A stretch of DNA of 64,000 nt from Beroe forskalii (taxonomy: Eukaryota > Ctenophora > Nuda > Beroida > Beroidae), in NCBI GenBank assembly GCA_011033025.1, contig WFMF01000498.1:1-64000 (forward strand), in the 5' to 3' direction. The position numbers were made by a program, and so were the translations under genes. The notes under the pieces were generated by a model, which saw only the letters and a list, made by a program, of their open reading frames with translations, searched no databases and was not told the DNA's origin. Positions 1 to 64,000 of this stretch are shown piece after piece; the first letter of the stretch is position 1, and every line of letters begins with the position of its first letter.

Positions 1-1355
1 AAGTACCTAAGTCTCTCTCTAAAACATTACTAAGTAGTTTACCATCAGAAAATAGTCATTTTGATGATTATCATTGAAATCAAAGTGCATAACCTTGCAC
101 TTTTCAGTATTGAATTTAGAAGCCAAGTTGACTCCCAATTCTCTAAAGCTTTCAAATCATTATATACCTCTGATTTTTTACTTGCATCAGCAACAAGTTT
201 CAGATCGTCAACAAAAAGTTTAGTGATATTTCTAACATTTTGTGGTAGATCATTTATGAACAAAATGAATAAAAGAGGTCCCAAGACAGAGCCTTGTGGG
301 ACACCTGACAGAACAGCTCTCAGTGAGGTAACTTCCTCTAACACTAGTCCGTATTGATCTACCAGTCAAAAAATCTTTTATAATATTGAGTACTTCCCTT
401 GATGCCATAATTTTCCAGCTTAGTCAGGAGCCTGTAGTGTGGAACTGTGTCAAACGCTTTCCAAAAGTCAAAATACAAAACATCTACAGGACATCCAGAC
501 TCAAGCATATTCATTACAGCATCAACAGTTTCTAATAAATTGGACACACAGGATTTTCCATTGACAAATCCATGCTGATTAATACTTATCTTGTCTTCTA
601 TGAAACTCAATAAATGTTTTGAATAAACTTTTCGTAGATCTTGCACAAAACACAAGTCAAAGACACTGGCCTATAGTTAAGCGGGTCTAACCTAGAACCT
701 TTCTTGTGCAAAGCAACAACATTTGCCATTTTCCACATTTTGGGAATACATTCTTCTTTGGCACATTTCAAGTAAAAGATGTAAGACACTTAACAAAACT
801 GGGACTGTCTGCTAGAGATTTAAGCAGCTTAGGATGAACATTGTCAGGACCAAAGCTCTTATCAATATCAATTGACAAGTTCATCATAAACATCAGACTC
901 ATCAATTACCAATTTGCTTATTGATTGATCACAATCATCAAAACAACCCTGAGGCAAAGGACCAAGAGGTTCTCTCACAAAAAACAGAACTAAAAGCATT
1001 AGCAAGACACTCAGCAGTCTCACTGTCATTATCAGTTAGTGCCCCATTAACTTGCCTCAGGACTGTAACCATTGATTTGACATTTTGTCTACTTCGCAAA
1101 TATGAATAAAATGCTTTGGAATTGTGTTTCAAATCATTAGTAATCAATTTTTCATACTTTCTTTTGGATTTTTTCTCAACATCATTAACAAGACTTTGTT
1201 TTGATAGTGCATAACTAAAGCTTTCAGTAGTAGGGTTGGCATCAAAACTAGCCCAGGCACGATTTTTTGCCTTGATTGCACGCTTCAGACTGGAGTTTAT
1301 CCATGGCATGTTGCTCCATGGCATGTTGCTCCATGGCATGTCGCTCATGGACACC
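1..1355 (-). mobile_element. LINE (CR1/L2-like) reverse transcriptase fragment
   Basis: Minus-strand reading, from 1355 down, gives the pieces of a non-LTR retrotransposon ORF2 in correct order: a basic linker (KAFYSYLRSRQ, about 1354-940), the fingers segment (PLNYRPVSLT, about 640-620), NQHGFVNGKSC, the RT motif A stretch YFDFWKAFDTVPH (about 480-430), the B stretch GVPQGSVLGPLLF (about 310-270) and a catalytic box written LFVDDLKL (about 230-210). The box keeps both aspartates but has Val where FADD or YADD is usual. The pieces lie in several frames, so the copy is dead; it is cut at the window edge and lacks its endonuclease. CR1/L2 membership is inferred from the linker and B motif only. 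Confidence 0.85.
1301..1350. repeat. 15 bp tandem repeat inside the LINE
   Basis: The unit CCATGGCATGTTGCT occurs about 3.3 times in a row. On the minus strand it reads as a repeated Met-Pro-Trp-Ser-Asn in the linker region of the LINE. It is probably slippage within this copy. Confidence 0.8.
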
Positions 1356-1794
1356 GACCCAAAATTCAGAAGTTTTGATAAGAGTTACATAACATTATTG
1401 CAGTTACATAACATTATTGCAATTTTAGTGTTTCACTATGAAGCCCCCTCAGTCAATGCTATAAGCAATCAAGTTCAACACTAGTTACATAAACATAAAA
1501 AAGCTCTCGCAATTTAAACACCCCGAAAGCTGAGATAGGCAATGGACTGAAGATGTCTGCACACCACTCATCTTGGTAGTTGGTGTGACTCACTTAGATC
1601 CTGCTGCTCTCAACATTGTGTTACTTAAAGGAATCATGTTGGTGTTCAAGTACGGAGCTGGGGAAAAGACTTGCAGATTGATGTCTCGAATAAAGATTTC
1701 TTTTTAATTCAAATACAAAACACAAAAAAGGCCAAATTTCTATTCGAACAATTCAATTGGTGTTGAAATAATGATTAAAACTTTTCTTAGATTT
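1356..1794. other. No feature seen
   Basis: AT-rich spacer between the LINE fragment and the GC-rich arm of the inverted repeat. A short doubled segment (GTTACATAACATTATTGCA) lies at about 1384-1422. I see nothing coding. Confidence 0.5.
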
Positions 1795-2345
1795 GCCCTA
1801 ACCAGGACCCTGGTTTCGCGCACAGAGTGCGCGGCGCGGCAAGCGTTTCGCGACGCCCCTGGTTAGGGGAATTTTAGATTTGCATTTTGCCATTTCACAT
1901 TCCCCTAACCAGGGGTGCCGCGCCGCGCACTCCGTGCGCGTAACCAGGGCCCTGGTTAGGGGTATGTGTCCCATATAACCCCGGCTGAGTGACGTCACAG
2001 ACCTGAAGGTCAATTTTTCTGTATCCTAAACCTAACCATGACCCTAACCAAAACCCTAACCTTAATCCTAACCCTAACCCTAACAAATCCTGACCCTTAT
2101 CGTGACCCTAACCCAAGTCCTTAAAGCGAGCTAGGTACGGTGGCCGAGCAGGCTCACTTTTTTTTGCATAAAAAATTTTTCATAAAAATTTTTTATGCAA
2201 AAATTTTTGAGCCTTTTCGTCCAACCCCGTGGCCGAGGAGGATCAAAAAAATTTGTGTAAAAATTTTTGAGCCTTTTCGTCCACCACAGTGGCCGAGAAG
2301 GATCACTTTATTTCACATAAAAAATTTTTGATCCTCCTGGCTTCC
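1795..2345 (+). mobile_element. Left arm of a large inverted-repeat element
   Basis: Starts with GC-rich fold-back segments built on TAACCAGGGCCCTGGTTA (1797-1965). Then come GGTATGTGTCCCAT, a CRE at 1990-1997, a degenerate CCCTAA tract (2030-2120) and three units, each with a TGGCCGAGNNGG box followed by AAAAATTTTT-rich hairpins (boxes at 2141, 2230, 2290). The same modules occur in reverse at 9785-10140 and 11080-11310. The box fits the tRNA A-box consensus TRGYNNARNNGG; I see no matching B box. No protein is encoded, so it is a non-autonomous fold-back or very large MITE-like element of unknown family. Confidence 0.6.
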
Positions 2346-3420
2346 ATAGATCTAATTTCAACATAATGGCCATTGGCCACGTCGTTTGCACCTGCTGTGG
2401 CCGCGCGCGCGTTAGGCGCGGTCGATCTAGCGCGCGCGGTGCGCGCGCAGATGGAATTCTGACAAATTATTTGAGTCGATTTTTTTGTATTTTTTGCTTT
2501 GAGCAGTAATAGTTCAAATTAATTCGATGAAAAGGCCGTAGAATTATTTTCTAATGAACCATGGGCACGTGTTTTGAAATAAATGTTTCTGTTGAATCAA
2601 TGATCTTAAATGTCAGTATTAAATCAAAATATCCTATAAATCATTTTAATTATTTATTTCTATGAATTTATTTGAAATGAAAAGAAACCTTTTTAAGACA
2701 TCAATTTCTATGAATAGAAGTATTCTGCAATGGATAGAGCTTCATGGATACTTTGATTAATTGGGCTATCCATCTGAATGCTTTTGATGCTATAAATCAA
2801 ATTATTTTATGTTGTTAATTGATTCATGAATTATGAATAATATCTTATGAATTATCTTATGAATTATGTTTTATAAAAGGATTGGGGCTATATTTGTGAC
2901 GAATGTTAACTGTTTCTATGCTTGTACATTGATGTTTTAAAGAAATTCTTTATTTCATGGATTTTTCTCTACTAAATTGGTAACTGCTGCTTCTCCAACA
3001 TAGCCCTTTAGCCACAAAAGTCATGCCACAATAATGCAATGTCCCAGAAAATATATAGACCATTCAAGACTCTTTCATTTTAGAGATTGAGGCGCTTATT
3101 GCATCAACTTCATCCACATGACATAGTGAAACCAGGTTTGTGGCATAAAAAATTAACCCTTTCATATTGTTGAACTTGATTGCTTTTAGCATTGACTGAG
3201 GGAGACCCCATAGTAAAACACTAAGAATGCAAAAATGGATTCAAATCAGAACTACCCTTTCATATTAATGCAAGCTAGCTTCCTTATTTGGACATGAACA
3301 AATTTAAATTAACAACAATTCATGCTCTACACCAAAGGCAGCATTACTCAAAAATTCCCTGAGAAGCTCTTATAGTTACAATTGAAAGTTGTTATTTCAT
3401 TTTAAAAGTTTAATGGTTGT
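2346..3420. other. AT-rich stretch, nothing recognised
   Basis: Apart from a CpG-rich patch of GCGC runs at about 2400-2450, this is plain AT-rich sequence with no open frame of note and no clear repeat. Confidence 0.5.
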
Positions 3421-4900
3421 TCAGTTGTTATAACTCGTGTAGGTAATACATGTCCAGAGTTGCCTACTCCTGTCTACTGGTGCTCCTTGAACTGCAGAAG
3501 AAGGTTCCCTGATATGATGTGAGCTACAAATTACCTACCACTTGCAGCTGCAGACTTCTTGCAGTTGAATACAATACCTACAATGCAACAGGTTAACTAT
3601 AATAATCATGAAGTAACATTTCGAGATAAGAAACTGGAAAGATTTAAGATTTCAATATTATATATTGCCAGATATTGAATATGTCATTAATTCATTGTAA
3701 CTATAAGGTTGATGGTCATTAATTTGTTAAAACTCATGTAAGTTAAGTCTTTCATATGGGTCGCTTTAGATAGCTGGGTTGAATCTTTCATGACATTGCG
3801 TCTTTAAGTATTTACCTATTATAGCTTTAAAGCAATGTATAAATTTTTGATATTCATTTATTTATTTATAATTGTAATACCTGTCCAGGTTTGTCTACTC
3901 CTGTCTCCTGCCTTCAGTGAACTGCTGAAGTATGTTTCCTGATCTGAAGCAAGTTACTAAGTACCTACCACATGCAGACCTTTTCAACACAATGCAATCT
4001 AACAGGTAAACAGTGCTAGATTTCATAAATATGTTTGAATGTTGAAATAAGGGACTTGATGGGGTTGGCAAATATAGGAGCCCCAAATAAACGCAATTTT
4101 GACCTCAAATGCCCATGATCTTTCATATATCGGGTTATTCGAAGGTGTGGACTCCATCATATATGATGGAGTCCACTATACTACCATACTGTGTGAGGGG
4201 TATGATTGGAGTTAAACCCATGTCAAGGAGGCAAAAAGCCCATATATCTCAAAATTGATACATGGGCTACCCCTACTTACCAGCACCATAGAATGGGCAG
4301 ATATTGAATAATGCAGTAATCACGTTGCCATTTCAGTGTATGAGTAGAAGGTTGACGGTTGTCAATAACTTGTTCAAACTCATGTAATTGAAAAACGTGT
4401 CCAGGTTTGCCTACTCATAGACTTGAACTGCTGAAGAAGGTTCCCTGATCCGATACATGCTACTGAGCACTGCCCCACACCTGCTGACCTGCAGACCTTT
4501 TCGATGCAATATAATCCAACAGGTAAACTATGATAATCATTAGCAGGTGGGGATCAGAAACTGGAAAATTTAATTGAATTTTGAATGGTCTGATATTGAT
4601 TAATAATCATTGATGGTTAATTAGTTGTGAAAACTCATGTATCATACGTTTTCAGGATTGACTGCTCCTGCTGATGCTTCTTTGGTCGGTGCTTATCCTG
4701 GTACTTCCTTGAACTTTTGATGAAGATAATTCTCTGATCCGATAGGAGCTTCTGCCTCGCACCTGCTGACTCTTTTCAATACTGCAAGCAGCACAAAATA
4801 GCACCTTGGAATCGAAAAATTGGGATAATTCCATTGATGGACCTCAGAATGGACAGATATCAATTAATCATAATAATATTCTATTCCATCGTATAAGCAT
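3421..4900. repeat. Four degenerate direct repeats
   Basis: Four diverged copies start near 3421, 3870, 4370 and 4640. Each carries, in order, AAACTCATGTA or similar, GTCCAGGTTTGCCTACTC, GAACTGCTGAAGAAGG, TTCCCTGATCCGAT, CTACCAC, GCAGACCTTTTCGATGCAAT and AACAGGTAAACT. The order is constant although spacing varies. The second copy is split by about 270 bp (roughly 4020-4290) that contains a 30 bp palindrome. No copy has a conserved long frame. This is either an old tandem duplication or a noncoding repeat. Confidence 0.6.
4147..4176. repeat. Perfect 30 bp palindrome
   Basis: The left half GTGGACTCCATCATA is followed at once by its exact reverse complement, with no loop. It lies in the extra DNA that splits the second degenerate repeat. 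Confidence 0.9.
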
Positions 4901-5034
4901 ATGATTAGGTAGATGGTGTACGTTTTGATACATGTGTCTTCGTGCATTTGATTTTGAGCACTTGCATCACCGACTTTCGCTCGAACGACCGTAATTAATT
5001 GAGGAAGCAATTAATTTAAAGAAAACAGGCTATA

Positions 5035-6318
5035 GGGACCGTTCACATATTACGTTATCATTTTTGGGCATTTTCCCCTTCCCCCTCTCCATAATCAAAC
5101 GTTGTCTCGGCCAACCCCCCTCCCCCCTCTTTTGGCAAATATTACGTAATCACGGCACGACCCCCCTCCAGAAAGCTGAAACAAAGTTCTTTACTTTAGC
5201 ATGTTATAATTGCATTGAAAACATACTTCTTCAGATGTGCTTTTTCAGACAATATTGATGATGTGCAAAACTTGATTGACTTAGAATTTTAATTTTTCTG
5301 GAGGGCAAAAGGCAAGATTTTTTGTTGATATAACTACTAGATTTAATGTTTTATGTTACCATAATGCTCATTTGTGATTGAATGTTCTTGAAAAGGATCC
5401 AAAAGGATGTGAAACGTCACCAGTTACCGCTAGATGCCTAGAGAATTGAGCGGGTTGAAATGTGTGCTTTATTATTATAGTTGATAATCATTTTAATGAT
5501 TTATTTACTGAATACCTAACGAAACAGAAACAGTTTATAGTTGATAAGAAAAGTATTGAAATATAATTAGAACTATAGGTTGCCTTTTTTACACTTTTAG
5601 CCCACTTTACAAAGAAAAATCGTATATTCGTCCACGCAAAAATCTTGAAAATATGTTTCATCCTACAGTCTACAGAAACTACTTTTTGGCCCAAATTTAT
5701 GAAAATAGGAGGGTGAAAATTTCGTATTCAGTCTATCAGTTTTTTTTTCGAGATTTGAGATCTCCATTGAAATGCAATTTTTATCGAGTGATGGTCAAAT
5801 CTTTTGGATAAGGGAGCAGTTTTTGTCATGAAACTTAGAGGTCATGAAACTAAGAGGTATACCTTATCGGACATAATTTACACATACATTAAAATCACGC
5901 AGCTTAGCACATCAGCGTGAATATTAATGTCCGTGAAAATTTTGTCCGTGATGCTATTGTCCGTGATTTTCAGGTCCGTGAAAATTAAGTCCGGTATTTC
6001 CTCTTAAAATTTCTAGGGCAAAGAAGCAAAATTTCTGACTTTATCTCTTTAAACGCAATAACAAAATTTTTAAGGAAATTATGCTTCTTTTTATGCTTAG
6101 AACCTGCTATATGGAAATTTATCATATTAATTAACGAAATATATTGAAAAAATCTTGAAATCAAGTATTCAAATCGTTGTAAAAATGGAAAAAATCGAAC
6201 CGAAAATTTCGAGATTTTCTTGAATTTTGAAGTGGCAGGATCGAGCGTGAATATTTATTTTCGTAAAATTTTGATAATTATGTCCCCTCGGCTGATTACG
6301 TAATATGTGAATGATCCC
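5035..6318. mobile_element. Non-autonomous DNA transposon (TIR GGGACCGTTCACATATTACG)
   Basis: The left end GGGACCGTTCACATATTACG at 5035 is matched in reverse at 6293-6318 (rc starts GGGATCATTCACATATTACG). Both ends are flanked by ATA, a possible 3 bp target duplication. There is no transposase; the inside is AT-rich apart from a C-rich patch at 5070-5170. A second element with other ends sits inside it at about 5862-6285, so this one is the older. I do not assign the superfamily. Confidence 0.65.
5862..6285. mobile_element. MITE with TIR CCTTATCGGACATAAT, long copy
   Basis: Begins TA-CCTTATCGGACATAATTT, runs through repeated GTCCGTGAA motifs (5930-6000) and ends near ATTATGTCC, short of a full right end. 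It shares GTGGCAGGATCGA and the GTCCGTG motifs with the complete 249 bp copy at 52713-52961, which identifies the family. No coding capacity. Confidence 0.6.
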
Positions 6319-6519
6319 ATATTCATATTCATGCCATTCCACAAACCTGAGATGAAACTCACTTGTAGCCATATAATAATCCTTATGAGCATTATGAATA
6401 CTAGGAGCCATATTAAGCATATTCCATATCTAAATTATACTTATGATTACATAATGGACATTTGAATAATCTTTTACCAGGAAGCAACTCGGCAGATTTT
6501 TGGTTAATTTTGCCGTTTT

Positions 6520-6645
6520 ATATCGGGCGATTAACAAACAGAATTGGATATCGAAAATTATCACACGAGGCGTCAGCCGAGTTTGACAATTTTCGATATC
6601 ACACGATCCATGAGTTTGTTAATTGTATTATTACTCGACAAAACA
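6520..6645. repeat. Imperfect inverted repeat (hairpin MITE-like)
   Basis: Left CGATTAACAAACAGAATTGG and ATATCGAAAATTATCACACG are answered in reverse by GACAATTTTCGATATCACACG and GAGTTTGTTAATTG. The arms are about 45 bp and the loop is short. It looks like a very short fold-back element. Confidence 0.55.
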
Positions 6646-7167
6646 GTTCTCCCTCCCACTCGGGTCTGACGACCCTCTTCTGAATTCAACGTTTTTATAG
6701 ATTTTCAAGTGCTCCTTCATAAAATCAACAATTTATTTAACGATATTCTGCTCTATTATTCCGCCACTTTGCAGTAGTTCTACAAAGGAATGATATATCA
6801 ATAATTATTACACTGGAGTTTGAGCCACGGGAGGGAATAATCGATTTTAAAACTTTCTGTTCTTTTTCAAAGGTTAAAGTGTAATTTTTTGAATCTGAAA
6901 TGATTTAACCTTGGAAACTGACCAAATTTACTGAAAGAACTAAGTTAGGAATTTTAATTTGGAGCCCGGTTAATCATACATCAGAGGGGTGATATTTATG
7001 ATTGACATGGTTTTCGATAATCTTTTGATAGAATTTTGATTTTCCTCTACTTTGCGACAAAATAGTAATTTAAATATGCTAACTGAGGGTAACTGAGGAG
7101 TGTGACGGGTTTTCTTAGGAGTGCGACTGGCATTGACTTTCTTAGGTGTTTGATAGGCTTACTTACG
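6646..7167. other. Nothing recognised
   Basis: AT-rich spacer without a supported gene or repeat. Confidence 0.45.
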
Positions 7168-7488
7168 GGTAACACACCCCTCTCAACTCATAACATACCC
7201 CTATCTCATCGTAACCCACCCCTCTCCACTCATATTAAAGCTCTATCCACTCATATAACACCCTTCTCAACTCACCCCTCTCAACTCATAACAACCCCCC
7301 CTCAACTCATAACACACCCCTCTCCACTCATAACACACCCCTCTCCACTCATAACACACCCCTCTCCACTCGTAACACACCTCCGCCACTCATATTATAC
7401 CTCTCTCCACTCATAACACACCTCTCTCAACTCATAACAGACCCCTGTCAACTCAAAGCACACCCCTCTCCACTCATAACACACACCT
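7168..7488. repeat. Minisatellite, about 21 bp unit
   Basis: Roughly 15 imperfect copies of a unit built from ACTCATAACACACCCCTCTCC. A single stray unit lies at about 11502-11520, in the flank of the other inverted arm. Because 21 is a multiple of three, long frames read through the array, but they are only a by-product of the period. Confidence 0.85.
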
Positions 7489-8800
7489 GAACAAACCTCC
7501 CGCACCTCAGAAATCAGAGAAACCCACTGCAGACTCTTCAAGCGACCTTTTCTTTAACATTTTAACGTTTCGAGCATTTCCCTTTAAATTTTTAAGCAAT
7601 ATCACAACTTTTTCGACCTTTTCCCAATTTTAAGGGAATCCCTCATTTCCATAGCCCATTCCGCCATCAGCACCCCATCAGTTTGCGTCTCATCCGGACC
7701 TCTCCTCCCCCCTTTCAGTCGCCAGTGCAGATGGTCTCGGGGTCTCCTGTCATCAGGACACTGACTCCCACACATTTGTTCCCATGTTGCTTACCCCACC
7801 CCCGTGCACTCCTTGACCTTCCGATCCCTGCTCCACCCTATCACTTTTTGCCTGTTCTACCTCTTAGTTTCTATTTGCCCCTTCCAAAATCCGTGACTTG
7901 CCTCCTTCCCTGTCCCCACTTCCCGTCAGCACACTGGTCAAATCACATTTTAGTATCAACACTCAGCTATATCAGTTTCTCTGAGGTTACCACACTTACT
8001 AGACCTCTCTCATCTGATCATCAACTCACCATTAGTTCATATTATCACCAACTCACCACATCACTGTATTTAACATACTGCTGGATTGTATGTGAGATTT
8101 GTATAACAATGCTTTTGTTATAAATTATATTTAAAAATTCCTGTTAAAAAATTCCTGTTTCTGCACTAACAGTTTATTTGTTATTATTAACGCAAGATGA
8201 AAATTTCTAAAATATATATAATATCACCTCTATATCTGGTGGAAGCAGGGATGGAGCACAATGTAATCTGTATCCCCAGTCTGGGGATCAAAATAAAGAT
8301 AACACAGACTTGTGGTCCATTTTATGATTTTGTTTTGTTATGTTTCATATCTTTTGCTGCCGTGTTTGATGTGTCAGAGTTTATTTCTTGAGCTTAAAGT
8401 TAGGGTTTTAAGATTGGTATAGATATTAAATATACATGCATATTGGCGCCATTCCCATTGCTCGATGTACTTTACACTATACTCCCGCTTAAGCATGTTG
8501 TGATCATTGGCCTCTGTATTTATTCGTTACATAATACCCTGGCGCTATGATTAGGTATTTATGCTACATTGACTTTTTATGATTAACGAATGGCGGAGGG
8601 AGTGTCAACTTTTTCAACCTCTTCGATCATGATATAAAGAAATAATGTACCTATGATGTGCATATAATTCTTGAAACGATGATTCATATGAAACACTGAT
8701 TCGTATGAATTGTTTTTATAGCGTTTGCTTTCATTGTTTCGTATATGGCAGGGTATTGATACAGTAAATGCTCACATGGGTATTAGAATAACCATCGTAA
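7489..8800. other. No supported gene
   Basis: Contains a pyrimidine-rich run (7640-7930) that leaves a chance open frame on the plus strand and otherwise AT-rich DNA. I see no domain, splice structure or repeat that would support a gene. Confidence 0.45.
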
Positions 8801-8802
8801 TT

Positions 8803-8935
8803 GCACTCGCAAGCTCGTGCAATGACTTCAATTAATGCACTTGCAAGCTCGTGCATTAATGGCATGAATCCCACTAGCAAGGTCGTGCATTTATTGCATG
8901 GATCCCACTCGCAAGTGTGCATTTACCATATATTA
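8803..8935. repeat. About 34 bp tandem repeat, four copies
   Basis: Four degenerate copies of CACTCGCAAGCTCGTGCATT followed by about 14 bp (AATGGCATGAATCC type), the last one shortened. Confidence 0.75.
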
Positions 8936-9784
8936 CATGATTCCTAAATTTGCACGCCCGTGAAAATGCCAGTTATATTCTCCTTTTAACTGCATAGTAG
9001 GAGTTATTTGAACGGGAGTGGTGATAAGAATTTTGAAAGATATATTCATTGTATCTATAATGATTGTGAAATTTAATTGGACAATTAATGAACTAAATAT
9101 ATGAAGTGTATTATTTTGTCTCTTCAAATTTGTTACTGAACTTCTTTCATTTCAAATTAGCTATACCAGAACTGAACCAAAATTGTATCAGGGACCCTAA
9201 AGGCACGACAAGATTAAAACTCCTTGACAAAGCTTCGTTTTGTCAAGGAAAATTACAGAATGTTACGTTCTTTCAAAATGCCTCAGTGAGACCATTAATA
9301 CTTACGAGTCACGACTCACGCATCTTAAGAATTAAATGAAGAACTCCAACGGTCGCCGTATATTCAACTGAAGTACTGACGTATCGGTCGCCATATACCT
9401 CGAATATTGATCTAATTTTGTTATGTTTTCGGGACACCTGGATAGCTAGGTATGAAATGGGGCTATCAGTACCGGTCAGCTCTCCTGGTTGAGTTTCTGA
9501 TAAAGACGAATAAATGTGAAAACTTTGAATTATACGAATATGGTGACCTTTGTCCGTAGTCGAATTCGTACATAAGTGTGGCAGCTTGTCGATTCTCCTA
9601 TGCACCATATTAAAATAAGCTGTGAGGCGTCATTAACTTACTATATAGAAGTGTGATAATGACGACATCTCGACCGCTTATTTATCAAATGTGCATGAAT
9701 TTCGTATATTATGGAACACGCTACCATTCTCTTAGAAGCACTTCAGCGCGGGATTTGAGCGCGCACGCGAGTTTTTATTGAAAA
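8936..9784. other. Nothing recognised
   Basis: Unremarkable AT-rich sequence apart from a small palindrome around CTTGACAAAGCTTCGTTTTG (9221-9250). Confidence 0.45.
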
Positions 9785-10140
9785 AAGTGATGCTCTGGAG
9801 TGAGCCTCCTCGGCCACGGGCATGGACGAAGAGGCTCACTTTTTTTTTACATAAAAAAAGTGAGCCTAAAAATTTTTTTTATGTTATTTTTTCTTGAAAA
9901 ATTTTTTATAGTAAAAAAAGTGATCCTCCTCGGCCACGGGGTTGGACAAAGAGGATCAAAAAATTTTATATAAAAAATTTTTCAAGTAAAATTTTTTATA
10001 AAAAAATTTTTATGAAAAATTTTTTATGTAAAAAAAAGTGAGCCTGCTCGGCCACCGTAGCTAGGTGCGCTTAACTATATTTTTCTGACTGACGTCATTA
10101 TCATAGATAATGAAGAGCCAGGAGTTATATGGGACACTAG
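9785..10140 (-). mobile_element. Inverted counterpart of the 1.8-2.35 kb arm
   Basis: Reading the minus strand gives the same modules as the left arm: GCTAGCTACGGTGGCCGAG, then three TGGCCGAGNNGG boxes (10043-10054, 9925-9936, 9805-9816), each followed by AAAAATTTTT hairpins and GAGCCT or GATCCT edges. A CRE within TGACGTCATTATC lies at 10090-10097. Box order and spacing match the left arm, so this is an inverted copy of the whole triple unit. Confidence 0.65.
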
Positions 10141-11070
10141 CCTGGTTAGGGCAACATTTCACAGTTGTCTAAAAACTTAAAATAAATAGAACTTTACTTT
10201 AACCAGAGCCCTTTTTTGCGCGCGCGCGGCGCGCGCCGTCGTTTCACTTTTCAAAAGATCGGCGTAAATAGTTGCTCTAACCAGATCCCTAGTTTTACGC
10301 GCGTGCGCGCCGCGCCTTGCTCGTTTCGCGACACCCCTGGTTAGGGGAACGAACATAGGTGTATGTACGCGCCGCGCGCTTCCTCATCCTGAGGAAGTGC
10401 GCGCGCCGCGCCGCGCAACACAAACAGGGATAGATTTCCTAAGCCCGCATAGGTGTGTGTACGCGCGCGGCGCTTCCCTACGGGACACGCGCGAGTGCGC
10501 GACGATAACAGGGATATACGTGTTAAGCAAGGGATAGATATACGTGTTTGGCAAACTAATGACTGGACTGTTCCCTGGGAAGCGCGCCGCGGCCGCGCAG
10601 TGCGCACTGCAAGTGCAAACAGGGATATACGTATTTAGTGCAATAATGACTGATATAGATAAGCTCTTAAGGCCTAAAGCTCACATACACATAATAGGCT
10701 ATATTTTTGGTTATTTAGTGTCCATATAATTCGTTGCCTGTGCGCTTACCACATGTTACGTGTCCCTGTTTGTTCGCGCTTGCGCGCGCTTTTCGTAGAA
10801 AAGTCACAAAATTTTATTTTGCCTCTTCTCTGAAGAGGCGCGCTTGCGCGCGCAAAATAAGGCTCCGTAACATGGAGTAACTGTGCGCGCAGGGGGCCGG
10901 GCGCGGCTTGCCCTAACCAGGACCCTGGTTACGCGACGCCCCTGGTTAGGGGAAGGCGCGGCCGGCGGCCGCATGAACGCCTGGGCCTGGCGAATATTTC
11001 GAAAGCCTTCATTATCTATGAAATTGATAATGACGTCAGTCAGAAAAATATAGTTAAGCGCATCTAGCAC
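10063..11070. mobile_element. Foldback block with about 50 bp inverted ends
   Basis: The segment starting GCTAGGTGCGCTTAACTATA at 10063, continuing TTTTTCTGACTGACGTCATT, recurs in reverse at 11012-11070. Between the ends is about 0.9 kb of CpG- and GCGC-rich DNA full of small fold-backs such as CCAGGACCCTGGTTA and CCCCTGGTTAGGGG. Open frames here are driven by base composition. It lies within or beside the inverted arm and may be part of the same element. Confidence 0.55.
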
Positions 11071-11310
11071 TTTAAAGGTTAGGGTTGGGATCAGGATTAG
11101 GGTCAGGATTTGTTAGGTTTAGGGTCAGGATTAAGGTTAGGGTTGTCGTACGATGTATGACCCGCTGATAGTGATTCTCGAGAGGGTCTGTCATCGTCAG
11201 ACAAGGTTAGAGTTTTGGTTAGTGCAATAATTAGGGTTAGGATACAAAAAGATTGAGGTTTTGGCCTGTGAAGTCACTCAGCCAGAGTTAGATGGGACAC
11301 ATACCCACAA
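11071..11310 (-). repeat. Degenerate TTAGGG tract and outer inverted end
   Basis: About 150 bp of imperfect GGTTAGGG or GGGTCAGGATTAG repeats is followed by a segment whose reverse complement (GGGTATGTGTCCCATCTAAC, GGCTGAGTGA) matches 1960-2010 of the left arm. The tract is interstitial and part of the element, not a chromosome end. Confidence 0.6.
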
Positions 11311-12312
11311 TCTAAAAACATTTGACGAGACAAAATTAAAAAAGAAATACAATTGAACACTTAAATTAATAATCAATCATACTTAAATTCTTACTGAAAA
11401 TGATACTATTAAATAAGGCATACATGGTATGCATCAAGACCCATCGTTATGCAAAAATCGGGAATAATCAGAACAAAATCTTTGATTTGGTAAGTGAATT
11501 GTACTCATAACACACCCCTGAATCTAATTTAAATATCTTTAGTTTTAAGTGTAAATCATGGTTTCAAAACTGGTTTTAATGATATCATACTAGCGGATTT
11601 TGGATGAAACTTTAATAATAATATCAAATGTTGCTGAATGAGTGTAATGAACTCAAAATGAAATGAAGGTATTGAAATGTGTTCGGAACTAGTTTAAATT
11701 TAAAAGTAAAAGAAAACCCAATGTACTAATTAACTAATTAACTGTGCTATTTGATCAATAGAACAGAGAATGCAGCATGTGCCTGGTTCCTGATGAAGAT
11801 GAAATTGTGACATTATAACGGTAACAGTTCGAATTGCACTTGCAATTTGTGAGTTTTTTGTGTCCGAGGCGTACAGAAGTCTTATTTATACAAGAATTTA
11901 ATGCCTATACTCTATATAAATATGTATACGCCGCGCAAACTTTAGCCGTGCAAACTGCAGTTCAAACTGCCCCTGTTAAATAGACTGTGTCAACAATTAA
12001 TATTTTCCCTACGATTTCAGTTTTGCCAATTAATAATAATTTGGATGGTGAAATCATATGGAAAATCATTCATTTTTGCCTTAAAGTAAATCATTTTGTA
12101 ATAACAAAACATAAATTGACTTTATTTCATGGACCAATATTTCGGATTGTGTAACTTTAACTGAAACTCTGTCCCATTGGGGAGCTGAACGGTAGCTCAG
12201 GACACGCTTAAAAACATAGAAACGGTGCGTGATATAAATAAAAACATTGGTACAACTCTCTGCGAATTCTCCGTTATTCAAATTACCATTCGCTAATCTT
12301 CATCAATAAATT
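11311..12312. other. Nothing recognised
   Basis: AT-rich sequence with one stray minisatellite unit at about 11502-11520; no gene supported. Confidence 0.45.
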
Positions 12313-12580
12313 GGAGCCCGGAATACACAATATCCATCATCCGTGTTAGGTCGACCTAAGTGAGAAAGAGGCTCTTGGAATTAGGAAAAGGACTTAAGTG
12401 GAATGGGAAATAACGTTTTCTCTGAAATTTTGAAATCGACTTAGAAGCACCATGAAATGCCTTGAATCTTAAAGGAGCAATTTGAACTTCGTGTCATATT
12501 GAAAGGTGGACCTTCAACTGCAGTCAGCAATTTAAGGAGCAGCAGGTCGACCTAACAGGTTGTGTAATACGGCCCGATAA
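12313..12580. mobile_element. Short MITE with CCCGGAATACACAA-type ends
   Basis: Left GCCCGGAATACACAA then GTTAGGTCGACCTAA; right in reverse GGGCCGTATTACACAA then CTGTTAGGTCGACCTG. Length is about 265 bp with no coding capacity. The inner palindrome AGGTCGACCT is shared by both ends. Superfamily not assigned. Confidence 0.55.
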
Positions 12581-12841
12581 TTAGTCAAGTTTTCTCTCGA
12601 GACGAGAGTGTGTTGCACGGATGAGGCGACGCTTGTATAAGGCAATAACGGCACGCTTCATCATCTTGCCGTGGGGCTTAAGGAAATCCGCCTAATCTCT
12701 TCACTGCCTACTGTACAATTTCATACGACGCTGATGTCTACTATTTCCAACACAGAACCCTCTCTTCGGTGGTTGGACTAAAATCAGCATCTGAAGAGTC
12801 GACTGTACAAACACAGGGTGTTAGTGTAGTTTTAACGGGGT

Positions 12842-12847
12842 TTTATT
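12842..12847 (-). promoter_or_regulatory. Candidate poly(A) signal of PDE4
   Basis: AATAAA on the minus strand, about 200 nt past the PDE4 stop codon. It is the nearest canonical hexamer I found, so it would end a 3' UTR of roughly 220 nt. Confidence 0.45.
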
Positions 12848-13046
12848 GTAAAAGTAGTTTTCTGAAAGCACTCCTGAGTGCGAAGTGCTCTTCACAGTAT
12901 TTCCTTCTCTGAAACGCTTCTCTTCACGGTTCATCAACACTTCAACCTCCTATAATTCTCTGATTCCTCCCCTAACGCCTGCAATAAGTGAATACACACA
13001 GAAATACGGATCGACAAAACACGCGTTACACGTGTGCGCGCGGCTC

Positions 13047-13343
13047 TCATGATTCCGGAGGATTTGTCACAGTCAACTCGTCTGCCTCTTCGATGCTCGA
13101 TAAGTCCGAGCAATCGTCCGTTTTGTTGCGCATGTTTTTCCGCTTCTCGGCGGCCGCCAGAATAGCGTTCCTATCCTCGTTATCCGGACTGTCGGACAGA
13201 GAGCAGCGCGGTGACTCCGGGATGCGGTTGAAGTAGTACATGCGGTTGTCGTTGAGTTGGTTCAGCATGTCCTGACAGAACGGGTACATGAGTTCACCCA
13301 ACGTCTCCCAGAGGGGCAGCACGATGAAGTCGATGAAACCAAC
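13047..13343 (-). CDS. PDE4: PDE4 last coding exon
   Basis: Starts after TTTAG with Val-Gly-Phe-Ile-Asp-Phe-Ile, the segment just after the invariant Gln, and runs 98 residues to a TGA at 13047-13049. [18 protein letters not shown] ends the catalytic fold. The tail is charged ([24 protein letters not shown]) and ends NPPES. The acceptor is preceded by two copies of a 14 bp TCCTCCCTAACCCC unit holding branch-point-like CTAAC. Confidence 0.92.
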   Translation of the reverse strand, partial: VGFIDFIVLPLWETLGELMYPFCQDMLNQLNDNRMYYFNRIPESPRCSLSDSPDNEDRNAILAAAEKRKNMRNKTDDCSDLSSIEEADELTVTNPPES

Positions 13344-16300
13344 CTAAAGGGGAAGGGGTTAGGGAGGAGGGGTTAGGGAGGAAGGGTAAACTGCTGAGGC
13401 CTGGTAGTAAACTCGGTCTCGAGATACTAACAAGGGTACACCCAGTGGGCCAACTTTTGCAATGATTCACGTTAATGAGAAGATAAGATTAAGACGGGTA
13501 AGAAACGTAAGGACTCGTATGTTAGGTTTATGCAATGTATGTGCTGTGCAGTGTATAGTGCTATAGTGTACACTGTACACTGTACTTGTAGTGCTTTACC
13601 TGAGACTTCTCAATCGAAGTGGTGTGTCTATCACACATGGGGCTGATGGTGAGGCCCAGTTCCCGCTCCCTATCCCCTTGCTGGTGGAACTCCTCTATTA
13701 TCTTCTCCGTCCACGCCCGGTAGATCGGCATCGCTTTGGTGGCGGAGCTGATGTCGCAAGAGTGCACGATGCCTTGCAACACCTGGGATGGAAAATAAAA
13801 AACATGGCCCGAAACAGATAACAAGCCATCAAGGGTTTTACCTCATTACCCCAGGGCCTAAGGCCTGGTATTCCTGCATTCTTAATTGGCGACAAACTGC
13901 CATTTTTCGGTAGTTCTATTTTGCTCTCCACACATATGATCTACTCGACTAATCATTTCCTTGCGTTTGACTAACCAGCATCCTCTCGTTGTAGCTCTCC
14001 AGCACCAGTTTCCCATTGTGGGCCACCTTGCTGCTCTCCACAGTAGTCTTGATGTCTGCCATTAGAGACAGGTGTTTGGACATGTCAGTAGCCAGGACGA
14101 GGTCTATGACCATCTTCCTGAAGAGTTGGCGCTGCTTGTCCGGCATCCCTGCCGCCCAGTTCAACTCGTCGTTCTGCGGAGGAAGGGCAATTAATAGGGG
14201 AGAATATCACTCAAATACATGTGTACATGGTACATGTTTCTATCGATGAAGGAATCCTGTACGGAGCCCTACGGTTTCAGTCCTTGCACAGCAAGGATTT
14301 ACTCCGCATTAGTCAGGCGAGGCACCTGTTCACTTCTCTCCACTCCTCCCAGGACGAATGTCAATAACCCATTCATTAGTTGACACACGTTATTAACATA
14401 TCAAGGGTATTTTATTGCATTTCCCTTCATAAAGGAAACCCTGCCATAACCAGACTTCTTACCTCGACAGTAACTCAGTAATGAGTGTAACTTTATGACG
14501 TTTGTCATTAGGGCTGCAAATGTACAACCCCATTTTTTCTTTTCTAGAAATATGGCGATAAAAGCCTCAAGTTGGGTTTTAAAACTCTTCAAAAATGTGC
14601 CAAAATACGCAGGAGAAATGTTAAACTGAAAATGCACTGTCCCCCTAGAACAGGGAGATACAAATAGGGGATGAAATGTACATTGGAGTGTGTACATTGG
14701 AGTGTGCCTACAAATCTCAGTAGGTATCAGACAACTACCCTATCTAAAACAAGACTAAATCACACATAACTTCATGCGTTCTGAAAGCACACCCCAAACA
14801 CCCCCGTTACCTGCATGAACTTGAAGGCAGTAGCCAGGTGGTGGTTCTCCAGGACCGCATGGTCGTTGTACAGGATGGCCAGGTCGTTGCTAGTGTTTGA
14901 GAGGAACTGGTTGCTGAGCCCAGGGTGGTCCACATCGTGTATAGCACACGCGTACAAAGCAGCAAACACTTCCAGATCCGTGAATACTTGCTGAAATAGT
15001 AGTGTTACCTCGACTACATCCTAGCAACACTACCTCGACTACTTGGTGTCCTAGCAACTCTACCTCCACTACTGGGTATCCAAGCAACCCTACCTCGACT
15101 ACTGGGTATCCTAGCAACCTTACCTCGACTACGGGGTATCCAAGCAACATTACCTCGACTACTGGATATCCTAGCAACCTTACCTCGACTACTGGGTATC
15201 CTAGTAACACTATCTCGACAACTAAGTATCCAAGCAACACTACATGGGTATCCTCCCAACCCTACCTCGACTACTGGTATCCTAGCAACACTACCTCGCC
15301 TACTGGGCATCCTAGCAACACTACCTCCACTACTGGGTATCCAAGCAACCTTACCTCGACTAATGGGTGTCCTAGCAACTCTACCTCAACTAGTGGGTAC
15401 CCTAGCAACCCTACCTCGACTACTGGGTATCCTAGCAACCCTACCTCGACTACTGGTATCCTAGCAACACTACCTCCACTACTTGGCATCCTAGCAACAC
15501 TACCTCCACTACTGGGTATCCCAGCAACCCTACCTCGACTACTGGTATCTAAGCAACCCTACCTCGACTACTGGGTATCCTAGCAACCCTACCTCGACTA
15601 CTGGGTATCCTAGCAACCCTACCTCGACTACTGGTATCCTAGCAACCTTACCTCGACTATTGGGTATCCAAGCAACCTTACCTCGACTACTGGGTATCCT
15701 AGCAACACTAACTGGGTGTCCTAGCAACCTTACCTCGACTACTGGGTATACTAGCAACACTATTTCGACTACTGGTATCCAAGCAACCTTACCTCGACTA
15801 CTGGGTATCCTAGCAACCCTACCTCGACTACTGGGTATCCTAGCAACCTTACCTCGACTACTGGGTATCCAAGCAACCTTACCTCGACTACTGGGTATCC
15901 TAGCAACACTAACTGGGTATCCTAGCAACTCTACCTCGACTACTGGATATCCTAGGAGCACATGACAGGACTGCATGACGTCTGCACCATGGGTGGCGTT
16001 GTGGTAGGGGTTGGTTTTGTGGTAGCTGCCTTCAATAACGAACATGTACTTTATGAAGGTGGGTATGTCCACACTGAACTGCCGCAACATGTCTCGCTCC
16101 TGAGAAATATTTGGTTAGGTCTTTGGGGGAAGGGAAGGTGTAAACCATGAGGCTACAGAGAAAGAAGGGTTTTCCAGTGACTAAATGAAATTATTTGAAG
16201 TTGTACTCAAAAGCAAATGCTCCAAATAATGGGCGGGGAAGTTTGAAATTTCTCAATTTTCTGAGAAAGGATAGAATTAAGAAATTATTTTCAAAATCAC

Positions 16301-19300
16301 GGGAAACCCGAGCAATGCTCCCAAGAAGCATTCTGAGTTATAGCGAATAATTTTGAAAATATTGAATCATTATTTTCAAATTATTTTGTCATTATCATCG
16401 AATTAGCATGCTTTGTGATATTTTCACAGCACTGCCCACAGTTCCACTCCCATAGGCCAGTGATACATTCAAGTGGTGGTATCACTTAGTGTGGACCGGT
16501 GTGGACAGTGGTATTTTCAAAAGATTTTCTAGCATGGAATTCATGAGGCTCTGCACAATTTAGCATGAAATTCATCCAGAAAAACGTCCCGTCGTCCCAT
16601 GAAACTTGTGGGACTACTTACTTTTTTACATTTCAGATGTAATTTAATAATAATAATTCTAATTCTCAACTTATCGTTACCTGAGAGAGCACGACGTAGC
16701 TGAGGGCGACTAGGGGGTGGTCTTTGGTGATCCTCGCGAACTTGAACATGTCGAAGTTCCAGATGCTGATTTCAGAGACCAGCTGGGCCATTGCCTCCTC
16801 GCACTCCACCTGCAGAGGGGGTGGGTTCAGCTTGAGCAAACACACAAACGCAGTACACACAAACAAAGTACACAAAATTAGAAACACAATCAATCGCTGG
16901 AGTAAGTGAAGCATCAGGGTTTATTCTTTCATAGGAGTATTTTGGCGATGTGGATGCGTGTATTGATAACCCGTAGTGTATGACATTTGCTGGATATAAC
17001 AACTTGTCAGTTTTCTTTAGAAGGCATTGTGCTAACTGATAGTATTGACATTTTTGTCATTAAGTAAGATACAGTTGAAGTTATCTGTAACTTTAATTAG
17101 ATGAGAAAGCATCTGATTTGACAGCAGTCTCTAAGAAATAAGAAGGAAGCACCCTGGACAATAGGCGGTATAAGATAACGATAACATCAAGTTTTAAAGT
17201 TTGGAGTCAACTCCTGGGGATATTCCTATTTCAAACTCCCACTCATCCTAACGATAACTCCCACACTTTGAGGGACTGTCACAATCCCTAACTCTTTCTC
17301 AGAGTCTCTGAGAATCAGAATGTCACAAACCTCGACTCCGTACTTTGGGAGGTTTCCCTTGAGAGCTTGAGATGCTTGGTTTATAATACGCTTCGTCACG
17401 ATCATCGGTATCCGGTTCTGAAGATATGGAATGTCATATGAAACTGAAGATTGAAGAATCATAAGATCATATCTCAAAAATCTGCCCAGCAAGGTATGGA
17501 ACAGAATAATCACTCGCCATTAGCTCTTTTCCCAGTAATAACCTTGGTTTTCTCCAAGTCGAGTTCGTCCTCCCCTCTCTCGAAGTAGGTGTTTGATACC
17601 CACTCTGCCACTTGGTTCCCAGACTTAGAAGTCTCTGAGAAGTGGGAGAGTTCGCGCGTCAACATCCGCTTGAACTGAGGAAGAGAGTTTTTATAAGTCA
17701 ACTAATAAAACCAGTGAATGAAATCTAAGTTGACAGGGATCATTTTGAGGTTGAAACTTGTAAACGATTGGTTGCGAATCATGATCGATGATTGCTCTGG
17801 CATAGTGTAACACAACATATCGCGGTCCACATGTTACAAAAGTGCGAATTTCCCTCCAGATACCTTGGTTTGGGCCATTTCTCCGACGCTGTTTCTGGCT
17901 TTGATCTTGTTGAGGTGTTCCAGAACCCAGTCTATATCAGTGAGCCCCTCCAAAAGCATTCTCTGCTGGTCCTTGCCTGTCAGTCGCGCTGCCTCGTTAA
18001 CTCTGCGAATGGGGTGCTGGTTAAATACAGACTCAATGATATTGAATGGGGGTGCTGGTGAACACAGACTCAATGATATTGAATGGGGGTGATGGTGAGG
18101 AACGGTAAGGTGAACTAAAGAAAATAGAATACTTGCAATCTGAATATATAGCGAGGTGGGGTTAGGTACCGACTACCGAAATACTCAATGATGTCGGTAA
18201 ACTTCCACGAATGATTTAGGGAGAAAACAACGGAGAGTACTCAGAACAAGAAATTTCCTTGTGTTTGACTTACTCCGTGTTCTCATCTACAGGCAAGGTA
18301 GTTAGCGTGCTCATCATGTGTCGGACATCTCTGAGTCGAGCTAGGATCTGAGCGAAGGGAGTGACTATAATGTCGTCCAAACCGTTCCTGCAAAACATGG
18401 AAATGGTAGGGGTTATTATCAATGAAGGAATAAAAAGGAAAGGAAGCCATGGGTATTACAATAAGGTGGAGGCTGCAATGGGGAAATTATATTCAACTTA
18501 GTGAAAGCTTGAACAGTAAAATCAAAGCCAACTAAATGATACTAATGATACAGTCGAAACTAATGCAAACTTACTCTCGGAGGATAACGGACACAGAGGG
18601 GAATATGCGACTTGAAAATCAACAATTTGAAATTGACTATATCAGAGCTTCAAGATTCCGGGAAAGAATAGTACATCCTTGTCTTGGATTTTATGAAAAA
18701 CACTTGCTCACAATTATAAATCTGAGTAGCGCGTAATTTGATAGACTAGACCGAACTTCTCGGTACTTTTCATCATAAATTACGCTGGAGATAACAAATG
18801 AACATCACATAATTTGGCAGGGCGCCAAGGCTTTTTGAGAAATGAAGAATTTGAAATAATCAAGAATTAATTATTTATGCATGAGTCTGATCTCTTGGGA
18901 AATATTTTTCATTTATGAGTTCTTTGTGATATGTAGGGAGTATGTCTTTAATCAATGGGTTGTAAATCAAATTGAAAAACTCAGATTTCTAGTGACACTC
19001 AACAGAAAAAAGGAGTAGTGATAAGACTTGGATTTCAGAATCATTCCTAGAATTATTGATAATTTTGCTTAATTTGCAGACAGAACGAAGACACATTCAA
19101 CACGTGAGGGATCTTCCTGAACGCCTCACCACGGAACACCACGGCCATGCTCAACGAAAATATGCTTTTTCCGATGTTACCTTTCAATCACACTTTCCCT
19201 TCGCGGGGGTTGCAAGCCAGACTTTCCTCTGGAAATGGGTGGACTATTCAAAAACTTGCAGTTGCCATCCGACATTGAACGAACAACTAAACACACAAAA

Positions 19301-22300
19301 TAACCCACTCACACTATAGCTACTTTAAGAAATAATCTTAAAACATAAACCAAACACCAAGCTAACCCCCTCTAACACCCCTCCAACTCCCCGTCTAACT
19401 CCCCTTTACACTCGGACACTCCCCCTCTAACTCCCCTCCCCCTACTCACTTATCCATGCTGGACATGCTACTGGTCCTGCTAAGTCCCCTGCTGCTGCTG
19501 TCAGCCTCGCTGCGGTACAGGAAGGATCCCCGCCGCTGGTCTGAGAGCTTCCTCTGCGGCATCCCCGCACTGTGTTGGGACAAGTAGTCCTCTACTATCT
19601 ACACAGGGAAGGAATGTTATTAGGAGGGAGAGAATATCATTAGGGCAGGGTTCATTCCTTTTAACCATTTTAATTTAGTGATTAATTAATATTCAGGGCG
19701 GTGATTGAGATCTGAGAACTGAAAAAAAAAAACATTTTGAAATTCTTCTGTTTTAAAGTTTACGAACTCTTACTATCAATTTGAAATCTAGATGAATTTT
19801 CATTTCGTCCAATAAAGGCAAAATTTTCCGAAAGATGTGACGAAAAAAAGTGACGAACTAATCTCTGTACATAGGGGTAAAAAGAAAAACAACAGCCTGC
19901 CATACTTCATACACATCATCTAATTTCCTAATGACAGAGGAGGAGTATAGCACAACAAAGTGTACTACAAGTTCTAAACATAGCAATAAGAAGATGCGCG
20001 CTAGTGGAGTAAGTCCTAGCAATAAGAAGATGTAAGTGCGCTACTGGAGTTGTGGACGCGGAGCAATCTAAACTGTCCGGGAGGCATCCATGACAGAGGT
20101 GGCAGCTGTGAATTTGCGTGAGAAATCACATTCTTCACGTGGTGACAGGAACCACCGGACTTTCAGTTTTGTGACGTCATTGTGTAATGCGTACTTTGAT
20201 GAAATTTTCGAGTTCACTTGCAAAAAATTTATTCCTTTTTTCAATTTTATGTTCAAAAAATATTACGAGATTTTCGTTTTGTAAAATAAATCACACAACA
20301 AACGTACAGAGCTAAACTAAACTATGATATTTGACAATACACTCGCCAAAATTTAGTGATTTAGCAATTACACAATTACACGTCACAATTTGACGCTTAT
20401 TATTGACATTGCTCAGCTATAACAATTGGGAAAATACCCGAGTATTTTACACGCATATTGATAAATCAGTGCCATTCAATATTCGGGAAAACAAGGTTAA
20501 AAAGCTAAAAAAGAAAAAAAAAGAAAAATATGAAATCAAAAATAAACCTTAGAAACCCACTTCAGTTAGTCGTTACAGGAAGTGGCTAGGAATCAATTAC
20601 TCTAGTGAATTATACTGAGGAACACAATGTGCAATAACTCAATAAACATACCTACAGAACTACCAAGATAACTACCAATATAACTACAGAACCACCAAGA
20701 GTACAGAGAATCCAAGAAATACACACAAAACCCTCATTTGAGCTACAAAATCCTTATAATGAATGTAATTACATTGCATAATGGATTATAATAATAAAGT
20801 GTTGATTAAATCTTTGTAGTATTCCTCAGACAATGATCTAGCTGATTAGGAACCATATTGTGTGTTCATTACTTTGTGACACCCAAAAAATTGATATTTT
20901 ACCTTGACATCACTATTTTCTGGGATTAGAGAATTTTAACCGCTTCGAAAAGAAAGCAAAAGAGAAATAAAAAGGATGCTTGCTCGAAATATCGAGCATT
21001 GATCCGTTTGCCACTTTGTCCACGCGCCAGTAAAATGGGCAAAAAATCTTTGAAATGTGTAGTGGAATAGACTCGAGCCACTTTTCAAAGTTCAAAGGCA
21101 CTTGAATAGACCTTCAACATGGATGGAATTGAATAAAACCTTCAAAGGAGCTTAAAAATCAAAGTAGACACAGTAACCACGGAAAAAGGAATGTAGAAGA
21201 GTCATGAAAGCGGGGAAAAAGAGAGAGGCAACTACTATAACTCAACAGCGAGAAGTGTCAGAGAGTTGTAACTGAGTAACTGTACCGGAATGGCATTTGA
21301 GAATGGCGTTAGAGTGAGAATCATAGCTGCTCCGTTTACATAGAACCCTGTAACCCTGTAATCAGGGGGAATAGGAGCGTAGAACCCTGTAATTACTGGG
21401 TCCAGCTAAAGGTTAGGAGTTGGACCGCCCCACTTCGGCTCCAGGAAGGAAGAAGGAGCGCTGGCCGCTGAGACAGAGAAGATGGCGTCATTAATAAAGG
21501 TCGGGGCGGTGAGTTGATGTGAGCAACTTATTATAAAATGTGAGGATATGAAGTAGTACTAGTGCAAAGTGTGAAGAGAGAAGGTGCCGCACATTTAACC
21601 TGGCACTCGGAGAAAGCAGTGAGATGTGAGCAGTGAGATGTGAGCAGTGAGATGTGAGCAGTGAGATGTGAGCAGTGAGATGTGAGCAGTGAGATGTGAG
21701 CAGTGAGAAGTGAGCAGTGTGTGACAGTGATGACCAGCAGCACGTGATGTCAGCGATGCTGATACTAGATCACTAAGATACTCTATCGGAGAGAGTACAA
21801 CCTCTCTGGTAGACTGATTTCACGGATCGGAACGTTGAATAAGGGTCGCATGATTACAATTAATGATAATGATAGAAGATTAGAGAAGTAAGCCTCTCTC
21901 TGAGAGAGTTTAATATTGTTATTAATTAGTCAGTTAGTCACATCACTCAATTGCTCTCGTGGTGTATTACTACCAATATTATAAGCAGTTCATTACGTCA
22001 TCAACACGCCATAATAAACCCTGATAATGATGTCACTATCAATATCAGGAAACTTCCAGAGTGCAATACAGCAAATTGTGATGAGGAAACTTCCAGAGTG
22101 CAATACAGTAAATTGTGATACCTTAACTCGTGACGTATTGAGCCCTATGACGCCGAGTGAGTGCTTAGTAGTTAGCAGTTAACATGATGCACCCAAACTA
22201 ATGAAATGAAAACTAGAAATGTACAGATTTAGCGAGATGCGTTCCTCAAACTTCAAAGTAGTGCTGCTAAGCTTTATCTTGACTTTTTACATGTGGACTG

Positions 22301-25300
22301 TTTAAAACAAGTTAAGATGTTGTCAGGTCGTCTATATTGGATGGAATACAGAATTCAGAATGAATCGCTCAAAATAGAATATCCGATAAGCTCAGTGATT
22401 GACAGGTGTCTTGTAGTCTTGTACGTTGAGTTAAATCGGGTGGGTTTTAAAAAAATGTAAATTATCAAATAGTGAGATTAATCAAGGAAATGATAATTTC
22501 TAATCACCGTAGGAAATAATCAGTCAAAGAAAAGGAACCCCAAATCGTGCGATTTGAAATAAGAGACCAACTAATTACAGGCATGCTTATAATTGGCGCA
22601 TTAATTACAGAAGTTTGAAGATTACGAGTTATCACAAGCCATCCATATGCGCATATTATGCTTATTATGCCTCCTATTAATCACATTGCTGGCACATAAT
22701 CCGGGGTAACCCGATGCAGGTTAATAACTTGGGAGGGGAAATCCTGAAGTGAAACAAAGCGGATTGGAGGTGGGACTCAAGAGATTGAGTGTGAGTTGCG
22801 CTCCCCACGCGCACACACGTTTAGACCGCCACATTGGTGCGTTCTCAGTCTCTCACCATGTGATTAGAAATGGCAGGCCACACTGAGTGGCCAGACGACT
22901 GGGCACTGATTTCCAGGCGACTTGGCACTGGGTGGCATGACGACGGGTTGGCTGGGGTACCACCCCACTACCCCAGTGGGATATGCCACACACTAAGATC
23001 CGTAGATCCTGTATTCCGACTGTCAGCTTCGTCATACAGCCCCTGGAAAACTCCGGGAGAATTGGCTGGAGAAGTGCGGAGCTTGCCGAACCTGGCCCAT
23101 TAAGAAAATAAGAGGAAGCGATGGTGAGTAAATAGTGGAACTACACTATAAGATTCAATGGGGATTCAAATGGTCAAAAGGGTAGTGGTAAATTGGTGAT
23201 GAGGAAGGCCGCAGTGTAGGGAGTAAGCAAGGGAATTACCCTATAATACGGCACCCATCGCAGAGAAGAGAATGGGTTATTATGGCACCCCCTGCAGTTG
23301 CTTATTCACACCAACTGTACAATGCACCATACAATACACCCTCCAGAGTGTCAAGAAAAGGGGCGTCTAACTAGAGCACTATGTTAACACATGACAATGA
23401 CGTTATCAACGCACCACTTTAAGCTATGATAATGACGTCACTCTCAACCCCGTAGAGACTAAGGATCCTACAACAGGTAACAGGGATTTTAGGATGCCTA
23501 ACACAATGAGATATGGAATACATGGAGAGAATTCCCTTAAATTATCCGAGTAATCTGAGAGAGGATATTTACTGTTGCTTTGGAGGGAGCTAAGCAGCTC
23601 TACGATTACTAACTTGGATGCTAGAGATTCTAGAGATGCTAAGGATGCTGGGTGGCTAAGGATAGAAAGGAATAAGGATACTGCCTCGATGTAAGCTCAG
23701 TGACAATGTATAAAGACAATGGTCTGGTGCAGGAAATGAACTGCTTTAATCGTGAAATCTAGCCATTTCATCTTTTAAATACTTAATGATGAGTATCTCA
23801 TGTTGATCTTACGCTCTTAGACTTATGCGCCAAAGAATCCCCCAGAAGAAGAGAAGTCAGAAGAGGTATTTAATTTGAGTTAATACCTCACCTATCATGA
23901 TCACTATAGCCAGTGAAAATCAAAGAAAAATATCCTAAAACCATTAAAACACCTTACGCCAGAAGAATATTGCATCAAAGATGATACAGGAAACCCATCA
24001 CGGCATCATTATAAGCCGTTATTGGGCACCATACCACTATCAACGAGAACTGCTGAAAATTAAAATTTAAGAGGAAAATCAACAAATCGCAAACTGTCAG
24101 GAAAGAAAAAGCAGCGAGATCATGTTACACCGAAATTCATCTCCCGTAATTCACCCTGAAGAAAGGACACCGGTATATTTAGCGGTGGAGGTGGAGGGGT
24201 GCAATCTCGATTCATGAGGAAAACGTTTTACCTAATAACCCTGTGCAGATGAGAACCGTACAATTAGGGATCGAGTTAAACTGGGGGTGGTGCGAAACGC
24301 TAATACGTGCCACAAAGGTGTTACTGTTGCGCTTATTATTAGCCTCGGCTGCGTCTCGTGCGATAAATTCAATGATACCACTTAAAACCATTAACTTAGC
24401 GAATATAATGACAAAATCAATAAATGATAAGTTAGTTATCGAGGGTTGGGATATGTTTTACAATATTGAGAAAATATCGAGTAAATATTGAGAGAAATTA
24501 CTGTATTGTAAAAATTCAAAATATTGAGGTACCTACAGATATTCGTGGAGTGGAGCGGCTCGTTCTAATCGTTTCGTACAAGAATCTCCAAAAAACAAAA
24601 AGTTATGTCCTGCCTTATGCGTTCATGGCTAATTTTGTAGAACAGCATTAGAATCAGACATTTACGTCTGTCTCTAAGATCCCGTAACCACAAAATTAAA
24701 CAACACGATTAAAGTAAGAAGATAAGAAAATTACTAATTTAGTGCGATAGAAAAAAGTAGAAGGAGCGAAGAACAAAGAAAGTTGAAATGAAAGTAAGCT
24801 AAACCGGCAGCATGTGAGAAAGAAACAATTGAAAAAGCAGATTAGTAATTGCTTAGTATCATCACACTTAATTTCATTTAATTGCACTAAATAGTAAATT
24901 ATTGATTTAGAAGGATGAGAAACGGCCACTGGGCTCTCTGCCAAGTTTCAGAGAAACGCAGCCCGACAAGAAGGTTAGTTGCACAAAGTCAGAGAGAGAA
25001 GGGGAGTAGCACTGAGGATTTGTTCACACTGAGAGATGTTGGAGCTTTGAAGGGTACTAGTGGAATGACATCCCAACTAGCTGGTAAACTAGTAAACTAC
25101 CTGCTAAACCAATAAGCCACCAAGAGAACTTAAGTGAGGGGTTAGTTTGATGTAGCACCTCTGATAGGAATTGAGGGAGCCATTTTACTATTTCAGAGCA
25201 GTTAAAGAGGGGAGAGTAAAGGAGTTAAGGAATTAGGAAAGGTGTCAAATCAAGGCATCATTAAAGGTTCCCTCACTCTTCAGATGCGGGGAATGTCTGC

Positions 25301-28300
25301 TCGGTCCTCAGAGTTAAGCCCATTCTTACGCGTGAATTTTAAAAAATTGTTAATTTGGACATTGTAGCTGCTGCACTTCTGCAAAATATGCCCTTCTTTT
25401 GCTTAATTTGAGGAAATCACATATTCGGTCAGAGATTCTACAGGGTGGAAACAGGTCTACTTCTGATTAATACGTAAAATACAGTAAATTGTGACACAAT
25501 TATAAAAACATCGAAAAGGCGTAATTCTTGTGATTATGTAGTACATAATCACAAGAATTACGCCTCTTCGATGTTTTTATAATTGTGTCACAATTTACTG
25601 TACTATATGATTTGCAGATCTAATACCTTACAACATGATTTCATGTAGTAAGACAGTCACAGTTTCCGTGAAGCTGATCAAGAAAAAGCTTATTGGGAAA
25701 TAAAAATACGAGCATATTGCAAACCTCAACGGTTGTAAATACTCAACTGCATCCACGTTGTGACAGTCCGTTGTGACTCGCATGTGGCCCGTGGTGCATG
25801 ATGAGCATAGATTGAATATAATGAAATATGATGAATAACGACCACTGTTGTTGACCACTGCTTACAACAGATCACTGCTTACACTGCTGATACAGCTTTT
25901 TATGTGTGTGATAATTCACGCAAGATGTGACAGATCGCACTCTGGCAGTGGCATTGGTGGTTCCAAATCCATGTTGTCAAGATGTTTTCAGGAATTATTG
26001 GGTTATATTGTGCATTCCAATCAAAAACTTATCTTTGACGTTCATGTCGTTCATGACACACCGCACACGGCAAATCCATTCTAAGGAAAAGCCTCCAAAA
26101 AAACCTCGATGAGACCACCAGCGCGCGCAGCACGCGCGCGCCGCGAATCGAAGATTCAGAGAAAGTCTGACATTTAACTCACGGGAGTGGTGACAAGGAG
26201 GTAGTTCTTGAGGGATTTGGTGATGATGGTCTCCGAGTCCTCTTCCTCTTTGGAGTTCTTCTTCTTTATCAGCGTCTTGATACCCCCCACAAACGGCATG
26301 ATGCTAGCGGTAGTTAGCTTACCCACTGCATCTTTAAGAATTGGCCAATCAGCAAGCGAGAGGATGGTAAACTCGCGCACTGATTGGTCAGTGTCAATGG
26401 GAGCCATGGGTAAGCTAAAGCGCCCCGAAGCTACCATACGAGGCATATTCGACCGGTGCTGAGTGACTAGGCAAACATAGTGGAGCCAACAAACCAATCA
26501 GAGGGCAGTATCACAAATCAAACGAACTGATTGGTTACAAGTGCACTGCGGGTAAAATACACAGAGGTGTGTATGAAATACAATTAGTGAATGATAACTA
26601 AAAAGTAGCATAAGCCATAAAGTCGACACCGAGTGAAGCTTAAAACTAACAACCAGTCTACATAAAAACTAACTACCACTCTACATAATGTAAACAAAAC
26701 TTTATTCGTACCATTTAAATGGTATATGGGTGGTAATATGTGTACTAATTATAAAACTTAAGACACTACACGATATAAACAAGCTCCGTCATCAGTTCGC
26801 CACTGTAAACCATGATAATGACGTCACTCTAACCAGTAACCCTCCTACACAGGGAGACGCATATCTCCGAATACACTGGACAATGGCTTTACTGAGAACA
26901 AGAGGGTATTGTCAAACCCTAATGAGAGGGGAGCTACAGCATATTATGCACACACATACGCAGTGACATGGTCACTAATGTAACCAGTGACATGTCATCA
27001 TGGAGACAAGAGGGGGTTTAAGTGATGTGACGTCAACAAGCGGATGGGGTTTTGTGAAAACACGTACTCCATTGTGCAGACCCAGTGTACCTTGATTCAA
27101 GGTACGCAAATGAATTATTATTATTCCTGTTCGACATCTCTGCTATTCTAAGCAGTTGATCAAAATATCAAATACAACTCCTAAAACATGGCGCACATCC
27201 AACATAATATCCACACCAAATCACAACATCAAACCACATGGAGTTCACTGTATAGAGTTCAGATGGAAGATACACATTACACCCCAAGCAGAGAGTTAAC
27301 AAACAGCGGACTTCACTGGAAGTGTCGTCATTATCAGGGGTTGTAATGGTGTGCTGATGACGACATCAACTCATGTACGATACCAGAGTAATATCTCATT
27401 AGTATTCAAATGTGGGGGTATTGTACAATGCAAAGTCTTATCTATATAGCCATTACTACAGACAATATGCTCCACTTTCTCACTTTTGTTCAAGATGAAC
27501 ACTTCAAATAACTCTTCTAAATTCTAATGCATGGAAGAAGTTGAGCATAAAGATGCTCAGAGGGTTTGGGCCAAGTCGATCAGTCCAATTTGATAACTAC
27601 TAGAGAGCCAAGAGAACACAAGCAAAAGGTCAAAGAACACAGCCATTTCTCTTTGAGTGTATCCAACACGATTACACATAAGCACCCACGCGGATTAATA
27701 CGGACTAATTCCAGAAATTGCCAGGAATGGTATGTAGCAATCACAGTCGTGAGGACTTTGGATCAGGAGGCTCCGCAAAAACACGTCATTAACACACCAC
27801 TTTGATACATGATAATGACGTCATCACACCAGCACACATTGTGTGGTACTATGTCAGCGGGGAGCTGCTTAGGATATTCCGCAAAACACGGACTCATAAA
27901 GTCATAATGAATTAATACCACTTTAGGAACCGCTCAGATGCCGTCGAGACGAAGTCGCAGTGGTTGCACAGCTCAAAAAGTGAGAAGGTACTAATTGTAA
28001 TAACGCTTATCGCTCGACGTTTTAGGTAGCTACATTTAACATCGACCAAGGCGGGGCTCCTAGGAGTTATCAGATATCCACCTTTCAAGACTTGGACAGG
28101 ATTAAAAGCTGTGTAGTGTGTGATGGCCTCCAATATCCTAACACTGACTGGTGGCCGATAAGAGCTCCTTGTTAAATTACTTGGGTCACATTACTTGGGT
28201 CACATACGCGGCTGAGAGAGATGTTGGAATTGCTCAAAGTGCTCAGTAAATGGGACACATCCGTCTGTTTACGTCGGTACCTTTTATTGCTGCGCTACCA

Positions 28301-31300
28301 CCAAGAATTCAGATCTTGTTAAGTCCTAACCGAATTTTTGACAATGTGATTCAGTTCATAACAGCACCGATCTGCTCAAAACTAGGGTTTCCATTATCTA
28401 CTTGAAATCTTTTATCTAGATAAATAGATAATTTTTTCGCCATTATCTAGATTATCTAGATAATCTAGATAATTTTTGAATCCGAAATTTAACCAAATTT
28501 GACATAATTTTCAATGTTAGAAATGCATATTTGTTGCAGTGGAAAATGCATAACTGTTGCAGTGGAAAATCATCCTATAACCAGCTGTCAGTTATTATCG
28601 ATTAATGAAAAGAATCATATAAACTTATAAATGACCACCAAAAGTTCACGGTGATATTAGCTTATTATGATTTTGATTGGAGTTCAGTACATTCATTGCT
28701 TCATTCTGATTGAGTTGAAATCAATAATCACCCATCAATTCTCCCATACCAAAGTAACAACAACATTATCTACCAGTTAGTTGCTATGAATACTTGCATT
28801 ATTCATCGGAAAAGAGTCAATTAATAAGGAAATAAAGTAAATTTCATGATGATGCCCTCGGAGTTGCTGGAATGCTGGTAAAATTGGGGATAACTGAATA
28901 ATAAATAAGGAATTAAATTCCCTCGTATTAATAAATCATCATAACAAACCAAAGTTGACGGTTCCTTGACTCTTGAGCTGAATGCTTTATGATATTGACC
29001 ATTTTGTCAGCAATCACTTTGCCATAGCTGGAGGCTACTTTCGTACATGTTTACAGCCTATTTTTGTCAAAGTGCGTCAATAATTTGTGACATAAATTGG
29101 AAGTAGAATATCGAGTGTTAAGAGTTGGTATTAACCGTTCGCTACAGTGGCAAATGACGATTAGTAAGGTGTGATAAGATACTTTGAACAACGCCTTCTA
29201 ATTTTGTAATTATTCATTTCAGTTTTACAAAGGTCAAATTATCAGTTTAACAGATCAAGTACTTGAAGCAAAACAGCCTGCCCATGAACCTGGGGTCCGA
29301 AACATTGAACTATGTTCATATAGAAGTATGAAATGAGTTGCCCAAGTCCACCTATGCACAGCCATAAATTATTCTATTATTGTCTTATTACTAAGATCTC
29401 CGTAATGGGTATGGAAATGGTCAGATCAGAAATTTTGAATATTTGAAATCTGATAATTATTGAAGAAGTTGTAGAAAAATGGCAATTTTAGCTGAAATTT
29501 CTCGGCAAAAGGGGATGTGAAATTTATCTAGATATCTAGAACAAATTATCTAGATAAATAGACAAAGATTTTTTGCAAATTATCTAGATAATCTTATCTA
29601 GATAATATCTAGATGGAAACCCTACTCAAAACTACGCCCATCTCTTTAAGCGTGATGACAATACAAACTACAATACCAAAGCATTGCAGTTCGATAAAAG
29701 AGTATCAACTTATCAACTTATCAACTCAATAATACACCACGTACAGGTGCTCAGAAGGTCTAATGAATTAGCAGTGGTGTATGAAGTGAGGGTGAAGTGT
29801 TGAAACACTGTTTGATAGGCTCTACTGAACGCTCCAAGTTAGAAGTGAGATAAAGCAAAGACCCTCCTAATTGCTCCGCCTCCAGGTGCCATATTACCTG
29901 TACACCAGTAAGCTACAGTTGAGAGTGACGTCATTATCAGGGCTTAGAATGGGGAGTTGGTGACGTCATTATCACAGCTTAAAGTGGTGAGTTGGTGACG
30001 TCACAGCACTCTTCATTGGAGCGCAGGGACACCTGGCAATAAGAGACAATTGTTGTAAACTTGCTGCGGAGTTACGAGTTAACGCCCCGTGGTGTTCACT
30101 TGACTCTAAATATAGAGAAGATGTAGGAGCTTTTTGTAGAAGGTGTGTGGTTACAATTAACAGTGGTTATTATAAAACTTACCTGTACGGCATGTTAAAC
30201 AAGGAATCGAAACTGAGGGGCTCCGTACAGGACATTGCTATTGCGACGAATGTGATTATACAGCCAAGATTTAGATTACAGTGGTTACATGAAACAGTGG
30301 TTATGAGTCACATGTGTATAACTATAGTTCACCCAAACAAGTTTACCATCCCATCAAAACAAATTATAAAGGGCTTTAGTATCTTCTAAAATATTCAGCA
30401 CACTCATTAAAACATCTTTAAAAATGGCCGACAAAGGTGTCATGATGTGGAATTAATGAGAATAATTGTGAAATTTCCGAGTCACACAGTGCTGAGTACA
30501 CGGTATACGGTACAGAATAAGAATAGAACATGACCATCTTGTTAAGAAATCATAACCATCTTGTTAAGAAATCATTATCGCGTAGGCAAAGTTGCAGAGA
30601 GTGGAAATTTAATGACCTGAAATTAATCTCTAAATATGCAAAAACACCAGCTGTAAAACGAAGAAGCGACTGCAAGTCTACAAGGTCTTTGTAGATGCAA
30701 ATCCAATACAGAACACCATGTCACGGGAGATTGGGTGTCGCCACAAACTCATAGGATCACGTCAACTCAACCCCCCTAAATTATACAGCGTGTAATGAAC
30801 AAGCTGCGAGTCAGGTGTCAGCGGAAACTACCAAGTTTGATTAATATTCCATCTGAACCTCCCCGGAACTTCCAGTGAACTATTCAACTCCCTACACACC
30901 AGGAATAGGCGGTAAAGCGCATCAACCCGCCATCCTATATCATGATAATGACGTCATCTCAACATCCAGTCACTCGCAAGTCAGGTGAAATCCTACTGAT
31001 TTGATAGGAAGGTACTTGAAGGTTACATGTTGTGAGACCAGACAGGGGTATGACTCATATCAACCAATCAATAGGGCAATTGCAATTGAGCAACATGCCA
31101 GTACTGTTTCAGAAGCGAGTTTCCATCAAAAACAAACTTTGAATCTACCATTCACCAGCACATTGATTGAAGGACGACATAAACGATTGAATTAACGTAT
31201 CCCAGTTCCCACACAAAACGGAAACATCAGTAAAGAAATGACATGTGTTCTCTTGACTCGTGTGCTGAACCATGAGTTCTCAAGCCTTGAGAACGACTCA

Positions 31301-34300
31301 AGCCTATCAAGTGTGCGGCAGTAAATAAGTAACAACTTCTCAGTATTCCTTCCGGTGGGAATTAACAAATCAAGAACCAATTCAATTAATGACTTGGAAC
31401 TTCAGTAAACTGCCCGTACAAAGATATTTAAACAACAAAGATATTGATCCTGTTTAATCTTGTTTATTGAAACATCAATGAAACAATATCAGATCGTCCC
31501 CTTATATTGGCTTCAATTTCTATATTTACAACACTAGTTAACAATATCAAGATAATATCACGCGACTCAGATTAAATTGAGAGATTGTATTTGTTTGGTA
31601 ATCTTTGTTTTTGTTGTCTATCCTTTGAGTAATTTCATAATCACTCCGTAATCTGATTATTACTGTTTCTGTGATAAAGATTAATCAGAAACCCCTATTG
31701 AAAGGGGTTTCTGATCTTGATCAAGATCACATACGAGCAAGCAGTAAGAACATGCGCACAAAAAGTATTGGTACGCGGTCGACATCAATTCGACCCCTGA
31801 TAACGCCGTTTGTCGTTACTAAACCCCCATTTCAGCTCTGACAGTCTCTAGGAATGTTAAAACAGCCGGGCGCCGGCAGTAACGTGGGATCAGCACCAGA
31901 AACCCTTGCTGTGGCAGCGTTCCCCCAGCAAAGTCAGGAAACTAGCAAAGTCAGGAAACTCAAACTACACGAGCACCGTAAGAAGCTCTAGAAGGGTAAA
32001 TGTCGCGGAAAAGGCCAATAAACTCGCATACTACTTTATTGGATTTAATGAAGTGTGCATATATTACTATGAGAGTCACAAAACCAAGTCGTTTGATGTC
32101 ACAATAACGTAGCAACGTGGTGCTGCCTTCTTACGTTTAGTCAGCCGTGTATAACCCATAATATTATGTGGGCACATGGATCGATAAAAACGCGTTCAAA
32201 TACTGTATTTTTGACAGAAATTTTATGAAAAGTAAATTGCAAGCACTTTAAAATGCACGTCTTTATCAATCCCTCCATCGATGGATGAATGTGCACACAT
32301 ATGGGTTACGCTATATATCATATGTACACACGATGTATAAAGTTAATCAGACGAACACAGCGCACATATTGGGGAGCGAAGTGGGCTCTAGCAATAAGGA
32401 CGTGTCAACACAGAATGTACATTAAGCATAGGGGGAGGGGTACGACAATTTACAACGCGTGTGAAATAAAATGTATAGGCTGCACATTGCACAATGTATA
32501 ATGTATATACTGTTCATTATTTCAAGCACTTTTTCCGAGTTTAACCCTTTTAAATAAATTTTAATATACAATTACATTCCCATGGTTGATTTCTATGTTC
32601 GAAGCATGTCCACAATCCATCTCATTGCATTTCGAGTGCTCACAATTACATTATTACAGCGTCCGATCAAACAGTCATGAGAGACCCACCGCCACTCAAG
32701 GAATTGTTACTCCCAGCCTTTTCTATTGCGAGGCATAAAGTAAATTTCATCCTCAACATTAATCTCCTCGATGTCATCAAGCTGAATCTCCTCATAGTCA
32801 TCAAGCAGAACCTCTTCATAGTCCTGATCGCCGTATAAGGGTATTGGGGTGGGTCTCCGGTAGGCCGGGCTGGCGCTGCTGGACATAGAGGTGGCGTCCT
32901 CCGGTCTGCGAGTCATGGGGGTCACCACTTGGCAATCATCCAACGCTGACTGCAGATCCATCCCAATGTGGAGAGTCTTGATACTCTCCGACCCCCACAA
33001 GCCATCTGCGCAATACTGTTCCACCTCCGCAGCTGCAGTGGAGAATATGGGGTGTCCCACGCAGCTCCCATCCTCGCTCACCCTGTATATTCCCGCTCCA
33101 CGGACACTGTTAGTGCAGTTGTGTCTGTACTTAGCCTCGCTTTGCAGAGCGTTGAAGATGTACCATGGTCCCAGGGACTCGTCCACAACGAACAGGTTCT
33201 CAAGGCCGTTGTAGGACTCGAAGCTGGTGTAGTTGAAGATGATCCAGCCGTTCTCATCCGTCTCCAGGGTTATGTTGTTATACAGCCCTGCCATATAGGA
33301 ATCGTAGCCAGAGTTAGGGTTATTGAGGAAGGGGCACCTGCGAGCCACCACCATCATGCCCATCGGTTTCGACCCCAGTCCGTCCATCCCCGGCTTGACC
33401 CCCAAACGCATCGCGTAGTCCACGTAGTAGCTCATACGGACAAAGTAAGGGTAAATTTGGGCGAGGGAGCTGATCCCAAAGTCCCACCAATTCCTCAGGT
33501 AGTTTGTGAAGGCGCAGTAGACCCGGGTGTTCTGAGCCTCCGCCTCGTACCCCATCATCTCGCCGTGATAGACCGGGGGCAGCCCTGTTGGCAGGTCGGA
33601 TGTGAAGCCGAACAAGTTCATGCCATCACTGTGCACCAAGTCAGTGGTGGGAAGGGGCATGTAGGTGGTGGTAGGGGTGTCTCCCTGCGGGGGAGGGATG
33701 GAACTCCCCCCGTCCACGTACCCTGAGACTATCTCCAACATCTGCTCCAGATACTCCTGCTCCTGCTCCAGCACCCACGCAGTCAACTCCTCCTCGAACT
33801 GTCGCGTCTCCTCCTTCATAGCGTCTATCTCGGGTTTCAGACCCTTCAGGATCTCTACCGTAGCTTTATCTCGCACTGCGTCGTTGAGAACTCGGTGGAA
33901 GTCCTCAGAATCCACGTAGTCGGACACATCCGCCTGAGCCTCTGCCTCCTCCACTATCGTCTGAAACTCAGGGCTCTTGAGATACGGGCAAATCACTTCC
34001 TGTCTGAAGTGGGGGTCTTTGATCAGAGGCTCATAGAACTGCTCGTCTGAACAGCTGGCTCGGAGCTCATCGAATGTTTGGAGGCATTCGTCAGAGGGCG
34101 GATCGGTGGTTGTGTGGTCTGAGCAAGGAAGAAGTTCCCCGTTGTATGCGCCATCCTTATGCGCCATGCCGACTATGTCAACCCCAAGAACTACACTAGC
34201 GAGCAGGGACAATAGAAGTGCAAACATTACTAAGCTGCTGTATCGGGAAATAGGAGCAAGTAGTGGTGGCTGAGTAGAGGAGTCCACTTAGAGTGCACTT

Positions 34301-37300
34301 AGAGCAATCCTCCCACTGTTTACTTGTTTATGGGTCGCAATGGGTCGTTTCCTATAACCGGTAAGAAGCACATGCAGTACATGGCAAAGTGGCGCTATTT
34401 AATAGCTGATTGATCACACAATACAACGCTATCAACCATTCAACTTCGGGAGGGGATGAGACCGATGAGAACAATTTGATCCAACAATCATCTGAATGCG
34501 CGCCCCGACACGGGACACTAATTCAATGATCAATCCATGTCACTGCCGAACCACCACGAAGGGACAAATAAAATCAACAATTATCACTCTTCTCGCAAAA
34601 AATATTAACAAGAAACTACGTTTCAACGTGAAATTTTATACGGGACTCTTTATAATATTGCAGATAGTTTATTCTGTGCTGTGGATATGTATAGAATATC
34701 GCGGTGACCGAACACGTCAGCAGAAATCTTAACATGCATATATTCGCTATATAGGCGTAGCGCCAGTGAATTTCACCGTGTTGTTTGTTGTGATAAGTTG
34801 CATCTAATTACGTCGATTAACTTGTACCTTAAAATTGATGACCAAACACCTTTAAGAATTGTAGCAATATTCCATGATAACCGATGGACCTGTAATTTGT
34901 AAGTGAGATTAAAATGAAGCGAACAGAAGAAGTGGCGCGCAACTCAATCAACAAAACTGATCACAGATCACCAATCTTTTGAGCAGGACAAATTTAAGCA
35001 GGTTTGCCAGTAATATAGTTATCACAGCACTCCAGCGGTTTCACTAATTAATTAAGGAAAGGATTATGGAGATCATGATGGTTATCATTGGATCAGTTAT
35101 CAGTATGTCTCTGAAAACCTACCGCGATCGTAATTTCTGATAATCGAAGTTTTAAATTTGCAGTGCACCGATGAATTAAAAGTAGCTATCAACTTCAGCG
35201 CACTTCCACGCACTTCTGCAGTTTTCTTGAATAGCCTACATCTGCTAGGATTTCTCAATAATCGGCCGATTTCTCACAAGCATAAATGTTCCAAATAGAA
35301 TAGACAAATCGGAAAAGGTGTGTGCGACACTATAATTGTGATTTGGCAATGGTCTCAAGTTCTCGGTTAAATTATTCTGCAGAACCTGGAAACATATATA
35401 TCGCAACCACAACAACACAACTTCAGAACCAAGTGATGGGAGTTTCTCTAATACAATGGACAATTTCACCGTGTCAAGTTATGGCATGATAAGGAACATT
35501 TAAAGAGATAAGAATAATGAGAATTGGTGGTTTGGCCCTCTTCCCCAATAGAAAAAAAAAACGATAATTATCTCACAGCAATGTGAGAGATGAGTCTTGA
35601 GTTTTCAAAAATAAAGTATTTCGAATCGGCTAGATCTACACGATAAACAGGCGCAATATTCAAGAAACGTAAGTCAGATAATAAAGCACTTCAAATATTT
35701 GGCAGCTGTCAGCATTCGGTCTGTTCCGTATAGTGGTTGACAGTATGACGCACTTTTATTGGTGGAAACTGTCCAGTATTGACAGGGAGTTTACAAGATG
35801 TCACAGTATATCTTCATTTCCGTTGCCAGTTCAAGATGTCAACACTTCGCTTTGAATTTTTGTGAAAAAAAAGTTTTCAAATAATTTTCAGTTTTAAATG
35901 GGTAACCGATTAATTCAGTTCTCAGATCTCGTGTATTTCAATTTCTGGACTACAAAACTGCTATGCTTTTCAATGGAGAAATCATGATAAAGCATTCACG
36001 ATTTCACGACAATCTTTTATTGACGGCGTGTTATCTTACCCACAGGTCCAAATGACAGTGACCAATCAGCCTGCCAGTTGAGGGAACACTCGCGGTCAAT
36101 ATCATTAAGATTCCGAGGTCCAACAGGTAAGCTAATACGCCTCCGATCACCGATATTGATAACCAATAACCAATTAGCACACACCAATTAACCAATTAGC
36201 ACACACCAATTAACCAATTAGCACACACCAATTAACCAATCAGCACACATCAATAAACCAATCAGCACCTATCTGATTGTTGACCTCGTTTCCTCCCTCC
36301 TTGTCATGACCATCTGATCCGTCCTCCGCGAAGGATAGCCTGAAATAACACCGAGGTTAGTGACTGGAGTAATAACGAGGTTAGTGACTGGAGTAATAAC
36401 GAGGTTAGTGACTGGAGTAATAACGAGGTTAGTGACTGGAGTAATAACGAGGTTAGTGACTGGAGTAATAACGAGGTTAGTGACTGGAGTAATAACGAGG
36501 TTAGTGACTGGAGTAATAACAAGGTTAGTGACTGGAGTAATAACGAGGTTAGGGACTGGAGTAATAACGAGGTTAGTGACTGGAGTAATAACGAGGTTAA
36601 TGACTGAAATAAATTAAATTGGAGTAATAACGAGGTTAGTGACTGCCGTTCTGGAGTAATAACGAGGTTAGTGTGACTGGAGTGATAACGAGGTTAGTGA
36701 CTGAGTAATAAATGAGGTTAGTGACTGTAATTAGGTAATGAGTAATAACTTGGTTAGTAATTGGGTAATAGTGAAGGCCGTTAAAGCAAAGGTTGACTGC
36801 CAGCTTGGGGAAAGTTGAAATGGTTAATAATATGTTAGTATATCCACTGCTTGCAGCTGTGTGACAGTAAGGCTAGATTTGCCAGTTAGGGAGTGGATAA
36901 GGGAACTGGGAGGGTTTCATCATCGCGGGAGTGGTTAATACTTCATGTAAGGTGTACTGTCAAAAATTATTCTTTTCATCATAAGAGGGGAAATGGGAGA
37001 TTAAAGGTATATGGCGGAAATAGGATCTGAAAGCTCAAGGTATTATACCCTGTTCTCAGGATTTTATCGTAAAAATACTCCAGACAAAAGTCAGCGAAGA
37101 AATAAGTAGGTAGCTCAACATATATAATTCCTAACACACAAACTTCGGGCCTCGCGAGTTCAGATACAGATTCGTTGATTGGTAGGGAATAGGTTGGGAA
37201 TGTACTTCCGAAAGGTACCATTTTTCGGATATAGGTAGCGGAGAAGACCCTTTCGGTTCCGCTACCACGGAATAAAAAACCACGGAATAAAAAACAAATT

Positions 37301-40300
37301 AGATACGGAATCCATGGCTAAAGAGCTACTATTTGTACATCTTGCCGGTGTCTCAAAGCAAAAGAATAGAAGAATGTACCGTCGGATGAGCTGTTCGGAC
37401 CAGCGCCGCTTAGATCTGGCGTAGCAGTGAGACATCGCGAGAAAGATCGGTTTAACTCCTTCAGATGGACACGAGGAAATGAATTCACAAAAACGTAGAA
37501 ATGTAAATGACAAAAAATGGTTTTGGGAAGTGGTGGTTATTAATGGTGAAAAGTGTGATGTCCTTTCGAGAAAGTCACACTTTATTAAACTACAATTGGT
37601 ACACGTGATAAAAGTGAGAACTTAAAAGAGAGCTGAAAATAGGTATCCCTTACTTGAAAATTTTTCTCAACAGAAGTCAAATAAATAATAGAGAAGAGAT
37701 ACCAATAATTCATACAGAGACAAATCTCTAAAGTGATTGAAATACTAAAATACTGAGTACTGCGACGCCCATGAAGCGAAAATATATACAAAGATTTCGA
37801 ATAAATATCTGCTCGAATAGTAAGAATTGCTGTCAAAGAAAAGATAAGAACACAAGATAAGTGTCTAGTACTGTTTTAACTCACTGACAGCAGCCCAGGA
37901 CTTCTGGACCGACGAACACAATGTAATGATATAATAAATACTTGCATATATTATGCCATTTGTGATGAAATACAGCATAAAAACCTGCAGGAGAAGCATT
38001 CTTTATCGCACATTTTAAAATTGTCAGCACGTCACTACGAGGCCCTTCTCTCCTGGTTTTGATTTTTAAATACTTTTTAAAACCCTTTTCCTTCATGTTT
38101 TGTGGGGCTTGCTCTCCGTGGCATCATGCCCTGGTTGTAAATTTTGGGAAACGCGCTTCAAAAATGTATGAGGAATCCATCACCAAATCTATTCCTTTTC
38201 AAGAAAGTCAGTGGCCGGGACAATCGGTGTTTAGAGAAATAGCGAGCCACTAGGCAGCCAAAAGCTTAGTTGATTTCAGCGAAATTCAAGGAAGCCGTTT
38301 TTATTTCATGCACTAAAAAGCTGCGAGTCGGCCGTTGTTGTTGTAAAACCCACAGTGGGGCTGGCAATGTGCCGAAATTTTATATCTAAAATTACATAGG
38401 TGAATTAACAACTAGTTGTTATAAATATCCAGTCTGTGATAACAGCATGACCCACAACTCACAAGTCCTCCCATCAAGGGAGGACATGGGCAGTCTGTCG
38501 TTTGTAGTCCTGAGTTCATTCTCATGTGATTTGCCCCCTGTAGTGTGAGCCCGTCCCTACCCTCATATTACCTTCCTGGACTCTTCTCATTCAGCGAGTG
38601 CAGCACAATGTCCATGATAGACTGGTATCCCTGCTCTGCTGCTGACTTCAGCTGGATGCAGCAGCTGCTGTCATTGTCAGCACTCTTTTGCGCGAAGTGC
38701 GCGGCGTGCTGCGCGTCACCCTGCGCACGTGCAATAAGCGGGGGCTCCTCGCCTCCGAACAGCGTGACACAGGCTGGTGTGAGCATTCTCTCTCAGAACA
38801 TGGGCTAGGGGGTCAGCTGGAACAGTGCAACGAGTTAGAGGGTCAGGGGTGCTTGGAGGCCTGGGAACCGACGGCAAAATAATGAACCAAAGCAATGTAA
38901 GCAAACCTAACGATATCATGCAACATTGCAACGATGCAAAGATTCAATTTCAAACAAGCCAAAGTAACTGACTGAAAGGGTAACGAAATGCGTAAAAGAA
39001 ATTTTGGTGTAAACGCCATTACGCCAATTAAAGACTCTGTAAGGTGTCCACCAAAGGTTAAATGATTGTGAACGGGAGCTCAACAACTGGAACTGCTCAG
39101 GCTCTAATAAAAGGTCTAAAGCTTCAAAAGACTGAAAGGAATATAAATGTAGGTGCATAATATAATGTGTGCTATTTAGACTTTTCACATCAGATATGTG
39201 CCACAGCTCATATCAATAATAGTATAATTACGTGATATGCAGCATGGTACATTATGTGATCAAACCACCACACCATTTTAATCATTTCAGCAGGAATTAG
39301 GAGCTAGAAATTCATTTTCTGATGGATGACGCGACTAGATTAGATATTGCAAAAACATTTTCCAAGTTTTCAGCCAGTATACACCAATAACTAGATAAGT
39401 TCTAACCAGATAAGTTCTGACTGATCACTGATCAGAGATAATTTAAGAGAATAGAAAAAGTATGCACTTCCAGATGAGCAGCTCCAATAGCTCTCTAGGA
39501 TGATTTTGGGAAATGGAATCACCAAATAGAGCAAAACCAGCGTTGAGGTATTATTGACAGGTAGATGGGCCTTGGTCAGGTGTCATCAACACACCACGAC
39601 AACTCATGATAGACACGTCACAACTGTTATTCTAAAATAGACGGAACATGTGACACATTAAATTTATTATTGCACTCATATTTTACTGTTATTATCCAAA
39701 CCCAGCCTTCAGCAGTCCGTGTGCAGTTCACTGCTCTCTGTATTCACTCCTCCCAGATAGTACGCAAGTGAGTGTGACGTTAGTTTCATAGTTCAGAATG
39801 GTTAAATGATGGTGCCTAGAGTCCGATATAAGTCATCTAAATTCAACATATGGCAGGGAGAGAATAATACTATGTGGCAGCTGTCATCTTGGATAGTGAC
39901 GTCACAATGCGATGACGTCATTAAAGCCAGGCATGCGATGGTTTTATATTAACACTGCACAACTAAATCGTAGCTCTACTAACAGTAAATTTTCCAACTG
40001 TTAAGTGATTGTAACAAGAAGCTGCTGGTTCCATCCAATCAACTTCCGTTGCTTGAAACCATTAGATGACATCATATCTTCAGTTTTCAGCACAATCTGG
40101 CTTTCTCTGATCCTAATATCACTCTCAGTCACATATAGAAAACTATTAAAACTCAAGTGAGACTGGCGAGTTTCCGCACAGTGAGAGACCACTTAGAAAG
40201 TTAGAAGGAATAATCAGGCTTCATACGCATCATCATTATATTCTCAAATTTGATTGTATAATTTTTGATTGAAAACCCGCAGAGGGGCACCACAAAGGGC

Positions 40301-43300
40301 TTCTAAGAATATTGTATAAAATAATATAATCATTCTCCACAAAGGAAAAACAGAATTTTCACCAAGCTAATAAAGTCAAAAAATGATAAATTTCGCGAAA
40401 ACTATATCAGTTTTGTTAACGAAATCCTAAAAATGACAGAAAATAAATATTTCCACCAAAGAAACTATTAACACACCAGAATTGAATACGCACTATGAGA
40501 AAGTCACCCTCAATCAATTTTCACCTCCGTTATTATAGTCCCAAATCTGATAAAGTGTTTATTACCCGAAGTTCCCCTCTTTTCTTCTTCAACTCCTCGA
40601 TGAGAAGCCTGTGCAGCCTGCTCCTCCAATGTCCTGTCTGGTCTGATGAACACTGCGCTGAACTTCTCCGAACTCCGCAACTTTTTTGCCTGAACAAGAA
40701 CATGTGCTGACATGATAAAGTCACTTTCACAGGCCTTGGTCTCTCCTTGCTGCCAGTCTTCCCCACACGGCAAACCTCGGTGACAGGTTTCAGTCCGAGC
40801 TCACTGAGTACTTCCTGAACCTTCTCAGACAAGTTCTCCTTTCCCTCCTCCGAACCCAAACATCATCAGGTTTTTGCCCCGGTCTTTCCTGAACTGCTGA
40901 CTTCACGGCACTTTTTAAGCGTTTCTGAACTGATTTGATTAGATTCAGTTGAGCACTTAACTGCTTCGCTGTAGGACTTGATTTCTGCTTGCACTGTCTC
41001 TGATACCGATGCTGTTACCGCACTCTGAACTGACGCTGTTACTGCATTCTGGACTGATGCCAACAATTTGTCCTTTAACAATCACTTCATGCTGCTGAAC
41101 TATGACCAGTTTCTGCGATTTCACCAGCTCTGATTTCGTTGCATTGAGCTCTGTCATCGTCTGCTGCAGACGCACATTCTGGTACCACACAAAATGAAAT
41201 GCTTCATTAAACAACTCGACTAGGTCCTCTCTCCCCAAAGCTCTGCACTTTTGTTTCGTCACGTGATCGTAGCGACGAGACTGGGCAGTTCAAGTCCTTC
41301 ATCGCCTTTCCGAGCCAAACGTTCACTTTACAGAGGAGGTCCTCAACTGCCCTATCAGGGGACTTTGGGCCGTCACTTGCAGCCATGGTATAGTGCGATA
41401 CACACAGCCACAAACAAGTTACTATACACTTATCAAGCAACTGATAAGAGAGCGATTAATTCAACACGCATACAAATAATGGTATATAGCACTGATGGTA
41501 TATAAAGTACAGCGTTGTCATGAAACAGGCTGTAGATTTATCATATATACACGATCTGGCTTTAATATTGGTTCAAAAATGCTCACTCAATCAGGGTTTT
41601 GAAATATCAACCCAGTGCTTGGTTAATCCAAAGTTTTACCTACAAAGATGTAGTGGTATATGACAGCATATCGCAAAGCACTGCATTGTTTTTCATTCCA
41701 CGCAAGCTATTAGTGACTTTTCAATATTCCACTCAAGCCGTTGAGGGGTGGTAAGCGTGCTGCACACAATATTATAAGATATTACTCTAATGTGCTGTTG
41801 AGAGGTAGGAATGCGGTGATGACAGCTCATGAAGATGACGTCATGCTTCCACAATGTCACGTGACATGTGAACCAGGTGGTAACTTTACTGGAATATTAA
41901 CATGTGCAAATGGATCGTTCGATAAGTCGATAAAACGCGCAAAAAACGTCGGAAGTTCAATGAAAAGTAAAATGTGCGCACTGTGGAAAAATGAGACTCG
42001 ATAGGACAGTTAGAAAAAATATCGAGGTAGTGAAATTAATCAAACAGCAAAATTTCTCAAACTAAAGAATAGTGATTATTACGATGGAAATAGATGTAAC
42101 TTTACAGCAGGTCAAGTAGAAGAAGTCAAGTAGAAAGGAGAAGAAGCCAAGTAGAATTTAGAAGAAGCCAAGTAGAATTTGTCATAGTCTGAGACATGAT
42201 CAACGAAGCAATGGTCAACACACATGACTACAAACGTTAAATTGACATGCTCTGATGAAGTAATATTAGCTACAATCAGGATCATTTCAGACAGGATTAT
42301 CATTATTATCAATGATTATTATGAAAGTTTTATTTGACAAAGAAAGTTTTTACTCAAGTGACTGGAGCGCACTGGAAGCATGTTTAAAGCTAAAAGTAAT
42401 GACACCTGTGTTTCTGTTATTGTAATTTCACAAATTCCTTTGTGAAATATTCAATGATTAGCCGAAAACTTAGATTAATTAAAACCTGGTTTCTTATTGC
42501 TTGCGACCTTTTCACGAAATTGTTGATTTTTCCATTTACAAAGTATTTTAACACATCAAATATGTCCTATAATTGAACGTATTTGAAAAATTAATGTGAA
42601 AATGGAATTAATCGGTTGACTGAGAATGTGTTTCAGCATTATGGAAAGAAATGTGTTTCTGTCTCCATGGCCGTTCATAGGATTCCATTAACTTAGGAGA
42701 TTTACATTTTCCATAAACACTTAATTGCTGAATTATAGAAGGTAATCTCATCACAAACATTCTCAATTTTTCCCGTAAAATTTGTCGTACTGTGCTATAA
42801 CTAAACAGTAAACAGTCATTGTTAAATTAGATTTTTAGCCGAAAAAAAGGTTTCAAATCATACCGTACACAATGAGGAAGATTAAAGCGTGAAACTATAA
42901 AACAGGGTCGTTTAATTTGACCACTATTTCATCAAAAATTGGGCGCTAAATCCTTTTTAGATTAACAAAAACAAAACTAACTTCGATTAAAAAAAGCACT
43001 CGCACCATAATTTATTCCGTTTTATCCCAAGACACCTGAACCGTCGGTAACTTAATCCGTTAAAACATTCACCGAGTCATAAGAAAATATAAGTTTCGCG
43101 AAGGGTGTGTAATATGGTTAATTTTGGAGACAACAACTCGATACTTGTAACATTATTATTATTATTATTACGTGGACTGATTGTTACCTTAGAACCTGCA
43201 CCTGCCACGGTAAGATAGGGCTGTAAGACTTTCTACTAATTTCTACACCCTTATTAGACGCACCAATGCCAGGTAGGTTGTTCGTATTGAACTCACTACC

Positions 43301-46201
43301 AGGGTTTAGCATGCTGAGTCAGTGAGGAAGAAACGCAGCTTTTTCTTCAAGTCATGAGGTGTAAAGCAGACAAGAGGGATCACAGACGAGAGGGTGAGCA
43401 CTGTAGTTGGTAATTACAGGCGAATACAGGGGGTGCATTATTACAGTGAAATAGGTCCAGATAAAACCTGGATACCGCTCATGGAGGCAAATTGTGTGGG
43501 TGACCGGTGAGTTTGCAAAAATTTGGCTTCAATGAAGTACAAATGACTGAATATTTGTATGATTTGCATCTCTATCTGGAGTAATGAGGGAAGCAGAAAG
43601 AGGCAGTTTACCATCAGCTGCTATTTCCTAGCAGAAACATCGAGTATAGCACGAGTAAAACAAATGTCACAGCAACCACAACTCTCACAGAAGAAAAGAA
43701 GCTGTTTTTAATATACTAATTTAGCAGGCTTTGTCCAGCAAGGCTACGTAGAGAGAGAGGCAGAGAGGGGTGCACTATTTAACATTTAATGAATTAAAAC
43801 GTTTTAGCCCAATCAAATGCTGTCTGAGGACTGTCAAGTTCTGATTTGTATGCCCGGGAATTAAATGAGTCTGGACTCTGGAAATTGGACGGGATTTTTG
43901 CGTCAGAAGCACAAAGCTACACCAACAAAACACGAGCAAACCAGGGAGGGAATTCGAAGAAGTGGAAGAGGGCCACTGCAACAGCATATGGAAGCATCGA
44001 ATGGATATTGGATATGGACGGGGCGCTTGGATCAAAATAACAACTATGAACCCATATGGCAATCTGATGAAGAACTACACAATATTTGGGAGGATTCCTC
44101 ACGCTTGACATCCGATACAAGAAATACACCGGCGGAGAGTGTGCCAAGTTGACAGTAATTGATAACAACTACCCGGCGGCGGCAGCTGGTGTTATCTCCA
44201 GCAGTAGTAGAGGAGAACTCTTTCTTGCTCTAATCAGATTATACACCCTACGCGGAGTTAACAGGGCAAGTGTCAGCCCTTACAACCCTGACAACCCTTA
44301 CATTGACAACCCTGACAGCCCTCAAAACCCTGACAACCCTTACATTGACAACCCAACCTCATACTAAAATGAGAAAACCACTCGTTGACGTATTCATTCC
44401 CTTTTTCTGTAACGAATCCTCGCTAAACCCATTATAAATGCTAATCAAATGGGGCAGCTAATTATGCAGATGTCATTATCAGTGTAAAGATAAAGGGCAG
44501 GTGGAAGAGGGCTTGCAGTGGACTATTGATCAGGTGTCACGTCAAAACAAATTGGTTGGAGACGAGATCGGTTGAGGTTGGGTGCTCTGCAATGGTAGTC
44601 GAATGGGGGGTTAGGTAACATGGGGGCTAGGTAACATGGGGGTTAGGTAACATGTGAGCTAGGTAGAATGGGGGCTAGGTAAAATAGGGGCTAGGTTGAA
44701 TGGGCGCTAAGTAGATTGAAACGAGTTCGAATTGAAACGCTGGTGAAATGACAAACTGATATCTGAAGGAACATGCTGCTGATGTAAGACGTATACTTCG
44801 AGTAAGGTTGTGATGCAGGTAGTGTCACTTGACCAGACGTCACAGAAATCTGGTTTAGAGTAGCGAACCAGGTGAAGAATTTGTTGTATGTTCCTTCACA
44901 AATTGTCGTTATATTCTGCTTGATAATATGATATTGCTACATATTCTTCGATAAAAATAAACTGATGATTTGATTGTTTATCGCGGAAATATGATCAGAA
45001 AAATATCACATATAAACATTTTTTTGGTTCGATCATGCTCACGAAGATCATATGAGGCTCAAGTCATTATAAATTTACAGTGGAGAATAAGTATCATGAA
45101 ATGAAAAGAGATAAATCTTTGGTGCAGTTGATTAGGTGAAGCGTTATAACTCAATAGAACCCTCTGACGTTTTCATGCGGGTCTATTATATTATATAGAA
45201 ACTTGCCTGATCGAGTCCATATTGGTTTAGACCCTCGCCCTACGGCTCGGGCCGAAACTGGATACATCCCTTGGGCTTATGTCCTTGGGAAGTATCTCAA
45301 AAATGGACCCGATAGGCGCGCGTCTATATATTAATTTACATATGTTGTAGTTATTTTGCAAAAACAAATAAAAAAGCTTTGATGTTTTCACAACCCTCTC
45401 AAATGATCATTGATATCATATTGATCTGCAGGGCCCACCAAATCCCAGGGTTGCCCCTCAGCTCCTCAGGGCCCATCAAACCCCAGGGTTGAATCCCATA
45501 CTTGATTGATAACCGTGCGTTTAATTAAATTGATATTTACAGGAACGGCGAAAACTTTGGAAATAACTTTGGAAATGGAAATAACTTTGCATGTAACCTA
45601 GTAATTATAGGCCTGACACCACAAACCTCGGCACACAGAGATAAGACATCCTGGGAAACCCCTCCGTATGTCCCTCCTCCTGAACCATGTTGTCTGTGTT
45701 GTAACGAGCACATTCCCTCCCGTAGTCAGCTCTCACTGTGTTCTCATCCAGTGGGGGCATGGAGACATCCAGCTGACATCTTGATATGGTCTCTTCGTTA
45801 CCATGGTTAAATTCAGTGTTACCATGGTAGTCAGTGTTACCATGGTAATCAGTGTTACCATGGTAACCAGTGTTATTCTGGATATCACACTGGTACTGGT
45901 ACAGGTTGGTAACCCCACTCCGTCTCCCTGATGGAAAGTACTCCGTGGAGAAGGTTTTAGAGCGACCCCTACACTCCTCTTCATTCTGGAGGGAGTCCTC
46001 ATCATCTCTACTGATGAGGTCATCTCTCCTCATGATGACGTCATCTCTACTCATGATGACGTCATAGCAGGGAGGAGGGGGTAGGAAGGTGGAGGTCATG
46101 GTGTTCCGGTAGCTGATGGAGCTGTAGTCTGTCTGGTCGGAGTAGCGTCTGTTGTTGAGAAGGGTAGTGTTCAGTAGAGTACTGGACATGCTCTCAGTCA
46201 T
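13047..46201 (-). CDS. PDE4: PDE4-type cAMP-specific phosphodiesterase, whole locus
   Basis: Hydrolyses cAMP to 5'-AMP and so ends cAMP/PKA signalling; family members are cytosolic or scaffold-bound. Eleven exons (19598 down to 13047) join in phase into about 590 residues. Counting from the exon at 19598: UCR1 with PKA site RRGSF (Ser25) and [14 protein letters not shown] (about 54-67); UCR2 with [14 protein letters not shown] and [12 protein letters not shown] (135-164); LR2 (179-207); catalytic domain to about 520. It keeps the catalytic His283 and metal ligands His287, His323, Asp324 and Asp441, plus the purine-gripping Gln492. The C-terminal tail is acidic. Exons at 26.2, 36.3, 38.6 and 45.6 kb are candidate 5' exons of alternative isoforms; their membership is inferred from strand, phase and PDE4 precedent. 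UCR1 plus UCR2 predicts a long, PKA-activated form. Confidence 0.93.
13344..13395 (-). repeat. Doubled branch-point and pyrimidine tract at an acceptor
   Basis: On the minus strand TCCTCCCTAACCCC occurs twice in tandem directly before CTTTAG and the last PDE4 exon. Both copies carry CTAAC and a pyrimidine run, so the acceptor has two near-equal branch regions. Confidence 0.7.
13600..13782 (-). CDS. PDE4: PDE4 exon, catalytic domain
   Basis: 61 codons in phase 0 between CATCCCAG and the donor CAG|GTAAAG. Encodes [11 protein letters not shown] with the metal-contacting aspartate (VHCADLSNPTK in human PDE4), then the PDE4-typical [18 protein letters not shown], ending EKSQ with the invariant glutamine as the last codon. 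Confidence 0.95.
13976..14173 (-). CDS. PDE4: PDE4 exon, catalytic domain
   Basis: 66 codons, acceptor CCTCCGCAG, donor CTG|GTTAGT. Contains [20 protein letters not shown], a near-exact PDE4 signature, and ends with the YNERML segment that precedes the VLQ helix. Confidence 0.95.
14174..14810. other. PDE4 intron
   Basis: A 637 bp intron with good GT-AG ends. I see no repeat or embedded gene. Confidence 0.8.
14811..14990 (-). CDS. PDE4: PDE4 exon with the HD metal motif
   Basis: 60 codons, acceptor ATTTCAG, donor [29 protein letters not shown] continues into [10 protein letters not shown]; the His-Asp of AIHDVDHPG bind the catalytic metals. [14 protein letters not shown] closes the exon. The intron before it is almost wholly a minisatellite. 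Confidence 0.95.
15003..15960 (-). repeat. Splice-donor minisatellite, about 33 x 30 bp
   Basis: About 33 units of about 30 bp fill the intron between two catalytic exons. On the minus strand each full unit reads GGATACCCAGTAGTCGAG then GTARGGTTGCTA, so each ends in a 5' splice site (GAG|GTAAGG, GAG|GTAGGG, GAG|GTAGTG or GAG|GTAGAG). The unit nearest the exon (15931-15960) supplies the last six codons (GYPVVE) and the real donor of the exon. Nine units have the strong GTAAGG form. Three units are 22 bp and lack the donor; several are 29 bp. The long frames reading through it are a consequence of the 30 bp period. Confidence 0.93.
15935..16099 (-). CDS. PDE4: PDE4 exon with the HNxxH motif
   Basis: 55 codons, acceptor TTTCTCAG, donor CGAG|GTAGAG. 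Encodes [35 protein letters not shown] and GYPVVE. YHN holds the proton-donor histidine and the second His binds metal. Two differences from human PDE4 stand out: HGADV for HAADV, and GYPVVE where mammals have STPALE. The last 18 coding bases belong to the first unit of the minisatellite. The donor choice rests on alignment with the next exon (QVFTDLE after ALE in human). Confidence 0.92.
16100..16680. other. PDE4 intron
   Basis: AT-rich 581 bp intron; a CTAAC branch-point candidate lies about 20 nt before the acceptor at 16100. Nothing else recognised. Confidence 0.75.
16681..16809 (-). CDS. PDE4: PDE4 exon, start of catalytic domain
   Basis: 43 codons, acceptor CCTCTGCAG, donor [29 protein letters not shown] aligns with the mammalian segment [21 protein letters not shown], then [19 protein letters not shown]. 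Confidence 0.9.
17331..17417 (-). CDS. PDE4: PDE4 small exon, LR2 linker
   Basis: 29 codons, acceptor ATATCTTCAG, donor [28 protein letters not shown] then [10 protein letters not shown] corresponds to mammalian RPMSQISGVKKL and SIPRFGVKTE. Weak identity but the right length, phase and place between UCR2 and the catalytic domain. Confidence 0.8.
17543..17674 (-). CDS. PDE4: PDE4 exon, UCR2
   Basis: 44 codons, acceptor [28 protein letters not shown] and [11 protein letters not shown] are the core of UCR2, the helix that caps the active site. The donor AAG|GTTATT is not canonical; I chose it because it keeps phase 0 with the next exon. Confidence 0.9.
17864..18002 (-). CDS. PDE4: PDE4 exon, UCR2 start
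   Basis: One base plus 46 codons; acceptor ATTCGCAG, donor AAG|GTATCT. Encodes [20 protein letters not shown] then [20 protein letters not shown] and EMAQTK, matching mammalian YQKLAMETLEELDWCLDQLE and SVSEMASNK. Confidence 0.92.
18003..18100 (-). repeat. Tandem duplication at a PDE4 acceptor
   Basis: Two copies plus a partial third of a unit of about 39 bp (CACCCCCATTCAATATCATT, GAGTCTGTRTT) lie directly before the acceptor of the UCR2 exon. The copy next to the exon carries the pyrimidine tract that is used. Confidence 0.8.
18274..18387 (-). CDS. PDE4: PDE4 exon, UCR1 end
   Basis: 37 codons with split codons at both ends; acceptor TTTTGCAG, donor [29 protein letters not shown] is a near-identical match to the UCR1 DLIVTPFAQVLASLR segment. 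Confidence 0.94.
18388..19449. other. PDE4 intron
   Basis: 1.06 kb AT-rich intron; no repeat or gene recognised. A C-rich run (CCCCTCTAACTCCCC type) lies next to the upstream donor at 19370-19445. Confidence 0.7.
19450..19598 (-). CDS. PDE4: PDE4 exon, UCR1 with PKA site
   Basis: 49 codons plus two bases; acceptor CTGTGTAG, donor AA|GTGAGT. Encodes [20 protein letters not shown] and [20 protein letters not shown], then [18 protein letters not shown] is the UCR1 PKA target (RRESFLYRSD in mammals), whose phosphorylation activates long PDE4 forms. The acceptor is preceded by two similar CCTAATRAYATTC segments. Confidence 0.93.
19599..21614. other. Large PDE4 intron, first part
   Basis: Simple AT-rich intron. 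A TGACGTCA lies at 20172-20179. No gene or mobile element recognised. Confidence 0.6.
21615..21719. repeat. 14 bp minisatellite
   Basis: Seven or more nearly perfect copies of GCAGTGAGATGTGA. Confidence 0.92.
22047..22119. repeat. 36 bp tandem duplication
   Basis: Two copies of AGGAAACTTCCAGAGTGCAA followed by TACAGYAAATTGTGAT, differing at one base. The tail TACAGTAAATTGTGA is the same as the end of the palindrome at 25480. Confidence 0.88.
22120..25479. other. PDE4 intron with one CRE repeat copy
   Basis: Mostly unremarkable. It holds one copy of the CRE-bearing dispersed repeat (23408-23448). No supported gene. Confidence 0.6.
23408..23448 (+). repeat. CRE-bearing dispersed repeat, copy 1
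   Basis: CAACGCACCACTTTAAGCTA then TGATAATGACGTCACTCTCA. Relatives with the same order (ACACCACTTT, then ATGATAATGACGTCA) occur at least six more times in both orientations. CRE at 23433-23440. Confidence 0.75.
25480..25602. mobile_element. Near-perfect 123 bp palindrome, Tc1/mariner-like hairpin
   Basis: 61 bp arms around a single central G at 25541, with one mismatch (AAAAGG against CCTCTT). The outer ends are TA-CAGTAAATTGTGACAC in both arms; a flanking TA and terminal CAGT are typical of Tc1/mariner insertions, so a solo fold-back MITE is likely. No coding capacity. Confidence 0.8.
26183..26299 (-). CDS. Candidate PDE4 isoform first exon
   Basis: ATG at 26297-26299 opens 39 codons: [20 protein letters not shown] then [19 protein letters not shown], ending in a strong donor CCC|GTGAGT in phase 0. 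The next PDE4 exon (19598) starts in phase 0, so they fit. The frame is also open upstream to about 26497. Four CCAAT boxes lie just upstream, as expected for a first exon. The N-terminus matches nothing I know, which is normal for PDE4 isoform-specific ends. Confidence 0.6.
26340..26540 (-). promoter_or_regulatory. CCAAT-box cluster, candidate promoter
   Basis: Four CCAATCA or TGATTGG boxes (about 26344, 26382, 26493, 26527) lie within 190 bp, in both orientations, just upstream of the ATG at 26299. NF-Y binds CCAAT boxes; clusters of this spacing mark TATA-less promoters. Confidence 0.5.
26789..26835 (+). repeat. CRE-bearing dispersed repeat, copy 2
   Basis: TCATCAGTTCGCCACTGTAA then ACCATGATAATGACGTCACT. 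CRE at 26819-26826. A further isolated CRE is at 27028-27035. Confidence 0.7.
27324..27362 (-). repeat. CRE-bearing dispersed repeat, decayed copy
   Basis: Reverse orientation: GTCGTCATTATCAGGGGTTG then TAATGGTGTGCTGATGACG. The CRE itself has mutated. Confidence 0.55.
27788..27830 (+). repeat. CRE-bearing dispersed repeat, copy 3
   Basis: ATTAACACACCACTTTGATA then CATGATAATGACGTCATCAC. CRE at 27816-27823. Confidence 0.72.
28383..29624. mobile_element. hAT-type non-autonomous transposon, complete
   Basis: 1,242 bp element with ends TAGGGTTTCC and GGAAACCCTA, subterminal clusters of TTATCTAGATAA on both sides, and an exact 8 bp target duplication CTCAAAAC (28375-28382 and 29625-29632). Eight-base duplications are the hAT hallmark. 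It has no transposase frame. Confidence 0.88.
29915..30010 (-). repeat. CRE-bearing repeat, tandem reverse copies
   Basis: GTGACGTCATTATCAGGGCTTAG (written here as three motifs: GTGACGTCATTATC, AGGGCTTAGAATGG, GGAGTTGGTGACG) and a second unit with CACAGCTTAAAGTGGTGAG. CREs lie at 29926, 29961 and 29996, about 35 bp apart. Confidence 0.75.
30919..30963 (+). repeat. CRE-bearing dispersed repeat, copy 4
   Basis: CATCAACCCGCCATCCTATA then TCATGATAATGACGTCATCT. CRE at 30949-30956. Confidence 0.7.
30964..32706. other. Intron sequence, nothing major
   Basis: A 12 bp stem hairpin (TCAGAAACCCCT, 31685-31714) abuts the palindrome GATCTTGATCAAGATC. Otherwise AT-rich, without supported features. A variant poly(A) signal (ATTAAA, minus strand) for the nested gene lies near 32558-32563. 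Confidence 0.45.
32707..34287 (-). CDS. Unrecognised 526-residue secreted or membrane protein, single exon
   Basis: One uninterrupted 526-codon frame, more GC-rich than its surroundings. Residues about 16-35 ([20 protein letters not shown]) are a hydrophobic segment after a short polar start, so a signal peptide or signal anchor. An acidic, probably helical stretch follows (about 105-195, e.g. [20 protein letters not shown]). Then come a Pro/Thr-rich linker, a globular part with several cysteines and glycosylation sequons (NNIT, NYTS, NCTN), and a very acidic tail ([20 protein letters not shown]). I recognise no family. It lies inside a PDE4 intron on the same strand. No poly(A) tail or target duplication is visible, so I have no evidence that it is a retrocopy. 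Confidence 0.88.
   Translation of the reverse strand: MDSSTQPPLLAPISRYSSLVMFALLLSLLASVVLGVDIVGMAHKDGAYNGELLPCSDHTTTDPPSDECLQTFDELRASCSDEQFYEPLIKDPHFRQEVICPYLKSPEFQTIVEEAEAQADVSDYVDSEDFHRVLNDAVRDKATVEILKGLKPEIDAMKEETRQFEEELTAWVLEQEQEYLEQMLEIVSGYVDGGSSIPPPQGDTPTTTYMPLPTTDLVHSDGMNLFGFTSDLPTGLPPVYHGEMMGYEAEAQNTRVYCAFTNYLRNWWDFGISSLAQIYPYFVRMSYYVDYAMRLGVKPGMDGLGSKPMGMMVVARRCPFLNNPNSGYDSYMAGLYNNITLETDENGWIIFNYTSFESYNGLENLFVVDESLGPWYIFNALQSEAKYRHNCTNSVRGAGIYRVSEDGSCVGHPIFSTAAAEVEQYCADGLWGSESIKTLHIGMDLQSALDDCQVVTPMTRRPEDATSMSSSASPAYRRPTPIPLYGDQDYEEVLLDDYEEIQLDDIEEINVEDEIYFMPRNRKGWE
34385..34410 (-). promoter_or_regulatory. Candidate TATA-like promoter of the nested gene
   Basis: GCTATTAAATAGC, about 110 nt upstream of the ATG at 34287, with CAATCAG just before it on the minus strand. 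Position and sequence suit a TATA-type core promoter; nothing else supports it. Confidence 0.35.
34411..36160. other. Intron sequence, nothing recognised
   Basis: AT-rich; no repeat, mobile element or gene supported. Confidence 0.5.
36162..36268. repeat. 22 bp CCAAT minisatellite
   Basis: Between four and five copies of CCAATTAGCACACACCAATT plus AA; the last two read CCAATCAG. It begins about 17 nt beyond the donor of the 36.3 kb exon. On the minus strand each unit holds GGTGTGTGC, a weak donor-like string, and an inverted CCAAT. Confidence 0.88.
36285..36339 (-). CDS. Candidate shared PDE4 5' exon (55 bp)
   Basis: Acceptor TGTTATTTCAG, then one base and 18 codons: [18 protein letters not shown]. 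The first base completes an Arg codon left by either candidate upstream exon (38572 or 45627), giving R-LSF, which recalls the RFSF-DVENG start of common PDE4 long-form exons. The end at GAG|GTCAAC gives phase 0 to the exon at 19598, but this donor is weak; ATAG|GTGCTG is the other option and would not keep phase. The exon lies between two minisatellites. Confidence 0.5.
36340..36735 (-). repeat. Splice-acceptor-like minisatellite, 24 bp unit
   Basis: About 11 near-perfect and several decayed copies of a 24 bp unit. On the minus strand it reads CACTAACCTCG then TTATTACTCCAGT, that is a branch-point-like CTAAC followed 15 nt later by CCAG. The true acceptor beside it reads CACTAACCTCG then GTGTTATTTCAG, so the array looks like tandem copies of the 3' splice region of this exon. 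Confidence 0.85.
36736..38571. other. Intron sequence, nothing recognised
   Basis: AT-rich, with decaying remains of the 24 bp array up to about 36770. No gene supported. Confidence 0.45.
38572..38786 (-). CDS. Candidate PDE4 5' exon
   Basis: GC-rich open segment: from ATG 38784-38786, [20 protein letters not shown], then [40 protein letters not shown] and [11 protein letters not shown], ending GGAAG|GTAATA in the phase needed by the 36.3 kb exon. It could instead be internal, with acceptor CTCACACCAG at 38774. Either an isoform start or an internal exon; no homology recognised. Confidence 0.55.
38787..40494. other. Intron sequence with two CREs
   Basis: TGACGTCA at 39897-39904 and 39913-39920, and a decayed copy of the CRE repeat at about 39587-39625. 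Otherwise unremarkable. Confidence 0.5.
40500..41390 (-). mobile_element. LINE ORF1 relic
   Basis: Minus strand from ATG near 41385: [20 protein letters not shown], then a coiled-coil-like stretch ([20 protein letters not shown], 41170-41090), [20 protein letters not shown] (41055-40990), then PRPVKVTL...[20 protein letters not shown]...EEQ (about 40760-40590). The last part resembles the C-terminal nucleic-acid-binding region of CR1/L2-type ORF1 proteins. Pieces lie in several frames, so it is decayed. No ORF2 follows; it is 3' truncated or rearranged. It may be the same family as the fragment at 1-1355, which is on the same strand. Confidence 0.55.
41450..42105. other. Intron sequence with one CRE
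   Basis: TGACGTCA at 41836-41843. No gene supported. Confidence 0.45.
42110..42182. repeat. Short tandem repeat AGAAGAAGCCAAGTAGAATTT type
   Basis: Three to four imperfect copies of GAAGAAGCCAAGTAGAA. Confidence 0.75.
42183..44275. other. No supported gene
   Basis: AT-rich. Overlapping open frames on both strands at 43775-44170 have no recognisable domain or convincing splice context, so I do not call them. Confidence 0.4.
44276..44352. repeat. Tandem repeat of CCCTGACAACCCTTACATTG type
   Basis: Two long units and several short ACAACCCT units, in a low-complexity block. Confidence 0.7.
44605..44712. repeat. 16 bp tandem repeat
   Basis: Six to seven imperfect copies of GGGGGCTAGGTAACAT. 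Confidence 0.8.
44713..45626. other. Intron sequence, nothing recognised
   Basis: AT-rich; a doubled GGGCCCATCAAACCCCAGGG-type segment lies at about 45430-45495. No gene supported. Confidence 0.4.
45627..46201 (-). CDS. Candidate PDE4 long-isoform first exon
   Basis: 191 codons from ATG at 46199-46201 to donor CCGAG|GTTTGT. Begins [20 protein letters not shown]; then polar, acidic and Arg/Asp-repeat stretches ([20 protein letters not shown]), a repeated NTDYHG block, and [15 protein letters not shown]. It ends in the phase required by the 36.3 kb exon, giving CVPR-LSF. No homology recognised; long unstructured isoform-specific N-termini are usual in PDE4. It could belong to a different gene on the same strand. 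Bases just before the ATG read CCCCACCAG, so the frame may start at an acceptor instead. Confidence 0.55.
45790..45875. repeat. 18 bp coding repeat that is also an RFX X-box array
   Basis: Four copies of GTTACCATGGTWA in 18 bp periods (45797, 45818, 45836, 45854). The last, GTTACCATGGTAAC, is a perfect 14 bp palindrome and fits the RFX X-box (GTNRCC-RGYAAC). On the minus strand it encodes repeated Asn-Thr-Asp-Tyr-His-Gly. Confidence 0.8.
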
Positions 46202-46292
46202 CTGGTGGGGGATGCTTTAGAAGGGAATCAAGTCGGAATTATAGTCGGGAATTATTGTCGGAAAGGTCAGTGAAATTTGCAACAATCAATGG

Positions 46293-46618
46293 AGCGTTGA
46301 TACTACAAACAGAAACTATAGCCGAATCAAGCCGAAACCAGCGGAACAACCCGAAACCATCCCGAACCAACCCAAAAAACCTCACCGAATCGAGCCGAAA
46401 CAAGCGAATCAACCCGAAACAAGCGAATCAACCCGAAAAAACCCCTTCCCTAAATCTAAACCGGGTTGATTCGGGTTGATTCGCATGTTTCGAGTTGCCT
46501 CCCTTGTTTCAGGTTGATTCGCTTGTTTCGGCTTGATTCGAGGAGGTTTTTGGGTTGGTTCGGGGTGGTTTCAGGTTGTTCCGCTTGATTCGGCAGGTTT
46601 CTGCTTGTAGTATCGACT
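46293..46618. repeat. Large imperfect hairpin, about 145 bp arms
   Basis: Left TTGATACTACAAACAGAAAC, CCGAATCAAGCCGAAAC and CGAACCAACCCAAAAA are answered in reverse by GGTTTCTGCTTGTAGTATCG, CGGCTTGATTCG and TTTTTGGGTTGGTTCG. The loop is about 25 bp (AACCCCTTCCCTAAATC). Arms are themselves built of CCGAAACAAGCGAATCAACC repeats. A direct repeat GAAATTTGCARCAA flanks the hairpin (46268 and 46636 areas), compatible with insertion of a fold-back element. Confidence 0.75.
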
Positions 46619-49600
46619 ATCGATAGAGAGTCGGAGAAATTTGCAGCAAGAAATAGAAAGAGGAATCTACATATCTGAAATAAATTTTAATTGGGCTTTC
46701 CGTCGATTAATTATTCGCATAATTAATTTCATACGTTTACTAAGGCTAATATATGCTATGTTAAGGCAATATATTATAGGTGATCTCAAATTACAAGATG
46801 ATATCTAGGTAACTCAGTCACTTTACACATTCCTAGACGACGTTTTGAAGCAAGTCAATAAAGTTTGAGGCACTAGGTATTATCCGGCATGATTAAGATG
46901 ATATGATGGTTAAAGAGGTGAATGAATGAGTCATAGTGGTAATTGAATTAAATATTATGATCCAAATTAGTATTTTAATCTAGATATTACAGTACAGAGT
47001 TGTAATATGATCAATGTATTAAAATGATTGTATCCGCGAGCCTTCACGGGCAAACGCTAACTAAATGTATAAATATGACCAACAATTGCTATGCCAAGAT
47101 GCGATTTGGATAAGTAGATCTTGAGACGTGATTTCTATTCTTATCTACTTTATTTGCATCAACAATCGAGTTAATTAATTAGCGATGTAATATTGGGAGC
47201 TGATGCCAAGGAACAGGTCGATGAATAATGAGAAAACGGCAAAAATTCCTAAACACTGATAACCAAACTTCAAAACCAGGAAATGACTAGGAATTTGATC
47301 ATGCGTGAAATTCTTTAGCATGAAAATATGCTAGTTTAAAATTCAAATTTCAAACTGACATGAATATTATTAAGAAAAATGACGCTTATGATGAAACTTC
47401 TGAATTGAAAATCACATGGCAATATCGTATTGCAGAACACACTAGATAAAATTGTCTTGTATGCCACATATTGCCTGGTATGCCACAAAGGTGAAAAGTC
47501 ACGTGTCAGGTCAAGTGATAGGTCACGAGATAGGCACAACACTATAGGTCACACGATGACGTCATTACCAAAATGAGGTGTTGTCGCGTACGCCGTCAGA
47601 AGCAAAAGTTTGAAATTAGGAGGCAGCAATTTGACCTCGCCAGAGAAAATAGCGTTATTGAATTACCTTATAATACGTCATGGAAATGCCGTGGAAAATG
47701 CGCAAATTCGGCTTTTAACAACGGTTTGGACAACGGTTTGGACAACGGTTTTGAAAATTCAATTTAATCAATGATGTCATTGCATTAACCATTTATCTTT
47801 GATCTTGGATCAATTTTGATTTTTGGATGGTTGGTTTGACCGTATGATAAAATTATAATGCCGTATGCTAAAATTATTCGTACTAAACTCATGACACATA
47901 AATTTTCTGCATAAAGGTACGGCGTGAGAAATTCAACACCCGAATTGAAAGTGCGAATTAAAACACTAGTTTACCGAGTTGTGTATAAAAATGGACTTTT
48001 TGGGTGGTGTGATGAGATAATGCCATCGTGAAGTCACGTTCAATTGTAATTCTCACGAAATCAGAATTATCTGAGTCAATACGACCAAGACAAGCGGTCG
48101 CATTGTTCAACTGATGATTGAAGTACATTCTAATTTTCCTCTGATTGCTAAAATTTGATTGTATAAATAAAAGTTGTGTTGAAGAGTTAAATAACCTTTT
48201 CGACACTACTTTTATTCATACAATCAAATTTGAGACGTGAAGATGATGTCGAACATCGAATTTTAATTGAAGATCATAAACCTTGAGTTTCCCTTGGACG
48301 TCGTAATCCGAGGAAAATAGTAATTTACTTCAAACATCACGACCACGACAAATAAAGTAAATGATTGAAATTTGAGAGTCGTGAAACAAAACAGAACGAC
48401 TGCTGAATCAGAATGGTTCGGATTTGATGATGCTAACATAGCAAGTCTGCTGCACAATACTCAATTTCAAAATTGAGAAAACTGAAAATTTGCTCGATAA
48501 AGATTGGTCTCTTCCTCCAACCTTGAGCTATTTTTATTCTGAATTTGGTACTAAAGTAAAGAAAATAATACTGACAATTCTGAATTTGGCAGTGTTCATA
48601 AGGAATTGATCCTGCACAGTGCACATTCTTTATCTTAATTTGGCAGTGTAAATAAAGAAACTGCCCAATGATCACACCGAGTCTCACAAAGTTGATGTTT
48701 GAAGTCGGAGCATTGGATGTGCTTTACGCGCTACAAATTAGCGATCTTAAAGTGGGAAAAGATCTTTTCTTGTGTCTTTGTCAGATAGTTACACCCCTTA
48801 CATAACGCAATTGATTCACTATTCTTTGATTTCAATGAATTTAACCGTGGGTAGACCACGATTGGTGGTAGCTGCGGATTTAAACCTTCCAGAACACATA
48901 GATTGTGTCTAGAAGGAAACTCCTAATAGGGTAGGATCATACGAAAAATAAAAAGTCTCCAATAGCTAGTTCCTAAGCAATCAAAGTTCTGAATTAAACA
49001 AGTATCGAGAGGAAAATAAACCCATGTTTCGACAAAGTACACACGTGCATTACGCAGTATACGTGTATCAAGCACACAGAAATATGCAGTTTAGACCAGT
49101 GGCAGGAAGCTGAAGTAGTCAAATATGCCCACGGAGTTTTAATGTATAGTTCAGGCTCCCCTTGGTTTCATGGGAGAGAGCCCACATACCTCCCACTCTT
49201 CTTGATAGACGTGCGCTTTCCTTAAACAACTACTATTTATAAGTTTGTAGTTTAAATGACCAGCAAGGAACGTGGGCTGCTCTACAAAGCTCATTCCTTT
49301 CCCCCGTGGAATCATATGAATTATGAAATAGAGTATATCGCAGGGACGGATCGCTTTTAATTTGACATGCTTTTAGACCCTCTTAAATTAATAGTCAGCT
49401 TCACCAGCTCTATCGGAATATCTTGGGATTACGCAACACTTTTAGACTATAGTAATCAACATGGAACATGGGTATAGATAGAACCTGGTAACAGGGTTCT
49501 GTTTCAGGTTTCTAGCCTTGTTCTGTACAGACTACAGCTGCCTGTTCAGTGCAGCTGCCAATCAATCAAGCTGCAAAATTAATTACCGGATTTACCTCAC

Positions 49601-50545
49601 TTTGTCGTACAGTCCCACGAGTTGTTTGAAAATGTCCACCATCCACAGCTTCCAGATCCAAAGAAGAGTGGCACACTTCTGGACACCTCCTTGATTATAC
49701 TCCCTCTCAAATAGGGTGGCAGCCACTTGCTGAGGCTGTTACGGACCCTCTCAGCTATGAAAAACAAGGCAGTTCCTTTGGAAGTTTCAGCTATACGCAC
49801 TAAGACGTACAGGAAGCAAGGAAGAAGTCGATGCCCTCTCCTCAACCTGTGATACGTTGCACAGCACGCGTCTCAGAGACCCCTCCACAATAGGTCTTTT
49901 GTTGGGGGGAGCGCGCTATTCTTGCTAATGGAACCGGCACTGCCGTCTAATGGACACCGGTTATATCCCGCAACTAATGCTACTCGACAAAGGCAAACCA
50001 TTTGGGGGCATTTCAAAAGCTTGACATCGCTCCACGGACCGTCGGACCTATGATTTATGCTAATAATGCAATATGTATTCTGCCGCGTGGTGCAATGTTT
50101 GGGTCCTTCATTAGCACAATACCCACCTGCACCCTAAAACAGAGCAAGTTCAAAAAGAAACGTGGTTGTGCTTTCTGGCCCCTTCTACCGCGAGTTTAAC
50201 ATACAAGATTCAACATAATTAAACCAACCATACTTTGAGCTATGAGTATGATCGTGAGGTCATCTCGATGATCAACACTACAATAAGCACAGAACTCGGC
50301 AAGTTACAGCTAGCATATAAAGGAAACATGGTTCAACTAAAGCAGTCGGAGCCCTAGTAGAGCCAAATAGCCAATTAAATCCGCTCTTAAACTGCTTTAG
50401 ACACCGTCTGAGAGCATACACTTTGCTTGTGGTGGGCAAATCAGCACTTAAAATGTAAATATTGAAATCTGTGACGGGTAAATTGCATGAAATTTAAACC
50501 GGTCTAACGAACAGAATTCGTGAGGGTATGGAGAGGTGGTTGGCA
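46619..50545. other. No supported gene
   Basis: AT-rich. CRE at 47557-47564; a small GACAACGGTTTG repeat at 47724-47752. No mobile element recognised. A short frame at 49597-49845 on the minus strand is not supported by any family. Confidence 0.45.
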
Positions 50546-50548
50546 TAA

Positions 50549-50850
50549 TAACCTGACGCTGTCGCCATAGTGACGCTGTTACCATAGTGACGCTGTCGCC
50601 ATAGTGACGCTGTCGACATAGTGACGCTGTCGCCATAGTGACGCTGTCGCCATAGTGACGCTGTCGCCATAGTGACACTGTTGCCATAGTGACGCTGTCA
50701 CCATAGTGAAGCTGTCGCCATAGTGAAGCTGTCGCCATAGTGACGCAGTCGCCATAGTGACGCTGTTGCCATAGCGACGCTGTTACCGTAGTGACGCTGT
50801 CGCCATAAGGACGCTGTCGGAATTGTGATGCTGTTGCCGTAGTGACTGTC
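50549..50850. repeat. 17 bp minisatellite
   Basis: About 17 copies of GACGCTGTCGCCATAGT with some GTTACC or GTTGCC variants. Three units make 51 bp, so frames stay open through it on the minus strand without implying a gene. Confidence 0.92.
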
Positions 50851-51754
50851 ACCACTATATTTCGTGACACCCTCCTTCTCACCGGATTAACCCTTTCGGG
50901 AAGTACCGCAAAAATTGACCTCATAGGCGCAGGTCTTTCGATTTGAAGATGATTTCGAGAACGTGAGCTTTGATCAATTGGGTAGTGCCGCGATTAATTG
51001 ACTCTTAAGACAATTAACACCCAATGGGCATCCTTGGTTCAAGGAAGAACCTTAACCCCTCATCACAAAGTTGCAATATACAGTATACACACAAACCTGA
51101 ACTGCATAGGCTGGTAGAACACATCATCAGGGGTTGGAGTGAGGGAGAAAGACTCTGTAGGGTATTCCAGCTGGATATCCATTGGCGAATAATCACTGCA
51201 ATCCACTAAATACGGAGTAGAGTCCTTACTTTCAGATTTTCGGGGTACACATTACACATTAAACTGCAACCAATCAATAAATGATACATATCTCCTTGAG
51301 AGGGAGGAGGGATCATGAACAGTGGTAGCAGCAATCTATTATTTGGTGGTTTCATTTCCTGAGAAAATGATGCGACCTGTTAGTGGTGCACAAAGCATTG
51401 AGGTATTCCCATCAATACTGATGAATGCAGAAATATTGGCAAAAATTGGCCAAAGTTAATATAGTTCCTTTGGAAGCTAGAAAATGCAAATTTCAATTAT
51501 GTGCAATCACTCGACAATATTTGAAATAGCAGAAGTTGGTTTTATAGTTGAAAATAATACTCGGGGATAGAGAACCTGCTTTAAATCGAAATGAAAAACT
51601 TGGAGAGAAAATTAAAACGAAGTACTTGTACATAGGTAATGTGGTCAATGCAGCTATTGGGACAACAATGAACAGCCTAAGAAAAATTTAATAATTGCTA
51701 ACTAAAACTTACTCCATTAGTCCAATTGTTAGCTTAGTATAATTACATGCTATA

Positions 51755-52620
51755 ATATACACGGCAAGTCACTCACCTCCCTAGCTCATGACAACACAGT
51801 CCAAGTCAGATGGATAAAAGCCCACATCGGACACTGGGGAAACGAGAAAGCAGACCAGCTTGCCAAGGCTGGTACCAAAGATGGTAACCCCGTCACCAGC
51901 CTTGTCCCCATTTCATTCATCAAACACTTAATACAAGGTAACCAACCTCAGCCACGACAGGTGGATCGCAACAAACATGCTCACACTGACATGATCATAG
52001 GTAACCATCAGAAGAAGGTTTTTCACACACTTAACAACAACACAGGCAACCGTATCCGGTACCGAACTGCTATCTCCATTATCACAGGACACATAGGACT
52101 GAACAAACACTTGCACAGAATAACACGCGCTGACACACCAAACTGCCCTTACTGCACTGACACAGAGGAGACAGTTGCACACTTCATTGGACAATGCCCT
52201 GCATTTATGAGAATCAGAGGCAACACACTCGGGACATACTATGACTCCATTAACGACATCATGGACAACAACAGTATGGACGCACTGATCAGTTACACTC
52301 CAAACCAAAAAGACTACAACGAACAGAGGAGGAGGCGGACAATACAGGGTGACATAGCATCTACCATCTCCGATAGCTCTGAAGTATCTGGTATTGTATT
52401 GGTAAAGGTATTCTCCCTCGCTAACACCCTCATTTTTCCCACCACCACCACCATCACCTTTCACCCTCACCCCCCCGTCGCCTCGGCGACCAGAGGCAGG
52501 CACAGTCCCACTCCGGGACTATCCTCTTGCGGACCTTCGGGTCCGGCCTCTCTTTTGATGATGATACACGGCAAGCGCCACAGAATTACGATGTACACGT
52601 CATGTAATTAAATCAATAGA
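51755..52620 (+). mobile_element. LINE 3' end with RNase H (I/Jockey group)
   Basis: Open reading on the plus strand from the 5'-truncated edge near 51757: VRWIKAHIGHWGNEKADQLA is the end of an RNase H domain (HxGxxxNExAD motif), followed by a linker and CPYCTDTEETVAHFIGQCPA, the C-terminal Cys/His box common in I, Jockey and R1 groups. Stop at 52609-52611. The 3' part is rich in GGACCTTCGGGTCC-like hairpins and TGATGATGAT, usual for such tails. It is a different LINE lineage from the one at 1-1355, and is on the opposite strand. Confidence 0.8.
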
Positions 52621-52712
52621 ACTACGAGCAATCTCTTATTTACATGCAATTACATCACGCGGCAAGAAATTATAATCAGCTCAGAATTTATAATATGATA
52701 ATGTAGATATTA

Positions 52713-52961
52713 CCTTATCGGACATAATCATCACGGACCTTACAGTCAAGCTGATATTGGCACAAATAATAAATTAGAATAAATTGAAAAAATCTCGAAT
52801 TCGTGGAACAAAATGGGAAAATCGAGCCGTTTACTTCGAATTTTTGTGGAAACTAGATGTGGCAGGATCGACCGTGGATATTCATGTCCGTGAAGTTTTA
52901 TGTCCTTGAAGTTTTGGGTCCGTGAAACTAAAGTCCATGATAATTATGTCCGATAATAAGG
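52713..52961. mobile_element. Complete 249 bp MITE, TIR CCTTATCGGACATAAT
   Basis: Left CCTTATCGGACATAAT, right in reverse CCTTATTATCGGACATAAT, both flanked by TA, consistent with a TA-target family. Inside are repeated GTCCGTGAA motifs and GTGGCAGGATCGACCG, shared with the copy at 5862-6285. Confidence 0.78.
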
Positions 52962-53239
52962 TAGGAAGCTTTCCAGCATGTAATGGGCATTGTGGGACCA
53001 ATTAACCATTTAGGGGACCAATCAACCACTTCAGAGACCAAGTTATTCATATTGAAAGACACGACGACGGAGCAAATCCTTTGAGAAGATTACAGGCAGC
53101 AGTGATACAATACTGAAGCTACAAGATACCACGATGAAGTCATAAGATGCGACTCCAGTCAGAAAGAATGTTTTTCATAAAATTGCTGCAATTTAATCAA
53201 CTAATTTCTATATGTACTTTAGAGGCGTAAGACGAACAC

Positions 53240-53385
53240 GCAGACAATATAGAGCCCTGCGAGAGCAGGGCTCTATATAATATTTAAATGTCGACAGCGT
53301 AGCTGGAGACATTTAAAATAATTTAGAGTGCGAGGCGAAGCGAAGCTGAGCCGGTGCTCTAAATCATGTTTCTGCGGTGAGTCTG
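53240..53385. repeat. Three consecutive hairpins
   Basis: ATAGAGCCCTGC-GAGA-GCAGGGCTCTAT, then TTAAATGTC...GACATTTAA, then ATTTAGAG...CTCTAAAT, the inner parts being GCGAAGC- or AGCTG-rich. They lie about 0.5 kb outside the palindromic transposon and do not recur on its other side. Confidence 0.7.
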
Positions 53386-53479
53386 AGCCTCTAAAAGTAC
53401 TATAGTAGTCGAACGGTGTACAAAAGACACACCTGTACACAACAAGCACACATTACCTTATATGGTAATAATAGAAAAT

Positions 53480-53900
53480 GCTTGTTAACACAAAACAAAA
53501 AGCGCATAACTCAGCCGTTTTTGAGCAATTTTGATCAAACTTTCAGGATATTACGGGCAAGATATGACCAATAAATTCCTGGAGTAGCTAACATTTCTGA
53601 CCCTCAGAAATTGAGATATGACAGATAAACCGGTGTTTTGTTTTAAAGTTACCGCTTAACAACTGGCTTTTTCGGTCATAACTCCGCTTCTGGAGCTCAA
53701 AAATGAATCTAAACTTCACTGAGATGTTGCTTTTATGAAGCTCTAAGTATCCTGAAAGTTTCATCAAGTTTGCTCAAAACCTCGGAGATATGCACATTTT
53801 TGTAACGCAAAAGCAAAGGTCGCGTAGATGTGTATTTAAATTGGTGTGTCATAACAAACACATGATATAAAGCGCGAGTAGAACACGACTCTACGCATAT
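53480..53900. other. Noncoding flank of the palindromic transposon
   Basis: Contains CATAACTCAGCCGTTTTTGA and GTCATAACTCCGCTTCTGGA, two related segments about 190 bp apart each ending in a CTTTCA-type string. Possibly remains of another element. No gene. Confidence 0.35.
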
Positions 53901-54552
53901 TAGTCTAGTCAGTTAAAGCAAAAAAAGGGCCGAGGTCTGCAACGTCATGAAACAAAATAATGACCGGTTCAGAGATGTTGTTTTAGGCCTCCTGATTGAA
54001 AATCCGGAGACCCAATTTTTTTAGGGTGGTGGAACATGGCGCAATTGCGCCATTTTGGCTATGGCGCCGAAAATACTAACTTTTGATAGGAAGGTCGTAG
54101 AGACTCCATTTTTAGCATAAAAGAACCGCAATGGCCATGTTTATATACGACTTGTTAATAAACATATGCCCTAAAACGCTCACAAACCGAGTTAAGGGCG
54201 AAAAACTGTTTTTAGCCCATACACGGGCTTGAAATCGGGGTTTTCTTAACTCGGGTCAGGATGGTCGTAGAAACTCCATTTTTAGCTTAAAAGAATCGCA
54301 ATGGCCATGTTTATATACGACTTGTTCATCAACATAATATGTCCTTAAACGCTCACAAACCGAGTAATGAGCAAAAAACTGCTTTTTGCCCACACCAGGC
54401 TTGAAATCATCATCAAAAAGTAATAATTTGTATAGGGATATTTGGAGGTTCAAACAATTTTCTAATATCGGGGAAGTCATAAACTTGAAGTATTTGAAAG
54501 GATGTAAAGTAAATATTGAAGCATGCTTATATTGACACATGGAAAAGGAGTC

Positions 54553-55562
54553 AACAAAGGGGGAATGTCACTGTCCCTAATGTCCCTGTCCCAATTTACT
54601 TTTTTTAATTTAGGGACTGTCATTTACATTTTGGGACAAAGAAAAAAGCGGGGGAAAAAATAGTGATTTTCAAATTTGTCCTGCTTTTATCATTCAAATC
54701 ATTTCTGACTATTTCTGTCAGAAACTTATTTCCAGGCTACTAAACCATGGTAAATTGAGCGATCTGTTTTTTGGCCCAGTAGCACGTGCCAGTATTGCGC
54801 CAATAGTACGCCAGTAGCATGCCAGTAGCACTTCAGTATCACGCCAGTATTGCACAATCAAAAACTTACTTAAAAGCCAGGACACCCAGTAACACGCCAG
54901 TATATGATCTGATACTGGAGTGCTACTATGCCCTAGCGTGATACAAGTGTGATACTGGAGCGATGCTGGTGTGAGGTATAAGGCATGATACTGGTGCAAA
55001 ACTGGCGTGGAGCTGGCGTGATACAGGTGTGATACTGGCCTATACGGATTGCTCAATTTACCTAAACCATACTACTATTCTAGTATTCTACTATACTAGG
55101 TAAGTAGGTAAATAAGTCAGTTCAACTGATATTTTAACATTAAAGCATGTTGTTGCGGGTCGAACTGCCATCTTTCTCATATCATATGTTGGGAGGAAAA
55201 TAATGCTAAAATGCTGCTCACAAACACAACCATTTGAGTCCCATTTATCTCAGTCCATAATGTCATATTCCTCCAAAATGTCACATTTGTACCAAATTTC
55301 AAATTTGTCCCAAATGTCCCAATTGTCCCAAATGTCACATTTTTCCTTGTCCCAATTCATTTTTGGAGACCCATTTTGTTCTGTTTCATGTGTCCCAATT
55401 GTCCCATTTTTACCAGTTGCAAGTCACTTTTTGAGTCCCAATTGTCCCATTTTCTCTGTCCCAATTGTCCCATTTGTCCCAAATGTCTCATTTGTCCCAA
55501 ATGTCCCTGTCCCAATCCACTTTTTTTGAGTTAGGGACAATTGGGACAGTGGCACCCCCCAC
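54553..55562. mobile_element. About 1 kb element inserted in one arm of the palindrome
   Basis: Inverted ends: left about 54560 (GGGAATGTCACTGTCCCTAA, TGTCCCTGTCCCAATTTACT), right about 55560 in reverse (GGGTGCCACTGTCCCAATTG, GGATTGGGACAGGGACATTT). Subterminal AAATGTCCC repeats fill 55250-55520. The opposite arm reads straight through the site (GGAAAAAGTCACTATAATGA), so it preserves the empty target and fixes the borders to within a few bases. Confidence 0.82.
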
Positions 55563-55599
55563 TATAATGATATGTTACTACATAATCTGTATCTACGAA

Positions 55600-56195
55600 T
55601 GATAAGTGTCAAAACCATCCATAGAATGCTAAGCTGTCAAACCATCCATCTGAGTAAACACACCTTGCCAGACTTTGTACAGGAACACATTTGGCTGACC
55701 GACACTTGCAGCACTTTATCAGGTCATTCAGGAGGTTACAGGGTGACCTCTGACCCTTCTGTCCATGTGGCGGTGATGGAACCCTCAGAGATGCTCCATC
55801 CCATTTCGGCAAGGTTTGGGCAATCGTTTTGAGAAAACGTGTTTCCCATACCCAACCAGCTTGGTAACATGCTCGAAGAACATGGTTTTTAAGCTGCTAG
55901 TTGTGGGAGGTAGTTCCCTCAGATCATCAGTTGTCATCGTCAGAAACTTATCAAGGCGGAGATGACCTAGCTTTGAAACAGATGAGGATCCATAGAAGAA
56001 GCACACAAACCTTTCAATGAGCGGCAGACATCTGGAAATTGTCTCCATGGTAGGTTGCCATGACAATTGTTGGAAACAAGCTGACAAATCTTCTTGTTCA
56101 GGGAACGATGCCCATGAGCCCATGATTTGTCCTTTATTGTGTCTGAAAGGGGAAGCAGTGGAGTCACAGCCACTTAGGGCATGGAAAAAAGCCCA
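55600..56195 (-). pseudogene. Decayed copy of CXC-domain transposon protein fragment
   Basis: Reverse-oriented twin of the frame at 56456-57025. It has the same segments (SDTIKDKSWAHGHRSLNKKI, LDKFLTMTTDDLRELPPT) but spread over several frames, so it is less well kept than its partner. It points left, away from the palindrome centre. Confidence 0.7.
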
Positions 56196-56393
56196 GTGCT
56201 GTAGGAACTCCTATTGTTTCATAACATGAATTTATAGAATACCAACGTCTATTTTGCCCAGTTCCAAAGTCAATGAATAACTTGAAATTTGAATCATGGT
56301 CTAGGAATTGTGCAAATGACAATTACATCAGAGTCGACAGTCCTAACTACACATTTCTGATTTCCTCGATTCAAAGCATGTTGTATATGTATT

Positions 56394-56435
56394 AAGAGCC
56401 GATTGTCTGCTAGAAGAAGCAGACAATCGGCTCTT
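56394..56435. repeat. Perfect 18 bp stem hairpin at the palindrome centre
   Basis: AAGAGCCGATTGTCTGCT, six-base loop AGAAGA, then the exact reverse complement. It sits at the inner edge of the right arm. Confidence 0.9.
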
Positions 56436-56439
56436 ATTG

Positions 56440-57025
56440 TTTTTCCATCCCCTCAGTGGCTGTGATTCCACTGCTTCCTTTTTCAGACACAATAAAGGAC
56501 AAATCCAAATCATGGGCTCATGGGCATCGTTCCCTGAACAAGAAGATTTGTCAGCTTGTTTCCAACAATTGTCATGGCAACCTACCATGGAGACACGGAT
56601 GTCTGCCGCTCATTGAAAGGTTTGTGCGCTTCTTCTATGGATCCTCATCTGTTTCAAAAGCTAGGTCATTCCGCCTTGATAAGTTTCTGACGATGACAAC
56701 TGATGATCTGAGGGAACTACCTCCAACTAGCAGCTTAAGGCTCCATGTTCTTCGAGCATGTTACCAAGCTGGTTGGGTATGGGGAAACACGTTTTCTCAA
56801 AACGATTGCCCAAACCTTGCTGAAATGGGATGGAGCATCTCTGAGGGTTCCATCACTGCCACATGGACAGAAGGGTCAGAGGTCACCTGTAACCTCTTGA
56901 ATGACCTGATAAAGTGCTGCAAGTGTCGGTCAGCCAAATGTGAAACATGTTCCTTTACTAAGTCTGGCAAGGTGTGTTTACTCAGATGTGGCTGCAAAAG
57001 AAAGTGCAACATATCGACAGCTTAG
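56440..57025 (+). CDS. Transposon protein fragment with Cys-rich (TSO1-like CXC) tail
   Basis: About 190 codons, open from before 56456 to a stop at 57023-57025. It begins HPLSGCDSTASFSDT, continues RFVRFFYGSSSVS and LPPTSSLRLHVLRACYQAGW, and ends with a cysteine array CCKCRSAKCETC...CLLRCGCKRKC. The order (GCDS/T-TSA start, LPPT-YYQA-W centre, CXC array) recalls a protein often found in invertebrate and fish mobile elements, where the array is annotated as TSO1-like CXC. Only the C-terminal part is present and there is no clear start codon in context. The element family is not assigned. Confidence 0.6.
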
Positions 57026-57741
57026 CATTCTATGGATGGAGTGCGAGGACACTTATCATTCTTAGATACAGATTATGTAGTAACATATCATTATAGTGAC
57101 TTTTTCCAGGTGTCAATATAAGCATGCTTCAATATTTACTTTACATCATTTTCAAATACTTCAAGTTTATGACTTCCCTGATATTAGAAAATTGTTTGAA
57201 CCCTCCAAATATCCCTATACATATTATTACTTTTTGATGATGATTTCAAGCCTGGGTGTGGGCAAAAAGCAGTTTTTTGCTCATTACTCGGTTTGTGAGC
57301 GTTTAAGGACATATGTTGATTAACAAGTCGTATATAAACATGGCTATTGCGATTCTTTTAAGCTAAAAATGGAGTTTCTACGACCTTCCTGACCCGAGTT
57401 AGGAAAATCGCCGATTTCAAGCCCGCGTATGGGCTAAAAACAGTTTTTCGCCCATAACTCGGTTTGTGAGCGTTTTAGGGCATATGTTTATTAACAAGTC
57501 GTATATAAACATGGCCATTGCGGTTCTTTTAAGCTAAAATTGGAGTCTCTACGACCTTCCTATCAAAAGTTAGTATTTTCGGCGCCATGGCGCCAAAATG
57601 GCGCAATTGCGCCATGTTCCACCACCTAACAAAATTGGGTCTCTCCGGATTTGCAATCAGGAGGCCTAAAACAACATCTCTGAACCGGTCATTATTTTGT
57701 TTCAAGACGTTGCAGACCTCAGCCCTTAACTGACTAGACTA

Positions 57742-60290
57742 TATAGTACTACCCTTTAAATCGGTCAAAACTTGTCGTGAGACTACTATATATAGTGCGA
57801 CTGAGATCACAAAAGGCGAGAGAAATTAGAATGTTCTGAATGCTTTTACCACACCTTGCAACAACATCACAGCAACAAAATTAAGTTTTTGCAGTCCATA
57901 CTCCAAAGTCGACGAAACCTTTTGTTCAATTTGTGCAGTAAATATGATAGTTTCTTCCCCGAAACGCATGTTCTCGAAGCTGCGTAATTGCTTAACAATA
58001 GCATTCTACTTTGCAAGTGCACGAGGCAACGCTAGAACTTTAGAAGCACTTTAGATTGATGGAGCTGATTCATGCGGGAACATTTACCAGAATTTTATAG
58101 GCAAGAAAAGACTTCTTCAGCTTACTGACGTTTAAAACCTGCAGACCTTCTTATCAAAACATTCATCAACTCACCACCAGCTAAACTCATCAGATCATGA
58201 CGAAACTACTGCACTCTTCTCCAGAGAAATCAATATCCTCGGCGAATGAAACCCGAACAAAACAGGGAAATGTAATTGACGACTGCTGAAATTATCGTAC
58301 TGAAAACTTTACCATTGTCGAAAGGAACAATAGTAAAAGCCTTGACTTTCAATTAATGATTCATTAGACTATTCATTGCGTTAGACAAACTAGAGAAGGA
58401 AAATGTCAAGACGGCCGGTGATAATATGCCCTGCCTTAGCCCAGTGCCAAGCCTAAGTGGGTTCCATGCAACATGTTTTAAACTTTACAACACTACTTAA
58501 TACAATCAAATTTGAGGAAAAGTGAGGGAAGACGATAGTTGAGCTCATAAAACATGTTTAAGTGGCATATGCACAATTTAAAGTTTGTGAACCTCAATCA
58601 ATAGCCTTCTACTTGTTATAACAGTAAAAACTGTGCCTTCTATGGCGACTGGATATAACATCATAGCAACAACCTTTTGCAAAGAAACAACAAGCAAAAA
58701 CTATAGCAGAAGCACATTGTACGCAGAGCTGGCATCAGGGCGGAAGGACTCGGTAGACCTGATAAAGAGGTGTCAAACTACAGGAAATCCTATTAAAGCA
58801 ATATCCACATAGGACACAAGACACATACGCAGTCCCCAGTCATCAGTACTCCATTCTCAAGAGTGATGATGAAGTCATCAGTTCCCCATTCTATGATATG
58901 ATGATGACGTCACTCTCAAACAACGTCCTGTAATGCAGCTAATTAGCTGCTACAACCCGGTGTAATGCAAAACAGAGACAGCACCTCACTATAGACTGTG
59001 GCACTATAGACTGTAGCATATTATGTAGATGAAAATAACAGGTTAGGTATACCACGGCTTTATATTATTAAGTTTAGTAACACAGCTACACTGTCATTAA
59101 CAACGAACAGTTTCTGGCAAAGACATCAATTAATGGACACTGCAAACCAACGCCTGCTATTGTTCATTAATTCGCACAACTTCACACTGCTTTTGAGCAA
59201 ATTTGATGTGACCGGTTCACATGAAAAGATAACAAACAGTTCAAAAAGAAAGGTAAGACCACTGGAGCGTATAGAACAGATGCTCACTGCTCTGTGGTGA
59301 CATAATGTGGTAACTAATGTGGGGAGTTCAATGGATTCAATTTAAGATAGTACATCCATTAGCCATCACACAGCCCACAAATTAATGATGCGCCATATGC
59401 GTAGCCACTGATTAGGACTTCATAGGGTTTGCCCAAAATAAAGATACCTCCTAAATACTTGTTTGAGTCTAGAAAACTAAAAATAGCGAAACAAAAAGTA
59501 GCACCAAGAAAAGAATGGTAACTATACGATGAAAATGTGCAGCGTATTTTGATTGTCTTGTGGGACAATGAGAAATTTCTCGTGACGTCATTTGGGTCAC
59601 GATCATCAATGGTTTGTTCCTTTTGAAAACGAAGCTTTACAGTTAACTGCATTCATGCACATACTTGTGCAGGCTGCTCGATTATATTAATACGGGAGGG
59701 GCTCGAGCTCGAATAAGACTGTTCGCGCGTCAACTTTCCATACAGATTCCATCGAAAGCAAACAATATTGCGCGTCTTTTTCGAGCCCTCCTGTAATCAG
59801 GTGGTCTGCAAACATTTGCATTTATATTCTGGTCTATATCGTAGAATGTATAAATTTCATTTTGGACGCAAATTATGTTAGGCGAGATCACAATTTAAGA
59901 CATTTTTGACATTTTGACAATGTAACTGTCTAACCACTTATAAGACACTAGATGGGGATTGGGGAAGGGCCAGCGAGGGCAGAGGTTTTGACCATACAGC
60001 AGCAGAAGCTCTCTGCAGCTGTAATCTGTATGGGCAAAAGATGGCTTTTGTTAGAGTTGCAGCAATTCCATGCTGTGCAGTTTTGTACATTTTACAACAA
60101 GGGGATTCAGACTAGGTATTATTCTATAAGTTTTAACAAGGATAACGAATATAGGTTTAACTATTAGTAATTCGCCGGGTAATGCATCATTTCTAGCGCG
60201 CAGTAGTACTAAGTGACGTCATATGCCCGGCGGATTATTAATACGCGAAATATAGGTACCAACTACAAGGAATAGGAACTTTATACTCAC
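57742..60290. other. No supported gene, three CREs
   Basis: AT-rich. TGACGTCA at 58905, 59583 and 60214; the first lies in a decayed CRE-repeat copy with doubled CAGTWCYCCATTCT segments (58840-58920). A minus-strand frame at 59359-59652 has no recognisable content. Confidence 0.45.
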
Positions 60291-60356
60291 TGCAGTTGAA
60301 TGGTGGGGTGAGTTTTTCTTCTTTCTCCAGTTCTCCTCGTCCCGTCGAAGGGCATC
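60291..60356 (-). CDS. Possible small exon
   Basis: A GC-rich island with acceptor-like GGTTGGCAG and strong donor CA|GTGAGT. It encodes DALRRDEENWRKKKNSPHHS-TA in one frame, or, from an ATG at 60353-60355, MPFDGTRRTGERRKTHPTIQ in the other. The ATG frame would leave a phase that fits the 36.3 kb exon, so it may be a further PDE4 first exon. Evidence is only splice strings and base composition. Confidence 0.3.
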
Positions 60357-61683
60357 CTGCCAACCTCTAGACTAAACGTTCAGTTGGCAGACTGATAGTA
60401 ATATGGTCATGATAATCGTCATGATAAAAAGCTCCAGATGAACAAACAGTTCTCTGGAATTAGTTTAAACTTCTAATAATGACGTCACGAGGCGTTGTCA
60501 AATTCAATCAACTGCAATAAATCAGTAGCATGGTTACGTCACGGAATAAAGGAAAGCAACACGTGCCATATGCGTCACGAAACGCGTTGGCAATCAACAT
60601 TTTACAAAGTTCAATGAGAGTTGCATTGACACATTGTAACGATGAGAGAATAACTAAGGGTGAAAGTAGTCAACATATTGGCGATAAAGAGAGTGAAGTT
60701 ATCGGTTAGGTTTGGACATGAGAGAAATTTGAGTACGGGTTAGATAAACAAAAGAGCTGTTAAATCAGTTAAGGGAATAAAACATCCAATAAACTGAACA
60801 AATTTTAAGATTCTAATGTATGAGGTCATCTCAGGTTCTCAGTACCTTCTTCAATAAATCTTTGAGGATGGTTTAATGTCATCTCGACATTTAATAAAAC
60901 AGCGTCATGAATGATTTTCTGTCTCACCGAATGTTGAAGGATTTTTATTTAAACAAATTAGTATCGCTAAATGTCTACAGTAGAATCAACTAATCGAATT
61001 TGAAATAACAGTTTAGCCAATAAGAGTTAACAGTGCGACACAGCAAAAACATTCAAATAAACGGCGCAAGTGTCAGTGTCTACGTTTTAAGCAGGTTTAA
61101 ATGTGGGTACAAGTGTTAATAATCAACTACGTCAATAACGGCATATTATTCAAGTTATTCAAATTAATATGCGAATTATCGCTCTTTGTAACCCAATAAG
61201 CCAACATTAGCACGCAATTTTCCAAATTCTATGATTTTGAATAATTTTCAGATTTGATAATTCATAGGATAAATCTAAGAGGGGAACTTAACACCATGAT
61301 CTGGCGCCACAAAAATACGGTTGTAAGCTTGTGTGAATCATCTTCAACCCAATCTTGAATTAGAAAAAAAAAACCTAGAAAAAAAAAACCTAGAATATGA
61401 TAAATATGATATTCAGCGAAATTAAATCATCAAATTGATATACCCAATCGCGAGTTGAGTTGAATTACGAAAGCAAAAATATTTGCTTTCGCGATTCATT
61501 GTCAATTACACGAAAAAGGCTTAGCTTCTCGAAATCTATCAGCTGCTTCCGGTATTATTGTATTGGCGAATGCTTTAATTAAAATCATTTCTCAAATAAC
61601 GGAGTCAATAATTCAAATTTTTACTGAATTACAAAATTCAGAGTTGACGATTAAAGAATAGCTGAAGACGAGATCAAGAAACC
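60357..61683. other. Upstream region of the plus-strand gene
   Basis: Holds a CRE at 60480-60487. Otherwise AT-rich; a promoter must lie here or further left, but I recognise no core element. Confidence 0.4.
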
Positions 61684-61771
61684 ATGGACAATGGAAATCT
61701 AAAGATAGAACCGGACACGTTCAGTCAAACGTCCAGCCAGCTTCCACACACCCTCAATCTACACCACCACG
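61684..61771 (+). CDS. First coding exon of an unidentified plus-strand gene
   Basis: ATG in a good start context (GAAACCATGG) opens MDNGNLKIEPDTFSQTSSQL-PHTLNLHHH and stops at donor CACG|GTAGGT. LKIEPD matches the sumoylation motif (hydrophobic-K-x-E), and the Gln/Ser/His richness is typical of transcription-factor N-termini. The one-base phase fits the next exon. The family cannot be told from this part. Confidence 0.6.
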
Positions 61772-62539
61772 GTAGGTAAACGTGTAATTAGACCATCATA
61801 CCCGGCACATGTATACAACGTAATGAAGGTGTGGGATACAAATCGTAATGTTGGTGTAGTATATCAAGGCTGGATCTACAATCAGCTCAGTAAAAAAGTA
61901 CACCAATGGTGATGAGCTTTTCTGTGACTAATCCTAAAATTTAGTTTTTTTAATTTATTTTTTAATGGATCCATGCGGAAACATATGCGTTGGAATAAGG
62001 ATCGTTTTTAATCAACATAATGCAATTGCTACAATAACTCAATAACATGGGTTACATAGAGATACAGCTTATTATACGAGTCATAACGTTGCAAGGAGTG
62101 TGACCAGAGTTTAATAAGGTCTCGCTGGTACTTATTCATCAGCTAACTTACTAGCTTACGAAAAGAGAATGCAATCTAATGCATGCAATAAAAAGAAATG
62201 ACATCAGTGAAAGCTTAATATCAGATTGAAGCCATCATGAAAAGGTACAGATATTTCATCCAAGGACAAGTAATATTTCAACTCCGAGCAAAGGTTTGGG
62301 TCTGGGTTAGGGCTGGGGTTAGGACAGGGAAATGAAGTGTCCTGAGAGTGAGATGAAATGCCGAACTACCAATACTGCATCTCGCAATTGCAATGACAAG
62401 GTGCATCATATTGTTAAGTATATTTTAAGGCGTTAGCGCCATGACTCTGGAAAGGTGTCCTAAATAAATCCAAAATAGCTACAGAACATGACTAAATAGT
62501 GAAATATTTACTATAAATTAACTGTTACTTACTGCGAAG
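61772..62539. other. Intron of the plus-strand gene
   Basis: About 770 bp, AT-rich, no repeat recognised. Confidence 0.5.
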
Positions 62540-62738
62540 CAACAGAAAGAATGGTCAGGCCACACCACAATACCACATCGAATAACAACAAAAGTGTTCA
62601 TTACATTAATTCTACACTCCCCTTTGGCCGGCCTAGGTCCTCTACAAATGAAAGTCTTAATTCAAGTCTTAATTCACCTTTCATTGCCCGAGAGCATTTA
62701 TTACCAAAGTTAATTTCACCATTTAACATAAGTTACAG
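62540..62738 (+). CDS. Second coding exon of the plus-strand gene
   Basis: Acceptor at CGAAG (62540) or ACAG (62546), both in the phase left by the first exon. Encodes RMVRPHHNTTSNNNKSVHYI, NSTLPFGRPRSSTNESLNSS and LNSPFIAREHLLPKLISPFN-ISY, ending at strong donor TACAG|GTAAGC. Asn/Ser-rich, low-complexity, no domain seen. LNSSLNSP comes from a small in-frame repeat in the DNA (AGTCTTAATTCA doubled). Confidence 0.6.
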
Positions 62739-63894
62739 GTAAGCAGGTCTTTGGGACCACAGTAAGCTTTCAATAGATATTCAATTGAAGGCAACTGCCT
62801 TGAACTGCCAAGCTCAGGTAGGTCTATAGCGCTCATCACTGTCGACGCTTCGACGGTTTTATGGGAGAGCTTTGCTCTGTTTTGCGCCCTGAATCTTCGC
62901 ATGACTCGCATGTTATTAAGCTGAAAGTGCAACTTGCAAGTGACTCTTAAATTAACGCACAAAAGGGTGAATTAATGAGTTCGCTTTGTTAGCAAACTTA
63001 TTAAAACCTTATGAATGAGTTATTTTTGTTAATAAACGTATTACAAACGTATAAATGAATGTCTTTGGTTATTAAGCATTACAAGCTAACGAATGATTTT
63101 CTTTGTTAATCGACGTCTTACAACAAATTGAGATCAATACAAGACTGAAGGGGGTAACATCACATGATTTTTCTTGAATGCAAGACCACAGATATAAATA
63201 TCTCGATGATTATAATATGATGATTATAAAGATTTGCTATATCGTGCTCCTGCGTTAAGTGATTCCTCTAACTGCTTCCTGTGTTCAAAATTTCAGAATA
63301 CAAGGGATGAGAAGATCAAATGGTTCAGGGGTTCATCTTGACTATCGGATTATCTTAATCCCAGATCGATATCATTGTTAATTGGTAGTCCCCAAAAAAA
63401 TTCAAAGGATGTCCTAATTGAATTAGCAAATTTTTTATGTACATAATTCCGTACAGTGCGAAAAAGGCGACGTGTAAAGTAACAAATTTAAGCTTTGATA
63501 TACAAAGGTAGCAATGGCTCCACAGTCCACTTCAGCCAAAATGCACGAATTGTGGCCTATCATGAAAAAATTAGATTTCATAATGCGCCATATGAGTTAT
63601 GACTACCTTAGTGGTAGAAATTAAGATGTGTATTTATTAAGGACGTACTTATTAAGAAGTGTACTAATTAAGGCAGTAAAATTTCTCCAAAAATCAGGCA
63701 AATCTAGGACTAAATTTCACGTCGTTTCACCAATTTTCAACCAAAAATACCGATATGAAAACAAGCAGAGGGCAGATTTTTTTCCATTGAATTCAATTTA
63801 TTTACTATGAAATAGACTGAAGTAAAACTAGGCGTTCTGGAGAAACGGATGACGGGTCAATGAGCATCCTAGATTCAACACCAGTGCAGTGTGA
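62739..63894. other. Intron or flank, nothing recognised
   Basis: AT-rich, with three diverged copies of a segment like TTTGTTAATAAACGTATTAC (62985-63125). No gene supported. Confidence 0.4.
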
Positions 63895-64000
63895 CTGCGG
63901 AGTGGGACAACGGAGAAGGAATTGAGATTCTAAGAAATCATGTCAACAAGAACTATCAGTTTGATGAAAGATTGGCCGATGATTCCGCTGAAATTTTGAA
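63894..64000 (+). CDS. Possible third exon, cut by the window edge
   Basis: After ACCAGTGCAG the frame reads VTAEWDNGEGIEILRNHVNK then NYQFDERLADDSAEIL and stays open to the end. This acceptor fits the phase of the 62738 donor, although its pyrimidine tract is poor. The composition looks coding and the family is not recognised. Confidence 0.35.

Follow-up and report, generated by a model that had tools for sequence, protein, structure and literature searches.

Tandem copies of an exon end and its splice donor fill an intron of the PDE4 gene in the ctenophore Beroe forskalii

One intron of the PDE4 gene of Beroe forskalii, which encodes a cAMP-degrading enzyme, consists almost entirely of tandem copies of the end of the preceding exon together with its 5' splice site. 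We regard this array as a minisatellite of the mirage type known from amphioxus, which is most likely inert, with the exon-proximal donor paired with the single real acceptor; it is filed under that type because every mirage feature open to testing was found. The intron occupies the same position in other genomes, where the visible part holds no repeat, and comparable arrays recur at other genes of the same genome. We infer that the first donor is the donor used and that duplication was the mechanism by which the array formed. The window, as the term is used here, is the whole stretch of 64,000 nucleotides analysed (part of contig C578), and the genome searched comprises 216 Mb in 1134 contigs.

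Anatomy of the PDE4 intron

The PDE4 gene lies on the minus strand of the window, and its nine modelled exons are open and in frame. The top protein match is a PDE4C-like protein of the ctenophore Bolinopsis microptera (81% identity over the modelled exons). The identity as PDE4 is borne out by a PDB match to PDE4B (4.4e-142) and by the alignment of the catalytic motifs of PDE4. The main features, in window positions, are as follows.

13047..18002, minus strand: stretch of PDE4 reaching from UCR2 to its stop codon (gene model with nine exons, PDE4 homology)
15935..16099, minus strand: HN-motif exon, ending ..LLGYPVVE (gene model and PDE4 homology)
15929..15957, minus strand: the exon's own copy of the unit, across exon end and donor (unit splitting)
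14991..15934, minus strand: intron of 944 nt, phase 0, nearly all array (same junction in unspliced and spliced relatives)
15005..15928, minus strand: 32 intronic units of about 30 bp, each with 24 nt of exon end and 6 nt of donor side (TRF and unit splitting)
15907..15928, minus strand: first intronic unit, 22 bp, without a donor (unit splitting)
15706-15727, minus strand: 22-bp unit without a donor, with the same deletion as 15907-15928 and one base different (unit splitting)
15238-15259, minus strand: 22-bp unit without a donor (unit splitting)
14991..15004, minus strand: sole non-repeat stretch of the intron, 14 nt, CACTACTATTTCAG, holding the acceptor (sequence, unit splitting)
14811..14990, minus strand: following PDE4 exon, beginning QVFTDLEV (gene model)

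The first-pass annotation had described about 33 copies of an exon end and its donor, filling an intron of about 0.95 kb, and both statements hold. TRF gives a 30-bp array of 32.2 copies (15018-15955), unit-by-unit splitting gives 33 head-to-tail copies (the exon's own and 32 in the intron), and all but the last 14 nt of the intron is taken up by them. The acceptor, TTTCAG|CAAG, sits outside the array. The unit, with the consensus TTGCTAGGATACCCAGTAGTCGAGGTARGG, is 30 bp long as annotated, and it carries eight codons (LLGYPVVE) in place of the six claimed. Among the 32 intronic units, 23 are 30 bp, five are 29 bp and three are 22 bp in length, and the last is partial.

Variants are common to units that are not neighbours, namely one deletion in two of the 22-bp units, the five 29-bp units, and periods of 89 and 119; such sharing out of neighbour order is what array turnover produces. 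With up to three mismatches allowed, a 28-base core of the unit matched no other part of the genome: all of the matches, at least 23, lay in the PDE4 array or exon end. Protein constraint on the array copies was considered and rejected: the 23 full units differ in their exon-derived part by 19 distinct changes, of which 9 are synonymous, where 31% would be expected, and the per-unit count (17 of 30) is drawn from units that share ancestry.

A promoter scan of 14900-16100 returned nothing, nor did a tRNA scan and an Rfam scan of the window. Nine other repeat regions in the window were examined, none of which was seen to be a junction array. One array of 24-bp units (36352-36727) carries GAG|GTTAGT on the plus strand, with no coding exon seen just upstream. 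Elsewhere on the minus strand, a single open frame of 526 codons (32710-34287) is possibly a one-exon gene, and the open frames at 48-670 look, from their motif, like a LINE reverse transcriptase.

Donor strength, reading frame and accessibility

Three donors are given here with their window positions.

15929..15937, minus strand: the exon's own donor, GAG|GTAGAG, G+1 at 15934, U1 duplex -7.0 kcal/mol (U1 pairing)
15877..15885, minus strand: nearest array donor, GAG|GTAAGG, G+1 at 15882, 52 nt downstream and out of frame (donor scan)
15728..15736, minus strand: first phase-0, stop-free array donor, G+1 at 15733, whose use would insert 67 residues (donor scan)

The motif GAG|GTA is kept in 27 of the 32 intronic units. 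The better donor GAG|GTAAGG had been annotated in at least nine units, and nine were found (G+1 at 15882, 15852, 15792, 15733, 15681, 15651, 15354, 15183 and 15123). When each unit was scored by U1 pairing, a check that had been proposed together with the annotation, 23 of the 27 array donors proved stronger than the exon's own (GTAAGG -10.1 and GTAGGG -9.8 kcal/mol); the usual U1 RNA 5' end is present in seven of eight U1 loci examined. Ten authentic PDE4 donors, that of the HN exon included, range from -4.1 to -8.3 kcal/mol, and GTAAGG and GTAGGG exceed all ten. The exon's own donor is thus an ordinary one, and the decoys are unusually good. Because most array donors are stronger, use of the first donor is not predicted by simple strength. 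Since the first intronic unit has no donor, the nearest competitor lies 52 nt downstream. Among the 28 donors, the exon's own shows the lowest pairing when the RNA is folded globally, and ranks 8th in a local fold. Low pairing in the modelled global fold would favour its use, which is suggestive at most.

As annotated, the reading frame is shifted and then restored, so that some array donors return to phase 0. Phase 0 without a stop is reached at four of the 27 only (15733, 15622, 15592 and 15562), and splicing there is predicted to insert 67, 104, 114 and 124 residues, respectively. From the remaining 23, a frameshift or stop would follow.

The first-pass annotation went further and proposed a ladder of competing donors, by which growth of the array could alter the enzyme. 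Some array donors would then be spliced at a useful rate, as in human IFI6, to give PDE4 isoforms lengthened by 67-124 residues, or else truncated products. The 23 of 27 donors that outscore the exon's own, the four that are in frame and open, and the case of IFI6, in which two downstream minisatellite repeats serve as donors (PMC4526556), all speak for such use. Against it, 23 of the 27 donors would lead to a frameshift or stop, the insertion would land inside the catalytic domain, the repeat peptide is found in none of three matches among 328 candidates (among the proteins examined, two or more copies occur only in our own query), relatives' proteins have no insertion, and 14 junction arrays show no clear bias towards multiples of three. 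We regard a used ladder as possible but unsupported, and give it a small chance of being right.

A related reading is that the array acts as a brake on dosage: low-rate use of array donors would in nearly every case lead to a premature stop and nonsense-mediated decay, and PDE4 output would fall according to array length. The 23 donors that would cause a frameshift or stop, many of them strong, fit this, while amphioxus mirages are reported to leave splicing undisturbed (PMC3087553). The chance that such a brake operates is slim.

Age of the intron

A search with the exon-plus-array reading frame as the query gave three matches among 328 candidates. They are ORFs from other genomes that read through the same junction (P0121, E|VSNHGYH; P0122, E|VCYFSVL; P0123, E|VSFLTFK), in which the conserved E is followed by V (GTN) and then by unrelated sequence. 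The repeat peptide is absent from all three over their visible intron codons (13, 27 and 49, respectively), a span that would leave room for an array deeper inside. P0123 is identical to P0002 over 56 residues up to the E, after which P0002 reads QVFTD; this identity followed by divergence means that one intron is seen both unspliced and spliced without an insertion. Three ctenophore-like PDE4 proteins (P0001, P0002 and P0007) have no insertion, and their species have no array as far as seen.

The same junction with unrelated sequence in other genomes makes the intron older than the array. By this comparison, the intron appears to be old, the exon end to be conserved coding sequence, and the array to have been derived from that exon end in this lineage. 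The first-pass annotation had held that an unrelated sequence at this junction in a related species, with the same repeat elsewhere, would count against it; the unrelated sequence was found, and the repeat was not found elsewhere in the genome.

Could the intron itself be new, born when an exonic segment with AG|GT was duplicated in tandem? AG|GT, the signal that such models require, is present in 27 of the 32 units, but the acceptor TTTCAG|CAAG lies beyond the array, and all three ORFs of other genomes share the position of the intron, the visible part of which is free of repeats. Their intron contradicts gain by tandem duplication, and we hold a new intron to be very improbable. An RNA-structural element or an assembly artefact deserves almost no credence: copy number is often misassembled in long repeats, and the number given here is that of the assembly, but the sequence differs among units along the array, as would not be expected of a simple duplication error, and the array RNA has a fold z-score of 0.26, its stability being equalled or exceeded by 11 of 20 shuffles.

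The inert, mirage-type array that we prefer could have formed as follows. A tandem duplication of about 30 bp would have arisen across the 5' exon–intron border of an ancestral phase-0 intron, and slippage or unequal exchange would then have enlarged the array to nearly the whole intron. The spliceosome would still join the exon-proximal donor to the sole real acceptor, and transcripts would encode normal PDE4, the unit copies being removed with the intron.

Other junction arrays in the genome

Twenty other donor-motif arrays were sampled, from the first 100 places listed for two motifs and from all 53 for a strict motif. Thirteen of them (12 loci) apparently start at the end of a coding exon, one probably does, one involves an acceptor, one is antisense, and four could not be assigned; since the sample was chosen by donor motif, it shows that arrays with such a motif are frequently exon borders, and is no measure of the share of borders that have an array. 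Strong exon homology is present in three of the 13 (iPGM-like, PIKfyve-like and TRIP12-like). Six have no family match, and are placed by an open frame, an acceptor and the overlap between exon end and unit.

The first search required three AGGTRAG motifs in a row. This loose motif is not enriched (5875 places; reversed pattern, 5405); among the places listed there were six arrays in the first 3 Mb, four of which begin at an apparent coding exon end. The strict motif, AAGGTAAGT three times, occurs at 53 places against 2 reversed and gave ten arrays, nine of them new: five apparent donor-junction arrays, one probable, one acceptor array, one antisense in an intron and one without assignment. 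The probable case is at an EF-hand exon, whose frame hits a stop just before the donor. A third motif, enriched like the strict one, occurs at 377 places against 56 reversed, and among the 100 listed, most lie in two arrays of contig C77. These 100 places hold five arrays, four at exon ends, two of which are copies of one duplicated locus; no convincing match was obtained for the exons L092, L093/L094 and L095. The apparent junction arrays are listed below under putative names (VIP36, PIKfyve, TRIP12, CPEB and iPGM) drawn from family and PDB matches.

iPGM-like: ..GGAHTAHTCNR G|GTGAGG, 36-bp unit (Pfam Metalloenzyme 9.4e-10)
TRIP12-like HECT ligase: 30/36-bp unit (PDB 1.2e-7 with two joined exon translations)
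Sushi exon: 18-bp unit, about 156 copies (Pfam 0.014, below cut-off)
M1 aminopeptidase: 25-bp unit (Pfam 0.0029, below cut-off)
VIP36-like lectin: donor-junction array (Pfam 0.00094, below cut-off)
PIKfyve-like kinase: donor-junction array (Pfam PIP5K 1e-9)
Protein kinase: donor-junction array (Pfam 0.1, PDB 0.053, weak)
L090 and L091: donor-junction arrays at exons without a match
L084, C253:227950-228700, minus strand: CPEB-like, 40-bp unit with acceptor and exon start
L095, C110:120750-121450: coding-like exon with a junction array on either side, 62-bp before it (acceptor) and 27/34-bp behind it (donor)
C77:417548-420317 and C77:453471-455730: two copies of one locus in inverted orientation, each with a long 36/37-bp donor array

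Four of 56 iPGM matches were examined; P0125, P0127 and P0130 are ORFs that continue past the junction and show no array there, and the sequence of a spliced relative, HTAHTCNRVPFYMDGG, has the junction predicted here. The unit of the C77 locus is exon-like throughout. It starts with TGAGTCCC, 37 nt upstream in the exon, which coincides with the donor's TGAGT; such microhomology could account for the duplication. At L080 (C1:1945500-1951500), several long arrays adjoin (53, 30/60 and 99 bp). At L097 (C481:448100-448860), the PIKfyve-like exon start is also present in a partial upstream copy with an acceptor-like end.

Units of the other junction arrays are 18-47 bp in length. Unit length is divisible by three in six or seven of the 14 junction arrays compared, where 4.7 would be expected (P of six or more, 0.31), and selection for frame on unit length is rejected. 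The proposal that array growth changes the enzyme draws no backing from this count, nor from the amphioxus analogues, which are reported to splice normally (PMC3087553). Outside PDE4, there is no general advantage in strength of the copies over the exon's own donor: they beat it in 0 of 15 cases in iPGM, 0 of 20 in the HECT ligase, 4 of 150 at the Sushi exon and 15 of 19 in PIKfyve, a comparison of own-donor weakness that is biased by a sampling in favour of strong-donor arrays, except for PDE4, which was not so chosen. As a rough extrapolation with a wide error, four junction arrays in about 3 Mb would correspond to a few hundred in the genome.

Judged from its sequence, a normal L095 protein would require splicing at the innermost pair of sites, the last of the acceptor copies and the first of the donor copies. 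It is conceivable, if unlikely, that minisatellites arise again and again on splice junctions in this lineage and are kept because exon definition selects such an innermost acceptor–donor pair, even with dozens of equal or stronger donors present, and that the PDE4 array, with 23 of 27 copies stronger than the exon's own donor, leaks, its length tuning output or the array giving in-frame variants.

Significance

How one 5' splice site is chosen among near-identical ones is an old question, which has mostly been studied with built constructs. Junction arrays are natural experiments on this choice: each copied donor brings its upstream exon sequence with it, which leaves position as the main difference between neighbouring sites, and most of the PDE4 copies exceed in strength the site on which the protein depends. 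What is new here is the phylum and the number of genes with mirage-type arrays. The amphioxus structure is thereby extended to another animal phylum; no earlier ctenophore report is named among the open-licence papers listed, which is weak evidence of absence. The findings point to mirages as a possible general by-product wherever a genome is rich in minisatellites. They are of value because the arrays recur across genes and offer a test of splice-site choice.

Comparison with known systems

In UBC, dual-specific splice sites carry AGGT once per unit, and in the authors' view expansions with such sites can be spliced out with little harm (PMC10809524). The PDE4 unit likewise contains AGGT, whereas UBC units are coding and their sites act as both donor and acceptor; in PDE4, the real acceptor is outside the array. 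In human duplicated genes, internal tandem repeats at exon–intron borders can alter splicing, with units of 30 bp and four units on average (PMC2812944). The PDE4 array is similar in its place on an exon–intron border and in its 30-bp unit; the human repeats were found as differences between paralogues, with transcript evidence, and average four units against 32 in PDE4.

Human IFI6 (6-16, G1P3) has a shorter repeat unit than PDE4. Two of its downstream minisatellite repeats serve as donors, from which three mRNA species arise (PMC4526556). In both genes a tandem repeat with splice donors adjoins an exon; use of the repeat donors is known from mRNA in IFI6 and is hypothetical in PDE4.

The mirages of amphioxus, in Adh3 and the globins BflGb6 and BflGb9, are minisatellite-like tandem copies across exon–intron borders, with AG/GT signals in many copies, and affect 5' and 3' borders of several genes; units in Adh3 are 10-72 bp, RT-PCR is reported to suggest undisturbed regular splicing, and germline and somatic length polymorphism is a reported feature (PMC3087553). 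The PDE4 unit also straddles the border (24 exon nt and 6 intron nt), units here (30 bp in PDE4, 18-47 bp elsewhere) fall within the Adh3 range, and several genes of the genome are hit (13 of 20 sampled arrays, 12 loci). Acceptor borders are hit too, at L084 and on the 5' side of the L095 exon, not in PDE4. The amphioxus mirages are known with RT-PCR and instability data, and the PDE4 array from its sequence. It differs further in belonging to another phylum, in that its copies take up almost all of the intron, and in that most of them outrank the exon's own donor.
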